From Zhongshania aliphaticivorans (lineage in GTDB: Bacteria > Pseudomonadota > Gammaproteobacteria > Pseudomonadales > Spongiibacteraceae), in contig NZ_CACSIK010000001.1 of NCBI RefSeq assembly GCF_902705875.1, forward strand, positions 2,785,166 through 2,849,165: DNA of 64,000 nucleotides, read 5' to 3'. Shown here one piece after another: positions 1 to 64,000 of this stretch. Numbering within the stretch: position 1 is the first letter of the stretch; the number at the start of each line of letters is the position of its first letter. The translations under genes and the position numbers were made by a program. A model generated the notes under the pieces. That model was not told the DNA's origin. It was given only the letters and a program-made list of their open reading frames with translations, and made no database searches.

Positions 1-367
1 ATTTTGCAGGAGTTACTCCGACTAGATCTGATGGTATATGCAAATCAACATTGTCCGGCATTACGATAAAACAGCGTCTTTTCCCTAGCCTTCCAACAAA
101 AAGACCCAGCTCAAAGATAACATTGTCGCGGACAGTGTCGCTTACATCCCCTCGCATAGTAGTTTCGTCGTCCGGACTAAAAACAAAAATTCCAAAATCC
201 GATGAATCTAGAGCTTCTGTAATTGAATCTAAAGGGGTAACTGACAAGGAAAATACTCCCTGACTCCAAATAGTCAAATCCGCATCATGCTGAAGGTTTA
301 CTTGTAATGGATACGCGATATCCAGGCCTTCTACAGACGACGCAACAAAAACTTTTGGATTCTTCAA
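1..367 (-). CDS. TIR-like (Cap12/Pycsar-type) effector domain protein, 5' part only
   Basis: The leftward frame reads 122 codons from a TTG start and runs off the window. The TTG is supported by a GAGG Shine-Dalgarno 7 nt upstream (375-378). The protein opens with [14 protein letters not shown] and has [19 protein letters not shown] at about residues 80-98 followed by CFIVMP. This layout is that of the TIR-like nucleotide-binding family (PF10137, as I recall), found in CBASS Cap12 and Pycsar effectors, which are NAD+-cleaving anti-phage proteins. Glu86 in FELGLF would be the catalytic acid. Whether a STING, cyclic-nucleotide or other sensor domain follows cannot be seen, because the C-terminus lies outside. 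Standalone predicted nucleotide-binding proteins of this family also exist, so an anti-phage role is inference. A TATAAT-like hexamer lies at 404-409 (minus strand). Confidence 0.8.
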
Positions 368-894
368 TTTATTACCTCAATTCGAGTGATTTATAACATT
401 TTTATTATAAAGACTGGGGCCTTATATCACTTTGGCTCCCTATCTTCGGAGCCGGATTTTAAATGGCGTCAAAAACCATAGCAATATCATTCACTTGATT
501 GTATTTAGTTGAATTGACTATTGGTGTTAGCAAGACTCACTCCCTCTATTTTTCTTAAATCCCTTTTCCTGATCATAAACCCATACCTTAAGAAATCAAC
601 AACTTAGATTACGATCTACGGAATTAGTGAGCCCGCTTCTACTGAACAAGCTCGTCGCTGACGTGAACGATTTGTCCTGCCGGAGAACTTGGCTTTCTGA
701 CTGTCCGCTAATATGACGGATAACTGCTGACGAATATGTCCGCTTAGTGAGGTGGATTCAATATGGGATAGCTCGCGGTCAAGTCATGAGTAAACGGACG
801 CGGCATATTTGGCTTTTCATCGCCCAAAACCTCAATTTGGCCATTTTATGGTTCAAAGTTAGGTCAATTTATGGGTGAATCGACAATGAAGAAT
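368..894. other. Gene-poor stretch between the TIR-like gene and the catabolic operon
   Basis: No convincing reading frame was found. It holds the upstream region of the TIR-like gene, including a small GGCTCC/GGAGCC hairpin at 434-453 and a TATAAT at 404-409 (minus strand). It also holds two 12-bp direct repeats (839-850 and 862-873). Stop codons are frequent in the frames examined. It may be the remnant of a lost regulator locus. Confidence 0.5.
839..873 (-). repeat. Two direct repeats, CATAAAWTGRCC type, 23 bp apart
   Basis: On the minus strand the two copies are CATAAATTGACC (862-873) and CATAAAATGGCC (839-850). They match at 10 of 12 positions and start 23 bp apart, about two helical turns. 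Direct repeats on one DNA face are typical of AraC-family binding sites, but no AraC gene is nearby, so the role is unknown. Confidence 0.4.
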
Positions 895-920
895 ATTGCG
901 CTAGCTTTTGCTAGCGCAAT
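895..920 (-). terminator. Perfect 11-bp hairpin closing the catabolic operon
   Basis: ATTGCGCTAGC (895-905) and GCTAGCGCAAT (910-920) pair perfectly across a 4-nt loop, 6 nt past the last stop of the leftward operon. There is only a weak U-rich tail (ATTCTTC), so termination may be inefficient or the hairpin may protect the 3' end. Confidence 0.55.
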
Positions 921-926
921 GTAGAA

Positions 927-1694
927 CTACTTCCTAAACTGTTTAAAATCGGGTTGGCGTTTTTCCATCAGCGCCACTACCGCCTCAATATTTTCTGGCG
1001 AGCCCGCTAGGCGCGACATGCCCTCTAACTCGCCTCCCATTGCCGAATGAATCGCCGCACGATGGACATTACGCATTAGTTTTTTTGTTTCGACCAGTGA
1101 GGATATAGGCCATTGGGCTATTTCTTTTGCTTTGGCCATCGCCTTCTCAAGTAACTCCTCGTCAGTACAAGCTGCTGTCGCAATACCAAGCTCTACGCTA
1201 CGCTCAGCGTTAAGCCATTCAGAGGTGTACATCAATTCTGCTGCTTTACGCGCGCCAATAATTGCCTGTAGCTGATAGCTGCTCCCCCACTCCGGCACCA
1301 AGCCCAAGGCTGTAAATGGAAAACGTAGCCGCAAACTGGCACCAACATAAACAACATCGGTGTGCAGTAATAATGTTGCACCACCACCCACTGCAACCCC
1401 TTTTGCGGCACTGATAACGGGTTTATTAAAATCGACTAAGGTCTTGGCCGAAATTGTAAAAGGATGCTCCCCCTCGGTCTCTGAAAAATCGTTCAGGTCT
1501 ACACCAGATGAAAAATCATCTCCCGCCCCAGTAATAACAACACAGGCTACCTGTGGATTATCTTCAGCGGCAAGCAAGGCATCTCTAAACGCTAACCATT
1601 GCTCAATATTAAAAGCGTTCTTTTTATTTGGCCGATTTAAAGTGATGAGCAACACGCCATCACTATCTAATTGCTGTATTACCGTATCACTCAT
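927..1694 (-). CDS. Crotonase-fold protein, probably delta3-delta2-enoyl-CoA isomerase-like
   Basis: A 255-residue crotonase superfamily protein with the acyl-CoA oxyanion segments GDDFSSGVDL (about 58-67) and VGGG (102-105). The two glutamates of true enoyl-CoA hydratases are missing: the Glu144 position (rat numbering) is Thr after GGGA, and the Glu164 position is a hydrophobic residue in RFPFTALG. Instead there is a Glu in GLVPEWGSSYQL (about residue 135). That is where ECI/PECI-type isomerases carry their single catalytic Glu. It is therefore more likely an isomerase, shifting a double bond in an unsaturated acyl-CoA, than a hydratase. It is the last gene of the leftward operon, 42 nt after the nitroreductase gene and just before a hairpin. 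Confidence 0.75.
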   Translation of the reverse strand: MSDTVIQQLDSDGVLLITLNRPNKKNAFNIEQWLAFRDALLAAEDNPQVACVVITGAGDDFSSGVDLNDFSETEGEHPFTISAKTLVDFNKPVISAAKGVAVGGGATLLLHTDVVYVGASLRLRFPFTALGLVPEWGSSYQLQAIIGARKAAELMYTSEWLNAERSVELGIATAACTDEELLEKAMAKAKEIAQWPISSLVETKKLMRNVHRAAIHSAMGGELEGMSRLAGSPENIEAVVALMEKRQPDFKQFRK

Positions 1695-1736
1695 CTGACT
1701 CTATTATTCCTATTATTCAAGGCTATATGAAATCAC

Positions 1737-2417
1737 TTAAGTATAAAAAGTGACCGTTTCTGATAGATCCGCACGCGAAGTACGACAATGGTTTACTGAT
1801 TTATCTTGGTCTTCGTAACCAAAAGACAAACCAAAAAGAAGTTTATTAGCAGGGTCTATATTCAGTTGCTGACGCACTAAATCACAATTAAAGCTCAAGG
1901 CGGTTTGCGGGCAACTTGCCAAACCATGAGCGGACAAGCTCAACATTAAGGTTTGAGCATACATTCCTAAATCGGCTGCTTCGCGAAGGCCAAACGGCTC
2001 AGGAAGAAACAAAAATGCCACGTGTGGCGCACCGAAAAAGGTATAATTTTTCATGAATTGTTCATTGCGCGCTATTTTGTCCTCACGGCTAATACCCATA
2101 GCAGCATACAAATCGGCAGCCGCTTGATATTGCCGTTCCTTATAAACCCCCTCATATTTACCGTCGTAAGGAAAATCCATTGTCCACTCTCCAGCACTGA
2201 AAGCAGCTGGAATTTTACTGCGCAAATTCTCAACACTCTGGCCACTCGCCACAGCCACATGCCAAGGCTGTGTATTACAGTTAGATGGTGCTCGCTGAGC
2301 AGCGGTAAATACTGACTGTATTATGTCTGCAGGAGCAGGTTTTGCTAGAAACGCACGTACTGAGCGCCGCTGATTCACAACCCTTGAAAATACATCTACA
2401 TCATTCATGGCTTTCAT
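1737..2417 (-). CDS. Nitroreductase-family FMN oxidoreductase
   Basis: A 226-residue protein with the nitroreductase signatures RRSVRAF near residue 20 and APSNCNTQPWHV near residue 43 (FMN phosphate and isoalloxazine contacts). AHGLASCPQTAL and LLFGLSFGYED lie towards the C-terminus. The family uses FMN and NAD(P)H to reduce nitro groups, quinones or conjugated double bonds. Its start overlaps the stop of the racemase gene (ATG at 2417, TGA at 2414-2416), which implies translational coupling. In this operon it might reduce an enone or dienoyl-CoA-like intermediate, but the substrate cannot be read from sequence. A second in-frame ATG lies at 2408. Confidence 0.8.
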   Translation of the reverse strand: MKAMNDVDVFSRVVNQRRSVRAFLAKPAPADIIQSVFTAAQRAPSNCNTQPWHVAVASGQSVENLRSKIPAAFSAGEWTMDFPYDGKYEGVYKERQYQAAADLYAAMGISREDKIARNEQFMKNYTFFGAPHVAFLFLPEPFGLREAADLGMYAQTLMLSLSAHGLASCPQTALSFNCDLVRQQLNIDPANKLLFGLSFGYEDQDKSVNHCRTSRADLSETVTFYT

Positions 2418-3565
2418 TCCGCTTGCTTAATAACACCTTTAACGACCATATCAGCGATCACCTTTTCATGCATACCTAAGCTGGCTAAGATTGAAAGTGT
2501 ATTTTCGCCTTCCGCTACCGGAGAGTGTTGTATCGTGCCAGGCGTTCTTGAAAAACGCGGCGCCGGTGCCGATTGCAAAACCTTGTCACGACGAATAAGA
2601 TTTTTTCGATAGGCATTATGCGAAAAGCTTTCTGCCTCATCCAAATCTAACACCGGAGCTGCGCAGGCATCACTTCCGGAAAATAACTCAGCCCATTCAT
2701 CTCGTGTTTTTTCTAAAAACTTTGCGGCCATTTTCGCTCGCTGCGCAGGCCATTTGGCCTTATCCATTTGGGTGGAATAATCGCTGCCGCCAAAATCTAA
2801 GTCCAGCGTTTCTAGTAATTGTGAATAAAAATGAGGTTCAATGGCGCCAACCGACATCGAGCGACCATCTCTGCATAAATAGCTGCGGTAAAATGGAGCG
2901 CCGCCATCTAGTACATTATTCTCCCGCTCATTCGCCCAAAATTGAATGCCTTTTAAGCCGTGAATGGTGCTTAACAAAGAAGCTGTTCCATCGCAGATTG
3001 CGGCATCAATTACCTGCCCAAGACCAGACTGATGACGTTCCTGCAACGCGGCTAAGATACCTAGCAATAGAAACATTGATCCACCGCCAAGATCGCCTAT
3101 CACGTTGAGGGGCGTTGGCGGCGCCTCGCCTGCCGCACCAAAACTCGCTAACAAACCACTAATAGCAATGTAGTTAATATCGTGACCAGCCGTTTTTGCC
3201 ATAGGGCCATCTTGCCCCCAGCCCGTCATTCGGCCATAAATTAATCTAGGATTACGTTTACCACAGACCTCAGGCCCCAAGCCTAATTTTTCCATCACTC
3301 CGGGCCGATAACATTCAACCAGAACATCTGCTGAGGCAATCAACTGTAAAACAATATCGATTCCTTCGGGATCTTTTAAATTTACGGCAATTGATTGACG
3401 ACCACGAGCGGTGACATCACCGGGATGGCCATCCAAACCACCACCATTGATACGATCTATGCGAATGACCTCAGCCCCGAGATCTGACAATAACATACAG
3501 GCATACGGTGCCGGTCCTATCCCCGCCATTTCAATAACACGTAAGCCTTGCAAGGGACCCGACAT
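2414..3565 (-). CDS. Alpha-methylacyl-CoA racemase, CaiB/BaiF family
   Basis: About 383 residues, a type III CoA-transferase fold. It is closer to racemases than to transferases. It carries GPAPYACMLLSDLGAEVIRI near the N-terminus, GHDINYIA (His of the racemase pair), NVIGDLGGGSM (Asp) and VGAIEPHFY (Glu). These match the catalytic His, Asp and Glu described for mycobacterial MCR. AMACR inverts the 2-methyl centre of branched acyl-CoA so that stereospecific beta-oxidation can proceed. It is needed for sterol and isoprenoid side chains. The ATG at 3565 is preferred over the GTG at 3577 because GTGAGA gives a Shine-Dalgarno 7 nt upstream. Confidence 0.85.
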   Translation of the reverse strand: MSGPLQGLRVIEMAGIGPAPYACMLLSDLGAEVIRIDRINGGGLDGHPGDVTARGRQSIAVNLKDPEGIDIVLQLIASADVLVECYRPGVMEKLGLGPEVCGKRNPRLIYGRMTGWGQDGPMAKTAGHDINYIAISGLLASFGAAGEAPPTPLNVIGDLGGGSMFLLLGILAALQERHQSGLGQVIDAAICDGTASLLSTIHGLKGIQFWANERENNVLDGGAPFYRSYLCRDGRSMSVGAIEPHFYSQLLETLDLDFGGSDYSTQMDKAKWPAQRAKMAAKFLEKTRDEWAELFSGSDACAAPVLDLDEAESFSHNAYRKNLIRRDKVLQSAPAPRFSRTPGTIQHSPVAEGENTLSILASLGMHEKVIADMVVKGVIKQAE

Positions 3566-3654
3566 AGGCAGTCTCACTATGGATTAAATATTAAAAGGAA
3601 AAAGTAAACGACACGGTAGGCATTCGCACATTGAATACCTACCGTACAAAGGTG

Positions 3655-4476
3655 TTATTCGCCCACAAATACCGCTGGACGTTTTTCTTTAAATGCACGC
3701 ATTCCCTCTTTGGCATCCTTTGAGCCAAAAACGGGGCCAGCGAGTTCATCTGATTTTTGCATGGCATCATCTTCTGCCAAATGTTCAGTGTGCTCGCGCA
3801 AAGACTTAACCACAGCCTTCACCGCTAGCGGACCATTAGCACAGATTTTCTCTGCCAATTTCTTGGCTTCGTTTAAGGTTTCGCCTTTTGGAACAACACG
3901 GTTAATTAAGCCAAAATCCAAAGCCTGTTGTGCTGTTACATGCTCACCTAACAACAATATTTCAGCGGCTAAACAATAGGGAATTTGCTTTCGTAAACGA
4001 ATCGTAGACCCCGACATGGGATACAGTCCCCGCGCCACTTCGGTCACGCCAAAAATGGCATCTTCAGCGGCAACGCGAATATCCGTGCCCTGAAGAATTT
4101 CAGTCCCCCCAGCTAGCGCATAACCCTCTACGGCTAGCAGCAAGGGCTTGCAGGGACGGTTTTCACGGAGCAATGCCTGCCAATGAATATTGGGTACGGT
4201 GGCCATTAAGTCCATAAACTCTTGGGTGGCTCCTTGGTCACCGTCAGGCCCTGTTTTTAAATCCATGCCTGCGCAAAACGTATCGCCATTGGCGGTTAAA
4301 ATAGCACAGTGAAGACTGTCGTCTTCGTCCAGTAATCGCCACGCTTTATATAAACCCAAAAGCATTTCAGGGCTAAACGCATTTTTTGCTTCAGGCCTGT
4401 TAAGCGTCACAATCAACACATTTCCGTCTTGCTCGACAATGCAATTCTTGGTACTGATGGCTAACTCATTTGCCAT
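3655..4476 (-). CDS. Enoyl-CoA hydratase, EchA19-like
   Basis: About 273 residues, with both hydratase glutamates: Glu126 in LAGGTEILQGTD and Glu146 in FGVTEVARG, plus oxyanion segment GDTFCAGMDLK. From memory, the run AGGTEILQGTDIRVA and the following LYPMSGSTIRL closely resemble mycobacterial EchA19, a cholesterol side-chain hydratase. No alignment was run. The ATG at 4476 is chosen (GGAG upstream); a GTG at 4488 in the same frame would add four residues. It sits between the acyl-CoA synthetase (29 nt) and the racemase gene. It should hydrate a 2-enoyl-CoA made from a side chain activated by the synthetase. Confidence 0.85.
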   Translation of the reverse strand: MANELAISTKNCIVEQDGNVLIVTLNRPEAKNAFSPEMLLGLYKAWRLLDEDDSLHCAILTANGDTFCAGMDLKTGPDGDQGATQEFMDLMATVPNIHWQALLRENRPCKPLLLAVEGYALAGGTEILQGTDIRVAAEDAIFGVTEVARGLYPMSGSTIRLRKQIPYCLAAEILLLGEHVTAQQALDFGLINRVVPKGETLNEAKKLAEKICANGPLAVKAVVKSLREHTEHLAEDDAMQKSDELAGPVFGSKDAKEGMRAFKEKRPAVFVGE

Positions 4477-4505
4477 AATACAAGTCACTCCGTAATCAAT
4501 TATTA

Positions 4506-6137
4506 TTAGGCGACCGCACCCTTGCCACTCTCAGCAAATTTTTTGGCGGTTTTATAATCTGGTTTACCGCTGGGCGCACGGGGCAATTCATCAATAAGAT
4601 GGATTTCCCTAGGTACTTTGTAGCCAGCAATATGCTGACGGCAATGCTCTTGAATATTATCTAAGTTTAGATCGACACCTTTTCTAGCCTGAATGATGGC
4701 ACTAACCCGGCTACCCCATCGTTCATCATCAACCCCTACCACTAAGGCATCAAAAATTCCGCCATGGGCTTTGAGGGCATCTTCAACTTCTTCTGGAAAT
4801 ATCTTTTCACCGCCGCTGTTTATACAGTTAGAGCCACGCCCAAACACGGTGATAGAACCATCGCTTTCTAGCTTTGCCTCATCCCCGGTAAGCAACCAGG
4901 TTTTACCTTCGACTTGAATAAACGTCTTTGCCGTTTTTTCTGGGTCGTTATAGTAGCCATTGGGAATGTAGCCAGCGCGAGCAAATATGCCGGACTCGCC
5001 CAATTCGGCATGACGCGGACTAGCGCCATCCGCATCTACAATCACATCCATAAAGTCGGTGCGAGTGACATTACCTAAGCCCGATGCCGTTTTCTTACTG
5101 CCATTATCCATACCCATTTGGCCGCCTTCAGACGATCCAAAACTATTAGTAATGAATACATTGGGGAAATATTTTTTAAACGCCTCTTGCTTGGCCTCTG
5201 AGAAAATTGCGCCGCCGGAGCCAACATTAAAGACTGCGCTTAAATCCCAACGATCTTCGTTATCTACCAAGGCATCAAGCAATGGAATCGCCATTGCATC
5301 ACCAACAATCTGCACCGCATTCACTTTTTCATCTGCCACAATTTGCCAAACGGCTTCACCGTTGAATGAGCGCTGATGATTAAGAATAAGGGTGTTGCCA
5401 GCTAATAGCTGTATACAGGCATACCACCACGAAGCACCGTGCATCAGAGGTGCTAAGGCAATTCCCCGCAATGGATTTTCAGTCACTCTGCTGGCAATAT
5501 CTTCTGGCTTTTCACAGGCGCCCAGAGGTGAAAAATGACCGCCACCACCCATGGCTGCAAAAAATACATTCTCATGGGGCCACATTACCCCTTTGGGCAT
5601 ACCCGTGGTGCCACCGGTATAAAGAATGAAATAATCATCAGCAGACCGTTCTGCAAAATCTCGGTTTTTATTTTGGCCTTCACGTGCGGTGTGATAATCA
5701 ACGGCATCGATCGATGACAGATCCGCGTCACTGTCATCGGCAACCGAAATATATAACTTCAACGTTTTTGCTGCACTGCGCACGTCTGCAATAGCAGGAA
5801 TAAATTCGCGGTGATGAATACAAGCCACCATGTCGGCATTATCGAAAATATAAAGTAACTCATCTTTAACATAGCGATAATTAACATTGATAGGCACTGC
5901 ACGAATTTTAAAGCAGGCAAGCATAGCTTCTAAATACTCGCTGCAGTTGTACATATACAAACCAACATGGTCACCCGCTTTGACACCATTTGCCGCCAAG
6001 TAATGCGCCATTTGATTTGCACCAGCATCCAATTCGGCAAAGCTTGAGCGGTTATTACCACACACTAAGGCTTCACGCTCTGGCACTTTATCAGCAACTA
6101 TTTCAAATAAATCTGCAAGGTTAAATTGCGCAGCCAT
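4506..6137 (-). CDS. Acyl-CoA synthetase, FadD19-like AMP-forming ligase
   Basis: A 543-residue ANL-superfamily enzyme. The P-loop YTGGTTGMPKGVMW lies at residues 173-186. Motif NSFGSSEGG and the TGD block of LLTGDEAKLESDG follow, with the hinge GRGSNCINSGGEKIFPEEVE. The C-terminal catalytic Lys is in APSGKPDYK. It activates a carboxylate to acyl-AMP and then acyl-CoA. The YTGGTTGMPKGVMW form is, as I recall, that of sterol-active FadD17/FadD19 ligases, which fits the neighbouring racemase, EchA19-like and Ltp-like genes. The start has AAGGAT 7 nt upstream. The 119-nt gap to the thiolase gene may hold an internal promoter. Confidence 0.88.
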   Translation of the reverse strand: MAAQFNLADLFEIVADKVPEREALVCGNNRSSFAELDAGANQMAHYLAANGVKAGDHVGLYMYNCSEYLEAMLACFKIRAVPINVNYRYVKDELLYIFDNADMVACIHHREFIPAIADVRSAAKTLKLYISVADDSDADLSSIDAVDYHTAREGQNKNRDFAERSADDYFILYTGGTTGMPKGVMWPHENVFFAAMGGGGHFSPLGACEKPEDIASRVTENPLRGIALAPLMHGASWWYACIQLLAGNTLILNHQRSFNGEAVWQIVADEKVNAVQIVGDAMAIPLLDALVDNEDRWDLSAVFNVGSGGAIFSEAKQEAFKKYFPNVFITNSFGSSEGGQMGMDNGSKKTASGLGNVTRTDFMDVIVDADGASPRHAELGESGIFARAGYIPNGYYNDPEKTAKTFIQVEGKTWLLTGDEAKLESDGSITVFGRGSNCINSGGEKIFPEEVEDALKAHGGIFDALVVGVDDERWGSRVSAIIQARKGVDLNLDNIQEHCRQHIAGYKVPREIHLIDELPRAPSGKPDYKTAKKFAESGKGAVA

Positions 6138-6256
6138 GCTTTACATCCTTTATTATTTTCAGCGAGATATTCATCAATATATCAACCGTCAACCCCAGCC
6201 ACCATCCTCTCAAAAGACGAGAGCACAGTGGCCAAAACAATCGGCAATTTTAGTCT

Positions 6257-7420
6257 TTACGCCTTTGCTGAACTCACTACCCACATTGAGAAGAACTGTG
6301 CACCGCCACCGTAGGCATGGCCTAACGCTGTTTTCGCACCGTCTACCTGATGACCGCCAGCTTCACCACGCACTTGCTGCACGGCCTCGGCAAACCGAAT
6401 CATGCCTGACGCGCCAATGGGGTTAGACGACAGTACACCACCAGAACAATTCCACGGTATATCACCGCCCTCGATTAAGGAAGTTGAACCGTTCATAGTC
6501 AGCTCCCAACCTTTACCTTCTTCTGCAAAACCTAGGTTTTCTAGCCACATGGGTTCGTACCATGAGAACGGTACGTAAACTTCAGCGCAGTCGAAATCTT
6601 TACGCGGATTGTGAATCCCCGCCTGCGCATAAACATCTTTAGCGCAATCAATACCCGCCTGTGGATTGACTTGCTCTCGCCCTGCATACATCGTTGGTTC
6701 AGAGCGCATTGCAGTGCCACGTATCCACGCAGGTTTGCGGGGTGACTTACTCGCTAACTCTTCGTTGGAAATAACCATGGCACAGGCGCCATCAGAGGAT
6801 GGACACGCTTCCAAAAAGCGGAGCGGCTCCCACAGCATAGGGCTGTCTTCCACTTCTTTCATGCTAATTTCTGGCAGTTGCAAATGCGCTAATGGGTTTT
6901 TGGCACCATGCAGTCTATCCTTTACCGCGACCTTTATACCGGCATCGTAGGGGGCATTTGAACGACGCATATATTCGCGAATAATAGGCGCAAAATAACC
7001 ACCCGCCCCCGCATTTAAATGCGGCGAAAATGGTTGCGGATTAGAGAGCGCCCACATTGCATTAGATTCAGATTGCTTCTCAAAAGACACCGTTAAAATG
7101 CGTTTAAACACACCGCTTTGCACATACGATGCCGCAACCACCGCCGTGGAACCGCCCACCGAACCCGCAGTGTGAACCCGCAACATAGGCTTGCCATTAC
7201 AACCCAATGCATCAGTCAGATACAGCTCAGGCATCACCACGCCTTCAAACATGTCTGGGGCTTTACCAATAATCACCGCGTCAATGTCATTCCAGACTAG
7301 GCCCGCATCTTCAAGGGCGTTCACGGCAGCTTCTCGCACCATGCCGGCGATAGAAACGTCTTTGCGTTTTGTTTTATATTTTGTTTGACCTACGCCAACA
7401 ACAGCAGCTAACTGAGCCAT
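6257..7420 (-). CDS. Thiolase-fold (SCP-x/Ltp3-like) protein lacking the acyl Cys
   Basis: About 387 residues from the ATG at 7420, which has GGAGGCG 6 nt upstream and overlaps the preceding stop by one base. The N-terminal AAVVGVGQTKY is that of lipid-transfer-type thiolases. At the usual Cys nucleophile site the sequence is HTAGSVGGSTAV (about 83-94), with no Cys. The C-terminal end has NPIGASG and GHAYGGGAQF where thiolases normally have GHPxG and CxG. Such proteins (mycobacterial Ltp2/3/4) work with DUF35 partners and may be aldolases instead of thiolases. The order DUF35-thiolase-thiolase mirrors Rv3521-ltp4-ltp3 as I recall it. Likely role: C-C cleavage of a side-chain acyl-CoA. Confidence 0.82.
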   Translation of the reverse strand: MAQLAAVVGVGQTKYKTKRKDVSIAGMVREAAVNALEDAGLVWNDIDAVIIGKAPDMFEGVVMPELYLTDALGCNGKPMLRVHTAGSVGGSTAVVAASYVQSGVFKRILTVSFEKQSESNAMWALSNPQPFSPHLNAGAGGYFAPIIREYMRRSNAPYDAGIKVAVKDRLHGAKNPLAHLQLPEISMKEVEDSPMLWEPLRFLEACPSSDGACAMVISNEELASKSPRKPAWIRGTAMRSEPTMYAGREQVNPQAGIDCAKDVYAQAGIHNPRKDFDCAEVYVPFSWYEPMWLENLGFAEEGKGWELTMNGSTSLIEGGDIPWNCSGGVLSSNPIGASGMIRFAEAVQQVRGEAGGHQVDGAKTALGHAYGGGAQFFSMWVVSSAKA

Positions 7421-8478
7421 TATTTCGCCTCCAGTACGGTTACTAGGTTTTGTTGCAAGCACGGCCCCGAGGTAGCATGAGCAACACCACGCTTGGCTTC
7501 GCCACGGATTATCCGCATGGCAACTTCACCAATACGCGACAGGCCTGAGGCCATCATGACATTACCCGCAAGCACTCCACCTGATGGGTTTATTACGGTG
7601 CTGTCACCCAGACCCAAGGCTTTTTTAAGAATAATTTCCTGATGACTAAACGGGGCATAAAGTTCTGCCACGTCGATATCACCTTTGTTTACACCTGCGG
7701 CTTCACCAGCAATTTCTGTTGAAACAGAGCGGCATAAATCGCGAGAACCGATATGATGAGTTTCTATACGGTGATCAATGCCTTTTATTAACGCGTAGGG
7801 TTTACCCCACTCTTCGGCCTTCTCTACTGTGCAAATAATCATTGCACAAGCACCATCTGAGATAGGGCAGCAATCGTGTTTACGCAGTGGCGACACATAG
7901 CTCGCCTCTTTTAATAATTCTGCCGCACTCTGCTCACCCTTTAACTGTGCGTGCGAATTGGACAGGGCATTTTTTCTTGACCGCGCCACTACTTCAGCCA
8001 TATCTGCTTCAGTAATCTCACCAGAATCCAACATCGTTCTGGCCTGCATTGCGGCAAACGCGATGCTGTCTACCCATAAGGGCGCTAAGTAATAAGGATC
8101 GAGTTGTTGTGACAAAACAATGGGCAACTCCCCAGGCGAAGACTTACCAAAGCCGTACAGCAATGCAGAGTCGGCATGGCCCATTTGAATTTTCAGCCAT
8201 CCTTCATAAAGCGCCCATGCCGCATCCATTTCTACATGAGATTCTTTAATCGGCGGTACTGCTCCAAGGGCATCAACACCAGCTACAAAGGCAAATGCTG
8301 CCCCTTGCTGATAATCACAGCTACCTGAGCAGGTAAAGTCCACATCTTGCGCACTCTCAATCCCTGTTTGCTTAAAGACCTCACTCAGCACCGGCATTAT
8401 GAGTTCTACTTCATTTTGCGCGCCAGCATCTCGCTGACAATCTGACTGCGCAAAGGCAACTATCGCAACATCACGCAT
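7420..8478 (-). CDS. Thiolase-fold (Ltp4-like) protein, partner of the adjacent thiolase and DUF35
   Basis: A 352-residue thiolase-superfamily protein (MRDVAIVAFAQSDC at the start). At the nucleophile region it reads SHVEMDAAWALYEGW (about 80-94), again without Cys in the normal place. NPSGGVLAGN and AHATSGPCLQQN replace the canonical C-terminal motifs. It lies 1 nt after the DUF35 stop and overlaps the next thiolase by 1 nt, so the three are almost certainly made together in fixed ratio. A heteromeric thiolase/thiolase/OB complex acting on acyl-CoA is likely; the exact reaction is inferred. Confidence 0.82.
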   Translation of the reverse strand: MRDVAIVAFAQSDCQRDAGAQNEVELIMPVLSEVFKQTGIESAQDVDFTCSGSCDYQQGAAFAFVAGVDALGAVPPIKESHVEMDAAWALYEGWLKIQMGHADSALLYGFGKSSPGELPIVLSQQLDPYYLAPLWVDSIAFAAMQARTMLDSGEITEADMAEVVARSRKNALSNSHAQLKGEQSAAELLKEASYVSPLRKHDCCPISDGACAMIICTVEKAEEWGKPYALIKGIDHRIETHHIGSRDLCRSVSTEIAGEAAGVNKGDIDVAELYAPFSHQEIILKKALGLGDSTVINPSGGVLAGNVMMASGLSRIGEVAMRIIRGEAKRGVAHATSGPCLQQNLVTVLEAK

Positions 8479-8479
8479 G

Positions 8480-9457
8480 TTATTGACCCTCTTTAATCAT
8501 TTTACCAATCTGGTTCACCGGCACATCCGGCTCATCAATAGGTTTAAAGTACTGAATATTTTCCATCGCAAAACCCCACTCTTCCTTGGGTTTCCAGACG
8601 GCTTCCACCCGCATTCCAATTCGTACATCTTCGTTTTTACATTCACTAAGCAAATGCAAGAAACTCAAATTCGCGCCATCCAATACCAAATTGGCAATCA
8701 CATAAGGCGGCTTGATTGGGTTTCCAGGAATAGGGATATAAACAATGGTGAACGACTCAACGGTCGCCTTGTTCCCTAACGTCACTTCTTCTTCGGTCGG
8801 CACACCACAGGCCGCACAAGATCCGCGAGGAGGAATATAAACATTGCGACATTGAGGACAGCGCTGACCAACAAGCTCGCCTTGTTTAAGTGACTGCAGA
8901 TATCGCGCCGTGGCCTTACCTGCAGTAAAGTTGTAGGTTAAATATATGGGGGCTTCCACGCCGGTAATCGGCTCATCAGATGCTGCTGGCTTTAGCTCAC
9001 CGAGCAAGGCAACCGCCTCCGGCACAAAACCATTGACGTCACTCATCAAGCCCTTGGTTTCTTCAGCCCAACGTACTTTTACGCGCATTCCCGTGCTCAT
9101 GGCCGCCTCGTCACCGGCATCTACCCAATGCAACATGGGGGTATCGGCGCCATCAAGAAGGATCATCGCCCAAGCAAAAGGCTTATCACTGGGGTGGGCC
9201 TTACGCGGCTCCTTAACCCAGCACCACGTTTTGACCATACCCGCGTCTGCCACATCGACAAACTCACTCAGTGCATCCGCACTCACGGGATCAAACTCCA
9301 GCGGTGGCATAAGCACTTTGCCATCACTGGCTTTAATACCCACCATTTTGCGCGCCCGCAATGAGGTCAAAAACTGCCCCACAATCGGCCCGGTGGATCG
9401 CGTATAGGTATAGCCCAGCGTAAAGGCCTGGCTAAGAATTTCAGCCGATGACGACAT
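8480..9457 (-). CDS. Tandem DUF35 OB-fold protein with one zinc ribbon
   Basis: About 325 residues from the ATG at 9457 (AAAGGAGAG upstream). The C-terminal half has the normal DUF35 order: a helix, a rubredoxin-like zinc ribbon with Cys200, Cys203, Cys214 and Cys217 (CPQCRNVYIPPRGSCAAC), then an OB-fold. The N-terminal half looks like a second, degenerate DUF35 copy: FTRSTGPIVGQFLTSLRARK-like helix, no cysteine pairs, then an OB-like stretch ending MRVKVRW. DUF35 proteins hold acyl-CoA for thiolase-fold partners (ChsH2-Ltp2, Rv3521). First gene of the operon, so its upstream region carries the promoter. Confidence 0.82.
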   Translation of the reverse strand: MSSSAEILSQAFTLGYTYTRSTGPIVGQFLTSLRARKMVGIKASDGKVLMPPLEFDPVSADALSEFVDVADAGMVKTWCWVKEPRKAHPSDKPFAWAMILLDGADTPMLHWVDAGDEAAMSTGMRVKVRWAEETKGLMSDVNGFVPEAVALLGELKPAASDEPITGVEAPIYLTYNFTAGKATARYLQSLKQGELVGQRCPQCRNVYIPPRGSCAACGVPTEEEVTLGNKATVESFTIVYIPIPGNPIKPPYVIANLVLDGANLSFLHLLSECKNEDVRIGMRVEAVWKPKEEWGFAMENIQYFKPIDEPDVPVNQIGKMIKEGQ

Positions 9458-9675
9458 TCGGTCTCTCCTTTGTATACAGATTAAGTCAGTCGCACACATC
9501 ATTAAGTGCACCACTGCCCCACTTGGCACAAAGTATCTATGTCGCCTTTAACCCAGACAATGTCGCTGCTGATCAAGAAAATGACAAAAACGATCAAGCC
9601 CTAATTGGGTGTCAACTTTTCACTATCAATTCTCTTTCGCGCCACCGTCACAAATTTGATAAGGTGGCAGCGCAA

Positions 9676-10146
9676 ATGCCAGAACGAGAAATAATGAAAA
9701 CACCGTATCAGCACACCAACCCCGCCATACGCTACACGCTATTTATTATCGGCTGGATTTCTTTTGTTCTCGGCATGATCGGGGTACTTCTACCGGTGGT
9801 TCCCACCACCCCGTTTTTACTACTCTGCGCAGCCTGTTTTTTACGAAGCTCGCCTAAATTTTATGTTTGGCTAACTGAGCACCGCTGGTGGGGTAAATAC
9901 ATTCGCTACTACCTTAACGGTGAAGGCATTCCACGACGCGTCAAAGTCGTCATCATCGTCATGTTATGGATAACAATTTTAAGCAGCGCCTTACTGATTG
10001 TTAAAATTTACTGGCTTAGCGTAATGATGATTTCCGTTGCGGTAATCATGACGATTTACTTGATTAGGCAACCCGAACCAAAGCAAACAAAAGAAACAGA
10101 GCCCAGCTCGAGGCACCTTGATTCTAGTGGTTCAGATACGGAATAA
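9676..10146 (+). CDS. YbaN-like DUF454 inner-membrane protein
   Basis: About 156 residues. The core ILGMIGVLLPVVPTTPF-type segment, CAACFLRSSPKFYVWLTEH and the following basic GIPRRVKVV are the DUF454/YbaN pattern. About four hydrophobic segments are followed by a hydrophilic C-tail of 30 residues (PEPKQTKETEP...). Function of the family is unknown. The ATG at 9676 has AAGGTGG 8 nt upstream; an ATG at 9694 (MKTPYQ) is an alternative. It is divergent from the catabolic operon. Confidence 0.75.
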   Translation: MPEREIMKTPYQHTNPAIRYTLFIIGWISFVLGMIGVLLPVVPTTPFLLLCAACFLRSSPKFYVWLTEHRWWGKYIRYYLNGEGIPRRVKVVIIVMLWITILSSALLIVKIYWLSVMMISVAVIMTIYLIRQPEPKQTKETEPSSRHLDSSGSDTE

Positions 10147-10552
10147 CAGCACTTGGCATTACCCTTTAAATCGACAATATTTCCCAAGAGATATAATTAA
10201 AGAGGGGGAGCTAAATGCCCCTCAAAAATCAAAATCCATTTTAGCCAAAACCCCCTCATTTCAGCCCACGACTTTCTCCTAACGGGTAATTAACACGTAA
10301 ACTTTAAATAGCGCTTAAAACGGCTAAAGTTCACCTTGCTTAGCGCGGTCTTGAACTTTAGTATTTCAGTTAGAAGCCATTCACCCTATTTTGTTGCTTT
10401 CACGTCATTTCACTCAGCTAAACGATGTGACCCAATAGCAATAATTTCATTTAGGTAGGCCTATTAGGTTTTAAACAACATAACGCGTGTACAGGACCCA
10501 ACTTCGCGTACTCAAGACTACTCTCGCCGACATTTGACGAAGGACGTTCTAC
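10147..10552. other. Gene-free stretch upstream of the lipoprotein gene
   Basis: No plausible gene. A perfect 10-bp inverted repeat (CTAAAGTTCA/TGAACTTTAG) with an 18-nt spacer lies at 10324-10361. A GAGGGG/CCCCTC pairing lies shortly after the YbaN-like stop, with no T-run. GAAGGA before 10553 is a clear ribosome binding site for the lipoprotein gene. Confidence 0.5.
10324..10361. promoter_or_regulatory. 10-bp inverted repeat with 18-nt spacer
   Basis: CTAAAGTTCA at 10324-10333 is mirrored by TGAACTTTAG at 10352-10361. Centre-to-centre spacing is 28 bp. It could be an operator for the lipoprotein gene 190 bp downstream, or an RNA hairpin after the YbaN-like gene. Nothing in the sequence decides which. 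Confidence 0.3.
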
Positions 10553-12343
10553 ATGACTTTAGCCACACGCAACTCATCCAGACTTTTCTATATTGCCGCC
10601 CTTCTCCTCACGCTTACGTTTTTATCCGGCTGCTCTATAAACGCAAGGCAGTTCGCATGGTCTGCCTATGAAAACCGCGATGCATCAATAGATAAATGGG
10701 TCATGCTCACCCCCAGAACAGAGCGTTCACTGTTACTGGCCACCTATGCCTCCACCCACTACACCCGCTCAAACCAGTTAGCTTACGATAGCGAGCTTAT
10801 CTCCAGAGATACCCCCGTCATTCTCGCTTGGATAGAGTTCAGCGAAGTAGATCAACCCATTCCACTCTACCGCTATATTATTCAACCCTTAAAAGCGATC
10901 ACCGCTGAAGAATTGCTTTTACAGGGTAAGTACATCACCAATAACACCCACAGAATTAAACACCTACCGGCAAAAACCCCCTCAAAAGTCACTAACGGCG
11001 CGGTGGTCACCGACTGGCAATATTGTTACGACTGCATTGTTACACTACCACTAGAGCAACTTAACCCAGCGAATATTTCCTACCTCCGCGAGGAGTTCAA
11101 AATAACGATGGCAAGAAAGCCCTTGGCTGCAATTGCATTCTTCAATGACCCCAAAGAAATACCTTATTTAAAGTCTCGCTCTTCAATGACCGTTTATTCT
11201 GGCGACGAAGCAAGACAGCAACAAGCTCTATTAGCGGATCATGTCGCTGGCTTGTCAGGGGCAATTAGCGAGGCCAAAAAAGTCGATGAGCTCTATCGTC
11301 AGTTCACTAAGAACGAACACAAACCACTAACATTTGAGTATTTAGCGGAAAAAGCAGGCTGCCCGAAAGATATTGCCAACCCCAGAGAGATAAATGGCGA
11401 CCGCCGCAGTCAATCAAATACCATTATTCGTATCAATCTTGACTATATTGAATGTAATTCTGAAGTATTGGAGCGTTATGACATTGCGCCCTACCTTGCA
11501 AAATATGAACAACTTGTTGCCCGCGAAAACACCTTATGGGAGCGTTCCAGCAAAAAGGAACGCCACAGCCTCACCCACCCTGAGCGAACCATAAATGGTG
11601 TATTGCAGTCTATAGACATGGCCAAAGACGGTATTGAATCTGCCTACAGCGAGCTTGATCTTGCTGATAAGCTGGACGCCCGCAACCGGCAACTTGAGGC
11701 CTTTGGCCAGCAAAATTGGGCAAACACCCTCAATGGTATACAGGCACGCAATGACAAAATAAGGGCGCAATACCAACAAACCCAGAAAATGATTCAAAAC
11801 GCGAAGCGCAGCCAGTATAAGCCGAGCAAAAAACAGAACGAGACCAAAACTACCCGGCAGCCTTCTCAAGCAGCAACAAGCACACCTAAGCCCGGCGCCG
11901 CGGCTAAGAGTGAAGAAAACACTTCACAAGCAAGTGCAACACCATCAACACCCGCTAAGGCCAATTCCAGTTCACAGGCTGCCGACAGCAGCGCCACTGC
12001 TAGCACAGCACCTTCGTCATCTTCACCGATGGATAATCAAGCTAAACAAGCCACCAAGAAACCAAACAACTACGTGGGCTCCGGCCGCGATTACCCCTTT
12101 AGCGGCACCAGCGGTCAATTTTTCAAACCAGAACTCTCAGAGGAGCTAGCCAGATTAAATTTGATGAACCAAGCTTCCGACTTCTGTGGCAGCGGCATGA
12201 AAACAGAGATTCGCTGGTCTGACGTTGTTTGTGAGCCGTCGGTGTCCGAGAAAGGTAAGGTCAGGTGCTCCGTTGACGGCTTGGTTAACTGTTATGAGAA
12301 CTTATGCGACGTAGCCTACTGCGGTACCGCACCCGAAGACTGA
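10553..12343 (+). CDS. Large predicted lipoprotein of unknown function
   Basis: 596 residues. The signal peptide ends in lipobox LSGC, so Cys27 should be acylated. The following Ser favours outer-membrane sorting by the +2 rule (established for E. coli). After an alpha/beta-looking region (about 30-320) with one DWQYCYDC motif comes a charged helical stretch. Then follows a Ser/Ala/Thr/Pro-rich low-complexity linker (about 425-505). The C-terminal block has six Cys (FCGSGM, VVCEPS, VRCSVDG, NCYENLCDVAYCG) that could form disulfides. I recognise no family. A GAAGGA ribosome binding site precedes the ATG. It is monocistronic by appearance. The linker plus Cys-rich tip suggests a surface-displayed or wall-spanning protein, which is inference. 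Confidence 0.75.
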   Translation: MTLATRNSSRLFYIAALLLTLTFLSGCSINARQFAWSAYENRDASIDKWVMLTPRTERSLLLATYASTHYTRSNQLAYDSELISRDTPVILAWIEFSEVDQPIPLYRYIIQPLKAITAEELLLQGKYITNNTHRIKHLPAKTPSKVTNGAVVTDWQYCYDCIVTLPLEQLNPANISYLREEFKITMARKPLAAIAFFNDPKEIPYLKSRSSMTVYSGDEARQQQALLADHVAGLSGAISEAKKVDELYRQFTKNEHKPLTFEYLAEKAGCPKDIANPREINGDRRSQSNTIIRINLDYIECNSEVLERYDIAPYLAKYEQLVARENTLWERSSKKERHSLTHPERTINGVLQSIDMAKDGIESAYSELDLADKLDARNRQLEAFGQQNWANTLNGIQARNDKIRAQYQQTQKMIQNAKRSQYKPSKKQNETKTTRQPSQAATSTPKPGAAAKSEENTSQASATPSTPAKANSSSQAADSSATASTAPSSSSPMDNQAKQATKKPNNYVGSGRDYPFSGTSGQFFKPELSEELARLNLMNQASDFCGSGMKTEIRWSDVVCEPSVSEKGKVRCSVDGLVNCYENLCDVAYCGTAPED

Positions 12344-12420
12344 CACCTTAACTTGCCGGTGCAAGGTGACCCAGAGTTTGTCACCCGAACACAATGCAGA
12401 CATGCCCAAACAGTTCTGGC

Positions 12421-12442
12421 GTTCTGCTCGCAAGAGCAGAAC
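12421..12442 (+). terminator. Hairpin lacking a U-tract, after the lipoprotein gene
   Basis: GTTCTGCTC and GAGCAGAAC form a perfect 9-bp stem closed by a GCAA tetraloop. The sequence after it (CAAACACC) has no T-run, so intrinsic termination is doubtful; mRNA 3'-end stabilisation is equally possible. Confidence 0.35.
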
Positions 12443-12647
12443 CAAACACCCCACCTAACAGCCAAGAAGCCTTAAAACCCACCAAGCCCTTTGCAGCGCC
12501 CATACTATTCAGTTATTAATCTCTGTCGTGAAACGAGATAAGCCCGGCCTCCTATTACGTCCCAAAAGATGTGGATTGAGTAAAGCAGTGATCAAATAGT
12601 GCTCGGCATTCTAGCTAGCTTTGCAAATAAAACTTGACGTCTTGCCT

Positions 12648-12691
12648 GTGCTAACTCAATATTAAACACATGTTTAATATTGAGTTAGCAC
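12648..12691. promoter_or_regulatory. 44-bp near-perfect palindrome, probable TetR autoregulatory operator
   Basis: Two 21-bp arms (12648-12668 and 12671-12691) are exact reverse complements around a 2-nt centre (CA). The right arm ends one base before the GTG start of the TetR gene. A -35-like TTGACG lies at 12634-12639 and an AATATT -10-like hexamer at 12658-12663 inside the left arm. Transcription would start near the palindrome centre. A bound dimer or pair of dimers here would block RNA polymerase, as in classic TetR autoregulation. Confidence 0.8.
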
Positions 12692-12692
12692 A

Positions 12693-13346
12693 GTGGATCT
12701 ACCCGTAACCCCAAGACGCCGTGGCCGCCCCAAAAAAAACGAAGCACCCGCGCTGTCTATTGAGCAACTATTGGATGCCTCTGCGGATATTTTTGCCCGC
12801 GACGGTTATGACGGGGTGTCCCTGCGTAAGCTGCAGGATGAGCTAAACGTTAGCTACACGTTTTTCCATCATCATTTCAGCTCCAAAGAGCTTCTCTGGC
12901 AGGCGGTGGTTGACCGCTTGTGTGGCGAGACCACCGCCAGGGTTTTAGACGTCTTACAAAATATTGACGAGGAGCACAACGAGCTTGATGCCCTCAAAGA
13001 AGGTATCGCGGTGTATATTCGCAGCGCCTTTGAACATCCCGCGCTCCACCATATTTGCCAACAGGAGTCACGCTGCGAAGGACCGCGCTTAAGCTATATT
13101 TACAAGCATTATTATGGTCCAGCCTGGCAATTAATTAGCGATATGGTTAAGAAGGTCGACACCCTTAACATCATTAAAGACATCCCCATAGAGACCTTGT
13201 TTTTTGTCGTGCAATCGGCCACCGCACCCATTGTGCAATTACCTTTTTATCAGCGGCTCACTGGCACAAATGAGCTACCGCCAGAATTTGTAGAAAATCA
13301 TATTCAACAAACTATCGACCTGCTGTTTCACGGTTGGCACAAATAA
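12693..13346 (+). CDS. TetR-family transcriptional regulator
   Basis: 217 residues from a GTG start. A stop codon in frame 12 nt upstream rules out a longer protein. The N-terminus is strongly basic (RRRGRPKK), then comes a TetR helix-turn-helix (about residues 22-65, IFARDGYDGVSLRKLQDELNVSY and FHHHFSSKELLW). The rest is a helical ligand-binding domain that I cannot assign to a ligand. There is no clear Shine-Dalgarno; the short leader would be the right arm of the palindrome. It lies 16 nt before the P450 gene, so it probably represses both itself and the P450. Confidence 0.9.
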   Translation: MDLPVTPRRRGRPKKNEAPALSIEQLLDASADIFARDGYDGVSLRKLQDELNVSYTFFHHHFSSKELLWQAVVDRLCGETTARVLDVLQNIDEEHNELDALKEGIAVYIRSAFEHPALHHICQQESRCEGPRLSYIYKHYYGPAWQLISDMVKKVDTLNIIKDIPIETLFFVVQSATAPIVQLPFYQRLTGTNELPPEFVENHIQQTIDLLFHGWHK

Positions 13347-13362
13347 TAAAACGGAGACCTAT

Positions 13363-14724
13363 ATGAAAACTTCCACGGATTATTTAGATCTACCCCGTAA
13401 ATCTACCGACGACCTAGCCCATATACCTGGCGATAAAGGTGCCTTACCCATCCTGGGCGACACCGTTGAGTTTTTAACGGATTACCTTGGATTAGTATCT
13501 CGTAAAAACAAACTCTATGGGCCAATTTTTAAAACCAATGCAATTTTACAACGCTCTGTTGCCCTACTAGGGCCGGAGGCAAATGAACTGGTACTAAAAG
13601 ACAGCGGCAAAATTTTTTCCAGCAAAAAAGCATGGGACCCACTACTAGATCGCCTCTTTCCAGACGGCTTGATGCTTCGCGATTTTGATGAGCACCGCTT
13701 TCATCGCCGCATACTGCAAGCCGCATTCAAGAAAGATGCCTTGCAGGGTTATCTAGATGATATGAACCCCCGCATGCGCGATGGGGTGGCAGACTTTCCC
13801 AAAAATAGCGAATTTGGCTTTAAAGACAGCATCAAATCCTTATTACTCGATGTTGCCGCCCAGGTGTTTATGGGTGTCGAAATGGGCAAAGAAGCTGATG
13901 CCGTTAACAAGGGTTTCTTACACGCAATGGAAGCCTCTGTTGCTGTAGTAAAACTCCCCATACCCGGTACCACTTGGCAAAAAGGCTTGAACGGCCGCAA
14001 GACCTTAAAAAACTTCATTGAAAAACATATTGAATCTAAGCGCGCCACAGAGAGTAGCGACTTTTTCTCTAAGTTCTGTCATGCCAAAGACGAAGATGGC
14101 AACGCACTGAGCAATGAAGCCGTGCGCGACCACACCATTTTCTTACTCTTTGCAGCCCACGACACCACCACTAGCACCCTGTGCTCAATCATCTACGCCT
14201 TAGCCAAAAACCCTGAGTGGCAAGACATCTTGTACGAAGAGTGCAAGCAAATTGACGGCGACCACCTAAGCTATGACGACCTACCAAAACTAGACAAGGC
14301 GGCGCTGGTTATGAAAGAGGCGCTGCGGATGTACCCACCGGTTCCGGCCATTCCTAGACGCCTGATTAAAGAAACCGAAATTATGGGCTACACCTTGCCA
14401 GCTAACACCGGTATTGGTATTTCACCGCTGTTTACGCATTACATGGAAGAATGGTGGACCGAGCCCAAGAAATTTGACCCTGAACGCTTCTCCGCTGAAC
14501 GAGCAGAACACAAACGCCACCTCTATCAATGGGTTCCCTTTGGCGGTGGCGGACATAAATGTATTGGCCTTAACTTTGCCGAAATGCAGGTGAAGCTGTT
14601 TATGTTCCACCTACTGCGCCACTACACCATCAGCGTGAAGCCAGGCTATGAAATGAAGTACAACGCAGTGCCCATATCCTTCCCTACGGACGGCCTGCCA
14701 ATTACCCTAAAAGCACGAAAATAA
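13363..14724 (+). CDS. Cytochrome P450 monooxygenase
   Basis: 453 residues. The I-helix oxygen-activation motif is AAHDTTTS, the K-helix ExxR is EALR, and the heme loop is FGGGGHKCIG with Cys400 as the iron ligand. The heme loop resembles CYP51/CYP26/CYP120 types, which hydroxylate sterols, retinoids or fatty acids. That is weak evidence for an isoprenoid or lipid substrate. No membrane anchor is evident, so it is likely a soluble bacterial enzyme fed by ferredoxin, but no ferredoxin gene is adjacent. GGAGACC precedes the ATG. It is co-transcribed with the TetR gene. Confidence 0.92.
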   Translation: MKTSTDYLDLPRKSTDDLAHIPGDKGALPILGDTVEFLTDYLGLVSRKNKLYGPIFKTNAILQRSVALLGPEANELVLKDSGKIFSSKKAWDPLLDRLFPDGLMLRDFDEHRFHRRILQAAFKKDALQGYLDDMNPRMRDGVADFPKNSEFGFKDSIKSLLLDVAAQVFMGVEMGKEADAVNKGFLHAMEASVAVVKLPIPGTTWQKGLNGRKTLKNFIEKHIESKRATESSDFFSKFCHAKDEDGNALSNEAVRDHTIFLLFAAHDTTTSTLCSIIYALAKNPEWQDILYEECKQIDGDHLSYDDLPKLDKAALVMKEALRMYPPVPAIPRRLIKETEIMGYTLPANTGIGISPLFTHYMEEWWTEPKKFDPERFSAERAEHKRHLYQWVPFGGGGHKCIGLNFAEMQVKLFMFHLLRHYTISVKPGYEMKYNAVPISFPTDGLPITLKARK

Positions 14725-14737
14725 ACCTCTAGCCGGC

Positions 14738-14770
14738 GCACTGTCTCTTTAACATTAAATGAGACAGTGC
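14738..14770 (+). terminator. Hairpin after the P450 gene
   Basis: GCACTGTCTC (14738-14747) pairs exactly with GAGACAGTGC (14761-14770) across a 13-nt AT-rich loop, 14 nt after the P450 stop. There is no T-run downstream, so it is a weak or factor-assisted terminator candidate. Confidence 0.45.
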
Positions 14771-14823
14771 AACCCACTTCCCACGCAGTAATCTCACCCC
14801 TCAAAAAACAATACACCACCAAG

Positions 14824-14839
14824 TTGACGTTAACGTTAA
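14824..14839 (+). promoter_or_regulatory. Probable LiuR box overlapping the liuR promoter
   Basis: TTGACGTTAACGTTAA is a one-mismatch palindrome and contains the perfect palindrome GTTAACGTTAAC (14829-14840). Its first six bases form a -35 (TTGACG), with TAAAGT at 14847-14852 as a -10 at 17-bp spacing. MerR-type LiuR proteins are known to bind palindromes of this ACGTTAACGT type in front of liu operons; the match is from memory. Confidence 0.7.
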
Positions 14840-14886
14840 CTGACGATAAAGTAAGCCCTACTTTAAATCAGCCAAGCGTCCTCCTC

Positions 14887-15297
14887 ATGATGGCAAACAA
14901 AACTTACAGCATCTCAGATCTCGCCTCAGACTTTGACGTTACTACTCGGACGATACGTTTTTATGAAGAAAAAGGCTTATTAAACCCACAGAGAAATGGC
15001 CAAACCCGTATTTATAGCCCGGCAGACCGTATCAAACTGAAATTGATTTTACGGGGCAAGCGTCTAGGCTTATCGCTGGAAGAAAGCAAAGACATCATTG
15101 AGATGTACCACCCTGAACACGATAACAGCCCCCAGCTCCTTAAATTAATTGAGAAAATACGTGAACGCCGGCGGTTGCTAGAACAACAACACAAGCAGCA
15201 ATTACAAGATCTAGAAGACATGATTGACGAACTCAATGAAGCCGAAGAGCGCTGCCAAGAAGCGCTTACCGTGATGAATAAACCACAAAAAAATTAA
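14887..15297 (+). CDS. liuR: MerR-family regulator LiuR of branched-chain amino acid degradation
   Basis: About 136 residues. The N-terminal winged helix [30 protein letters not shown] followed by [22 protein letters not shown] is typical LiuR. A long dimerisation coiled coil follows ([20 protein letters not shown]). No metal-binding Cys cluster is visible. Two consecutive ATGs (14887, 14890) have no good Shine-Dalgarno. It lies directly upstream of the liu genes, 32 nt before liuA, and is probably repressor and sensor of the operon through the box at 14824. Confidence 0.88.
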
Positions 15298-15329
15298 AAG
15301 CATTCCACTTTTACTTAAAGGACAAGCCC

Positions 15330-16499
15330 ATGATCCCCTCCTACCCCACACTGAATTTTGGATTAGGCGAAGACATTGAAATGTTACGCGATGCCGCCGC
15401 ACAATTTGCGCAAAGTGAAATTGCGCCTCGCGCCGAAAGCATCGACAAAGACAATGAGTTCCCACTAGATTTATGGAAAAAAATGGGCGACATGGGGCTG
15501 CTGGGTATCACCGTATCCGAAGAATACGGTGGTAGTAATATGGGGTATCTAGCCCATGTGATTGCGATGGAAGAAATTAGCCGAGCATCTGCATCTGTAG
15601 GTCTTTCTTACGGCGCGCACTCCAACCTCTGCGTCAATCAAATATTCAAGAATGGCAACGACGCACAGCGTGAAAAATATCTGCCCAAATTATGCTCTGG
15701 CGAACATATTGGCGCCCTAGCCATGTCTGAACCAAATGCGGGTTCTGACGTTGTAAGTATGAAATTAAAAGCCGATAAGCAAGGCGATCACTATGTGCTA
15801 AATGGCAATAAAATGTGGATCACCAATGGCCCCGATGCCCACACTTACGTTATCTACGCAAAAACAGATATTCACGGCGGCCCCCGCGGTATCACCGCTT
15901 TTATTGTTGAACGCGATTACCCCGGGTTCAGTCGTTCACCCAAACTCGATAAATTAGGTATGCGTGGCTCAAATACCTGCGAGCTGGTATTTGAAGATTG
16001 CCACATTCCCGCCGAGAACATTTTGGGCAAGGAAGGTGACGGCGTAAAAGTATTAATGAGCGGCCTCGACTTTGAACGCACCGTGCTCTCCGGCGGCCCA
16101 ACGGGGATTATGCAAGCCTGCCTAGATGTTGTTATTCCCTATCTACATGACCGAAAACAATTTGGCCAAAGCATAGGTGAGTTTCAATTAATGCAAGGCA
16201 AACTGGCCGATATGTACACCGAGCTCAACGCCAGCCGTGCTTACTTATACACAGTGGCCAAGGCTTGTGATCGTGGCGAAGCCAGTCGTAAAGACGCCGC
16301 AGCGGTTATTCTCTACACCGCCGAGCGCGCCACCCAAATGGCACTGCAGGCCATTCAAGCCCTAGGCGGCAACGGCTACACCAACGAATTTCCAACTGGC
16401 CGTTTGCTAAGAGATGCCAAACTTTATGAAATTGGAGCAGGTACCTCGGAAATTCGCCGTATGTTAATAGGCCGAGAACTGTTTAAAGAAACGCTGTAA
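15330..16499 (+). CDS. liuA: Isovaleryl-CoA dehydrogenase
   Basis: 389 residues with the acyl-CoA dehydrogenase layout. The N-terminal helical domain carries [19 protein letters not shown]/substrate motifs [14 protein letters not shown] and MWITNGPDA come next. [38 protein letters not shown] closes the C-terminal domain. The family converts isovaleryl-CoA to 3-methylcrotonyl-CoA and passes electrons to ETF. AAAGGAC precedes the ATG. Position first after liuR and before both methylcrotonyl-CoA carboxylase genes makes the assignment firm. Confidence 0.93.
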
Positions 16500-16546
16500 C
16501 TCAATAGAGATTCTACAATTAAGCGAATAGCCTGGACTCGACAACC

Positions 16547-18154
16547 ATGACTGTACTGACATCAAAAATAAACCCGCGCGATCCGAGTTTTTTAGAAAAC
16601 GCCGAATATATGCAAGCACAAGTTGACGATTTAAAGCAGCTTGTCGTAGGCATTAATGATGGTGGCGGCGAGAAATCTCAACGTCGCCACCAAGACAAAG
16701 GTAAGCTTCTACCGCGCGAGCGTATCAATGCGCTGCTTGATGTCGGCGCACCCTTTCTGGAACTGTCACAACTCGCTGCGTATAAAGTCTATAAAGAAGT
16801 CTTACCTGCGGCTGGGCTAATTACCGGTATTGGCAGAGTGTGCGGCCAAGAGTGCATGATCGTCGCCAACGACGCCACCGTAAAAGGTGGTAGCTATTTC
16901 CCGCTGACGGTTAAAAAACATTTACGCGCCCAAACCATCGCCCAAGAAAACAATTTGCCGTGTATTTATTTGGTCGACTCCGGTGGCGCCAATTTACCGC
17001 AACAAGACGAGGTGTTCCCAGACCGTGAACACTTTGGTCGCATCTTTTTTAATCAAGCGAATATGTCAGCAAAAGGTATTCCGCAAATCGCGGTTGTTAT
17101 GGGCAGCTGCACCGCTGGCGGCGCATATGTACCGGCAATGGCTGACGAGTCAATTATTGTCAAAGAGCAAGGCACCATTTTCTTAGCAGGCCCACCGCTA
17201 GTAAAAGCGGCGACGGGTGAAGTGGTTAGCGCCGAAGATTTAGGCGGCGCCGATGTACACTGTAAAGTATCAGGGGTTGCAGATCATTACGCACAAAATG
17301 ACCACCACGCTTTGCAGATTGCCAGAAACGCAGTGAAACGATTAAATCGCGGTAAACCTCAATCGCTCGACGTACAAGCCAGTGTTGAACCGCTTTTCCC
17401 CAGCGAAGAAATTTACGGCATTGTCCCCAAGGACAGCCGCAAACCCTTCGACGTGCGAGACATTATTGCACGCATTGTAGATGGCTCTGATTTTGACGAG
17501 TTCAAAGCACTATTTGGGACAACCTTGGTCTGCGGCTTCGCCCGTATTTTTGGTTACCCCGTTGGCATTGTCGCGAACAACGGTATTTTATTTTCTGAGT
17601 CTGCTCAAAAAGGCGCCCACTTTGTTGAGCTTTGCGCACAGCGAAAAATTCCAATTATTTTTCTTCAAAACATTACTGGCTTCATGGTTGGCCAGCAGTA
17701 TGAAGCGGGCGGCATAGCAAAACACGGCGCCAAAATGGTGACCGCCGTCGCCTGCGCCCAAGTCCCTAAATTCACCGTACTTATTGGCGGCTCTTTTGGC
17801 GCTGGCAACTACGGTATGTGTGGCCGCGCCTACGACCCACGCTTCTTGTTTATGTGGCCAAACGCAAGAATATCGGTAATGGGCGGCGAACAAGCTGCTG
17901 GGGTAATGGCGCAAATAAAACGCGATCAATATGAACGTGAAAACAAAGACTGGCCATTAGATGAGGAAGCCGCTTTTAAACAGCCCATCCTCGATACCTA
18001 CGAAGAACAGGGCCACCCCTACTACGCTTCGGCACGGCTTTGGGACGACGGCGTTATCGACCCTGCCGACACGCGGATGGTGCTAGGTTTAAGCTTGTCA
18101 GCAAGCTTAAACAAGCCCATAGAAGAAACCAAGTTTGGTGTATTTCGCATGTAA
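16547..18154 (+). CDS. liuB: Methylcrotonyl-CoA carboxylase beta (carboxyltransferase) subunit
   Basis: 535 residues with the carboxyltransferase fold: [14 protein letters not shown] near the N-terminus, [17 protein letters not shown] for one oxyanion hole, and [20 protein letters not shown] plus [17 protein letters not shown] in the second half. These are the usual MCC-beta motifs. It moves the carboxyl group from biotin to 3-methylcrotonyl-CoA, giving 3-methylglutaconyl-CoA. It works with the biotinylated alpha subunit encoded 79 nt downstream. The liuC hydratase gene normally found between them is absent. Confidence 0.95.
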
Positions 18155-18232
18155 ATAAAGTACGCCTTAAGAAATCTAATAGAGTCATTATTGGTATGTT
18201 CAACACCGCCAACTACAGCTAGGAATAGCAAC

Positions 18233-20242
18233 ATGTTTGATAAAGTTCTAATAGCAAACCGAGGCGAGATCGCCTGCAGAGTCATTAAAACTGCTCGCAA
18301 ATTAGGCGTGCTTACCGTTGCTGTTTACAGTGATGCCGATCAAGACGCCCTTCATGTCAATATGGCTGATGAGGCAATTTATCTTGGTGCTTCTCCAGCG
18401 CGGGACTCGTATCTCGACATTGATAAAATTATCAATGCGGCCAAACAAAGCGGAGCAAAGGCTGTTCATCCTGGCTATGGTTTTTTATCAGAGAATGCCG
18501 ACTTCTGTCGTCGCTGCGCCGCAGAAAATATCGTCTTTATCGGTCCACCCACTGACGCCATTGTCGCTATGGGGTCCAAGTCTGCCGCCAAACAAATCAT
18601 GGAAAAAGCCGGTGTCCCCCTCGTACCCGGTTATCATGGCGACGACCAAAACCCAGAGATTATTCGTCAGTCTGCCAACGACATGGGTTACCCCGTACTC
18701 CTTAAAGCCACCGCGGGTGGCGGTGGCAAAGGGATGCGACAAGTATGGTCTGCAGACGAATTCGATGCCGCCCTAGAGGCTGCTAAGCGCGAGGCACTTA
18801 ACGGCTTTGGTGACGACACCATGCTGGTAGAGAAGTATTTAACTCAGCCACGACATATTGAAATTCAAGTATTTTGCGACAGTCATGGCAACGCGGTTTA
18901 TCTTTTTGAGCGCGACTGCTCTATTCAACGCCGCCATCAAAAAGTAATAGAAGAAGCACCTGCACCAGGATTAAGTGAATCTCTACGACAGGAAATGGGC
19001 GAAGCTGCTGTGCGTGCGGCCCAGGCCATCAATTACGTTGGCGCGGGCACCGTTGAGTTCCTATTGGATAGTGACGGCAGTTTTTATTTCATGGAAATGA
19101 ACACCCGTCTGCAAGTAGAGCACCCCGTCACCGAAATGATCACGGGCTTAGATTTGGTAGATTGGCAGCTACGGGTCGCGACCGGCGGCCGCCTGCCATT
19201 AGCGCAACACGAGTTGCACATTCGCGGTCATGCGATTGAAGCGCGCATCTACGCCGAAGATCCCGACAATGAGTTTTTACCGCAAACCGGCACCTTGCAC
19301 TTTCTTGAAACGCCAACAGAGTCTGCACATGTCCGGGTGGATACCGGCGTACGCCAAGGTGATGAAGTCAGTGTTTATTATGACCCCATGATTGCAAAAC
19401 TTATTGTTTGGGACGACGACAGAAATGCCGCATTAAGACGCTTAGAATCAGCACTTTCACAATATCGTATAGATGGCGTAATCAATAACATCGACTTTTT
19501 ACGGACTATCAGCCGCCACCCTGCTTTTATCGCTGCCGATTTTGACACCGGTTTTATCGGTAAAAATGAAGACAGTTTAATCAGTATTGCACATCAAGCC
19601 GCCACCACCGCACTACCGCTAGCCGCTCTGTATCTTGCAATTACCCAACAGCAAGCTATTCAGTCACGCGCAACCGCGAGCAATGATAACAACTCCCCTT
19701 GGAATACCGCCGTGAATTGGCGTCTTAACCAAGTTGCGGCTTATGAGTTGGCAATCAAGCTAAATGGCGACACCCATATTGTCTCCATTTCAGCTCAAGA
19801 AAATTCGCCCCGCTCTACTTTTAGCCTAGCTTATCAAGACCAACATTTCACCGTTAGTGGTTCACTCAAAGATAGGCAACTAACAGCAACGATAGACGGT
19901 CATAGGCTATCGGTGACTGTGTCGTCACATAACGGCGCCTATTGCATGTTTGGCGCTGGGCCCACCGCTCACTTTTCAGTCGAGCAACCTGATCTTGGTG
20001 ACAACAATCAAAATCATGATTTAAATCAATTGGTAGCCCCCATGAATGGCACCGTGGTCAGTCATTTGGTTGATCCTGAAAGCGCCGTTACGGAAGGGAC
20101 ACCATTAATGATTATGGAAGCCATGAAAATGGAGCACACCATCCGCGCGCCTGCAGATGGTATTGTTAACGCATTCTATTTCCAAGCTGGTGAACTCGTC
20201 AGTGGTGGTGATGAGTTAATTCAATTTGAGGTAAGCCAATGA
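18233..20242 (+). CDS. liuD: Methylcrotonyl-CoA carboxylase alpha (biotin-containing) subunit
   Basis: 669 residues from the ATG at 18233, which has AGGA 9 nt upstream; an upstream in-frame ATG at 18191 has no site. The biotin carboxylase domain is N-terminal (FDKVLIANRGEIACRVI, ATAGGGGKGMRQV, EMNTRLQVEHPVTE). A BT-type linker follows, then the biotinyl domain with EAMKMEH, Lys632 being the biotin acceptor. It uses ATP and bicarbonate to carboxylate biotin. Its stop overlaps the start of the lyase gene (20239-20242), so the two are translationally coupled. Confidence 0.95.
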   Translation: MFDKVLIANRGEIACRVIKTARKLGVLTVAVYSDADQDALHVNMADEAIYLGASPARDSYLDIDKIINAAKQSGAKAVHPGYGFLSENADFCRRCAAENIVFIGPPTDAIVAMGSKSAAKQIMEKAGVPLVPGYHGDDQNPEIIRQSANDMGYPVLLKATAGGGGKGMRQVWSADEFDAALEAAKREALNGFGDDTMLVEKYLTQPRHIEIQVFCDSHGNAVYLFERDCSIQRRHQKVIEEAPAPGLSESLRQEMGEAAVRAAQAINYVGAGTVEFLLDSDGSFYFMEMNTRLQVEHPVTEMITGLDLVDWQLRVATGGRLPLAQHELHIRGHAIEARIYAEDPDNEFLPQTGTLHFLETPTESAHVRVDTGVRQGDEVSVYYDPMIAKLIVWDDDRNAALRRLESALSQYRIDGVINNIDFLRTISRHPAFIAADFDTGFIGKNEDSLISIAHQAATTALPLAALYLAITQQQAIQSRATASNDNNSPWNTAVNWRLNQVAAYELAIKLNGDTHIVSISAQENSPRSTFSLAYQDQHFTVSGSLKDRQLTATIDGHRLSVTVSSHNGAYCMFGAGPTAHFSVEQPDLGDNNQNHDLNQLVAPMNGTVVSHLVDPESAVTEGTPLMIMEAMKMEHTIRAPADGIVNAFYFQAGELVSGGDELIQFEVSQ

Positions 20243-21120
20243 CTAGTAATCCAACATTACCTAACTATGCCCGCATTGTAGAAGTAGGTCCCCGTGATGG
20301 CTTACAAAATGAGAAGCAAGCTATTGGTATCGACACCCGTATTAACTTAGTCAATATGCTTGCTGAGGCGGGCCTTAGCTATATAGAAACAGGGAGTTTT
20401 GTTAGCCCCAAATGGGTACCTCAAATGGCTAATACCGACCAAGTCTTTGCGGGCATTCATCGCCAGCCAAACGCCGCTTATATCGCGCTTGTTCCAAATA
20501 TGCAGGGGTTTGAACAAGCGGTTACGGCTAAAGCCGATGAAGTCGCTATTTTTACCACGGCCTCAGAAACCTTTGCCAAGAAAAATACCAACTGCACCAT
20601 CGCAGAAAGTATCGAACGCTTTAAGCCGATTATCGAGCGCGCTAAAGCGTTAAATATTCCTGTGCGAGGTTATATTTCCTGTATTGCCGCCTGCCCTTAC
20701 GAGGGACTTATCGCCCCAATAGAGGTTGCTAAGTTAGCGGCGCAATTAATATCAATGGGATGCTATGAGGTCTCTCTTGGAGACACCATTGGTAGCGCCA
20801 CACCAGAACAAATTTCTGAAATTTTAGAGTGTGTATTGCCCTATGTGCCCGCGGACAAACTGGCAGTACATTTTCACGACACCAATGGTCGCGCGATAGA
20901 AAATATTCACGTTGCCCTGCAATACGGTATTTCTGTTATCGACAGTGCCATTGGTGGCCTCGGTGGCTGCCCCTACGCTGAAGGCGCAACAGGAAACGTG
21001 GCAACAGAATCTGTCGTTGATTTATTAGACAAGCTCAACATCAGACATGACATTAACTGGGAGAAACTAAACAAAGCCAGTCAGTATATTCGACAAGCTT
21101 TAACAAACAGTGCGCCATAA
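20239..21120 (+). CDS. liuE: Hydroxymethylglutaryl-CoA lyase
   Basis: 293 residues. The DRE-TIM barrel opens with VEVGPRDGLQNE. SLGDTIGSATP and HFHDTNGRAIENI supply metal ligands. The glycine-rich catalytic loop GGLGGCPYAEGATGN carries the Cys. It splits HMG-CoA into acetoacetate and acetyl-CoA, the last step of leucine degradation. Because no 3-methylglutaconyl-CoA hydratase is encoded in this operon, its substrate must come from a hydratase made elsewhere. Confidence 0.95.
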   Translation: MTSNPTLPNYARIVEVGPRDGLQNEKQAIGIDTRINLVNMLAEAGLSYIETGSFVSPKWVPQMANTDQVFAGIHRQPNAAYIALVPNMQGFEQAVTAKADEVAIFTTASETFAKKNTNCTIAESIERFKPIIERAKALNIPVRGYISCIAACPYEGLIAPIEVAKLAAQLISMGCYEVSLGDTIGSATPEQISEILECVLPYVPADKLAVHFHDTNGRAIENIHVALQYGISVIDSAIGGLGGCPYAEGATGNVATESVVDLLDKLNIRHDINWEKLNKASQYIRQALTNSAP

Positions 21121-21226
21121 AGCGCGTGTGCTTTTCTTCACCCATAAAACTGTATTAATGGCAAAGGTTTATACTTGGCGCTGAGTTTAAAATGCTGTGT
21201 ATAGATACGATGAACTATTTTATTAT

Positions 21227-22213
21227 TCAGTAATTTACACCGCTATCCAGTGCCCATAAATGAGCGGCCGCTAATGCACGCCACGGCGCACATTGGGCTA
21301 GCCAGTGTTGGGCTTGCTCCGGCGTGACTTTATCTTCTTGCTGCAGCAACTTTTGTAAGTTTCTTCGCACTGCAACATCACCGTGCAGAGATCCATCGAG
21401 AAAAGCAAAGCCTCGGAGTAAGGCATAATTAACTGTCCACGGGCCGATACCACGGATACCACATAAGGCCTTACTAATACTGTTTGCCACTTCTGTGTCA
21501 ACCGTCTCACCATCATCCAATACTGGCAGCACCAAACTTTGGCCGTCAATCTCATGGGCTAAATCAAGCAGCGTTCTAGCCTTTGTGGCAGATAAACCTA
21601 CACTACGAAGCGACGCCACATCGGCAGAGGCAAGCAAGGCTGGATCAGGATGACATAAAAGCCCATTAGAATGTGCTACGCCAAACTGTTGAATGAATCG
21701 CCGCCGAATCGATATCGCCGCGCTGACACTTATTTGCTGGCCAATCACAGCCCAGCACAATGCCTCAAAGGGAGAAACAGATTGGGGAACACGTAAACCA
21801 CGATTGTACTGAAGCTGGCCTACGAATAGCGCTGCCATCTTATGTTCAAAGGTGTCGACATCTTGATTTAAACCGAGTATGCGACCAGCTAGCTCGTTTA
21901 AGCGCGCATACACAAGGGCTTTTTCTGTTGGCGCAAAGAGGCTGCCATCCCAGCACAAGCTCACCTTGGCAATGTCATGTAAAAAAATCACCCGCAGGCA
22001 ACAAACCCGTCCCTGCCAGATTAGCGCTTTTTCAAAACTATCATCTTGGACATCACCACCATCCAACGATGCACCACTATCTTTATAACCGTGAGCAAAA
22101 ATACGTTCCGAAACCTGCTCTTTATCCCGCCCGTGAAATGCCAGCACATCTTTAAAGCGATAATGCATTGGCAAGGTCAGTGTTAACGACACGACTTGCT
22201 CGTTTGATAGCAC
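21227..22213 (-). CDS. AlkA-type DNA-3-methyladenine glycosylase II
   Basis: 328 residues. An N-terminal AlkA_N-like domain (MHYRFKDVLAFHGRD) is followed by the HhH-GPD fold. SPFEALCWAVIGQQISVSAA leads in, the helix-hairpin-helix is LCGIRGIGPWTVNYALLRG, and catalytic Asp279 sits in LHGDVAVRR. It removes alkylated purines from DNA. E. coli AlkA is part of the Ada response, but no Ada gene or Ada box was noticed here. It converges with the liu operon. No strong terminator was found in the 106-nt gap. Confidence 0.88.
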   Translation of the reverse strand: MLSNEQVVSLTLTLPMHYRFKDVLAFHGRDKEQVSERIFAHGYKDSGASLDGGDVQDDSFEKALIWQGRVCCLRVIFLHDIAKVSLCWDGSLFAPTEKALVYARLNELAGRILGLNQDVDTFEHKMAALFVGQLQYNRGLRVPQSVSPFEALCWAVIGQQISVSAAISIRRRFIQQFGVAHSNGLLCHPDPALLASADVASLRSVGLSATKARTLLDLAHEIDGQSLVLPVLDDGETVDTEVANSISKALCGIRGIGPWTVNYALLRGFAFLDGSLHGDVAVRRNLQKLLQQEDKVTPEQAQHWLAQCAPWRALAAAHLWALDSGVNY

Positions 22214-22326
22214 TTAATAACCCCTCTATTAGCAATGTGACAACCACTGCTAAGCTTAGGGCTAGCAAGCGCCTCAGTACAACTGGAATCTACGCATTTA
22301 CTAGATCAACTGCCCTTAAAATTGAT

Positions 22327-23526
22327 TTAAGCATCTTCGACAAAACGTTTACGATACTCAGCAAATTGCTGCTTCAACCCTACTTCACTGAGGCCAAACT
22401 GCTCCAAGGTATACTCATGACTGGGCCGACTATCACGCCGATTTTCTTCTTGATGTTTTTCCATTGCAGCTCGGGCGGTATCCGTTAAGGTCATACCAAT
22501 AAAGTCGTATACTTTTTTAACCGATGACAAGGGGTCAACCACCGTATCTTTATACCAAACATCTAAGAAGGCATGGGGATTTTGATCTCTAACATTCAAA
22601 GTATGCAGAGTGCCACGTGCATATTTAGCAGACCACTGTTCACCAACCTTTTTAGGGTCAACGTCATCACTACCTAAAACCCATAAGTTGTAATTCATGC
22701 TCGCGGCCGAGGGGATCGTTTGCAGAGGGTCACGGTGAGTTTGAACAATTTTCGCGTCTGGGAACACCTTAAGTAAGGTTGCAATATGATGAATATGATG
22801 CGGTGTTTTTAACAACCACCGTTCAGCCAGTTGCCCACGCTTCTTCTTTTGCCACTGCAAGAACTGGAGTAAATGTTTTAGGTATTGATATGCAGGTGTA
22901 TTGTCATGCTCATCATTCCACTGCCCATAGCTAGGTACATTACAAAAAGCGTCGGGCACGGTGCTATAAAAGCTATGTTCCAATAATAAGATATCTTCGT
23001 CTGCGGCCACTGGGTCCATAGGGTGGATCGCCGCCAGTTCAGGATTGGCGGCCAGCATTGCCGTTACTTCTTCTTCTGCTGATGTAATACGTGCATCCTT
23101 ACCCGTAAAATCCCAATCTAAGGTCGGCGCAGGATTGCGCACTTCATACCATAAAGGCGCATAGAAGCGTTTATCTGCGGCCAAAATACGATGAAAAAAC
23201 GTAGACCCAGTACGCTGCAATCCAATTATCACTACCGGAGAAATAATCTCTTCATCTAAAATTTCTGGATGCTTTTCTATCCATGCCTCAACCCGCAAAC
23301 GATTAATTAAAATATTTAAAATACGCTGATATTGGCCAAATCGCCCCCCGCGATTCAAATTTGCCTCGCTATTAAGCGACGCGAGTAAAACATCAAATGG
23401 CTCACGAAAAGATTCATCACCAAAATCATGTAGACCTGTTGCCTCCATGGCCTCGGCTAGTAAGTTCGCTGTACTTAAATCAACATCGGGAATAGCAATG
23501 TCTGTCACTTCTTGCTTAGTACTCAC
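22327..23526 (-). CDS. PAPS-type sulfotransferase family protein
   Basis: 399 residues. The 5'-phosphosulfate loop is PVVIIGLQRTGSTFFHRILA (about 95-114), and AKIVQTHRDPLQTIPSAASM provides the 3'-phosphate binding strand. LAERWLLKTPHHIHHIATLL is typical of the Sulfotransfer_3 group common in mycobacteria and marine gammaproteobacteria. Substrates are unknown; sterols, phenols and glycolipids are used by relatives. It lies 27 nt after a DUF1214 gene, forming a two-gene unit. Confidence 0.82.
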   Translation of the reverse strand: MSTKQEVTDIAIPDVDLSTANLLAEAMEATGLHDFGDESFREPFDVLLASLNSEANLNRGGRFGQYQRILNILINRLRVEAWIEKHPEILDEEIISPVVIIGLQRTGSTFFHRILAADKRFYAPLWYEVRNPAPTLDWDFTGKDARITSAEEEVTAMLAANPELAAIHPMDPVAADEDILLLEHSFYSTVPDAFCNVPSYGQWNDEHDNTPAYQYLKHLLQFLQWQKKKRGQLAERWLLKTPHHIHHIATLLKVFPDAKIVQTHRDPLQTIPSAASMNYNLWVLGSDDVDPKKVGEQWSAKYARGTLHTLNVRDQNPHAFLDVWYKDTVVDPLSSVKKVYDFIGMTLTDTARAAMEKHQEENRRDSRPSHEYTLEQFGLSEVGLKQQFAEYRKRFVEDA

Positions 23527-23553
23527 AACGACTTCTCCTTATTCTTGCGACCT

Positions 23554-24675
23554 TTATTTAGCGATTAAATGGGAAAGCTCACTCGACTTAAGCACACGAC
23601 AATGTGGATGCACTATTCGATCAGCACCAATCCACCGAAAAGCCATGGTCCCCTCCGTATGCCCAGTAGTATCCAGCCAGTTAGGACACTGGGGATCTTT
23701 GGCAGCCACAACAATGCTGACACCACCGTCGTCCCGATATACTGCGGTATGCTTGTTCACATGAATTTGCACGTATCGATATTCTAAAGACTCCATCCAA
23801 TAATTATTTAATTGAAAGTTCCAGTTATCGCAGCTTGGTAATTCATCGAGTTCTATTAACAAAACCTCGTCTTCGGCTAAATTGAAATAACCGTGGTAAT
23901 AATAAATATTGGGATCACCCCCCAACTTTTGGCAATAGGCTTGATCGGCGGGCGGCAAAGTATTTGGAAAGGCTTTAAACCCCTCCGCCCAATCGGCAAA
24001 CAGTGTTGCCGTTCCTTTAACAAACGCGGCCGTTTTTGCTAAATCTGTTTTTAATTTCTGACCGCTAAGGGCAGCGGGCTTATTTGACGAGGCATCCAAA
24101 CGCGTAATTTTTAAATCGGCAAAGGTTTCTGTCTTACGATCGAGGTAAGTTTCACGCACCAATACAGCAAGCGTGTCTGCAGTGGTTTTTAACCAATTAC
24201 CAGGCTTTGGCGTCTGCGACAGTATCACGTCAATGGTGCCGTCTTCATTAACCTCTAAACCAGTGTGGGTATCGATGGCAGAAATTGAACGCATATTGCC
24301 ATCTTTTTCCTCATAGCCACCGGCAATGGCAATAAAACCAAGGTAGGCTACCGTTCCGCGGGTTCCGCTAATTTTATAATCGTGTTGGCCATTAATTTCA
24401 GCGCGTAAATAATAGTTATCAGGATTATCCGCGCCAATTTTGGCCGTTTCATGGGAAGGGCGGTAAAAGCTGGGGAAATCCCGATCACTACACTCCATAA
24501 ACATATCGAGTGCAATACGAGTTAAACGGGTCAAATAACGCCATCCCTCGGCGCGGCTTACATCATCTGCTGGGGTTTCAGGGCGTATGATTTGTTGCCC
24601 AGCTGACTTCAGCTCATCACAGAATGCCTCCCAAGCGTCGATATCCACCGGGGTATTTGGGGTCTCTACAGCCAT
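23554..24675 (-). CDS. DUF1214-domain protein of unknown function
   Basis: 373 residues. NYYLRAEINGQHDYKISGTRGTVAYLGF and the later DEVLLIELDELPSCDNWNFQLNNYWMESLEY resemble DUF1214 proteins, often annotated next to DUF1254 proteins. No signal peptide is evident, so it is probably cytoplasmic. There is no obvious catalytic motif. The tight link to a sulfotransferase suggests they act on the same small molecule. The predicted beta-rich body could be a lipid or hydrophobic ligand binder, which is inference. Confidence 0.65.
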   Translation of the reverse strand: MAVETPNTPVDIDAWEAFCDELKSAGQQIIRPETPADDVSRAEGWRYLTRLTRIALDMFMECSDRDFPSFYRPSHETAKIGADNPDNYYLRAEINGQHDYKISGTRGTVAYLGFIAIAGGYEEKDGNMRSISAIDTHTGLEVNEDGTIDVILSQTPKPGNWLKTTADTLAVLVRETYLDRKTETFADLKITRLDASSNKPAALSGQKLKTDLAKTAAFVKGTATLFADWAEGFKAFPNTLPPADQAYCQKLGGDPNIYYYHGYFNLAEDEVLLIELDELPSCDNWNFQLNNYWMESLEYRYVQIHVNKHTAVYRDDGGVSIVVAAKDPQCPNWLDTTGHTEGTMAFRWIGADRIVHPHCRVLKSSELSHLIAK

Positions 24676-24783
24676 GCGATACTCCTATTATTATCGCTGG
24701 CATTCTGACAGTAATAAAATTATTCCCCCATCCTCCAGATAGATGACGCAGGAATAAATGAACTTACCTTCCTCTAATTACCC

Positions 24784-25485
24784 TCACCAATTACAGCGAG
24801 GTGCACTACCCTTTCGCACCTCACGCTGCCAGCTTAGCCCATCTAATAGCTCACCCTCATCATCAAGTGCGGGATATGCTAAATCGTGCTGGCGGCAATA
24901 GTCACTGAGTTTGGGTTGAGCCCATTCGAACAAGGTTTGGTGATAACAATCATCATCTATACGACGCTGACTATACATACCGGCAAGCTGGCGCTGACGC
25001 TCCGCCTCGGCTAGGATAATGCCTGCCGCCACCGACACATTAAATGATTGCACCATTCCTCGCATAGGAATCGTGATGTGCATATCGGCCAACTCACACC
25101 CTGCAGCACTGACACCCTTTTTTTCAGCACCTAGAAGAATGACGGTGGGACGGGTGTAATCGGCTTCACGAAAATCAACAGAATCCTCCGCCAAATGCGC
25201 AGCCAAAACCTGGTACCCCTTGTTTTTAAGGGGCGTTAAGGCTGTTTTCACATCCGGGTGTCGATCTACCGACACCCAACTGTGGGAACCCATCGCGGTG
25301 CCACGAAACGCTTTGTAATCCTTGTCTGGCATCGAGCAATGCATTTTGCCAATACCAGCCGCATCCGCAGTACGAACAATCGCAGACAGATTACGACCCT
25401 TGTGGACATTATCGGTAACGATCGTCAGATCCGGCTGTCGGCACATCAGTACCTGACGCAGACGTTGAAAGCGGGCGGCAGTCAT
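24784..25485 (-). CDS. trmH: tRNA (guanosine-18-2'-O)-methyltransferase TrmH
   Basis: About 233 residues from the ATG at 25485 (GAGAGA upstream; an earlier in-frame ATG lies at 25503). SPOUT-class knot motifs are present: NVHKGRNLSAIVRTADA near the N-terminus, VILLGAEKKGVS and MQ-type IPMRGMVQSFNVSVAAGIIL at the knot. The C-terminal tail (SDYCRQHDLAYPALDDEGEL) is like TrmH. It methylates the ribose of G18 in the tRNA D-loop with SAM. Confidence 0.9.
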   Translation of the reverse strand: MTAARFQRLRQVLMCRQPDLTIVTDNVHKGRNLSAIVRTADAAGIGKMHCSMPDKDYKAFRGTAMGSHSWVSVDRHPDVKTALTPLKNKGYQVLAAHLAEDSVDFREADYTRPTVILLGAEKKGVSAAGCELADMHITIPMRGMVQSFNVSVAAGIILAEAERQRQLAGMYSQRRIDDDCYHQTLFEWAQPKLSDYCRQHDLAYPALDDEGELLDGLSWQREVRKGSAPRCNW

Positions 25486-25578
25486 TGGCACAATCTCTCT
25501 CAAAAAAGCCGGCTAGTGTACTGCAGCTAACCACGCTCGCAAAGCATGAAGCCATGCTTGGCCAAGGCTTATCCTCTG

Positions 25579-26001
25579 TTAAATCGCGTCGATGACAGCC
25601 ATTGTCAAACGTGACACACAGACGGTTTTATCTTCCTCATTAGCAAGGCGAATCTCCCAAACTTGCGTGCGACGACCAATGTGCACAGCCTTTGCGGTAC
25701 CCGTCACTATTCCTGATCTCACTGAGCGAATATGGTTGGCATTAATATCCAAACCAACACAGGCGCTTCCCTTTTCACAGACCATATTGGCAGCCAAGCT
25801 ACCTAGGCTCTCAGCCAATACCACCGAGGCGCCACCATGTAAAATACCCATAGGTTGATGTGTTCGCTTGTCTACAGGCAGCGTACCAACAATATAATCT
25901 GGGCCTATTTCGGTCACCAGCAAGCCTAATGTTTCGGCAATGGTGTTATTCATTGACGCATTTACCTGATCTATATCGTAAGATCGATTCCAAATAGTCA
26001 T
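25579..26001 (-). CDS. Hotdog-fold thioesterase, PaaI/YdiI (MenI) type
   Basis: 140 residues. The motif HQPMGILHGGASVVLAESLGS is the PaaI-type active site, with the HGG and a downstream Glu acting on acyl-CoA thioesters. CVGLDINANHIRSVRSG and TQVWEIRL strands complete the hotdog. Relatives cleave 1,4-dihydroxynaphthoyl-CoA, phenylacetyl-CoA or similar aromatic esters; the real substrate here is not determinable. It is divergent from the acyl-CoA dehydrogenase gene. Confidence 0.85.
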   Translation of the reverse strand: MTIWNRSYDIDQVNASMNNTIAETLGLLVTEIGPDYIVGTLPVDKRTHQPMGILHGGASVVLAESLGSLAANMVCEKGSACVGLDINANHIRSVRSGIVTGTAKAVHIGRRTQVWEIRLANEEDKTVCVSRLTMAVIDAI

Positions 26002-26153
26002 AAAATAATTACTCGCTTTTTCTTGTTGTGAAGTAAGGTGCTAATTCCAATATCAAACTGCAAAAACCGGTTTTAAAGAGACACTGTAAATTAAAGTTTT
26101 CTCTGCTAACATAGCCCCGATAATAGCCACAAATACACTCGGAGGAAATCCCT

Positions 26154-27302
26154 ATGTCCGCTATACCTAGAACCGTCTATGAAGAAGAGCATGAACTATT
26201 CCGCAGTACTGTAAAAAAATTCTTAGAAACTGAAGCTGCACCCTACCACGCTCAGTGGGAAAAAGACGGCCAAGTAGACCGCGCATTGTGGCTGAAAGCC
26301 GGTGAGCAAGGCTTTTTATCCCCTAGCGTAAAAGAAGAGTACGGCGGCGTAGAAGTAGATTATCGTTATAACGCCATCGTGAACGAAGAATGCGGTCGCT
26401 CTGGTTTTACCGGCATTGGTTGGGGCTTACACTCTGATATCGCAGTGCCCTATATTGAGCGTTATGGTAACGAAGACCAAAAACAACGTTATCTGCCAAA
26501 ATGCGTCACTGGCGAAATTGTTATGGCAATCGCCATGACTGAGCCAGCAGCGGGCTCTGACCTCCAAGGTATCAAAACTACCGCCGTTAAAGACGGTGAC
26601 GATTATATTATTAATGGCTCGAAAACCTTCATTACAAACGGCCAGCACGCTGACTTAGTGATTGTTGTGGCAAAAACAGACCCAGCTGCTGGCGCCAAAG
26701 GTATCAGTCTATTCTTAATGGAAGCTGGCACCCCAGGGTTCAGCAAAGGTAAAAATCTAGAAAAAATCGGTTTAAAAGCACAAGACACCTCAGAGCTGTT
26801 CTTTCAAGATGTTCGGGTCTCCAAAGACCAACTCTTGGGAGAAGAGGGAATGGGCTTTGTCTATATGATGCAAGACCTCCCTCAAGAACGCTTAAATGTC
26901 GCTATCATCGCCATTGCCAATGCCGAGTCCATTCTTGAGCAAACAATTAATTACGTAAAAGAACGCACCGCTTTTGGTAAATCAGTTGCCACGTTCCAGA
27001 ACACACAGTTCAAACTAGCTGAATTAGAAACTCAAGTCAGCGTTGCACGGGTTTTCCTAGACCGCTGCCTAGAGCTGCATATCGAACACAAGTTCGACTC
27101 TGTTATGGCAGCAAAAGCGAAACTGATGACCACCGACCTTCAGTGCAAAGTTATTGATGAATGTCTGCAGCTTCACGGTGGTTACGGATTTATGTGGGAA
27201 TACCCCGTGGCACGGGCTTTTGCCGATTCACGCGTGCAACGTATTTACGCCGGCACCAACGAAGTTATGAAGTTAATTATCGGCCGCGATTTACTTAAGT
27301 AA
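26154..27302 (+). CDS. Acyl-CoA dehydrogenase
   Basis: 382 residues. AMTEPAAGSDLQGIKT and FITNGQHADL form the FAD/substrate region. QLHGGYGFMWEYPVARAFADSRVQRIYAGTNEVMKLIIGR closes the protein, with Glu in the AGTNE position. This form is usual for long- or medium-chain dehydrogenases of marine gammaproteobacteria. It passes electrons to ETF. GGAGG precedes the ATG. It stands alone between a divergent thioesterase gene and a good terminator, so its substrate cannot be inferred from context. Confidence 0.9.
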   Translation: MSAIPRTVYEEEHELFRSTVKKFLETEAAPYHAQWEKDGQVDRALWLKAGEQGFLSPSVKEEYGGVEVDYRYNAIVNEECGRSGFTGIGWGLHSDIAVPYIERYGNEDQKQRYLPKCVTGEIVMAIAMTEPAAGSDLQGIKTTAVKDGDDYIINGSKTFITNGQHADLVIVVAKTDPAAGAKGISLFLMEAGTPGFSKGKNLEKIGLKAQDTSELFFQDVRVSKDQLLGEEGMGFVYMMQDLPQERLNVAIIAIANAESILEQTINYVKERTAFGKSVATFQNTQFKLAELETQVSVARVFLDRCLELHIEHKFDSVMAAKAKLMTTDLQCKVIDECLQLHGGYGFMWEYPVARAFADSRVQRIYAGTNEVMKLIIGRDLLK

Positions 27303-27325
27303 ACCATTACCTGCGGTTGTTTAAG

Positions 27326-27351
27326 GGTTGCGCGTTCGCAGCCCTTTTTTA
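27326..27351 (+). terminator. Rho-independent terminator of the acyl-CoA dehydrogenase gene
   Basis: GGGTTGCG (27326-27333) pairs with CGCAGCCC (27338-27345), with one G-U pair and a CGTT loop. It is followed directly by TTTTTT. It sits 24 nt after the stop codon. Confidence 0.9.
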
Positions 27352-27443
27352 CGCTTACACTGCTGGCAACACGCTCAATGAGTAAGTAATGACAGCCCAG
27401 CTCCTGCTATAATCCCTAAAAATCATTCCATAAGGATCACCCT

Positions 27444-27722
27444 ATGACCGTCGCAAGCGCACGTCACATTCTGGTAAAAACCGAACAGCAAGCTCAAGAT
27501 TTAAAAGACCAAATCACCAAAGGCGCCGACTTTGGCGAAGTAGCCAAAAAGTTTTCCGACTGCCCGTCTGGAAAACAAGGCGGTGATCTAGGTGAGTTTC
27601 GCCCCGGCCAAATGGTTAAACCTTTCGACGACGTGGTATTCAAAGAATCCGTTTTAGACGTCCACGGCCCCGTGAAAACGCAGTTTGGCTATCATTTGAT
27701 TCAGACCATTTACCGCAATTAA
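27444..27722 (+). CDS. ppiC: Parvulin-type peptidyl-prolyl cis-trans isomerase
   Basis: 92 residues, the size of E. coli PpiC. It is one rotamase domain: [36 protein letters not shown], and FGYHLIQ at the end. It has no signal peptide or membrane segment, so it is cytosolic. It speeds proline isomerisation during folding. AAGGATC precedes the ATG. No operon partners are seen. Confidence 0.92.
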
Positions 27723-27928
27723 TCTTATCACCACAGCGAGGCATAAATTAAATATGCCTCGTTACTGTAACTTACAACTTATAATCTGAACCAACACAAC
27801 CAGACAACTCAATACCCCCCAAAGATAGCTAACCACGAAAAACCAAACACCAGTGAAGCGACACCGTTACCTTCATTAGTGAGGACGTTATCCGTATTCA
27901 ATTTGATTGAAGGTAAAAAGCCACCCAT

Positions 27929-27960
27929 AAAAAACCCCGCATTCAAAATTGAATACGGGG
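27929..27960 (-). terminator. Rho-independent terminator, minus strand
   Basis: On the minus strand CCCCGTATTCAA and TTGAATGCGGGG form a 12-bp stem with one G-U pair and a 2-nt loop as drawn. It is followed by six T residues (27934-27929). It ends the candidate small RNA and could also catch read-through from the VWA lipoprotein gene. Confidence 0.88.
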
Positions 27961-28024
27961 TAAATCGGAGAGAATCAGAGTGCATTATGTAAATGGGGGT
28001 TTACAAGAGCAACATCACTGACTT
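27929..28024 (-). ncRNA. Candidate Fur-repressed small RNA (RyhB/PrrF-like role)
   Basis: A strong minus-strand promoter (28031-28059) carrying a perfect Fur box fires into a stretch with no good gene and reaches a classic terminator about 95 nt later. Length, Fur control and terminator fit iron-sparing sRNAs such as RyhB and PrrF. The 5' part contains GTTGCTCTTGTAAACCCCC, an unstructured U/C-rich segment that could pair with ribosome binding sites. No sequence identity to known sRNAs is claimed. The transcript start is inferred at about 28024. The main alternative is a regulatory leader for an unrecognised small ORF. Confidence 0.65.
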
Positions 28025-28030
28025 AAATTA

Positions 28031-28059
28031 ATGATAATGATTATCAATTACATAATCAA
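28031..28059 (-). promoter_or_regulatory. Promoter with 17-bp spacing overlapped by a Fur box
   Basis: On the minus strand the -35 TTGATT (28059-28054) and -10 TATCAT (28036-28031; five of six consensus bases) are 17 bp apart. The Fur box fills the spacer and -10, so Fur-Fe(II) would block initiation. Confidence 0.75.
28032..28046. promoter_or_regulatory. Perfect 7-1-7 Fur box
   Basis: TGATAATGATTATCA is an exact 7-1-7 palindrome (TGATAAT-G-ATTATCA), the established core recognised by Fur dimers. Flanking bases (TAA before, ATTA after) extend the AT-rich 19-bp pattern. Confidence 0.85.
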
Positions 28060-28069
28060 TCATTATTTT

Positions 28070-29755
28070 CTAAAAATGTTCATAACTTACAGCAATTTCA
28101 TCCCCTGCCTGCGGTATGGCCTCACCATAAAATACAATAGATGCCTCTTCACTGCCGTAAAGCACATCAAAGCCATCAGTATGGGCGGTATCTCGGCTAA
28201 CCTCGACACCATTCACAGTTACAACCACCGAGCTTGCAATAGGTGTAAAATCCAATTTAAAACTACTGGCTAAACCCGTGGCAGTTTCAATAATTTCATC
28301 ATACATTACAGTCCAAGAGGTTGATGCCGCGCAAATTGACGCTGAACTACCACCCGTCAGAGCGGCAATTTCCCGATAATGTGCACCTCCACCCGCATTA
28401 CCACCGTCACCACTGCAGCTAAAGCTCGAGTCATATGACGCATAAGGATCGTCAAAAGTTTCACGAACCGTCTCATAGGGCCCTGCGATCGCAAAAAACG
28501 TCGCACCGCTATCTATAAACGCTTGCTTATAGGTGGCAAAATCTCTTGTAACATAACTACCGTAACCAGCCCCAGACGGGGTGTAACCATTAGCAGTCTC
28601 ATTCTCAGGCTCGTCAGAAACAAAAATAATAATATTCGGCGCTGACTCTCGATCAAAACCACTTAAATCAACCGTATCAGCACAATAAAAACCGGTTTCA
28701 GTGGCACTTCCGTATGTTCCTGGACGAGCAATACCATCGGGATCATCGCCCCATTGAGCCTCGCCGTCAGGTGTTGAAGGCGAAATATAATTAGCAGTTT
28801 CATCATCTGGCAGGGTCAGTAGTTCGCCACAAGTGGAGCCATCCGTTGTTGTGGCGGCAAGTCTAAAATCCAGGCCCGCTGCATTCAGGCTGTCAAAAAA
28901 TTGATCAATACCATTGCCAAGATTTTCCTGCTCCTCACTCATGGAACCGGAATTATCGATCACCCAGAGAATATCTGCGGCATTATTGGCGCTTTCTACT
29001 TGAGAAAAGGTTTGGCTAGCAGCAGTTGTCGGCGCTGCGACAGCTGTTACAGAGGTAACCGCAGATGCATTATTTACATCACCGTAAGTTTTACCGACTA
29101 GATCGGCAAATTCCGTCGCAAATACCGCTACCCAAGTATATAAGCGCTCTTCGACTTCCCAAAACGCAAGCGTTACTCGGAATTCACGCCCACTATCACT
29201 GCCAACAGGAAGAACTTCTACATCAGCATCCGACCCCAACTCAGCAAGCAGAATATTTCGTAAGTCAGCACTGCTACGACCACCAGAGATGTATTCAACA
29301 TCCAAAACCAAAATGGCAACAGTAGACTGAACACCTGTTATGCTTCTGTTTACTAGCTGGTTTACAGTAGCCCCATCATCAACCAGAGCATCGGTAACAA
29401 TAGCGACCTTAGCATCAATTTCATCTTGCTCTGCAGATGGCTCAGCGTCCGCACGAGCTATTGCCAGCTCCGCCGCTTCCGATTCGACAAAGGCCATCCC
29501 AAAACCGGCATAGCTCACATCCTCATCGTCAAGTAATAATGATGGCCGACTCTCGCCCACTTCCTGAGTGCTGTCCTCTGGAATATCCCCATATAAGGCA
29601 ATACCAGCCCGCTCGCTGGTCACTGCGGCACTAGTCGATGGCTCTTCAACTTCGGGAGGGTTATCGCCTCCACCACCGCTGCCGCCCCCACACGCAGTAA
29701 TACTAAGCGCTGAAAGGCACAGCACTGAGATGAGTAAATTCTTTGGAAAATTCAT
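28070..29755 (-). CDS. Secreted lipoprotein with a von Willebrand A-like domain
   Basis: 561 residues. The signal peptide ends in lipobox SITAC, so Cys22 is lipidated, followed by a glycine-rich GGGSGGGG spacer and an acidic region. A VWA domain begins around residue 262 (DILWVIDNSGSMSEEQ) with the DxSxS metal-ion (MIDAS) motif intact. Later are NIIIFVSDEPENE and TFFAIAG strands. Several paired Cys suggest disulfides in the periplasm or outside. The C-terminus is a small beta domain (SSVVVTVNGVEVSRD, DVLYGSEEASIVFYGEAIPQAGDEIAVSYEH). The protein is very acidic. VWA lipoproteins often bind matrix or other envelope proteins; the partner is unknown. It reads towards the Fur box, which lies just past its stop. 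Confidence 0.8.
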   Translation of the reverse strand: MNFPKNLLISVLCLSALSITACGGGSGGGGDNPPEVEEPSTSAAVTSERAGIALYGDIPEDSTQEVGESRPSLLLDDEDVSYAGFGMAFVESEAAELAIARADAEPSAEQDEIDAKVAIVTDALVDDGATVNQLVNRSITGVQSTVAILVLDVEYISGGRSSADLRNILLAELGSDADVEVLPVGSDSGREFRVTLAFWEVEERLYTWVAVFATEFADLVGKTYGDVNNASAVTSVTAVAAPTTAASQTFSQVESANNAADILWVIDNSGSMSEEQENLGNGIDQFFDSLNAAGLDFRLAATTTDGSTCGELLTLPDDETANYISPSTPDGEAQWGDDPDGIARPGTYGSATETGFYCADTVDLSGFDRESAPNIIIFVSDEPENETANGYTPSGAGYGSYVTRDFATYKQAFIDSGATFFAIAGPYETVRETFDDPYASYDSSFSCSGDGGNAGGGAHYREIAALTGGSSASICAASTSWTVMYDEIIETATGLASSFKLDFTPIASSVVVTVNGVEVSRDTAHTDGFDVLYGSEEASIVFYGEAIPQAGDEIAVSYEHF

Positions 29756-29892
29756 AACGACACTCCATTTGTCTATTTTTGCTGCCGATCCTTAGCAACC
29801 ACACCCCAGTCTGTCGGCAACATTTATATTTTAAAAACACTAAAATTAGCGCCAGACAATGAAAGCAAAAAATATCAGGGTTGTAAAACAAG

Positions 29893-29940
29893 AATGTAGG
29901 CAGGGCTTGTAAGAGATCTCTCACAAGCCCTGCCTACATT
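29893..29940 (-). terminator. Long 18-bp perfect stem after pycB
   Basis: The arms 29893-29910 and 29923-29940 are exact reverse complements (AATGTAGGCAGGGCTTGT and its mirror). The 12-nt interior contains AGAGATCTCT, which can extend the stem after one mismatch. It lies 29 nt after the pycB stop. There is no strong T-run (CTTGTTTTAC on the minus strand). It could be a factor-assisted terminator, an mRNA stabiliser or a REP-like element. Confidence 0.5.
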
Positions 29941-29969
29941 AGATTTAACTAACAACTTGGTACTATGTA

Positions 29970-31784
29970 TTACGCACCTGCGTCAATTTCAATCAAGACC
30001 TCACCGGGCGTCACTCGGTCGCCCTTGGAAACAAATATCTCAATCACTTTACCGGCGATTGGCGCCTGAACTTCCGCCTCCATTTTCATCGCCTCCGTGA
30101 CCAATACCGCCTGACCAGCAGTAACGGTGTCACCTACCGCCACCAGCACCTCAACAATATTACCGGGCATATTAGTACTAACATGGCCAGGTTTGCTTGC
30201 CGATTTACGGCTATTACTACCTTCTGCTTTATATTCATTGAGGGCTTCGAACACAACTTCTTCAGGCATGCCATCCAAGCTCATATAAATGTGTCGCTTG
30301 CCAGAACCCTTGATACCGACGCCAGTGATCGCCACTTGATAACTCTCACCATGAACATCAATAACAAATTCAGTGGGAACGCCACCCTCACTGACTGGCC
30401 GTGCAGCCTCACCGATTGGCTCTAGCACTTCTGGCACCAAGGTACCTGCTTCGCGCTCTTCCAAAAAGCTACGTCCTAGATCAGGGAACATCGCATACAA
30501 CAAGACATCTTCTTCTGACTTGGCCAGCTCACCCACTTCTTTACGAAGTTTGCTTAACTCTGGAGCCAACAGGTCTGCTGGGCGCACATCAATCACATCT
30601 TCGCTGCCAATGGCCTTGGCTCTTAAATCTTTATTAACCTCTGCAGGCGCTGCTCCGTAATGTCCTTGTAAATAACGCTTTACCTCATTGGTAATGGTGG
30701 TATAGCGCTTATCTGCCAGTATATTCATTACTGCTTGGGTGCCCACTATTTGAGAAGTCGGCGTCACTAATGGTGGATATCCTAGATCCTTACGTACAGC
30801 GGGGATCTCAGCAAAAACATCGTTTATACGATTTAATGCGCCCTGCTCTTTAAGCTGATTAGCAAGATTAGACATCATGCCACCGGGCACTTGGTTAATC
30901 TGTACACCCACATCTTCGCGGGTGAATTCACTTTCAAACTGATGATATTTTTTACGAACATCCCACAATTTAGCACTAATTTCTTGCAGCGCGGGAAGAT
31001 CTAAGCCCGAATCTCTTGGCGTACCTTTAAGTGCTGCCACCATTGTTTCAGTAGCAGGGTGACTTGTGCCACTGGCAAAAGCCGACATCGCGGTATCAAT
31101 AATATCCACACCTGCCTCAATGGCTTTTAACTGACAAAGACCAGCAAGCCCAGAGGTCATATGTGAATGCAACGCTAGGGGAACATCCACAGTGTCTTTC
31201 AGGGCCGATACCAATTCAGATGTGGCGGTGGGCGTTAACAGCCCAGCCATATCTTTAATCGCAATGGAATCAACACCCATTGCCACCATATCTTTAGCTT
31301 GCTGCACAAATTTTGCGGTGTTATGAACAGGGCTGGTGGTGTAGCAAAGCGTCCCCTGCGCATGTTTCCCAGTTTTTTGGACAGCCTCAATGGCCGTCTT
31401 TAAATTGCGAACATCATTCATCGCGTCAAAGATACGGAAGATATCCATACCATTATCAGCAGATTTTTGGATAAATGCTTCTACAACATCATCTGCATAA
31501 TGGCGATAACCTAATAGGTTTTGTCCGCGTACCAACATCTGTAATTTGGTGTTGGGCAAGGCTTCACGCAATTGACGTAAACGCTCCCATGGATCTTCTT
31601 TCAAAAATCGAACACAGGCGTCAAAGGTGGCGCCACCCCACACTTCTAACGACCAAAATCCAATAGCGTCGAGCTGGGCGCACACTGGCAACATATCTTC
31701 TGTGCGCATACGCGTCGCAATCAACGATTGATGACCGTCACGCAAGGCAACATCAGTAATCAGAACAGCTTTTTCTTGGCTCAT
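29970..31784 (-). CDS. pycB: Pyruvate carboxylase subunit B (OadA-like, biotin-containing)
   Basis: About 604 residues. The N-terminal carboxyltransferase barrel has VALRDGHQSLIATRMRTEDM, FWSLEVWGGATFDACVRFL and DMAGLLTP, with QVPGGMMSN at the PYC_OADA end. The biotinyl domain closes the protein with EAMKMEAEV (Lys about 567). It transfers the carboxyl group to pyruvate to give oxaloacetate. Paired with a separate biotin carboxylase gene and no OadB/OadG membrane subunits nearby, it is a two-subunit pyruvate carboxylase as in Pseudomonas, not a sodium-pumping decarboxylase. AAGG upstream favours the ATG at 31784 over 31790. Confidence 0.9.
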   Translation of the reverse strand: MSQEKAVLITDVALRDGHQSLIATRMRTEDMLPVCAQLDAIGFWSLEVWGGATFDACVRFLKEDPWERLRQLREALPNTKLQMLVRGQNLLGYRHYADDVVEAFIQKSADNGMDIFRIFDAMNDVRNLKTAIEAVQKTGKHAQGTLCYTTSPVHNTAKFVQQAKDMVAMGVDSIAIKDMAGLLTPTATSELVSALKDTVDVPLALHSHMTSGLAGLCQLKAIEAGVDIIDTAMSAFASGTSHPATETMVAALKGTPRDSGLDLPALQEISAKLWDVRKKYHQFESEFTREDVGVQINQVPGGMMSNLANQLKEQGALNRINDVFAEIPAVRKDLGYPPLVTPTSQIVGTQAVMNILADKRYTTITNEVKRYLQGHYGAAPAEVNKDLRAKAIGSEDVIDVRPADLLAPELSKLRKEVGELAKSEEDVLLYAMFPDLGRSFLEEREAGTLVPEVLEPIGEAARPVSEGGVPTEFVIDVHGESYQVAITGVGIKGSGKRHIYMSLDGMPEEVVFEALNEYKAEGSNSRKSASKPGHVSTNMPGNIVEVLVAVGDTVTAGQAVLVTEAMKMEAEVQAPIAGKVIEIFVSKGDRVTPGEVLIEIDAGA

Positions 31785-31798
31785 CGTCATATCCTTTT

Positions 31799-33214
31799 TT
31801 ACAGACCAGCGTGGGCAGCAATGGCTGCAGCCACTGCCAGCGCAATATCTTCAGGGCGGCTTTTATCCGAGTATTGGGTTAGCTCAGGGTGACTTTCTAC
31901 AAAACTAGTATCAAATGTACCGGATCGGAATTCGGGATGTTTTAAAATTTGCTGGTAGTACGTGGCTGTGGTTTTGACACCCTGTAAACGCATGTCATTT
32001 AGCGCGCGAACACCGCGTTCCAACACGTCTTCCCACGTTAAGCCCCATACAATTAATTTAAGGCACATGGAGTCGAAATACGGCGGAATTGTATAACCGG
32101 TATAAATAGCCGTATCTACTCGCACACCGGGGCCACCGGGGGCATAGTAACGACTAATTTTGCCAAAACTAGGCAAGAAATCATTCTTGGGATCTTCAGC
32201 ATTAACGCGGAACTGCATTGCGTAACCACGATAAGATATATCCTGCTGGCGGTATCCCAAAGGCAAACCTGAGGCAATACGAATTTGCTCGCGAACCACA
32301 TCCACACCGGTTATCTGCTCGGTAATGGTGTGCTCCACCTGAACCCGCGTATTCATCTCCATAAAGTAAATTTGGTTATCGGCCAGCAAAAATTCCACTG
32401 TACCCGCGTTTTCATAACCAACCGCTTCAGCTGCCCGCACGGACATTTCACCAATATAAGCTCGCTGCTCTGGCGTAAGCTGCGGAGAAGGCGCAATCTC
32501 GATTAATTTCTGGTTGCGGCGCTGAATAGAGCAATCACGCTCAAATAAATGAATAACATTGCCGTGGCTATCTGCCAAAATTTGCGCTTCGATATGGCGC
32601 GGATTGACGATGCATTTTTCAAGAAACACATCTGCACGTCCAAACGCCTTAGTTGCCTCTGAGACCACACGATCAAACTGACGAAGTAAATCTTCCTCAC
32701 TATCGCAGCGACGTATCCCTCTTCCACCGCCACCCGATGTTGCCTTTAACATCACTGGGTAGCCAATGCCTGCAGCTACCGTCACCGCTTCATTAACATC
32801 AGCTAGGTTATCTTCGGTACCTGGCGTTACCGGAACACCCGCCGCGGTCATAGCTCGCCGCGCTTCCGTTTTATCACCCATTCGCCGTATCACTTCAGCA
32901 CTAGGGCCAATGAAAGTAACACCACGCTGGGCACAAATTTCTGCTAACTCAGCATTTTCAGACAAAAAACCGTAACCTGGATGCAGGCCATCACAGCCCG
33001 TTTCTACCGCCAAAGCTACCAGTTTGCGAGGGTTTAAGTATCCTTCTAGCGGATCAGCACCCACGTTATAGGCTTCATCAGCACGCTTAACGTGTAATGA
33101 AAAACGATCAGGCTCTGTGTAAACCGCTGCCGAACGTATGCCCATTTCAGCACAAGCCCGCACAATTCGCACAGCAATCTCACCACGGTTGGCGATCAGG
33201 ATTTTTTTCAGCAT
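31799..33214 (-). CDS. pycA: Pyruvate carboxylase subunit A (biotin carboxylase)
   Basis: 471 residues, the ATP-grasp biotin carboxylase fold. It opens with LKKILIANRGEIAVRIVRA, has KATSGGGGRGIRR for the ATP lid, HIEAQILADSHGNVIHLFERDCSIQRRNQK, and EMNTRVQVEHTITEQITG. There is no biotin domain, so the acceptor is the pycB product 14 nt downstream. Accessory length and pairing separate it from AccC. A divergent LysR gene starts 169 nt away, the arrangement known for the Pseudomonas pycR regulator. Confidence 0.9.
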   Translation of the reverse strand: MLKKILIANRGEIAVRIVRACAEMGIRSAAVYTEPDRFSLHVKRADEAYNVGADPLEGYLNPRKLVALAVETGCDGLHPGYGFLSENAELAEICAQRGVTFIGPSAEVIRRMGDKTEARRAMTAAGVPVTPGTEDNLADVNEAVTVAAGIGYPVMLKATSGGGGRGIRRCDSEEDLLRQFDRVVSEATKAFGRADVFLEKCIVNPRHIEAQILADSHGNVIHLFERDCSIQRRNQKLIEIAPSPQLTPEQRAYIGEMSVRAAEAVGYENAGTVEFLLADNQIYFMEMNTRVQVEHTITEQITGVDVVREQIRIASGLPLGYRQQDISYRGYAMQFRVNAEDPKNDFLPSFGKISRYYAPGGPGVRVDTAIYTGYTIPPYFDSMCLKLIVWGLTWEDVLERGVRALNDMRLQGVKTTATYYQQILKHPEFRSGTFDTSFVESHPELTQYSDKSRPEDIALAVAAAIAAHAGL

Positions 33215-33331
33215 CGAGACTCTCCATGACAGGCTACACGCCTACTTCTGCTCAGACTTTTCAGTCCGATTACAGCAACTTCACAACGGTACAGAAAAAC
33301 CCAACAAATAAAAAATTAATATTTGTTTCAG

Positions 33332-33358
33332 TTAAGATAACCAATAACTTATACTTAA
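33332..33358. promoter_or_regulatory. Candidate LysR-type operator between pycA and the regulator gene
   Basis: TTAAG (33332-33336) and CTTAA (33354-33358) form an interrupted dyad in the 168-bp divergent promoter region, close to the LysR gene start. LysR proteins bind such T-rich dyads, but the short arms make chance occurrence quite possible. Confidence 0.3.
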
Positions 33359-33382
33359 TCAAAAATATAATCGGGATATCTC

Positions 33383-34315
33383 ATGACCGTCAGCTACTTA
33401 AATCGCCTTACTCTACGTCAAATTGACGTATTTTTAGCCGTATGCCTTCACCGCAGCTACTCCAAGGCGGCGGAGCAACTAGCCCTCACGCAACCGGCAG
33501 TTAGCTCACAAATACGTAGCCTAGAAGAGGTAGTCGGACAAGCCTTATTTGACTACCTTGGCAAGCAATTATTTCTCACCAGCGCTGGTGAAGTCATGCT
33601 CCGCGCTGCCCGAGAGTTAAAACAACGCCTAGTACACTTAGAGATTGAACTTACCGACTTACATGGCAGACTGCAAGGCAGCATCAATATAGCCATCGAA
33701 TCCAGCGCCGAATATTTATTACCCGACTACATCAACACCTTTTGCCAAAAACACCCAGACGTAGACATCACTCTGCATGTTGTTAACCATCTACGACTGC
33801 TAGACCGACTAAGAGACAACTTGGACGACTTGGCCATTATGACCCAAGTACCAGAGGGTCGCTCACTAACGTTCACCCCCTTTGCCGAACACCAATTATC
33901 ACTGGTCGCCAACCCTGACCACCCTTTAAGCCACAAAGACGAAATAAGCCTAATTGAGCTACTCGAACACCCAATCGTACTGCGCGAAACCGGCTCAGGC
34001 ACTCGTCAAATATTTGAGCACTTTTGCCAACAGCAGAGCTGCGTGATTAAACACATCCGCCAAATGGGCAGCAACACAGCCATCCAACACGCATTAAATA
34101 GCGGCCCTAATTGCGCAGTGCTACCAACGGCTATGGTCAAGACTGCCGTTGCCGCTGGCACATTATGCTTACTGCCCGTGCACGGATTCCCCATTAGCCG
34201 ATCTTGGTGTACGGTCTACCCACGCGGGAAACATTTAAACCCGCTAACAAAAGCCTTCTTAAACCTGCTTCATGGCGAAGCAACAAGCACGCCAAGTAAG
34301 CAAGCCGCAACATAG
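33383..34315 (+). CDS. LysR-family regulator, likely of the pyc genes
   Basis: 310 residues. The N-terminal winged HTH reads LTLRQIDVFLAVCLHRSYSKAAEQLALTQPAVSSQIRSLEEVVG. It is followed by a periplasmic-binding-like effector domain (INIAIESSAEYLLPDYINTFCQKHPDVDITLHV). It resembles CbbR/CysB-type LysR proteins. Divergent orientation from pycA and shared promoter region suggest that it activates or represses pycAB, as PycR does in P. aeruginosa (established there, inferred here). Confidence 0.88.
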   Translation: MTVSYLNRLTLRQIDVFLAVCLHRSYSKAAEQLALTQPAVSSQIRSLEEVVGQALFDYLGKQLFLTSAGEVMLRAARELKQRLVHLEIELTDLHGRLQGSINIAIESSAEYLLPDYINTFCQKHPDVDITLHVVNHLRLLDRLRDNLDDLAIMTQVPEGRSLTFTPFAEHQLSLVANPDHPLSHKDEISLIELLEHPIVLRETGSGTRQIFEHFCQQQSCVIKHIRQMGSNTAIQHALNSGPNCAVLPTAMVKTAVAAGTLCLLPVHGFPISRSWCTVYPRGKHLNPLTKAFLNLLHGEATSTPSKQAAT

Positions 34316-34419
34316 TAAAGCTGTCATTTGATGGATACTGAAATTAAATGAATGACCGATTGCCACGTCAAAGATGAAAGCCTACCTAAAACCAACAAGA
34401 GCTTGGGCTGAAAATTGTT

Positions 34420-35097
34420 TTAGCTCGCTCCAAGATATAAATTAACCCGCGAGAACTCCTCTGACTCAGCCAAATCTGGCACTGTGGTAGCCTGCTGAAA
34501 ATCGAGCCACTGATAGCCTTCAACACAAAAATCTTTGACTCGCGAATCTGCCACCAACACCTTTGGTGCACGCGCTAAAAAGGCATCTAACAAGGGCAAA
34601 TTAGCGCGATCGTACAAAACATCTGCCACCAGTATCACGTCATAGCAATCATCATTGGCAAAAAAGTCATCACAGTAAGTCAGCTCAACCTTATTCAGCA
34701 CCGCATTGGCCCGGCTAGACTTGATCGCATCAACATCAAGATCACAGGCAATAACCTCAAGTGCACCAGCCATTTTTGCAGCAATTGCAGCCACACCGGA
34801 ACCGCAACCAAAATCGAGCACCCTTTTACCCCGCAACAATTCAGGGTGATCAAAAATATAACGCGCCATTACCTGACCACTGGCCCAACAAAAACACCAA
34901 TAAGCAGGGTAATTCATAATCCGCTGCGTTTGCTCAGGACTTAAATCATGCTGGGGGAAATCCTCACTCAGCAAATACAGGCTCATTTCCGGTACTAAGG
35001 GTAAAGCGGTTTTTACCACTTTTGCTGCAGGTAAAATTTCCTGCAACAAACCTCCTAAAGATTGTTCCAAATCAACTGACGAAAGCGCTTGCTGCAA
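34420..35097 (-). CDS. Class I SAM methyltransferase (ETFB/METTL20-like)
   Basis: 225 residues. SAM motif I is VLDFGCGSGVAAIAAKMAGA, motif II/post-I VIACDLDVDAIKSSRANA, and YDVILVADVLYDR gives the DxxY-type post-motif of the METTL16/20-like protein methyltransferases. METTL20 relatives modify the ETF beta subunit, an attractive link to the many acyl-CoA dehydrogenases here, but other protein or small-molecule substrates are possible. Divergent from the CULT gene. Confidence 0.75.
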   Translation of the reverse strand: MQQALSSVDLEQSLGGLLQEILPAAKVVKTALPLVPEMSLYLLSEDFPQHDLSPEQTQRIMNYPAYWCFCWASGQVMARYIFDHPELLRGKRVLDFGCGSGVAAIAAKMAGALEVIACDLDVDAIKSSRANAVLNKVELTYCDDFFANDDCYDVILVADVLYDRANLPLLDAFLARAPKVLVADSRVKDFCVEGYQWLDFQQATTVPDLAESEEFSRVNLYLGAS

Positions 35098-35200
35098 AAT
35101 CAGAACCCTTATATGTTAACTATGTTAGTTCAGCATTTTACCGGATTTATACGGTTTTTCGGAGCGCGCAAGTTAGCTCTGCATACAATCGGAGAGCACA

Positions 35201-35578
35201 ATGAGTAATCTGCCTATTAAGCAATTGGTACACGACGCCTTGTTTCAATCTCAAGATCAGGAGCCGGCTGACTTCATCGCCTGCCGCAACTGCAATCAAC
35301 CCATTACCGCCAATCACTACCGCACCCGCGTTCACGACCAACATCATCACCGCTTCGTAAACCCCAATGGCGTAATTTACGATGTCTGCTGTTTTACTGC
35401 GGCACCCGGCAGCATAATCAATGGCGCAGCCACCGCTCTACATTGCTGGTTTCAAGATTATCGCTGGCAATTCGCCCACTGCGAGCACTGCGCAGAACAA
35501 TTGGGCTGGTACTATGAAAACGACACCAATGAATCTTTCTTTGCACTAATCCCCAGCGTTTTAAGCAGTACAAATTAG
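35201..35578 (+). CDS. Bacterial CULT-domain protein (cereblon-like ligand-binding domain)
   Basis: 125 residues, essentially one CULT domain. Zinc ligands are Cys28, Cys31, Cys94 and Cys97. The aromatic cage is Trp83 (CWFQDY), Trp89 and Trp103 (LGWYY). Trp spacing (6 and 14) and its register to the last Cys pair match human cereblon W380/W386/W400 with C391/C394, and bacterial MsCI4. In eukaryotes this pocket binds glutarimide drugs and C-terminal cyclic imides that mark damaged proteins. What bacterial single-domain versions do is unknown. GGAGAG precedes the ATG. It is followed by rluA 57 nt away. Confidence 0.88.
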   Translation: MSNLPIKQLVHDALFQSQDQEPADFIACRNCNQPITANHYRTRVHDQHHHRFVNPNGVIYDVCCFTAAPGSIINGAATALHCWFQDYRWQFAHCEHCAEQLGWYYENDTNESFFALIPSVLSSTN

Positions 35579-35592
35579 CGCCGCAATTTCCG

Positions 35593-35627
35593 GTATACTG
35601 GCTACCGATCTCCTTATCGGTAGCCAG
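35593..35627 (+). promoter_or_regulatory. TATACT -10 and 12-bp leader hairpin before rluA
   Basis: A -10-like TATACT (35593-35598) is followed at once by a perfect 12-bp stem with a 6-nt loop (CTGGCTACCGAT at 35598-35609, ATCGGTAGCCAG at 35616-35627). The stem ends 8 nt before the rluA ATG. It may end CULT-gene transcription or regulate rluA translation. Confidence 0.45.
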
Positions 35628-35635
35628 ACTGAGTT

Positions 35636-36337
35636 ATGTCAGACAGCCCAAGCACGAACAAATCAAACACGTCTGGCTCGGACTTTATCGTGCCTCATTG
35701 TGCGGAAGAGATACGTTATTTGCACTGCGACGATGCGCTTTTAGTCGTCAGCAAACCCGCCGGACTTCTCTCTGTTCCCGGTCGCCACCCCAGCAATAAA
35801 GACTGCTTAATTAGCCGTATAAACTTGGAATACCCCTGCGCCAGCATTGTTCACCGTCTTGATATGGCCACTTCTGGATTAATGATTATTGCCCGCAACC
35901 CAGAAAGTCACCGCGCCATCAGTCGTTTATTCCAAGATCGAAAAATTCACAAAGAATACCAGGCCATCGTTTTTGGCCACGTTATTAGTAAAGAAGGATT
36001 TATCGACTTACCCCTGGCCTGTGACTGGCCCAACCGCCCCCGCCAAGAACTTAATTTTGACTACGGCAAACACGCCCAAACCCATTATGAATACTGCGGC
36101 CAACATAATGACGGTAATAGTAAACTCCGCCTTATACCAATTACCGGCCGCTCCCACCAACTTCGAGTCCACACTGCCAGCATCGGCCACCCCATTTTGG
36201 GTTGTGAGTTTTATGCTCACCCTGCGGCCAAGGCCGCCGCTGATCGACTACTATTACACGCTTCTCGATTACGATTTACGCACCCCATTACCAACAATGA
36301 GTTAGATATCACGCTGGACGCCTCATTCTGGGATTAA
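35636..36337 (+). CDS. rluA: RluA-family pseudouridine synthase
   Basis: 233 residues. The catalytic motif is VHRLDMATSGLM, whose Asp attacks uridine. It is preceded by LLVVSKPAGLLSVPG and followed by HKEYQAIVFGHV and GRSHQLRVHTASIGHPILGC. Lack of an S4 domain and the short length fit RluA, which modifies 23S U746 and U32 of several tRNAs, in preference to RluC or RluD. Only weak GAG precedes the ATG, and a strong hairpin sits just upstream. Confidence 0.85.
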   Translation: MSDSPSTNKSNTSGSDFIVPHCAEEIRYLHCDDALLVVSKPAGLLSVPGRHPSNKDCLISRINLEYPCASIVHRLDMATSGLMIIARNPESHRAISRLFQDRKIHKEYQAIVFGHVISKEGFIDLPLACDWPNRPRQELNFDYGKHAQTHYEYCGQHNDGNSKLRLIPITGRSHQLRVHTASIGHPILGCEFYAHPAAKAAADRLLLHASRLRFTHPITNNELDITLDASFWD

Positions 36338-36580
36338 CAGCAAACCAAACACAAAGCAGGAAAACCCAGCCCTTCCGCAACAAATTTTTTGATATATTTT
36401 TAGTAATTGTCACAATAAACCTGTATTGATGGTATACCTCAGTGGTGACGATCAACGTCCGCAGCAAACGTCTTAATCCAAGCACTAAACGCCACGAGAT
36501 AACACATAGCGTTACCCAATACTTAGCAAAACGCCCAAGCTCCACCTCATTCAAATTGCTACACCCATAGGAGTAGTTGC

Positions 36581-37384
36581 ATGTGGTTAAAAACAAGTTG
36601 TGATTTATCTTTCAATATAGAAGTACCCACACCCTTTGTTTTAATGCTAAGACCCAGAAGTGGCGCCCAACAGTGGATTGCCAGCGAACAATACAAACTT
36701 GCCCCAAGTGTGCCCGCCTTCGAATTCACCGATGGCTATGGCAATCTCTGCCAACGTCTAGTTGCCCAACCGGGCTATTTTTCTATTCATACCCGAGCAG
36801 AAGCCAAAACCGCCGACTTCCTTGACCAAGCCCCCGGCGCGCCCTTTGTAGAAATTCAAAACCTGCCCGACGCCGTACTAAATTACCTACTGCCCAGCCG
36901 TTACTGCGAATCCGACCGCTTCGGCCAATTAGCATTAGAAATAACTTACGGCCAATTTTTGGGTTACGACCAGGTTGCCGCCATTGAAAACTGGTTGCGT
37001 ACCAATATTAGCTACACCCCCGGCGCCAATGACATCCAAGTAACCGCCATAGAAATCAACACTAGGCAATGGGGAGTGTGTCGCGACATGGCCCACCTCG
37101 GCATTGCCCTGTGCCGAAGTCTAAGCATTCCCGCACGCATGGTGGTGGGATATTTATACGGCCTGCAACCCATGGATTTACACGCTTGGTTTGAAGCATA
37201 TATTGGTGATCGCTGGTATACCTTCGACGCCACACAACCTTGCTTAAGAGGCGGCTACGTCGCCATTGGCTATGGCCGCGATGCGGCCGACGTAGCGGTA
37301 TATAATCAGTTTGGTCCGGGAGTTTACCCCTCTAGCCAAGTGGTCAGCGTAGAGCAGATTAGCGAAAGCACCATCGGCAATTAA
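36581..37384 (+). CDS. Transglutaminase-like cysteine protease family protein (first of a pair)
   Basis: 267 residues. The papain-like triad is visible: Cys in [11 protein letters not shown], His in [10 protein letters not shown] and Asp in YTFDATQP. The N-terminal beta domain ([22 protein letters not shown]) is the usual one for this bacterial family. Members are amidases or peptidases more often than cross-linkers. The local GGAG (GAG-TAG) before ATG is modest. A second transglutaminase gene follows after 91 nt. There is no signal peptide, so it is likely cytoplasmic. Confidence 0.85.
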
Positions 37385-37475
37385 ACACGGCAGCCTCTTT
37401 AATACAGAAAGAGAGGCCATAAAGCACCCAGTCAGAGAGCCAAACAACGATCGTGCAAATGCTTCAGGAAACCTT

Positions 37476-38327
37476 ATGCAGCGCTATAAAATTCTTCACC
37501 GAACCTACTATAACTTTTCTTCTGAGGTGCAATTAGGCCCGCACCACTTACGGCTGCGCCCGCGAGAAGATTACGAGCTCCGTATAGAATCATCCACGCT
37601 CAACATCACCCCCAGCGCCAAAATACGCTGGCACCGCGACGTAGAAGGAAACTCGGTTGCCACCGCGACTTTTGACCGCCCCACCCAGCAATTGGTATTT
37701 GATAGTGAATTAATTATTCAGCAATACAATGAATCGCCTTTAAATTTTTTAGTTGCTGACTACGCCATCAACTACCCTTTTACTTACAAGCCAGAAGATC
37801 AAATCCTGCTGGCTCCATACATGCAATTGCCCGATCAAGAAACCCAAGAAATGATAAGCCTATGGGCCCAAAATCTCTGGCAATCAAACGAAAAAATCCA
37901 GACCTACACCTTGCTACAAGGTATTGCCAGTCACATTTTTGAAAGCCACACCTACAAATTAAGAGAAGAACCCGGCGTACAAACCGCCAAAGACACCTTG
38001 AGCTGTGGCACTGGCTCTTGCCGAGATTTTGCCCAATTATTTATGGACGCTGCAAAATGCATGGGGCTCGCCGCCCGCTTTGTGAGCGGCTACCTACACG
38101 CACCTGGAACTGATGCCGCCGGCGCTACCCACGCTTGGGCAGAAGTCTACTTACCAGGCGCAGGCTGGAAAGGGTTCGACCCCACCATTGGCAAACTCGC
38201 CGGCACCGATCATATTGCCGTCGCTGTTTCGCGACTGCCTGAAGCAATACCCCCGATTGAAGGATCGTTTATCGGCGAACCGGAATCTACGTTAGATGTG
38301 GGAGTTTGGGTGAGTACGCTGCCTTAG
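37476..38327 (+). CDS. Transglutaminase family protein with bacterial N-domain (second of a pair)
   Basis: 283 residues. The N-terminal domain (YKILHRTYYNFSSEVQLGPHHLRLRPRED) is Bact_transglu_N. The core has GTGSCRDFAQLFMDAAKCMGLAARFVSGYLH, THAWAEVYLPGAGWKGFDPTIG and HIAVAVSR, giving Cys, His and Asp. In Pseudomonas and actinobacteria such genes usually sit with alpha-E and ATP-grasp-like genes, which are not present here. It is probably co-transcribed with the upstream homologue; the substrate is unknown. Confidence 0.87.
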   Translation: MQRYKILHRTYYNFSSEVQLGPHHLRLRPREDYELRIESSTLNITPSAKIRWHRDVEGNSVATATFDRPTQQLVFDSELIIQQYNESPLNFLVADYAINYPFTYKPEDQILLAPYMQLPDQETQEMISLWAQNLWQSNEKIQTYTLLQGIASHIFESHTYKLREEPGVQTAKDTLSCGTGSCRDFAQLFMDAAKCMGLAARFVSGYLHAPGTDAAGATHAWAEVYLPGAGWKGFDPTIGKLAGTDHIAVAVSRLPEAIPPIEGSFIGEPESTLDVGVWVSTLP

Positions 38328-38459
38328 ACTGAACCGATCAATAGCTTTACTTCCCCCATTGCGTACATCCCAAGGTTCATGACTAAGTTTTTTGTGCCCT
38401 GGCACATGCCGCGCGTCGTTTCTGACACATATTTTCTGGGCAAACATCGATTTCTCTTC

Positions 38460-39713
38460 TCAAACTAAGACACGCGGTATTTCGCTAAGCTTGGTGGTAT
38501 AACTGGGCGACCGATACTGCTGACGCATAAACCATTTCTTTTGCACTCCCTCCCCAGCCAACTGGAGTGTGCCCCGCCCATAGCGCCGGTTCACACCGTC
38601 GAGCAATGTCATCAAACGATCCGTTTGCTTCGGTTGACCCAGTTCAAACATATCATTTTGCAGAAACTTTCTATCGACCATTTCAATAATGCCCACACCC
38701 GCTTTCAGATAACTAAAGCCCGGCTTATACAGGCCCGTAACAGCGTACTTGGCGTACTGGCTGAGTATTCGCGTATCGTCGGTGGGGTAAGGCAGTTGCA
38801 CCACCGTACTGCGACTGTAATAGTGTTTGTCGTAGGGACTGGTTTGAATAAAAATATGCAGTGTTGTGGCTAAACCCTGCTGCTGTCGCAGCTTCTCTGC
38901 CGCACGGCTAGCATAGAGGGAGATAGCCTCTTTGATAGGAGGCAACGAGGTCGCTTTAACCCCAAAACCTCTTGTGCAGTAAATTTGCCTCTTGGCGGGT
39001 GGGTGCTCTTCCAACTTTAGGCAAGGCTCGCCATTAAGCTCAGCAACGGTTCTCTCAAGATTGACACTAAACCGCCTCCGTAGCAGCTTGGTGTTGGCGT
39101 TTGCCAGCTCCCAGGCCGTATATATTTGCATATCATTTAACTGAATTTTCAACCGCCTACCAATACCCCACACCTTGTCGACAGGCATTCGTTTAAGCAC
39201 CCACTCTCGCTGATCTTCGCGCGTTATCTGACAAACCCCATTGAGGACAGGGACTTTCTTGGCAGCATGATTCGCTGCCTTTGCGAGGGTCTTGGACGAG
39301 GCAAGACCAACGCAGACCGGAAGCCGAGTTTCTTTCCAAATGCGCTTCTTAATGGATTGCCCCAACTCCTTCAGGTCAGAGGGCATCCCCATAAACTGAA
39401 TGAACATTTCATCAATGCTATACACCTCAATATGAGGCGAATAGGTTTTTAGCAAGCTCATCACATTGGCAGACATATCACCGTACAACGGGTAATTACT
39501 GCTAAAGACCGTTACCTGATGCTTTTTAAGCAGCGATGCCACCTTGCAATACAGGGTCAGATCAGGAATACCCAACAGCTTGGCCTCTTTACTTCTAGCA
39601 ACCACAAAACCGTCATTATTACTGAGCACCACCACAGGCTTGCCTCGCAGATCAGGCCGAAATACTTGCTCACAGGAAGCGTAGAAACTATTGCAGTCAA
39701 CAAGAGCAAACAT
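38460..39713 (-). CDS. umuC: DNA polymerase V catalytic subunit UmuC
   Basis: About 417 residues from the ATG at 39713 ([15 protein letters not shown], the normal Y-family start). [19 protein letters not shown] (catalytic Asp-Glu) and [17 protein letters not shown] are present, as is the C-terminal UmuC extension ([25 protein letters not shown]). It synthesises across lesions with cleaved UmuD. The gap to umuD is 5 nt. No terminator was found downstream. Confidence 0.93.
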
Positions 39714-39718
39714 AAAGA

Positions 39719-40165
39719 TCACCAAGGCCAATGGCGGTGATAGCGAATATGGGCCGGCACTACCCCCTCAATCACCAGATCCATCTCTTCTGGTAATTTG
39801 ATCGCCTTATGCTTGGCATTGGCCGGAAGCAGCTGGCGGTTTTTTAAATCCAACACCTTACAGGTGAGCTGACCATCAATGGCGGCAATTACCACATCGC
39901 CCTGTTTGGCCTCTAAGGCGCGATCGACCAACAGTAAATCGCCATCAAAGATCCCCAGCTCTATCATTGAATCACCACAGGCGCGCACAAAGAACGTCGA
40001 TGAGGGATGGCTCACCAAGTGCTCATTCAAGTCTATACTCTGCTCTAAATATTCCTCTGCGGGGCTGGGAAAACCTGCGGAAACAGTGTCGTAAAACAGC
40101 GGGAGACGAAGCTGCCGCCCAATGGCAGGGAGTAACCTACCGGGATAAAAGTTGGAGTTCGCCAT
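39719..40165 (-). CDS. umuD: UmuD, self-cleaving SOS mutagenesis subunit
   Basis: 148 residues. Cleavage site Ala30-Gly31 (SAGFPSP), nucleophile Ser66 (CGDSM) and general base Lys103 (TCKVL) fit the UmuD/LexA S24 peptidase. RecA filaments trigger self-cleavage to UmuD'. A consensus SOS box is centred 31 bp upstream of the ATG, so the pair is LexA-controlled. Together with umuC it sits at the edge of the accessory region beside tRNA-Lys and may be mobile cargo or ancestral. Confidence 0.92.
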
Positions 40166-40185
40166 GAGTTACCCAAGATAAATAG

Positions 40186-40205
40186 TACTGGTTTTTTATA
40201 CAGTA
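40186..40205 (-). promoter_or_regulatory. SOS (LexA) box of umuDC
   Basis: TACTG-N10-CAGTA, with N10 = GTTTTTTATA on the plus strand, matches the gammaproteobacterial CTGT-N8-ACAG class at the outer CTG-N10-CAG bases. It lies 21-40 nt upstream of umuD. A nearby mirror TATACAGTAT (40197-40206)/ATACTGTATA (40229-40238) adds a half-site that could bind a second dimer weakly. Confidence 0.85.
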
Positions 40206-40409
40206 TAGTTTAAGGGCTAGCTTGGTCAATACTGTATAATCAATAAACTTATACAAACTCTTCGGCAATTTTGGACTGAGCGTCGGAGTGCGACGGATTA
40301 AAAATTTGAATTCGACTTGATAACATCTAACCCAATAATTCTGCTATTCAGGCAGATACACAAAATATTTTACAAGTTCAAATAATTTCCAGGTTCAATT
40401 TCCGTTAAT

Positions 40410-40652
40410 TTAATCACTAGACATTTCTTCGAGCGATTTAATATGAGCCTGTATTTTTTCAACTTCATCCAACCACTCAAGATATAACTCGTGCTTTACA
40501 AGATAAACAACAGGCTTATCCTTGCGGGTGACAGCATAAATATTATTCTTACCGCGCATAATGTTACGTATCACGCTATTGAACTCACGCCTTAATCGAC
40601 TTATCGGTATAACTTTTTCTTTCTGATTTTCAATGTTTCTATTTAGCTCCAT
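40410..40652 (-). CDS. Phd/YefM-like antitoxin-type protein without a toxin gene
   Basis: About 80 residues from the ATG at 40652 (an in-frame ATG at 40667 adds five). VIPISRLRREFNSVIRNI and NIYAVTRKDKPVVYLV match the N-terminal Phd/YefM DNA-binding and dimerisation fold, followed by an acidic helix (LYLEWLDEVEKIQAHIKSLEE) that would grip a toxin. The next 204 nt contain no RelE, Doc or similar reading frame. It is therefore an orphan, a solo regulator, or a partner of the upstream unknown gene. It is the last gene of the integrase-led unit. Confidence 0.65.
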   Translation of the reverse strand: MELNRNIENQKEKVIPISRLRREFNSVIRNIMRGKNNIYAVTRKDKPVVYLVKHELYLEWLDEVEKIQAHIKSLEEMSSD

Positions 40653-40692
40653 ATCTTTTTTCTCCAATCATTTTCCTAAGGTCAACATAAAA

Positions 40693-41241
40693 TCAATATG
40701 TCTCGCTGACCTGCTTAAGCTTTTTCATAAACCGTTGTGCTAACGGAATGGTTAATTCGCTAGGGTTATACACATAGCCACTCACCTGCGAAGATAACCA
40801 CGCTGCAATACTATCGACTACATTATCGTCGCCACCCAACGCCACGCGGATAAGTGCATCTAGGTATGTTCTTGTGCCCTCCCCTAACATCAGTAAGTAA
40901 ATTGATCGGGCTATGCATCGCAATTCTTGATTACTTAGCTCTTTGGATGGAATAAAATCATTTTGCAACGGGAGTTCTAATCCAAAACCAATAGCTATTT
41001 CTACCCGTACATCATTCAAGAATAAATCCAACATCGCGGCCGAGTGCGCCATAATTCTGTCTGACACCTCTTGTTCGAAATAAGGCAATCTAGACAACAA
41101 CCAAGACTGTATTGCCGCCTTATTATCTGGCTCCCGACCAGTGCCTAGGATTGCGACTAAGTCATCGTTATAGCACGTTGTTACGCTAGAGCTGAGTAAA
41201 TTTGCTAGGACTGAAGCAGTCTCTTTCGTTAATGTATTCAT
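40693..41241 (-). CDS. Unknown helical protein coupled to the integrase gene
   Basis: 182 residues, predicted mostly helical from its composition, with no signal peptide, no clear membrane segment and no motif that I recognise. Two Cys are present. Its ATG overlaps the integrase stop (ATGA, 41238-41241), and the Phd-like gene follows after 40 nt. The tight coupling suggests that it belongs to the mobile unit, perhaps as recombination accessory, regulator or an unrecognised toxin. This is inference only. Confidence 0.6.
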   Translation of the reverse strand: MNTLTKETASVLANLLSSSVTTCYNDDLVAILGTGREPDNKAAIQSWLLSRLPYFEQEVSDRIMAHSAAMLDLFLNDVRVEIAIGFGLELPLQNDFIPSKELSNQELRCIARSIYLLMLGEGTRTYLDALIRVALGGDDNVVDSIAAWLSSQVSGYVYNPSELTIPLAQRFMKKLKQVSETY

Positions 41242-42482
41242 TGGATATTCCCTCCCATTCTCTGTAGTAACAACCGTTCGAACGCTGAACCATCTTGACG
41301 GGTCAAGTTAGGCACGTAACGCGAGTAAACTTTAAATAACATCTCAGTACTGGTGTGCCCCATTTGCTTAGCTATCCATTCAGGGGCTTCACCAGACGCA
41401 AGCCAGAGCGTTGCTGCGGTATGACGTGTTTGATAAAAGCGACGGTCTTTCATGCCCAGTAATTTCAGGGTTGGCTTCCATATCCGCTTATTGACGTTCA
41501 GCGGGTCTATAGGCGTACCAATGCGAGTACAGAACACATACTCACTAAGATGAGCTGACGCGGTGTGCTGTGCCTTAAGGGCTTGATACACCGGCTCCGA
41601 CATGTGGACTTCACGTTGTGAGCCATCATTCTTGGTGTATTCCTTACCGAGGTGGCTATAGGTTTCTCGAACAAGGATTTCGCGACGCTCAAAGTCGATG
41701 TATTTCCACTGAAGACCGTGCACCTCCCCTGTTCGTAAACCAGTAAAAAACCGCACAATGAAATACTGTTTATAATCTGGACGTACTGCGGAAATAAACT
41801 TCTCGACCTCGTCGAATGACATGGGGTCGATATGCACCTTCGGTGCCTTGAGCCGTTTTACATTTTGCATGGGGTTAGGGAATTCATAGCGGTCTGCTCC
41901 CTCGGCGAGAATGGCACCCAAGACCTGCATAATTTCATTCACGGTTTTAGCTGACAGTGTTCGGTTTTTGATGCTGCCACCTGGTGCTGCGATATCTGCC
42001 CGAAAGGCTAAACAGTCAGCCTTTAGAATTTGATGCAGTTGCTTTGAACCAAAGCGTGGTAATAGGTAACCATTCACCTGCACCTTTGCAGCTCTCAACG
42101 TATTGTTTCGCCATATAGCACCATTCTCACGCAGCCAAATTGCGGTGAACTCAACAAAGGTTAATGTTGTACGCTCTACAACAACCGGAGCAACTACAGA
42201 GGGAGGTACAACGACGTTATTAGCCACCGTCCCTTGCACAACAGAAGCGGATACAGGAGCACTACTCTCGAACTGACTCGCACGATTGCTACCAGGAAAG
42301 AACCGCGCATAATCAAACGTACCAGCCACGATTTCCTGCTCAATACGCTCAAGGACTTTTTCCATCTTACGACGGTTAGTTTTAGTGTCTTTGAGGGTAG
42401 TTTGTTCACGGCAGCGTGCACCCCTATAGTTAAAATCAAAAAGGAGAGTTCCTGTTTCCTTTCGGACAGTAATTTTAGCCAT
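41238..42482 (-). CDS. Tyrosine-family site-specific integrase with Arm (DUF3596-type) domain
   Basis: About 414 residues from the ATG at 42482 (GGGAGG upstream). The N-terminal segment (KITVRKETGTLLFDFNYRG...ARCREQTTL) is a DUF3596-like arm-DNA-binding domain. A core-binding domain comes next. The catalytic domain has FFTGLRTGEVHGLQW (Arg), YQTRHTAATLWLASGE (Arg of the RHT box), QMGHTSTEML (His) and KVYSRYVPN (nucleophile Tyr). A nearly Pro/Val-rich low-complexity linker sits around residues 70-110. It lies beside tRNA-Lys and starts inside the excisionase-like gene's end (8-nt overlap). Confidence 0.92.
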   Translation of the reverse strand: MAKITVRKETGTLLFDFNYRGARCREQTTLKDTKTNRRKMEKVLERIEQEIVAGTFDYARFFPGSNRASQFESSAPVSASVVQGTVANNVVVPPSVVAPVVVERTTLTFVEFTAIWLRENGAIWRNNTLRAAKVQVNGYLLPRFGSKQLHQILKADCLAFRADIAAPGGSIKNRTLSAKTVNEIMQVLGAILAEGADRYEFPNPMQNVKRLKAPKVHIDPMSFDEVEKFISAVRPDYKQYFIVRFFTGLRTGEVHGLQWKYIDFERREILVRETYSHLGKEYTKNDGSQREVHMSEPVYQALKAQHTASAHLSEYVFCTRIGTPIDPLNVNKRIWKPTLKLLGMKDRRFYQTRHTAATLWLASGEAPEWIAKQMGHTSTEMLFKVYSRYVPNLTRQDGSAFERLLLQRMGGNIQ

Positions 42483-42711
42483 TGCACACACCTCCCGATG
42501 TAAGAGGTATAGAAATCAAATCACTATTTGATGCTGCCGTCATATCGCGCTCAATGTTCTCCCAAATATAAAGAATTTTACGTCCACCAAACGGGCGGAT
42601 GTAATGAGTTCCTTCCATCAGGACTGAGTCCTTTAGGGAAGTTCGAATAGTGGTTGGCTCATAGTGAATTCGAGCCGCTAAAGCGTCAGTAGTCAGGTAC
42701 GTATAACTCAT
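42475..42711 (-). CDS. Excisionase-like small DNA-binding protein
   Basis: About 78 residues from the ATG at 42711, which has GAGGAA 6 nt upstream; a longer frame to 42825 would run through the divergent promoter. YLTTDALAARIHYEPTTIRTSLKDSVLMEGTHYIRPFGGRKILYIWENIERDM resembles MerR/excisionase-like winged helices that read a DNA site and steer integrase. It overlaps the integrase start by 8 nt, the usual xis-int coupling. The family call is by feel; no named domain is certain. Confidence 0.62.
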   Translation of the reverse strand: MSYTYLTTDALAARIHYEPTTIRTSLKDSVLMEGTHYIRPFGGRKILYIWENIERDMTAASNSDLISIPLTSGGVCNG

Positions 42712-42745
42712 GTATATTTCCTCTAAGTTGCCTATCCATTCATGA

Positions 42746-42797
42746 GTTGGCGCATATGCCAACTTGTTTGCAGGATATACACGCATTAGTATGCGTG
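42746..42797. promoter_or_regulatory. Two inverted repeats in the xis/xre divergent promoter
   Basis: GTTGGC-N6-GCCAAC (42746-42763) and CACGCAT-N4-ATGCGTG (42780-42797). GCCAAC recurs at 42797-42802. They lie between the leftward xis-int unit and the rightward XRE gene and are natural operators for the XRE protein, which would then control excision and its own expression. Confidence 0.5.
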
Positions 42798-42834
42798 CCA
42801 ACATATTAATTAACTTATAGGCCAATTAATCAAC

Positions 42835-43074
42835 ATGATAAGAGTTCGTTTAAAGGAAATGCTCGCAGACAAAGAGTTTCGCGAAGGCAAATCAGCAACA
42901 ATGGTTGACGTGTCCGAGGCGACAGGTATCCATCGAGCAACACTTTCTAAAATTGGGAAAAATCGAGGCTACAATCCAACGCTCGACATTATTGATCGCC
43001 TTTGTGACTATTTTGATTGCGATATAACTGACCTGTTAGTACGCGCACCAAACCCCGTGACAGAGGAAAGCTAA
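42835..43074 (+). CDS. XRE-family small transcription regulator
   Basis: 79 residues, a Cro/C1-type helix-turn-helix: MVDVSEATGIHRATLSKIGKNRGYNPTLDIIDRLCDYFDCDITDLL. It has no extra domain. No strong Shine-Dalgarno lies before the ATG, so expression may be low or leaderless. It is divergent from the excisionase-like and integrase genes over paired inverted repeats, the typical layout of a lysogeny-style repressor. It probably keeps the integrase unit silent. Confidence 0.8.
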   Translation: MIRVRLKEMLADKEFREGKSATMVDVSEATGIHRATLSKIGKNRGYNPTLDIIDRLCDYFDCDITDLLVRAPNPVTEES

Positions 43075-43119
43075 CAGGTCAAAAGGAGCTCTTTTTATGA
43101 GCTCAATCAAAGAGGATTT

Positions 43120-43163
43120 GCCACAGATTTGGCACGAATTTGTCACAGATCCGTCACAGGCTC
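43120..43163. repeat. Four tandem 11-bp repeats, possible integrase arm sites
   Basis: GCCACAGATTT, GGCACGAATTT, GTCACAGATCC and GTCACAGGCTC follow without gap. All share G-Y/G-CAC at the front. The 11-bp period puts each copy on the same DNA face. They lie between the XRE gene and the tRNA-Lys 3' end, where arm-type or excisionase sites of a tRNA-targeting integrase would be expected. Confidence 0.6.
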
Positions 43164-43186
43164 AAAAATGACTAAAACTGTAGGCG

Positions 43187-43216
43187 AAAAAAAAGCGCTG
43201 CACATCTGCAACGCTT
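43187..43216 (-). terminator. Terminator of tRNA-Lys
   Basis: On the minus strand AAGCGTTGCA and TGCAGCGCTT form a 10-bp stem with one G-U pair around a GATG loop, followed by a run of eight T residues overlapping the last stem bases. It lies 20 nt after the tRNA 3' end. Confidence 0.88.
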
Positions 43217-43236
43217 TGATTTTCTTCGGAATTTGA

Positions 43237-43311
43237 TGGTGGGCCGTGATGGATTCGAACCATCGACCAATTGGTTAAAAGCCAACTGCTCTACCACTGA
43301 GCTAACGGCCC
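43237..43311 (-). tRNA. tRNA-Lys (anticodon TTT)
   Basis: 75 nt including the encoded CCA. Acceptor GGGCCGT pairs with ACGGCCC; D-arm GCTC/GAGC; anticodon stem GTTGG/CCAAT (with a G-U and mismatch-type wobble at the base) with loop CTTTTAA; T-arm GATGG-TTCGAAT-CCATC. Its 3' end faces the integrase region. In P. aeruginosa the tRNA-Lys next to queC is an insertion site for PAPI-1/pKLC102-type islands. Confidence 0.97.
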
Positions 43312-43387
43312 CGAAAGAGGCGCTTATAATACTGATTTCTAAATAAAAAACAACCACCTAGGTGTAAAAAAAGCAGTTTTATTACGG

Positions 43388-44059
43388 TTAGCTATAGCGC
43401 GTTGGATCGATGATGCCCGCCTGCTCAAAACCTTCACGTCGTAAATAGCAGCTATCACAGCGACCACAGGCCTCACCCTTATCATTAGCCTGATAACACG
43501 ACACCGTCTGAGCGTAATCTACACCCAGTTGAGTACCCGCCTTTACAATGTCTGCCTTGCTAAGGGCCATCAATGGCGTATGAATATGCATTCCATTCCC
43601 CTCCACACCTGCCTTAGTGGCTACGTTTGCAAGTGTTTCAAACGCCTCTATAAATGCGGGACGACAATCCGGATAACCCGAGTAATCAACTGCATTAACG
43701 CCAATAAAAATATCATTGGCATTTAGCACTTCGGCCCAACCAAGGGCAATCGACAAAAAGACGGTATTTCGAGCTGGTACGTATGTAATTGGAATACCAC
43801 TTGCTCCAGCATCAGGAACGTCAATATTCATATCTGTGAGCGCGGAGCCACCAATACTACTTAAATCCAAATTAATGATTTTAAACGCTGCGGCTCCACC
43901 CGATTCGGCAACACGCTTTGCGGCAACCAATTCGGCTCTATGTCTTTGACCATAATCAAATGCTAATGCATAACACTCATAGCCAGCTGCTCGCGCCTGA
44001 GCCAATACCGTGGCGCTATCTAAGCCACCAGACACCAGTACCACTGCTTTCTTTACCAA
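43388..44059 (-). CDS. queC: 7-cyano-7-deazaguanine synthase QueC
   Basis: 223 residues. The PP-loop ATPase motif [15 protein letters not shown] is at the N-terminus, and the zinc site [24 protein letters not shown] holds four Cys. It turns 7-carboxy-7-deazaguanine into preQ0 with ATP and ammonia. It follows queE with a 35-nt gap. queD and queF are not in the window. Confidence 0.96.
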
Positions 44060-44094
44060 AATTTACTGCCCTCTCTGCCTATAAACTCGCACTT

Positions 44095-44745
44095 TTAGTG
44101 ACCTGCGGCATCATTCCAAAGTATTTTATGCAATTGCATTTGAAAACGTACGGGCAAATTGTCATCAACTATCCAATTAGCTAGGTCTGTCGCGTTTAAT
44201 TGACCAAAGCTCGGTGAGAATAAAACCTCCCCCGCTTTATCTGCCAAGCTATGTGTATCAACTTGAAATCGTGCCCAGTCATAATCTTCACGATCGCATA
44301 AAACAAACTTTACTTGATCATTACTCGTTATAAAGGCGATATTATCCATAAGATTACGATGCATTTCACCTGAAGCTGGAGTCTTTAAATCGACTACTTT
44401 TGACACTCTCGCGTCGACCTTAGCAACACTCAAGGCACCACTGGTTTCCAATGATACTTGATACCCTGCATCGCACAGAGCCGCCAACAGGGTGTGGCAT
44501 TCTGGCTGCGCTAGTGGCTCGCCACCGGTAACACAGACATAGCGTGGCTTATAAGATGCTACTTCAGATAAAATATCGTCAATAAGACGACGCTCACCAC
44601 CATGAAATGCGTATTCAGTATCGCAATACACGCATCGCAATGGGCAACCAGTTAAGCGCACAAAAACGGTAGGCAAACCCAAGGTGCGGGACTCACCCTG
44701 GAGAGAATAAAAAATTTCGGTAATACGCAAGGTATTCGTATTCAT
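44095..44745 (-). CDS. queE: 7-carboxy-7-deazaguanine synthase QueE
   Basis: 216 residues, a radical-SAM enzyme. The cluster motif is TGCPLRCVYCDT (CxxxCxxC), preceded by SLQGESRTLGLPTVFVRL, and VCVTGGEPLAQP holds SAM-binding residues. It converts 6-carboxytetrahydropterin to CDG in queuosine synthesis. Confidence 0.95.
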   Translation of the reverse strand: MNTNTLRITEIFYSLQGESRTLGLPTVFVRLTGCPLRCVYCDTEYAFHGGERRLIDDILSEVASYKPRYVCVTGGEPLAQPECHTLLAALCDAGYQVSLETSGALSVAKVDARVSKVVDLKTPASGEMHRNLMDNIAFITSNDQVKFVLCDREDYDWARFQVDTHSLADKAGEVLFSPSFGQLNATDLANWIVDDNLPVRFQMQLHKILWNDAAGH

Positions 44746-44812
44746 AAGTGCAGGCTGCCGGATACAAGTTTATTGCCGGAGATCAGCCGCGAAAGCGTTA
44801 CCCCGCGAAAGC

Positions 44813-45619
44813 TTAAAAATTCTTGCGGAGAAACTCTCGTGATTTATTCACGGCTGAATTGCCCGTGTTGCCGTAACGATCAATAACGTGCGTAAGCATT
44901 TCCTGTGATTTGGTCTTGTCATCATTCAGAAAATACACGGTACCTAGCTTATACATTGCTGCTGGTACTTTGCCGTGATTGGGGTAATCAGTTAACAATC
45001 GCTGAAATGCTTCTGTCGCGGCGGGCAAGTTCTGGGGTTTTACGGCGACGTATAGTTCACCAAGCCAGTACCAAGCATTAGGTGTATACCGACCAGAGGG
45101 GTATTTTTCCACGTAACTTGTAAACGCCGTTATCGCTTCTTTGTATGACGCACTTTTTACTAAGCTATACGATTTGGCATAATCTGATGATTCATCGCCA
45201 TCGAGTATTGACGAAGTCGTGGTAGGTGAAGGCGCTGTAGGATTACTGACACTGCTACTTTCTTCAGCTGAAACCTGCCCATCTACCGGTGAAATAGCAG
45301 CCGGAACTGTTGCTGTAACATCGACACTACCGGCTGTATCACTACTCGCGGTCAAGCGTCGATCAATATCTATATATCGATCTAAGCTTTGCTGCTTTAA
45401 CTGGCGTAACTGATACCCTTGTTCTTCCACCGTTCCCCGCAACGCCATAATTTCCTGACGTAGCAATTGCAATTGCTGATACATCTCGCCTTCCATGCCT
45501 CGGTTTGACTTGGTATCAGCGCGAGAGGAGCCTACATCAACAACGGGGACTTGCGCCCACAACTGTGCCGATAAACATGCTGCCGGCAGCAGCAGAAACA
45601 GTGGTTTAATAAACCGCAT
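44813..45619 (-). CDS. cpoB: Tol-Pal accessory protein CpoB (YbgF)
   Basis: 268 residues with a cleavable signal (CLSAQLWAQ). A coiled-coil trimerisation region (YQQLQLLRQEIMALRGTVEEQGYQLRQL) comes first. A Ser/Thr/Pro linker follows, and then TPR repeats (KSYSLVKSASYKEAITAF, YWLGELYVAVK, YKLGTVYFLND). It is periplasmic and couples Tol function to peptidoglycan synthesis by PBP1B in E. coli. It is the last gene of the tol operon before que genes. Confidence 0.92.
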   Translation of the reverse strand: MRFIKPLFLLLPAACLSAQLWAQVPVVDVGSSRADTKSNRGMEGEMYQQLQLLRQEIMALRGTVEEQGYQLRQLKQQSLDRYIDIDRRLTASSDTAGSVDVTATVPAAISPVDGQVSAEESSSVSNPTAPSPTTTSSILDGDESSDYAKSYSLVKSASYKEAITAFTSYVEKYPSGRYTPNAWYWLGELYVAVKPQNLPAATEAFQRLLTDYPNHGKVPAAMYKLGTVYFLNDDKTKSQEMLTHVIDRYGNTGNSAVNKSREFLRKNF

Positions 45620-45634
45620 CAGTACGCCTTTCTA

Positions 45635-46132
45635 TTACTTCAGTTCAACACGACGGTTTTGCGAGTACGTTGATTCAGATTGACCGAATGCAAGCGGACG
45701 CTCTTCACCGTAGCTAACAGTTTCTATACGGTAGCGTGGAATGCCATTGATTGCCATGTAATCAGCAACCGAAATCGCACGACGCTCTCCAAGTGCAATA
45801 TTATATTCGCGAGTACCACGCTCATCCGCATGCCCCTCTAAACGAACAGGTCCTGTTGTCTTTTTAAGACGAGCAATTTGCGCATCCAATGCCTTACGTG
45901 CTTTTACGGTCAGTGTGGCTTGGTCAAACTCGAAATAAAATACAGTTTCGAGACTTGCCATCTCGTCAGTGTTATAGGTTGTGTCTTTTATTGTATCAGT
46001 AGTCTCTGTGTACGTATCTACTGTGTCAGCGCCTGCTTGGCCACTGCTATCAGTATCAGTTGAAGCACAACCTACTAACATCGCACTCAAAATCGCGACC
46101 CCAAAAAACATATTTTTTGCTTGGTATTTCAT
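45635..46132 (-). CDS. pal: Peptidoglycan-associated lipoprotein Pal
   Basis: 165 residues. Lipobox MLVGCAS places the acylated Cys at about residue 22. The OmpA-like domain has VFYFEFDQATL, LEGHADERGTREYNIALGERRA and RYRIETVSYGEERP, which bind meso-diaminopimelate. It is an outer-membrane lipoprotein and works with TolB. Confidence 0.95.
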   Translation of the reverse strand: MKYQAKNMFFGVAILSAMLVGCASTDTDSSGQAGADTVDTYTETTDTIKDTTYNTDEMASLETVFYFEFDQATLTVKARKALDAQIARLKKTTGPVRLEGHADERGTREYNIALGERRAISVADYMAINGIPRYRIETVSYGEERPLAFGQSESTYSQNRRVELK

Positions 46133-46217
46133 GGCATTTTCCCGTCAAGTTTTAATTACACACTTCCGACTATACAATATCCATTGTCTAATCGGTATTT
46201 GGTTCCCGGCTACTACT

Positions 46218-47510
46218 TCATTGAAGAAAAGGCGACCAAGCCGGTTCGCGCACATCCCCGAATCGCGACGGCAATCGATACTTCACACCGCCGTCTATCG
46301 ATACTGCCGCCAACACACCTTTGCCATCATACTGCGTAGCATACAATAGCATACTGGCGTTTGGCGCCACACTAGGTGACTCATCTAAATTTGTGGTGGT
46401 GAGAATTTCAACACGGTTACGCTTTAAATCCATAACCGCGATATGAAAATTACCATTTTCTCTATGCACCATCACTAAACCTAGACCATCTGCTAACACT
46501 CTCGCCCTAGCATTATAATCACCACTAAAGGTAACCCGCTCTACTGACCCGCTATTTACGTCAACCTTATAAATCTGAGGTTTGCCGCCGCGGTCAGATG
46601 TAAACACTATCGATTTTCCATCCGGCATCCATGCTGGCTCGGTATCAATAGCAAAATGATTCGTGACTCGCTGTAAGTTACCACTCGCCAGATCCATTAC
46701 ATATATATCGGGGCTGCCATCTTTTGACAACACCATTGCCATTTTTGATCCATCCGGTGAAAACGCCGGCGCACCATTCAACCCTCTAAACGAGGTAAGT
46801 TGCTTGCGCACATTGGTCCGCAAGTCCTGAATATAAATAGCAGGACGCGTTGTTTCAAAAGATACATAGGCAATTTTCTGTCCATCAGGCGACCATGTTG
46901 GCGCCATAATGGGCTCTCGACTATCAAATAACACCGATTCATTAGCGCCATCAATATCGCTTTTCAGCAAACGGAAGCGGGTTCGGTTACCCCCTTCGCG
47001 AACGGCAGAAACATAAAGCAATTGGGTACGGAAAGCACCACGAATATTTGTGAGTTTTTCATATATTTTATCGCTTACGCTATGCGCTAAATAACGGGGC
47101 TTATCAAGGCTTACCGATTCTTTGCCGGTAAGTATGACGCGCTGGGTATTTACATCCAAAAGTTCATAATTTGCCGTTACGGAGCCCGTCATTTCCTGTG
47201 AAAGCGTCCCAACAACAACGTAATCAACTCCAAGGCTCTTCCAGTCACGATAATAAACTTCTGTAGAGTTTTGTGGGCGCCCCAACATATCAGATCGACT
47301 TAAAGGGGCGAACTGACCACTGCGATGTAAATCACTTTCAACAATGGCGGCAATATCTTCTGCGACCGTGAGCCCAGACTGCCATCCAAATGGGACAACG
47401 GCGATGGGAACAGGATCGTCATTTCCCTTATTAATTTCAATAGTCAAATCAGCGGTAGAAAGCCCGCTGACCGCCAAAAACATGATTGCTGTAATAATCC
47501 GTATTAACAT
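46218..47510 (-). CDS. tolB: Periplasmic Tol-Pal component TolB
   Basis: 430 residues with a signal peptide ([20 protein letters not shown]). The N-terminal domain is followed by beta-propeller WD40-like/PD40 blades: [50 protein letters not shown]. It links Pal to TolA. Its ATG shares one base with the tolA stop (47510). Confidence 0.95.
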
Positions 47511-48265
47511 TACCGCCTCAAATCTGTGGGAATAAAGTCAAAGTTAAATACTTTGAATTTACTGTTATAGACGCTGGGGTTCTCTTTATACAAATCCGCC
47601 AACTCTTCAATTCGGCCCAACCTCGTGATGGCTCTTGTTGCTGAGTCATCAAACGCTGGGTTACCACTACTCTTAACCACCTGGTGCCCAACAATATCAC
47701 CACTTGGCGCCGTTGTTATCCGCACGGTTGTTTTCATGCCATTTCGAGCGGTTGGCGGCAAAGTCCAATTCTGGCCAATTAATTTTGCAATCAACTCAAT
47801 ATACGTTGACGCCAACTCCCCCTCATCCATCAGCTCATCTTCAGAGGCTAAAGCATCAGCCAACTCTTTCTGCTGTTGCTGCCGAATCTCCTCTTCCAAG
47901 GCGCGCTGCCTAGCTTCTGCTTTGGCTTTTTCCTCAGCCTTTTTCTTACGCACTTCTTCGGGTGTTGGCCCTTTTGGCGTAGGCTTTGGTGTTGGCGCTG
48001 GCTTAACCTCGGGTTTCGGCTCTGGCTTTTTAACAGGCTTCACCTCTGGTTTGACCTCAGGCTTTTTCGTTGGTTTCGGTTTCGGCTTGGGTTTCACTGG
48101 CCGCGACACAGGCTTTTCTATCACCAGTTTCGCTTGAATCGCTAAGGGCTTTTCATTTTGCTTGATCACCTGGGTACTCTCAGGAAGCCCCAAAAGCAGA
48201 AAAGCAATTGCCACACCATGAAGGACTACCGTGAACGCGGTTGGCACCAACTTAAAATCATTCAT
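47510..48265 (-). CDS. tolA: TolA, short form with Pro/Lys-rich middle domain
   Basis: 251 residues, shorter than the TolA of E. coli (421) or P. aeruginosa (347). One N-terminal transmembrane helix ([15 protein letters not shown]). The middle (about 45-125) begins with KP/EP repeats ([18 protein letters not shown]) and then a short charged helix ([22 protein letters not shown]). The C-terminal TonB-like domain has [16 protein letters not shown] and [17 protein letters not shown]. It spans the periplasm to TolB/Pal, so a shorter or extended polyproline bridge must cover the gap. Confidence 0.93.
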
Positions 48266-48270
48266 CGCGC

Positions 48271-48714
48271 TTATTTCGCTCCACTGCGCGACTGTGGTTC
48301 CTCGGTAATCAAGCCAATTGATGTAGCTCCAGCTCCCTGCAAGGCCGCCATCGCAGCAATAACACTGGCATAATCAACTGCACCATCCCCTTTTACCATT
48401 ACTGGCGTTTTAGGTTTGTTACGCAAAATTTTACCCAGTTTATCGCTGATTTCTGCTAACGCTACCGGCTCACCTTGCTTTTCTGGGTCTCCCAAGGTGA
48501 CGTAATATTTTCCCGCCTTGTCCACAGACACAACAATAGGATCGTCATCAGTTTGCGGAACAGGCTCTGTCGATGCTTGAGGCAAATCTACCTGCACACC
48601 CTGCACTAACAGTGGCGCGGTTACCATAAAGACAATCAGCAGGACCAGCATGACATCAATGTATGGAACGACATTGATGTCTGACATGGGCTTGCGTTTA
48701 TTTCGCCGAGACAT
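48271..48714 (-). CDS. tolR: Proton-channel component TolR
   Basis: 147 residues, ExbD/TolR family. A single N-terminal TM carries the essential Asp region (MSDINVVPYIDVMLVLLIVFMVTAPLL). The periplasmic domain follows. Asp in YIDVM is the proton-path residue. With TolQ it powers TolA. Confidence 0.95.
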   Translation of the reverse strand: MSRRNKRKPMSDINVVPYIDVMLVLLIVFMVTAPLLVQGVQVDLPQASTEPVPQTDDDPIVVSVDKAGKYYVTLGDPEKQGEPVALAEISDKLGKILRNKPKTPVMVKGDGAVDYASVIAAMAALQGAGATSIGLITEEPQSRSGAK

Positions 48715-48725
48715 AAGCTAAACTC

Positions 48726-49400
48726 CTAATCTCGCGAATGAATTTGGCGATGCAGGATGCTGGAAAACTCCTCTGAAAATGTCTCGTACTTACCGGCAAA
48801 AGAGTCAACTTTGGCTGAAAAACGGTTATACGAAACCACTGCCGGAATCGCCGCAATCAAACCCATAGCCGTCGCTACCAGTGCCTCAGAAATACCTGGT
48901 GCTACTGTCGCCAAGGTTGCCTGCTGAACCTGCCCAAGACCATGAAATGACCCCATGATCCCCCAAACTGTTCCCAACAAACCTACATAGGGACTCGTTG
49001 ACCCTACTGTCGCCAAAAATGGAAGCCCACTCTCCATAGCCTCTTCTTCTCGAGACAGAGCAACTCGCATAGAGCGCTGACAAGCCTCCATCATGGCATC
49101 AGAATCTAGCTTCTTTTTTGCCAAGCGAGTAAATTCTTTAAAACCAGCCCGAAAAACACTTTCCATCCCCATAACACCGCGTTTATCGCTTCCCTCGGCG
49201 TACAAGGTATTAAGGTCTGTCCCAGACCAAAAGCGCGATTCAAAACGCACCATCTCTTTTTGCGCCTGACCAAAATACATCATGCGCTGAGCAATTTGAT
49301 ACCAAGATACCACTGATGCTAGCAGCAATATCAGCATGATCAGCTGCACAAACACGCTGGCTTGACTCACTAATTGCCAAATGGAAAGTTCTTGTCCCAC
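48726..49400 (-). CDS. tolQ: Proton-channel component TolQ
   Basis: 224 residues, MotA/TolQ/ExbB family. The first TM is VQLIMLILLLASVVSWYQIA. The conserved GLLGTVWGIMGSFHGLG and GISEALVATAMGLIAAIPAVV cores are TM2/TM3. It forms the pentameric motor with TolR. First of the tolQRAB-pal-cpoB run, 23 nt after ybgC. Confidence 0.95.
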   Translation of the reverse strand: MGQELSIWQLVSQASVFVQLIMLILLLASVVSWYQIAQRMMYFGQAQKEMVRFESRFWSGTDLNTLYAEGSDKRGVMGMESVFRAGFKEFTRLAKKKLDSDAMMEACQRSMRVALSREEEAMESGLPFLATVGSTSPYVGLLGTVWGIMGSFHGLGQVQQATLATVAPGISEALVATAMGLIAAIPAVVSYNRFSAKVDSFAGKYETFSEEFSSILHRQIHSRD

Positions 49401-49423
49401 AGTTAACTCCCGTAGTTTCTTGA

Positions 49424-49831
49424 TTACACTTTGTTGTTTTTACGATTTAACACTGATAATAGAGCTTCTGGCATTCGTTTTGGCTTAAGGCTCAACTTAT
49501 CAACACAAGCTAACTTTACATCGCCGTCACATAAGACCTCATTGCCACGATAAACCTGCTGTTTAAAGTGTATCGAGACTTTTGTTGCCGCTATGACCGT
49601 AGCCGTTACAATAAGTTGCTCATCCAACTTGGCTGGTCGTAAATATTTTGTCGATAACCCGGTGACCACAAACATCAGCGAGTCATCAATAAATGCGGCT
49701 TTATGAAAACCTAGTTCGCGCATGTACTCTGTACGGGCACGCTCAAAAAACTTTAAATAGTTGACATAAAAAACGATCCCGCCGGCGTCCGTGTCTTCCA
49801 TGTAGACCCGCAACGGCATTTTGAATTCCAT
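49424..49831 (-). CDS. ybgC: Acyl-CoA thioesterase YbgC
   Basis: 135 residues, 4-hydroxybenzoyl-CoA thioesterase-like hotdog. VYMEDTDAGGIVFYVNYLKFFERARTEYMREL has the catalytic Asp and Tyr. It is linked to tol genes in most gammaproteobacteria. Its start shares one base with the ruvB stop (49831). Confidence 0.93.
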   Translation of the reverse strand: MEFKMPLRVYMEDTDAGGIVFYVNYLKFFERARTEYMRELGFHKAAFIDDSLMFVVTGLSTKYLRPAKLDEQLIVTATVIAATKVSIHFKQQVYRGNEVLCDGDVKLACVDKLSLKPKRMPEALLSVLNRKNNKV

Positions 49832-50862
49832 TAACTATCACCACCATCGTCATCACTTTTTGGCATTGGCAAGCCAAAATGACGATAAGCATGATTTGTC
49901 ACTACACGCCCTCTTGGGGTGCGAATAATAAAGCCTTGCTGAATTAAATATGGCTCCAGCACATCTTCAATGGTGCCTCGCTCTTCACTAATAGCCGCAG
50001 CCAAGCTATCAACCCCTACAGGGCCACCACCAAAGCGTTCGATCATCATTAGTAGTAAGCGTCGATCCAAATGATCGAAACCAATACCATCAACGTTAAG
50101 CATATTTAATGCCTGATCTGCGATCTCTTTGCTCACACGCCCATCAGACTTCACCTCAGCGTAATCTCGCACACGACGCAACAGCCTATTAGCTATCCGC
50201 GGCGTTCCCCGAGAGCGCAGCGCTATCTCATAGGCGCCATCTCGATCTAGTTGCATACCTAGGATCTCAGCAGAACGCGAGACAATCGTTGTAAGGTCAT
50301 TAACACCGTAGAATTCTAATCGCTGCACTATGCCAAAGCGATCTCTCAGCGGCGACGTTAACAAACCGGCACGGGTTGTGGCACCCACCAACGTAAATGG
50401 CGGCAAATCTAATTTAATAGACCGCGCTGCAGGCCCCTCGCCAATCATAATATCCAGCTGGTAGTCTTCCATTGCCGGATATAATATCTCTTCTATATTT
50501 GAACTGAGACGATGAATTTCATCAATAAACAACACATCACCGGCATCTAAATTTGTCATCAAGGCAGCCAAATCCCCGGCTTTTTCCAATACGGGGCCGG
50601 ATGTCGTTTTTAATGACACCCCCATTTCATTGGCTAAAATATTGGCCAAAGTTGTCTTACCTAAACCCGGTGGGCCAAAAATGAGGGTGTGATCCAAGGG
50701 TTCGCTACGCATCCGAGCCGCACTCACAAAAATATTCATCTGCTCGCACACCACTGGCTGACCAATATAATCAGCTAAGGTTTTCGGCCGGATTGCGCGA
50801 TCAAAGCGCTCTTCTAAAGGCTCACTTGCATCGGGTGCTATTAAGCGGTCAATTTCTATCAT
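49831..50862 (-). CDS. ruvB: Holliday junction helicase motor RuvB
   Basis: 343 residues, AAA+ ATPase. Walker A is [14 protein letters not shown], Walker [10 protein letters not shown], sensor 1 LVGATTRAG, arginine finger region LRDRFG. The C-terminal winged helix is [24 protein letters not shown]. It drives branch migration with RuvA. Confidence 0.97.
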
Positions 50863-50877
50863 GTCAGATTAATATCT

Positions 50878-51474
50878 TTACTTGCTCATGTTTTTTAAAG
50901 CAGCGCGAATCAAATCCTCACTACTCGCGTTATCCGCTTTTACCGCACCTATCGCCTTGCTCGCCTCTTGAGGCTTATACCCTAGAGACACCAACGCAGC
51001 TTCTGCTTCTGCAATATTGGATTTAGCCAAACCACCAAGCGCTGCAGTAGTGCTCGATGCCGGTAAATCCCAGTCTTGTAAACGGTCACGCATCTCAATG
51101 ACGAGACGTTCTGCGGTTTTTTTTCCCACCCCCGGCAAGCGAACCAAAGCAGCGGTATTCCCATCCTGTACACATTGGACAAAGTCATCGCTAGCGATAC
51201 CCGACATAATAGTGAGCGCCAACTTGGGACCAACCCCGTTAACCTTGATCAAATCACGAAATAAACGCCGTGACGCAACATCAGCAAAGCCGTACAACTG
51301 TTGTGCATCTTCGCGAACTATAAACTGGGTGTAAAGCGATACCACTTGGCCTAAGGCTGGCAAGCTGTATATGGTGGTCATTGGCACCTGCACTTCGTAG
51401 CCAACACCATTAATGTCAATTACAATTTCTGGCGCTTGCTTCTCTATCAATACACCACGTAATCGGCCTATCAT
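50878..51474 (-). CDS. ruvA: Holliday junction-binding protein RuvA
   Basis: 198 residues. OB-fold N-terminus ([31 protein letters not shown]), two HhH motifs ([37 protein letters not shown]) and a mobile RuvB-contacting domain III ([18 protein letters not shown]). Tetramers hold the junction. Operon with ruvC and ruvB. Confidence 0.97.
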
Positions 51475-51484
51475 TTTAACTCCT

Positions 51485-52009
51485 TTATTTTAATCGCCCA
51501 CGTCGCAAGCGTAACGCGGGTTCTGCCGCCATACTCTGCAAACCCTGACGTGCATTTGCATGACATATCGCTGCAGCCAAAGCATCAGCCGCGTCTTCTT
51601 GAGGAAGTGCCGGCAATTTAAGCAATAACTTCACCATGTGCTGTACTTGAAATTTATCCGCAGCACCGGTTCCCACAACGGCCTTTTTAATTTGCCGAGC
51701 AGTATACTCAGCCACTGGTACATCATTACTGACACAAGCCACCACGGCCGCGCCGCGCGCCTGCCCCAATTTAAGTGCTGATCCAGCACTTTTCGCCATG
51801 AATACTTCTTCTACCACCGCTTCGGCTGGAGAATACTCGTCAATAATGCTGGTTAAACTTTTAAAAATTATATCGAGGCGCGCAGGCAGCGCACCCCGTG
51901 GCAAGCGTATCACACCACTGGCAATGTAGCGGTGGCGACTGCCAACCGCCTCAATCACACCGAAGCCGGTCTTTTGTGATCCGGGGTCGACCCCCAAAAT
52001 AATCGTCAT
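51485..52009 (-). CDS. ruvC: Holliday junction resolvase RuvC
   Basis: 174 residues. RNase H-like fold with catalytic acidic residues: [17 protein letters not shown] (Asp), [23 protein letters not shown] (Glu), and [13 protein letters not shown] (two Asp). It cuts four-way junctions symmetrically. Confidence 0.96.
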
Positions 52010-52191
52010 AACCCTTAAATCTTGCGTGCTTTATAAAGTAGAAAAAAAAACTAACCACGCTACCGGTGATGTAAAAAGCGCTAACAAACACTTACACACC
52101 CAACAGCTTTCCCGCAGGCATTATGCACAGATTTAAAGAAATAATGACACGCTGACGATCAAGCGCCAACGAGTGATAATACGAAAAGGGC

Positions 52192-52947
52192 TTATTCGTC
52201 CCCGGCTAACTCAGCAAAAACATCGTCCGGTATATCTGCATTGGTATACACATTTTGCACATCATCAAGATCTTCAAGTGCATCTACCAAGCCAAGTAAG
52301 GATTCCGCCCCCTTGAGATCCAACTCTATACTGGTTGCTGGCAACATTTGAATATCGGCATGATTATGGCTAAATCCTGCAGCCAAAAGGGTATCCTTTA
52401 CACCCAGAAACTCAGAAAACTCTGTTTGTACTTCCACGCCGCCATCATGACTGGGAACAATATCATTAGCACCGGCCTCTAACGCTACCTCTATAAGAGC
52501 ATCTTCATTGACATCTGGCCCGTAAACTATTTGACCAATTCGTGTAAAAAGATAGGCAACTGACCCATCTGTGCCCAAATTACCACCACGTTTATTAAAC
52601 GCATGACGCACATCTGCAACGGTTCTATTGCGATTATCGGTCATGCACTCAACAAGTACGGCAACACCCCCGCTGCCATAACCTTCGTAAGTAACCTCAT
52701 CATAATTATCGGTATCGGTATTCCCTGCACCACGCGCAATAGCCTTATCAATGGTATCGCGTTTCATATTTGCAGTGAGCGCCTTGTCGACAACCGCACG
52801 TAACCGCGGATTGTCGTCCGGTAATGGGCCACCCGCCCTTGCCGCAACGACGATCTCTCGAATGAGTTTAGTGAAAACTTTACCGCGCTTGGCGTCTTGC
52901 CCCGCTTTACGGTGCTTTATATTGGCCCACTTACTGTGACCCGCCAT
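52192..52947 (-). CDS. YebC/PmpR family regulator or translation factor
   Basis: 251 residues. It begins [23 protein letters not shown], the invariant YebC N-terminus, with [19 protein letters not shown] in the middle. YebC proteins are described as DNA-binding regulators (PmpR) and as factors that resolve ribosome stalling at polyproline. The neighbouring tolA and other proline-rich genes make the latter role locally plausible (inference). 180-nt gap to ruvC without a clear terminator. Confidence 0.95.
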
Positions 52948-53050
52948 ATCAGCCCCTCCATAATAGGTGGTTTTAACCCATTATTTTTTCTGATGAATGT
53001 TAACACCTGCCCTTAGATAACAAGAGCAGGTGTTACTCTCCATTTCTCAG

Positions 53051-54823
53051 TTATTTTTCTTCTAACTTACGCAAACGGATATTTAACTCACCCAATTGCT
53101 TAACATCCACCTGCCCCGGCGCATCGGTCATAACACAGGCCGCACTTTGCGTTTTAGGGAATGCGATAACATCTCGAATTGATTTGGCATCAGTCATCAA
53201 CATGACCAAACGATCCAAACCAAAGGCCAAACCGCCGTGCGGAGGCGCACCGTATTTTAAGGCATCAAGCAGGAAGCCAAACTTCTCTTCTGCTTCGTCT
53301 GGGCCAATACCTAACACACGAAACACCGCTTGCTGCATCTCGCTGCGGTGAATACGAACCGAACCACCACCTAACTCGGTGCCATTGAGCACCATATCGT
53401 AGGCAATCGACAATGCTTCACCGGGAGCTTTTTCGAGTTCTTCGGGTGTACACGCTGGCGCGGTAAATGGATGGTGCAATGACGTCCAATTACCATTGCC
53501 GTCTTGCTCAAACATTGGGAAATCGACGACCCATAAAGGCGCCCATTCACAGGTATATAAATTGAGATCTTCACCCAATTTACAACGCAATGCGCCAAGC
53601 GCTTCATTAACCACTTTTGTGGTGTCGGCACCAAAGAAGATCAAATCGCCATTTTCTGCATTAAGACGTGTCAGTATTGCTTCACGCACAGGCTCCGGCA
53701 AAAATTTAACAATGGGTGACTGCAAACCATTCTCTAGGTCCGCTTTATCATTAACCTTGATATACGCCAGCCCTTTAGCACCATAAATGCTGACAAATTT
53801 TGTATATTCATCAATTTTCTTACGAGTCAGTGCTTCATTTCCGCCTGGCACCTTTAAAGCGGCAACACGGCCATCAGCACTTTTTGCTGGGCCAGAGAAG
53901 ACTTTAAACTCAACCTCTTGCATCAGGTCGCCAACATCCACCATTTCCAGCGGAATTCGCATATCCGGCTTATCGCTACCAAATCGCGACATTGCCTCTG
54001 CATATTGCATGGTCGGGAAACGGCCAAGGTCAATATCCATGACTTCTTTAAACAAATCGCTAATCATACCCTCAGTGACAGCCATAATCTGCTTGTCATC
54101 CATGAAGGAAGTTTCAATATCGATTTGAGTAAATTCTGGTTGACGATCAGCGCGCAAATCTTCATCACGAAAACATTTGGCAATCTGATAATAACGATCA
54201 AAACCTGACACCATCAACAGTTGCTTAAACAGCTGAGGTGATTGCGGTAAAGCGAAAAATTTACCGGCATGGGTACGGCTAGGAACCAAATAATCACGCG
54301 CACCTTCAGGCGTAGCGCGGGTTAAAATGGGGGTTTCAATATCAAGAAAATCTTGGCTGTCTAGATAACGACGCAGTACCGAAGTAATTTTGGCACGCAA
54401 ACGTAATTTATCCGATATTTGCGGGCGACGGAGGTCTAAATAGCGGTACCGCAAGCGCACATCTTCACCAACATTGGTGTGATCATCAAGTTGAAATGGC
54501 GGTGTTTCAGATTCGTTCAAAATCTCCAACTCTTTGCCGAGCACTTCGATTTCGCCGGTTTTCATATTGGCGTTTACCGTAGCACCTGAACGGGCACGAA
54601 CCCGACCACGAATGCACAACACGTATTCACCACGAACTCGGTCCGCGGTGCGAAAGTGTTCTTCTGTATCTGGGTCAAATACGACCTGAACAATGCCTTC
54701 CCGATCACGCATATCAAGGAAAATCACACCGCCATGATCACGGCGTCGGTCAACCCAACCACACAACGTGACCTCTTGATCTATCTGTTCGCTACTTAAG
54801 CTGCCGCAATAATGACTGCGCAT
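53051..54823 (-). CDS. aspS: Aspartyl-tRNA synthetase
   Basis: 590 residues from the ATG at 54823 ([10 protein letters not shown], the conserved start; GGGAA lies 9 nt upstream). Anticodon OB domain ([26 protein letters not shown]), then class II core: [45 protein letters not shown] (motif 2) and [12 protein letters not shown] (motif 3), with the bacterial GAD insertion between. Longer upstream in-frame starts lack a site. Whether it also charges tRNA-Asn depends on gatCAB elsewhere. Confidence 0.97.
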
Positions 54824-54938
54824 GTGATCTATTCCCGCCATATCAAATGTATTCTGAGTAACATAATTGGCGCATCGCATGCTGCGCCAGGTTCTCGGTG
54901 TTGCAAACAACTGATGTCAGTGCTCGCCAATTAAAGCG

Positions 54939-55187
54939 CTAGGCATCCGACGCAGAGGAAGATCCTCCGGCAGAGCCTTCACCTGCTAGATTTTTCTTTT
55001 TGCCACTGCCTTTAAAATCCGTTTCGTACCACCCACCACCTTTTAAGCGAAAACCAGCAGCAGATATTTTCTTAACAAGCTCAGCTGCCCCACATTTAGG
55101 GCATTCCGTTAATACAGGATCGCTCATTTTCTGCAAGGCCTCATGCTCATATTGACACGATTGGCACTCATATTCATAAATAGGCAT
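54939..55187 (-). CDS. FmdB-family zinc-ribbon protein
   Basis: 82 residues from the ATG at 55187 (GGGAG upstream). MPIYEYECQSCQYEHEALQKMSDP and ECPKCGA give the CxxC...CxxC ribbon; the tail is Gly/Ser-rich. Function of the family is unknown. The gene is commonly found just upstream of aspS, as here. Confidence 0.9.
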   Translation of the reverse strand: MPIYEYECQSCQYEHEALQKMSDPVLTECPKCGAAELVKKISAAGFRLKGGGWYETDFKGSGKKKNLAGEGSAGGSSSASDA

Positions 55188-55334
55188 AGGAAAACTCCCA
55201 AAACTCAAGCTGCACAAAAGAAGTCTTATCGAACCAAGCGGCGCAAAAGGAGCGGGATTATAACGCAAAGCGGGGGCGGCAATAAATGCAGCTGCTAATT
55301 TGTGGGAAAATAATCTATGAAAAATGGGGAGAAT

Positions 55335-55365
55335 CAGCCCCAAGCGTAAAAAATTGCTGGGGCTG
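55335..55365 (-). terminator. Hairpin with T-run inside its loop, after the HU-like gene
   Basis: CAGCCCCA (55335-55342) and TGGGGCTG (55358-55365) pair; the loop holds the A/T run that reads TTTTTT on the minus strand. It is just downstream of the HU-like stop at 55380, but the T-run position is unlike a standard terminator. Confidence 0.4.
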
Positions 55366-55379
55366 TAGACATTCAGACC

Positions 55380-55784
55380 TTATAGAGCAAAGTCTTTTAA
55401 CTTCTTCAGTGGACGCACCTTAACGGCAACACTCGCTGGTTTAGCCTTAAACATCGTTTCTTCGCCAGTAAAGGGGTTAATGCCTTTACGCGCCTTAGTC
55501 GCTGGTTTCTTAACTGTCGTGATTTTCATCAATCCAGGTATTGTAAACTCACCCAGTGAACGTTTTTTAACACTGCGCTCAATGAGTAATTCCAGCTCTT
55601 CAAGCACTTCACCAACTTGCTTGCGAGTTAAATTGGTATGTTCAGCTATCTCAGTCAGAATTTGCGTCTTTGTCATTTTCTCAGAGATAGCCGTTGTTTT
55701 GCGCTTAGGTGCAGCAGCAACCTTCGCTTTAGCTGGAGCCTTTTTCGCGGCAGCTTTTTTGGGAGCAGCTTTTTTTATCGCCAT
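55380..55784 (-). CDS. HU-family DNA-binding protein with lysine/alanine-rich N-terminal tail
   Basis: About 134 residues from the ATG at 55784 (AGGAT upstream). The first 35 residues are an H1-like KKAAPKKAAAKKAPAKAK tail. The rest is HU/IHF fold: KMTKTQILTEIAEHTNLTRKQVGEVLEEL, GEFTIPGLMKITTVKKPA, and RKGINPFTGEE with the DNA-intercalating Pro. The tail should bind DNA without sequence preference and may compact the nucleoid. The upstream intergenic region (to 56039) holds its promoter, with no other gene. Confidence 0.88.
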   Translation of the reverse strand: MAIKKAAPKKAAAKKAPAKAKVAAAPKRKTTAISEKMTKTQILTEIAEHTNLTRKQVGEVLEELELLIERSVKKRSLGEFTIPGLMKITTVKKPATKARKGINPFTGEETMFKAKPASVAVKVRPLKKLKDFAL

Positions 55785-56039
55785 TAGATTATCCTGTATC
55801 ACTCGTTAAATTTATTAGCTTACATTGGTTTAAAGCACCAACCAGCAAGTACCGCATGCTAATTACGAACCTGTGCCTGCGTCTATCTATAGTAGATTGT
55901 GCTATCCAATACAAGATGAAAGCCATATTTTGATTCAAAACACTGTAAAAAAGGCCTATTTTGTATAATTACAATGCTTTTTCTGACTATTTTTAACCCC
56001 TCGATTCACTGGTACACGCAGTACTTGGCATAACCGTTC

Positions 56040-56474
56040 CTAATCAGCCTCGACGAGCAAGGGTAAGCCATTAGCCGTATAAGCCGATCTTAACTCGGAC
56101 AAATGCGACGCTAAAATACTGGGCTCATAGGGTTTAGCTGGCAACACGCCCCAAACTGGTTTTGGCCATGCAACGTCGCTAGCAAAGCGAGCGAGATGAT
56201 GAATATGTAACTGGGGCACCATATTCCCGAGCGCGGCCACATTCAATTTTTCAGCATTAAAAACCGCTCTCAAAACATCGCAGCTTAGATTCGATTCTTT
56301 AAGGTATAACTGCTGATCAGCGGGCTCTAGGTCGCATATTTCCCGAATATCATGACGACGTGGTACCAAAATCAACCACGGATACTGGTTGTCATTCATC
56401 AACAACACTTTACACAGGGGTAAATCACCCACCAAAACGCAATCTCTTGCCAAAGCCTCATGTAATTTGAACAT
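56040..56474 (-). CDS. HIT-family nucleotide hydrolase/transferase
   Basis: About 144 residues from the ATG at 56474 (GGAGGAGTG directly upstream). The histidine triad is HIHHLAR near residue 98, in QLHIHH, with NDNQYPWLILVPRRHDIREI in the N-terminal half. HIT proteins act on dinucleoside polyphosphates or nucleotide phosphoramidates. Divergent from proS; the 80-bp gap must hold both promoters. Confidence 0.88.
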   Translation of the reverse strand: MFKLHEALARDCVLVGDLPLCKVLLMNDNQYPWLILVPRRHDIREICDLEPADQQLYLKESNLSCDVLRAVFNAEKLNVAALGNMVPQLHIHHLARFASDVAWPKPVWGVLPAKPYEPSILASHLSELRSAYTANGLPLLVEAD

Positions 56475-56554
56475 CACTCCTCCTATGGCCTGTACCGCGA
56501 TAGCGATCAATCGTAAAATGCACCCACATTGATAAACAAGGCCTAAATAACACC

Positions 56555-58279
56555 ATGCGCGCAAGCCAATTCCTTATTGCCACTCAAAAAGAAACCCCAG
56601 CCGACGCTGAGGTCATTAGTCATCAACTTATGCTTAGAGCAGGCATGATACGCAAGCTTGCCACCGGCCTCTACACCTGGCTTCCGATGGGCCTGCGAGT
56701 ATTACGCAAAGTTGAGAATATAGTTCGCGAAGAAATGAATCGCAGTGGCGCCATGGAAGTCATGATGCCCATTGTCCAACCCGCAGAATTATGGGAAGAA
56801 TCCGGCCGCTGGGAACAATACGGCGCAGAACTATTACGCATTGGTGATCGCCATGGACGTGCTTTTTGTCTCGGCCCCACTCACGAAGAGGTTATTACTG
56901 ACCTAATTCGCAATGAAATCAAAAGCTACAAACAGTTACCTGCCAATTTTTATCAAATTCAAACCAAATTCCGCGATGAGATTCGACCTCGCTTTGGTGT
57001 CATGCGCTCTCGCGAGTTCATCATGAAAGACGCCTATTCCTTTCACAATGATCAGGCGTCCTTACAAACAACCTATGACGTCATGCATGCAGCCTATACT
57101 CGTATCTTTACAAGACTCGGTTTAGACTTCCGCCCAGTCATCGCTGACACTGGGTCTATCGGCGGCAGTGCCTCACATGAATTTCATGTATTAGCCTCTT
57201 CCGGAGAAGACGATATCGCCTTCTCCGACACTTCTGACTATGCCGCAAATGTTGAAATGGCAGAAGCGCTAGCGCCTGCAGGCAAACGACCTGCCGCCAC
57301 AAAAACCATCGAATCAATCGCCACCCCCGACGCCCATACCATCGATGAGGTCAGCGCCTTTCTGAAAGTACCCACCTCAGAAATACTCAAAACGCTCATT
57401 GTATACAGTGATGCCGACGAAGAGTGCAATAAACAGCTTATTGCACTCATTCTTCGTGGTGACCACAATTTAAATGAAATAAAAGCTGAAAAAATAGCTG
57501 GCGTCGCCTGCCCCCTTACTTTTGCCAGTGAAGAAGACATCCAAGCCACACTGAACTGTAAACCAGGTTCTATTGGCCCCGTGGGAGTAAACATACGCAT
57601 TATTGCCGATCGTAGCGCTGCACATTGCGCAGACTTTGTGTGTGGGGCAAACAAAGACGGTTTCCACCTTAGCGGTGCTAATTGGGATAGAGATGCCAGC
57701 TACACCGAAACTGCTGATCTACGTGACGTTGTTGAAGGTGATCCCAGCCCAGATGGCCAGGGCAGCTTACTAATTAAGCGCGGTATTGAAGTGGGACACA
57801 TATTCCAGCTAGGCACAAAATACTCAGAAGCCTTGAAGGCCACAGTCCTCAATGAAAATGGCAAAGATCAGACGATGACTATGGGCTGTTACGGCATTGG
57901 TATTACCCGCGTAGTGGCCTCTGCAATTGAACAGAACCATGACGACAAAGGCATTATCTGGCCAGTTAGCATTGCGCCGTTTGAAATTGCCATTGTGCCA
58001 CTGAACTTACAGAAATCTGAGCGCGTTCGCGAACATGCAGAACAACTCTATGCCACGCTAAGCGGGTTGGGTTATGACGTGTTATTAGATGACCGCAATG
58101 AACGCCCAGGGGTAAAATTTGCAGACATGGAACTGACGGGGATTCCTCACCGTATTGTTATTGGTGATCGCGGTCTTGATAACGGCATGCTGGAATATAA
58201 AAACCGCCTCGAAAGTGATAACCAAGATGTTGCCATTGACGGTATTGTTGATTTTATTCAACAACAACTCCCCCGATAA
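56555..58279 (+). CDS. proS: Prolyl-tRNA synthetase (bacterial type, with editing domain)
   Basis: 574 residues. Class II core: [73 protein letters not shown] (motif 2), [18 protein letters not shown] (motif 3). An INS editing domain lies at about 225-405 ([16 protein letters not shown]). Anticodon-binding domain at the C-terminus. Its stop abuts the next gene's ATG. Confidence 0.97.
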
Positions 58280-58939
58280 ATGACGGCAGATAACGGCAGA
58301 CAAACTAGCCTTGCAAAATATACTGCAAGGTTAGTGTTTCTTGTCCTGCTGGCAACGTCACCAGCAAGCGCCATAGATTTAAATAACCAGCCAGCAGTAG
58401 CGCTCACAAAATCTGCCAAAGATCAGCAAGAGCGTGATGAATTACGTATTTATCTTAAGCAAGCTATCGCTAACGCCAGTAGTTTCAAAGACCGTTTCGA
58501 TGCAGAAGTCTGGTTATTCGACATGTCTGGAAGAATGAGCAGGTTTATCAAGGACCCACAAGAACGACTTATATTTCTTCGTAGCGTCCATCGCGAGGCA
58601 AGCGCCGCCAATTTAAGCCCAGAGTTAGTATTGGCGCTGATTGAAGTTGAAAGCTATTTTGACCGTTTTGCCGTATCCCATGCTGGCGCACAGGGCTTAA
58701 TGCAAATAATGCCATTTTGGAAAAAAGAAATCGGCCGCCCAAACGACAATCTCACCCATGCAGACACCAACTTGCGTTACGGCTGCCAAATCCTACAGTT
58801 CTATATTCAAAAAGAAAAAGGCAACCTTCACCGTGCGTTGGCTAGATACAATGGCAGCCTTGGAAAAAACTGGTACCCAGATCGCGTCTTTGATCGCTGG
58901 CGTCGACATTGGTACAACGGCGAATTAACACCTCAGTAA
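58280..58939 (+). CDS. Soluble lytic transglycosylase-like protein
   Basis: 219 residues. A signal peptide (VFLVLLATSPASA) is followed by an SLT domain: ELVLALIEVESYFDRFAVSHAGAQGLMQIMPFW, where the first Glu (EVES) is the catalytic acid, then NLRYGCQILQFYIQ and ALARYNGSLG. It should cleave peptidoglycan to 1,6-anhydro muropeptides in the periplasm. ATG begins directly after the proS TAA without a Shine-Dalgarno, so coupled translation is likely. Confidence 0.85.
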   Translation: MTADNGRQTSLAKYTARLVFLVLLATSPASAIDLNNQPAVALTKSAKDQQERDELRIYLKQAIANASSFKDRFDAEVWLFDMSGRMSRFIKDPQERLIFLRSVHREASAANLSPELVLALIEVESYFDRFAVSHAGAQGLMQIMPFWKKEIGRPNDNLTHADTNLRYGCQILQFYIQKEKGNLHRALARYNGSLGKNWYPDRVFDRWRRHWYNGELTPQ

Positions 58940-58954
58940 TGTCGCCTAGAAAGC

Positions 58955-59446
58955 CTAGTGCGAGGGTTTATCATCACGCTTAGGGGGTGAACCCGGTTTC
59001 TGGGGCTTAGGCGGTTTCTTCTGCATTCGCCCCAGTTCTCGCAATGCAAACTTAACGCGTTGCTCTGGCGGCAGCCTAGCTAATATCGTTGCCAATACCT
59101 CATGGCTCACTGCTTTTAAGTGATCATCCGCCTGTCGGATGGCGGCAAAGCCATTACTAATATCGCCTTCGGTAATTTGCTCCTGCTTTAAAAGCACACC
59201 CATTTCTCTCTTTGCTTTTCTAAGCTCCCGATATGCTTTTGCCATATCGCCTCGATGTAACTCCAAAACTTGGCGCATAGGCTCGGCCAACTCATTGGGC
59301 TCATCTTTTAACAACTGCTTGGTCATACCATGCATTGCTTGGCGCTCCTCGCCCATCAAGCGATGACCAATATATGACCCCACTAAAACCCCATTCAACA
59401 CCAAAGAAACAAACAGTGCGATGAGAAGACTTCTACGAGCGCTCAT
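58955..59446 (-). CDS. Membrane-anchored periplasmic metal-sensor/Spy-like helical protein
   Basis: 163 residues. One N-terminal TM anchor (LLIALFVSLVLNGVLVGSYIG). The rest is periplasmic, all helical with LELHRGDMAKAYRELRKAKREMG, QADDHLKAVSHEVLATILARLPPEQRVKFALREL and a Pro/Lys tail. This resembles Metal_resist (CnrX/CpxP/Spy) proteins. It is the third gene of the sigma/anti-sigma unit; stop-start overlaps (59443-59446) link it to the anti-sigma gene. In CnrYXH systems the X protein senses metals and holds the anti-sigma factor. Confidence 0.68.
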   Translation of the reverse strand: MSARRSLLIALFVSLVLNGVLVGSYIGHRLMGEERQAMHGMTKQLLKDEPNELAEPMRQVLELHRGDMAKAYRELRKAKREMGVLLKQEQITEGDISNGFAAIRQADDHLKAVSHEVLATILARLPPEQRVKFALRELGRMQKKPPKPQKPGSPPKRDDKPSH

Positions 59447-59877
59447 AAATCAGTACCTGCAATCCAATTACTTACTTCATAACTTGCGGTGGCATCAAAA
59501 CTATAAATATCAGACTCAGAATAATCTGCAAAATACCCCCCAGCACCCAATACCACACCCAGTAACGCCGACGCCATGGCGGTTGCAAAACTCAAGCGCC
59601 ACACTGGCATAAACGCTTCTTTTACCACTTGCCGACGTGGTACCGCTATTGTCGACAGACGCGCCCGAAAGGCATCACTTGGCTCCAAAGTCGGAAATTC
59701 ATCGCGATACAAAGCAGATAACTTACGCTCTTCAGCTTGTGTTTCCGCCCACAGCGATGAACAGGAGTCCACCGTCAAAAACACGGGCAACAACCATCTA
59801 AATACAGCAGGCCACTGCGCCGAATTTCCGCCATAACGCGCCACTAAGACAGAGAAGGTCTTGTTCAACACTGTCAT
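59443..59877 (-). CDS. Single-TM putative anti-sigma factor
   Basis: 144 residues. A soluble N-terminal part is followed by one TM around residues 93-112 (LSFATAMASALLGVVLGAGGYF) and a short periplasmic tail. No zinc ZAS motif is visible. The call rests on gene order: it overlaps the ECF sigma stop (59874-59877) and precedes a metal-sensor-like gene, the usual anti-sigma slot. Confidence 0.6.
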   Translation of the reverse strand: MTVLNKTFSVLVARYGGNSAQWPAVFRWLLPVFLTVDSCSSLWAETQAEERKLSALYRDEFPTLEPSDAFRARLSTIAVPRRQVVKEAFMPVWRLSFATAMASALLGVVLGAGGYFADYSESDIYSFDATASYEVSNWIAGTDL

Positions 59878-60410
59878 TTCACACCTCCCAATTTTACTCG
59901 AAGCTGCTTCTTTGCGCGGCTTAATAATGACTCTACGGCCTTAGCTGATAGGTCCATGATCACGGCTATATCTTTTACCGAAACATCTTGATAAAAACGG
60001 AAGGCCATTACCGCGCGCTGATTCTCAGGAAGATCACCCAAAGCCTCACGCACCTCAGAGTCCGCTTCCCGCAAAGGGCATTCTGGCTCCGCAGCACTGT
60101 CAACAATAAACTCGACTAAGCCATCATCATGTACATGACGCTGCTGAAAGCGCTGACTGTGATTAAGTGCTAGGTTGTTCGCCACACGATATAACCACGT
60201 TGTTAGTTTGGCATCATCCTGCCACTTAGGCGCCTGAATCCAGAGCCGCTCAAAAACTTCTTGGCAAATATCTTCTGCATCGACACGTGAAAGAATAATC
60301 CGATATACAAGGTTTAAAACCATTTTACTATGACGATCCAGCAGCGTTGAAAACGCCTGCTGGTCGCCATCTGCTACTCGCCGCATTAATTCGACATCAG
60401 ATATTTGCAC
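59874..60410 (-). CDS. ECF-type RNA polymerase sigma factor
   Basis: 178 residues. Region 2 (AFSTLLDRHSKMVLNLVYRII, DAEDICQEVFERLW and LTTWLYRVANNLALNH) and region 4 (LPENQRAVMAFRFYQDVSVKDIAVIMDLSAKAVESLLSRAKKQLR) are complete. The linker between them is acidic and Cys-containing. It lies 37 nt after the EF-hand gene, in the same direction, and leads the overlapping anti-sigma and sensor genes. It probably controls its own operon in response to an envelope signal. Confidence 0.92.
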   Translation of the reverse strand: MQISDVELMRRVADGDQQAFSTLLDRHSKMVLNLVYRIILSRVDAEDICQEVFERLWIQAPKWQDDAKLTTWLYRVANNLALNHSQRFQQRHVHDDGLVEFIVDSAAEPECPLREADSEVREALGDLPENQRAVMAFRFYQDVSVKDIAVIMDLSAKAVESLLSRAKKQLRVKLGGVK

Positions 60411-60447
60411 GCTGAATCCTATTAATTTGGCAGTAGCAGAGTTTCAA

Positions 60448-60909
60448 CTAGGCACCATCGCCACCTTTACGGCGCTCACCACCTAGATCACGCATCGCTT
60501 TAAACATCTCACGACGATCTATGGTTCCATCATCATTTCGGTCTACACGTTCAGCCATCTTGGCTGCACTTGCAGCAAACTCTTCTTGAGAAATTACGCC
60601 ATCACCGTTGGTATCTTCACGGTCAAAGTGATCCTTTTCCCGATCTGCTTTCTTAGCTTCTTTTTTGGCTTCTTTCTCTGCTTTCATTTGCGCCTTAAAC
60701 TCAACTAGCTCTTCGCGAGTTAAATTACCGTCACTATTTAAATCCATCTTAGTAAACATAGTTTGGCGATGTTGAGCCAGTTCCTCAGTTGTCACTGAAC
60801 CATCGTTATTAAGATCAAAATTAGGACGCTTCTTTTCGCCTTCACCGGCAATCGCCGACATAGCAGCTAGAGAAACCAAAACGCCAAGTATTTTTTGTGC
60901 AGTATTCAT
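60448..60909 (-). CDS. Periplasmic EF-hand calcium-binding protein with four loops
   Basis: About 153 residues from the ATG at 60909 (GGGAG upstream; a TTG at 60924 is in frame). A signal peptide (VLVSLAAMSAIAGEG) is followed by four canonical 12-residue EF loops: DLNNDGSVTTEE (32-43), DLNSDGNLTREE (56-67), DTNGDGVISQEE (99-110) and DRNDDGTIDRRE (123-134). All have acidic positions 1, 3, 5 and 12. A Lys/Glu-rich helix separates the two pairs. It should bind Ca2+ in the periplasm. It lies directly upstream of the ECF sigma gene and may be a partner or target of it. Confidence 0.92.
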   Translation of the reverse strand: MNTAQKILGVLVSLAAMSAIAGEGEKKRPNFDLNNDGSVTTEELAQHRQTMFTKMDLNSDGNLTREELVEFKAQMKAEKEAKKEAKKADREKDHFDREDTNGDGVISQEEFAASAAKMAERVDRNDDGTIDRREMFKAMRDLGGERRKGGDGA

Positions 60910-61040
60910 AATAGATACTCCCAAGCATCATTAATCAGAAATGTCTTCATTGTTACGGCCGTTAATGATTAAACACCGCTAACTAAAAAATCCTTCGCGG
61001 GAGGGGAAAATAAATATGAATTTACACAATAGTCTCGCCC

Positions 61041-61712
61041 CTATTCGGCACTAAACTCATAATGCCAGGCCCCATTATTTAGATAACAACGGTTTCTTGG
61101 GCCGTTAATATCAGGCGCTTCATCGCTATAACCTGCATCACCATCGTACAACATACACACTTTATCGTTATGCGATGAGATTATAGGCTCAAAGAATGGC
61201 ACCTTGCGCGTTGCATAAAAACGCTGTGCGTCTAGGTGTGCTGAGCAAGCGGCTAATTCAGTTAAGGTCACAACCGTTGGTGGCATGAGCGCTAGCTCAC
61301 CACGGTGATGCAAATCCAGAAAATACCTAGGCTTAGCCCAACAAAAATCATCCATTTCCTCACCATCGACCACGACCGGCTCATTCCCGCCTTCAACAAG
61401 GAAAAACCAAGTAGCAAAGCGACGCCCCATGGCTGGTGGCGTTGTCCAGTGAGATAACAATGTGAAGTTTTCTTTTACTAGGCTTAACCCAGCCTCTTCC
61501 TGAGTCTCCCTTACCGCAGCTACCTGAGCAGCCTGTTGCTCTGACTCCGTGCCCAAATAATCCTCAGCATCAATAGTACCGCCTGGAAACACCCAATGTC
61601 CTCCGCCAACCTTAAGCTGGGCATGGCGACGTAACAATAAAGTTTCCAAACCTTCCTTATGATTTCTGACAATAACCGCTGTCGCCGCGGCTCTTATAAC
61701 ATCGTTAGTCAT
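61041..61712 (-). CDS. Nudix-family hydrolase
   Basis: 223 residues. An N-terminal strand (AATAVIVRNHKEGLETLLLRR) leads to the Nudix box: GG at WVFPGGTIDAEDYLG, then RETQEEAGLSL, fitting Gx(5)Ex(7)REUxEExGU with a stretched first part. MGRRFATWFFLVEGG and the following MPPTVVTLTELA resemble the NUDT7/NUDT19-type acyl-CoA/nucleotide pyrophosphatases. The substrate is undefined. CoA-type substrates would fit the local metabolism. Confidence 0.85.
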   Translation of the reverse strand: MTNDVIRAAATAVIVRNHKEGLETLLLRRHAQLKVGGGHWVFPGGTIDAEDYLGTESEQQAAQVAAVRETQEEAGLSLVKENFTLLSHWTTPPAMGRRFATWFFLVEGGNEPVVVDGEEMDDFCWAKPRYFLDLHHRGELALMPPTVVTLTELAACSAHLDAQRFYATRKVPFFEPIISSHNDKVCMLYDGDAGYSDEAPDINGPRNRCYLNNGAWHYEFSAE

Positions 61713-61739
61713 TATTAAATTTAGCTCCTAATCCCTATG

Positions 61740-61778
61740 CCCCTAAACCCCTAAACCCCTAAACCCCTAAACCCTAAC
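61740..61778. repeat. Telomere-like octamer tandem repeat (CCCCTAAA)
   Basis: Four perfect CCCCTAAA units (61740-61771) followed by a partial CCCTAAC unit. The right end overlaps the stop codon of the membrane redoxin gene (61774-61776), and the left end is 27 nt before the Nudix start. Repeat slippage could alter the distance between the two genes. Looks like a short simple repeat, not an integrated telomere. Confidence 0.8.
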
Positions 61779-62616
61779 CGTGACTCAAAACCTCAAGGAG
61801 AGCCTCAGGTTTTGGTCTAATTCGGAAATTATCTGTTAAATCTACATATATAATGCAACCAAGTTCATCTGTCATAATGACAGTTGGCAGAGTGGTGTCA
61901 TGGCCATACCCTCGAATCCCCAACGGTACACCGTAACGGTGAACAATACCTAAACGCTGGGCCGCTTGATTATCTTGATCCTCAAAAAATTGCATGGGCG
62001 CAGGCATACGTGATTTCTGTTTTATACTTTTAACTCTGCTCTGTGGACTAATTAATACCATCTCCACACCATAGGCCTTAAAAGTATCAAATTCCTTTGC
62101 CAAACTATCCAACTGAGCCTGGCACATTGGGCACCAATTCCCCCTGAAAAATATCCACAACACCTTTTTTCCTATAAAACTTGATGAAACGACTGGCTCG
62201 CCAGCAAGTGAGGTTAGGGTGAAATCAGGTAGCTTCGCCCCTTTATGCAGCAAGATATTGTCGCTACGGTCTAGATAGGTGTACCAAAATACATATACCA
62301 GCACACCACCCAAGCCAAAAAACAAGGTGTAAAACGTGGGCAAAGGACGCATTTCAATAACGGCTAAAACGGCTCCCAGCAGTGCAGAAACAACAGGAAA
62401 GGCGATAAAGCGCACGATTCGAGTATAAGGCAGCGCGTACACCACACTCATAAAAAGCACTAAAGGTCCCACTGCCACCAATGCTCCCAGCCAAGAATAA
62501 CTAAATGCCGCATCACCCAATAGGTAAGCAATACTTTGAATGGAAACACCAATACACAGTAGTAGATAAGGTATCGCATACCAGCGCTTAAGGCGCGAAA
62601 TAAGCCCTTTAATCAT
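61774..62616 (-). CDS. Membrane-anchored thioredoxin-fold (AhpC/TSA-type) protein
   Basis: 280 residues. Three to four TM segments (about 13-110) precede a thioredoxin fold: LPDFTLTSLAGEPV, WIFFRGNWCPMCQAQLDSL with CxxC at Cys162/Cys165, and VVLISPQSRVKS-like strand. LPTVIMTDELGCIIYVDL includes the cis-Pro region. The active site is CPMC, unlike the CGPC of thioredoxins. It may be a periplasmic or cytosolic-facing thiol oxidoreductase. The stop lies inside the octamer repeat. Confidence 0.82.
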   Translation of the reverse strand: MIKGLISRLKRWYAIPYLLLCIGVSIQSIAYLLGDAAFSYSWLGALVAVGPLVLFMSVVYALPYTRIVRFIAFPVVSALLGAVLAVIEMRPLPTFYTLFFGLGGVLVYVFWYTYLDRSDNILLHKGAKLPDFTLTSLAGEPVVSSSFIGKKVLWIFFRGNWCPMCQAQLDSLAKEFDTFKAYGVEMVLISPQSRVKSIKQKSRMPAPMQFFEDQDNQAAQRLGIVHRYGVPLGIRGYGHDTTLPTVIMTDELGCIIYVDLTDNFRIRPKPEALLEVLSHG

Positions 62617-62875
62617 GAACCATCGTCTCTTATGTTTACCGAATTCTAGACCTATGGCTATGAAATCAGCTTATTGTGATGTAGCTTGAGCTCAGATAAA
62701 AACACTAATGAATTGGCCGAGATGTGTAAATCACACTCAAAAACGGCAATAGCCAAGAAAAACATTAGGACATAGACTAAAGTCATATTCAACAAGTCAA
62801 CTTTAGCTATAGTGGTATAAACAAGCCAACTACCCTAAAGATAACAATATGTTACAAAAACAAGGCACGTAAAAA
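62617..62875. other. Divergent intergenic region before the wax synthase gene
   Basis: About 260 bp of AT-rich sequence with no reading frame. It should hold promoters for the leftward redoxin gene and the rightward wax ester synthase gene. AAGG lies 10 nt before the latter's ATG. No palindrome long enough to call was seen. Confidence 0.4.
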
Positions 62876-64000
62876 ATGGCAAAACTTTCAGTGATGGATT
62901 TAGCGTTTTTCCTGACCGAAACAGACGCGAGCCCCAAGCATGTGGGCGGCCTGCTCATGTTTCGAAAACCTGCCAAACCGGTAGTCAATTACGTCGAAAA
63001 ACTTGTTGAAGAATACGCGGGAAACATCGATGAAATTAAAGCGCCCTTTAATCAAATCATTCAATTCTCTACCTTTAGCGCCCCCTCTTGGAAATGTGAT
63101 GTGAATTTCAACATCAACAATCATATTTTTTATCACACCATAGACGGCGATGACTTCCGCGAAAGCCTTTATGAACTCATCGGCACATTACACAGTGTCC
63201 GCATGAATCGAGAGCGCCCAATGTGGGAGATGCATGTAATTCAAGGCATTGATGACCAACGTTTTGCGATATATACCAAACTACACCACGCTTATGCGGA
63301 CGGTGTAACAATGTCATCTTGGCTGGTGAACAGCCTGAGCAAATCGGCCCGCACCAAATCGGTTACACCGATATGGTCAGTCTTGCCGCAAAAACGTTTG
63401 CAAAACACCGCTGACAGCATCTCCATTATGAAAGTAATGAGCCAGCTGGGCGGACGTTATGGTGATTACCTAAAGGCATTTACAGGCCTTACAAAGCTCA
63501 GTGCTCAGCTAGCACTGGAGACCCTAAACTTAACAAAAAATGCTGTTGCCGTCCCATTCAAAGCAAATAGCTCAACACCGTTAACAGGGCAAGTTAGTGC
63601 CGGACGCCAGATAGCAACCGCAGCAGTAGACATGCAGCGTGTCCACCGTCTACGCAAACTTACTCGATCTACCCTTAACCATATTGCCTTAACTTGTATA
63701 GACGGTGCCCTACATCGTTACCTCCAGGATTGCGGAGCAGAAATCGATGAACCCATCACTATCCAAATGCCGGTCAATTTACGAAAGAGCGGAGACGATA
63801 GTTTTGGCAATAAAATAGGCATAGTTTTGGTCGAACTCGCCAATAAAACTACCGACCCCTATGAACGGCTGAGAGAAATTGGTTTTACCCTCAGAAATGT
63901 TCGCTATCAAATTGATGGTGTACCACCCGCCTCGGTTATGGCGTATACCGTTCTCCTTGGTGGCGTATCACTAATCGGCGAAGCAATGAAACTGGGCGAT
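62876..64000 (+). CDS. Wax ester synthase/diacylglycerol acyltransferase (WS/DGAT), 5' part
   Basis: 375 codons are present before the window ends; full enzymes are about 450-480 residues. The N-terminal MDLAFFLTETDASPKHVGGLLMF is the usual start. The active-site motif is KLHHAYADGV with HHxxxDG (His137, His138, Asp142). PITIQMPVNLRKSGDDSFGNKIG and ASVMAYTVLLGG follow, typical of the family's second half. It joins a fatty alcohol or diacylglycerol to acyl-CoA, making wax esters or triacylglycerol for storage. The missing C-terminus is beyond the edge. Confidence 0.9.
   Translation, partial: MAKLSVMDLAFFLTETDASPKHVGGLLMFRKPAKPVVNYVEKLVEEYAGNIDEIKAPFNQIIQFSTFSAPSWKCDVNFNINNHIFYHTIDGDDFRESLYELIGTLHSVRMNRERPMWEMHVIQGIDDQRFAIYTKLHHAYADGVTMSSWLVNSLSKSARTKSVTPIWSVLPQKRLQNTADSISIMKVMSQLGGRYGDYLKAFTGLTKLSAQLALETLNLTKNAVAVPFKANSSTPLTGQVSAGRQIATAAVDMQRVHRLRKLTRSTLNHIALTCIDGALHRYLQDCGAEIDEPITIQMPVNLRKSGDDSFGNKIGIVLVELANKTTDPYERLREIGFTLRNVRYQIDGVPPASVMAYTVLLGGVSLIGEAMKLGD

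Follow-up and report, generated by a model that had tools for sequence, protein, structure and literature searches.

The minus strand of the 64,000-nt stretch of the Zhongshania aliphaticivorans genome analysed here (the window) carries a real and conserved small RNA (sRNA) gene, which to judge from its sequence is very probably controlled by Fur. It is a functional analogue of RyhB and PrrF, but membership in either of these families is not supported, and the sRNA family is probably new, although of a known kind. Taken as a whole, a Fur-repressed trans-acting sRNA with an iron-sparing role is the mechanism we consider likely. With respect to the details we lean, if only slightly, towards a reading in which, in Zhongshania, the 16-nt linker of the new sRNA family is used as two overlapping halves, whereby UGAUUCUCUCC would cover the ribosome site of sodB and CUCUCCGAUUU would dock on a dedicated loop approximately 80 nt upstream of sdhC; this loop would be a co-evolving receptor, the letters of which are kept while its stem changes and which is given up at each decay of the sRNA. 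The RyhB/PrrF-type layout proposed for this locus by a preceding sequence-only reading is supported, since conservation of the unit in 13 genomes and complementarity to sodB and sdhC are what such a layout predicts, and the sdhC site in addition tracks the presence of the sRNA.

According to the proposed mechanism, Fur would in the presence of iron sit on a box that overlaps the promoter, as suggested by the position of the box and the Fur paradigm, while in the absence of iron an RNA of around 96 nt would be made from its own promoter and end at its own terminator. The predicted fold of this RNA, which is conserved, consists of a 5' hairpin, the loop of which is rich in C, followed by the single-stranded linker UCUCUCCGAUUU and the terminator. 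The linker, probably together with Hfq, which is encoded in the genome (E 1.3e-28), would pair with the Shine-Dalgarno region of sodB, encoding an Fe superoxide dismutase, and so may block translation; likewise, it would pair with the GGAGAG that a hairpin in the sdhC 5' leader exposes, and may thereby lower succinate dehydrogenase.

The sequence-only reading, which gave no strand, had described a perfect 7-1-7 Fur box inside a well-spaced -35/-10 promoter, a strong terminator about 95 nt past the start and no protein gene between them, and all of this holds on the minus strand. The -35 hexamer TTGATT (28054-28059; TTGCAA, TTGTAA or similar in the same place in relatives) is separated by a 17-nt spacer from the -10 hexamer TATCAT (28031-28036), and the Fur box TGATAATGATTATCA (28032-28046), a perfect 7-1-7 inverted repeat with 0 mismatches to TGATAATNATTATCA, lies between the two and overlaps the -10 hexamer. 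The sRNA gene itself (27929-28024, approximately 96 nt) runs from a putative start around 28024, placed 7 nt past the -10 hexamer, to a T run, and comprises the 5' hairpin (27973-28023), the inner hairpin of which shows the loop CCCCCA (CCCCC at 27995-27999), the target-pairing linker UGAUUCUCUCCGAUUU (27962-27977) and an intrinsic terminator stem-loop with a 12-pair stem (27934-27961) followed by the U run (27929-27933). The sole overlapping open reading frame of at least 60 amino acids (28031-28273) is located on the plus strand and touches the promoter only, while frames within the RNA reach at most 31 amino acids and none is common to all of the 12 sRNA copies scanned. The fold of the 96-nt RNA has an energy of -29.6 kcal/mol (z -5.8; 0 of 200 shuffles equally good), much of which is supplied by the terminator. 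Inspection by eye showed that CCGTATTCAATTT, one half of the terminator stem, recurs inverted at 27892-27913, about 20 bp past the terminator, which looks as if part of the terminator was copied.

The Fur box is the sole exact match within the 64 kb, where seven matches with up to three mismatches stand against a chance mean of 3.5, the other six having two or three mismatches. The promoter agrees with the consensus in 9 of 12 letters; as six promoter-like sites were found in 2 kb versus 3.3 expected by chance, the hexamers alone carry little weight, whereas their conservation among relatives is informative. In the entire 3.98 Mb genome nine Fur boxes with no more than one mismatch were detected (five exact, four with one mismatch), while the box read backwards as a control gave three sites (3 forward and 3 reverse rows). 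Four of the other eight boxes adjoin genes of the TonB system, which lends support to the reading of the box as a Fur site; one more adjoins a solute-binding protein gene and three have unclear neighbours. The genes near these boxes (L176-L184) include TonB/ExbB, three TonB receptors, one of them with FecR, and the solute-binding protein, together with a porin, an ammonium transporter and a gene which, on visual inspection only, resembles that of a dehydrogenase.

A search of 38 genomes, that is 37 relatives and the genome itself, gave long matches in five congeners. In the following, the genus group consists of 18 genomes (Zhongshania, Spongiibacter and Neomelitea) and the family of 21, the own genome being counted in both. 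An intact copy downstream of oadA is present in 13 of the 18 genus-group genomes, and reading of the loci after oadA in the 21 family genomes recovered more diverged copies with Fur box, hairpin, CTCTCC linker and terminator. A pattern composed of the box edge, the linker and the terminator start occurs in exactly one place in 12 of the 21 family genomes (some of these places were counted as overlapping double matches) and its reversed version in none of the 21; the thirteenth intact copy, in G014, in which the box edge differs, was found by reading its oadA locus. Promoter, Fur box, hairpin, linker and terminator are conserved across the 13 genomes, with none or one mismatch in the Fur box of ten copies and three mismatches in three. 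G006 has kept linker and terminator, but is counted as decayed because its best Fur-box match has five mismatches and the 5' stem is lost, a classification made before the sdhC leaders were examined. By oadA loci and pattern, no copy was found in G002, G009, G010 and G015 nor in three genomes of a second genus.

Beyond the family, a scan for linker plus terminator in 84,980 species, conducted with one strict pattern and possibly leaving out records near the window, returned 11 matches, namely five in Zhongshania, two in Spongiibacter, one in Neomelitea and three in unrelated organisms. Each of the eight Spongiibacteraceae matches is preceded by oadA and, at a distance of 75-88 nt, by a Fur box, whereas the three elsewhere have neither. 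An order-wide pattern search of 293 genomes matched 21, 7 of the genus group and 14 outside; as the reversed control matches 13 genomes, the matches outside the genus group correspond to the chance rate. In the 13 of these outside loci that were read, the Fur box has four to six mismatches and no T run exceeds five, and they were rejected; the fourteenth (G117) is not among the loci read.

With respect to RNA structure, an RNAalifold analysis on a 13-row MAFFT alignment was discarded, having given only four pairs, none of them in the 5' stem, with the arms misaligned; in its place the copies were folded singly and pairs were counted on the one alignable clade. In 13 of 14 individually folded copies the 5' hairpin closes beside the CUCUCC linker and is accompanied by the C-rich loop and the terminator (the G005 copy was folded as the sequence from Zhongshania sp. 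BJYM1, identical over the matched stretch). The 5' domain of 13 of the 14 copies has z values of -2.0 to -5.9 against shuffles, the exception being the decayed copy in G006 (z -0.1). In the alignment of six Zhongshania copies, pairing is kept in 94.6% of cells, versus 36-56% when slid, while covariation within this clade is weak, with one compensatory pair and no better than shuffles; differences between clades with kept pairing rest on the individual folds, which is distinct from a formal covariation test.

Three textbook iron-sparing targets, sodB, sdhC and acnB, were picked beforehand and compared with a background of 353 gene starts (longest-ATG open reading frames of at least 120 amino acids from 464 of 3,979 kb); the GTG starts used for sdhC and acnB are putative. 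In terms of the target list of the sequence-only reading, sdh, sodB and acn, complementarity was found for sodB and sdhC, but not for aconitase, as acnB was rejected with an average energy (133 of 353 starts as good). A GGAG precedes the acnB start in all 18 genomes, with or without the sRNA, and GAGGAG in 17, G009 being the exception.

The sodB product is an Fe-type superoxide dismutase, with 329.5 bits on the NCBIfam SOD[Fe] model, below its cut-off of 348, and Fe-SODs as the closest solved structures. Upstream of the sodB ATG the window genome reads AGGAGAGAATCAC, in which GGAGAGAATCA, the Shine-Dalgarno region, is an 11-nt perfect complement of positions 27967-27977 of the sRNA. This match length is equalled by none of the 353 background starts, and the duplex energy with linker plus stem base is as low in three of them, while the 7 nt matched by the bare linker alone are equalled in ten. 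Genome-wide, GGAGAGAAT occurs 2-9 nt before an ATG in four places (control, one), two of which are long genes, and the sodB match is the longest. In the other clade of the genus group both sides differ, the sRNA reading GUCUCUCC and sodB GGAGAGAC in G004, G011 and G014, while G001, G007, G012 and G013 have just 7 unbroken nt at the sodB Shine-Dalgarno site and the best pairing of G007 is located elsewhere. The sodB locus was read in 17 of the 18 genus-group genomes, G003, which is 84% complete, having given none. Among the five genomes that lack an intact sRNA, G002, G006, G010 and G015 keep GGAGAGAATC at sodB and solely G009, reading CTGGAGGATAGCA, has lost the site. With four of five retaining it, sodB alone does not track the presence of the sRNA, and its site consequently is also a plain Shine-Dalgarno sequence or outlives the sRNA.

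The strongest target result is sdhC. Its leader contains a hairpin approximately 80 nt upstream of the GTG start and downstream of a promoter-like element, TATAAT, that is conserved. GGAGAG is found in the loop region of this hairpin in all 13 genomes that have an intact sRNA and in none of the five that do not, a distribution for which the hypergeometric probability, ignoring descent, is 1/8568. A five-pair stem encloses GGAGAG in all 13, although the minimum free energy (MFE) fold of G011 pairs part of it, and stem pairs 2, 4 and 5 vary by compensation (C-G/U-A, G-C/A-U/G-U) while the GGAGAG letters are unchanged. On a tree of the 18 genomes with three outgroup rows, the state of the sRNA changes three times, in G009, in the G015-G002-G010 clade and in G006, and the sdhC loop is altered on the same three branches. 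The three independent pairs are all concordant; a sign test on three pairs gives p 0.25, which is its minimum, and random placing of the changes by branch length gives a rough probability of ~3e-4 (2.8e-4).

In the window genome, positions 27962-27972 of the linker face the sdhC leader loop. The duplex energy with linker plus stem base is as low in 2 of the 353 background starts, while by length alone the exact match, the 6-nt GGAGAG, is unremarkable (48 of 353). Zhongshania linkers form 11-12 consecutive pairs with the sdhC leader, G-U pairs included; exact matches in the other clade are mostly 6-7 unbroken nt. In G005 and G008, the sdhC complement extends to 9 nt (ATTGGAGAG). In the window copy, the C-rich loop matches the sdhC leader of the same genome over 9 nt (one of 353 starts with as long a match); this match was dropped, as other leaders do not keep it.

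Pairing between clades shows a one-sided preference. Zhongshania sRNAs reach mean energies of -18.6 and -19.0 kcal/mol with their own sodB and sdhC, respectively, versus -14.3 and -13.5 with those of the other clade, whereas the mRNAs of the other clade barely favour their own sRNAs (sodB -14.6 versus -14.3; sdhC -13.2 versus -13.5). Duplex energies calculated with the whole sRNA single out neither target (164 of 353 starts as low for sodB, 139 of 353 for sdhC). Joint first among the 353 starts for the match to the sRNA linker is L175 (8271-8733, minus strand), encoding a 153-aa protein with AATCAGGAGAGAATTATG at the start and AATCAGGAGAGAATT directly before the ATG; neither Pfam nor NCBIfam provided a family name for this protein.

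Can the element be a divergent PrrF orthologue, in which the central core (UCUCCUCAUCARGCUAAUCACGG) has been shortened to UCUCUCC and a few bases? We consider this unlikely. The PrrF1/PrrF2 sRNAs of Pseudomonas (RF00444) are arranged in the same way, with a Fur-box promoter, a 5' hairpin, a linker containing UCUCC and a terminator in succession, as seen in the layout of 20 hits, and genomes over the PrrF cut-off exist in the same taxonomic order: with the best 19 candidates per genome scored in 145 genomes, PrrF-like RNAs were present in at least 44 at E<=1, in at least 20 at E<=1e-5 and over the cut-off in at least four. Among the loci of seven relatives the copy of G011 scored best, with 35.4 bits on RF00444 over its full length. 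These scores nevertheless are far under the cut-off of 90 bits, the window copy reaching 18.4, and the match spans promoter and Fur box. As E<=1 also fires in 3 of 14 control genomes, the conserved core ATCTCCTCATCARGCTAATCACGG was tested separately, and with as many as 3 of 24 positions allowed to mismatch it is absent in 21 of 21 family genomes. In contrast to the single place of the Zhongshania sRNA by oadA, PrrF matches lie elsewhere, often in tandem, and none of the 20 PrrF loci read has the OadA MKME motif within 1.5 kb. In line with the earlier impression of a new sequence, Rfam has no family at the gathering cut-off over the element, permissive thresholds yielding below-cut-off matches only, including PrrF and MicF, and the RyhB covariance model has no match at gathering nor among matches of E<=10. 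As a side observation, G120 harbours three PrrF-like copies in a row (C8:352239-352926; 50.7-59.9 bits), more than the usual tandem pair.

Alternatively, the sdhC leader hairpin could be an RsmA/CsrA-type site to which the linker match is incidental, with sodB only, or neither, being a target of the sRNA. The classical motif of CsrA is a GGA located in the loop of a hairpin, the sdhC loop carries one, and outside Zhongshania the match is, as noted, short. A CsrA-type site is nevertheless a rather improbable explanation, as all six GGAGAG letters persist in the 13 genomes with an intact sRNA under compensatory change of the stem, the complement attains 9 nt in two genomes, and the loop is altered in each of the five genomes lacking an intact sRNA, although the stem halves persist in four of them by sequence and in only two as an MFE fold. 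Even less credence is given to the view that there is no dedicated sRNA, the terminator belonging to oadA or to the VWA-like gene described below, and the Fur box being fortuitous or serving another gene. The distance from the oadA stop to the Fur box is only 15-108 nt in 11 relatives, so that read-through from oadA into the element is conceivable, as is a 3'-UTR-derived RNA; on the other hand, 13 genomes have retained both the Fur box and the promoter, conservation extends to the hairpin, the linker and the sdhC site, and in the window as well as in Zhongshania sp. BJYM1 the unit is complete although an extra gene precedes it.

Among Fur-dependent sRNAs, enterobacterial RyhB, described in two accounts as being under Fur control and targeting sodB and sdhC (PMC9410917, PMC7377471), resembles the Zhongshania sRNA in the predicted Fur control and the sodB/sdhC pairing, but not in a match to the Rfam model. 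PrrF targets are likewise stated to include sodB and sdhC (PMC7377471, PMC13104616). BrrF of Burkholderia cenocepacia is presented as a RyhB/PrrF analogue without sequence similarity, with sdhC and sodB among its predicted targets and regulation reported; according to that account it has no Fur box directly upstream and is thought to be co-expressed with hemP (PMC7377471), whereas the Zhongshania sRNA has its own Fur-box promoter. IsrR of Staphylococcus and FsrA of Bacillus are portrayed as Fur-controlled with C-rich single-stranded pairing regions, FsrA being said to bind the Shine-Dalgarno sequence via a C-rich motif (PMC9410917). They belong to another phylum and no sequence link was found; moreover, IsrR is depicted with three C-rich regions as compared to one C-rich loop and the CUCUCC linker of the Zhongshania sRNA. 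According to these accounts, RNAs of low iron or under Fur control arrive by convergence at shared targets although they are unrelated (BrrF, PMC7377471; IsrR/FsrA, PMC9410917). If our reading is correct, the Zhongshania sRNA would fill the RyhB/PrrF slot in a marine bacterial family where PrrF was not found and would be a further instance in which unrelated RNAs have come to act on the same targets, here sodB and sdhCDAB. In the open-access literature we found no description of an sRNA of this kind in Zhongshania, Spongiibacteraceae, Spongiibacter or Cellvibrionales. The three natural losses, each with a change of the sdhC docking loop, would provide a system to follow the birth and dissolution of sRNA-target pairs and allow one to ask what becomes of iron sparing once the regulator is gone.

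As a syntenic anchor, oadA (pyruvate carboxylase subunit B; 29970-31790, minus strand) neighbours the sRNA in relatives, and a convergent PpiC-type parvulin gene (27444-27722, plus strand) lies on the opposite side in those Zhongshania loci that were read. Between oadA and the sRNA, and outside the latter, the window has a VWA/MIDAS-like open reading frame (28070-29755, minus strand), the stop codon of which is located 23 nt upstream of the Fur box on the same strand; it has no Pfam family and, by NCBIfam, resembles CglD and a MIDAS adhesin weakly. Zhongshania sp. BJYM1 has a gene-sized insert, too, with the sRNA ~2 kb behind the oadA stop, and therefore the unit stays whole when a gene intervenes. 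VWA/MIDAS-like starts after oadA were also noticed by eye in G005 and G010 (L027, L029) and were not seen within 330 nt past oadA in the other oadA loci examined; this gene looks like an accessory gene at the oadA-sRNA junction. In G009 (L032), oadA is directly followed by what we take to be an AbrB/VapB-type antitoxin look-alike and then by another small open reading frame.
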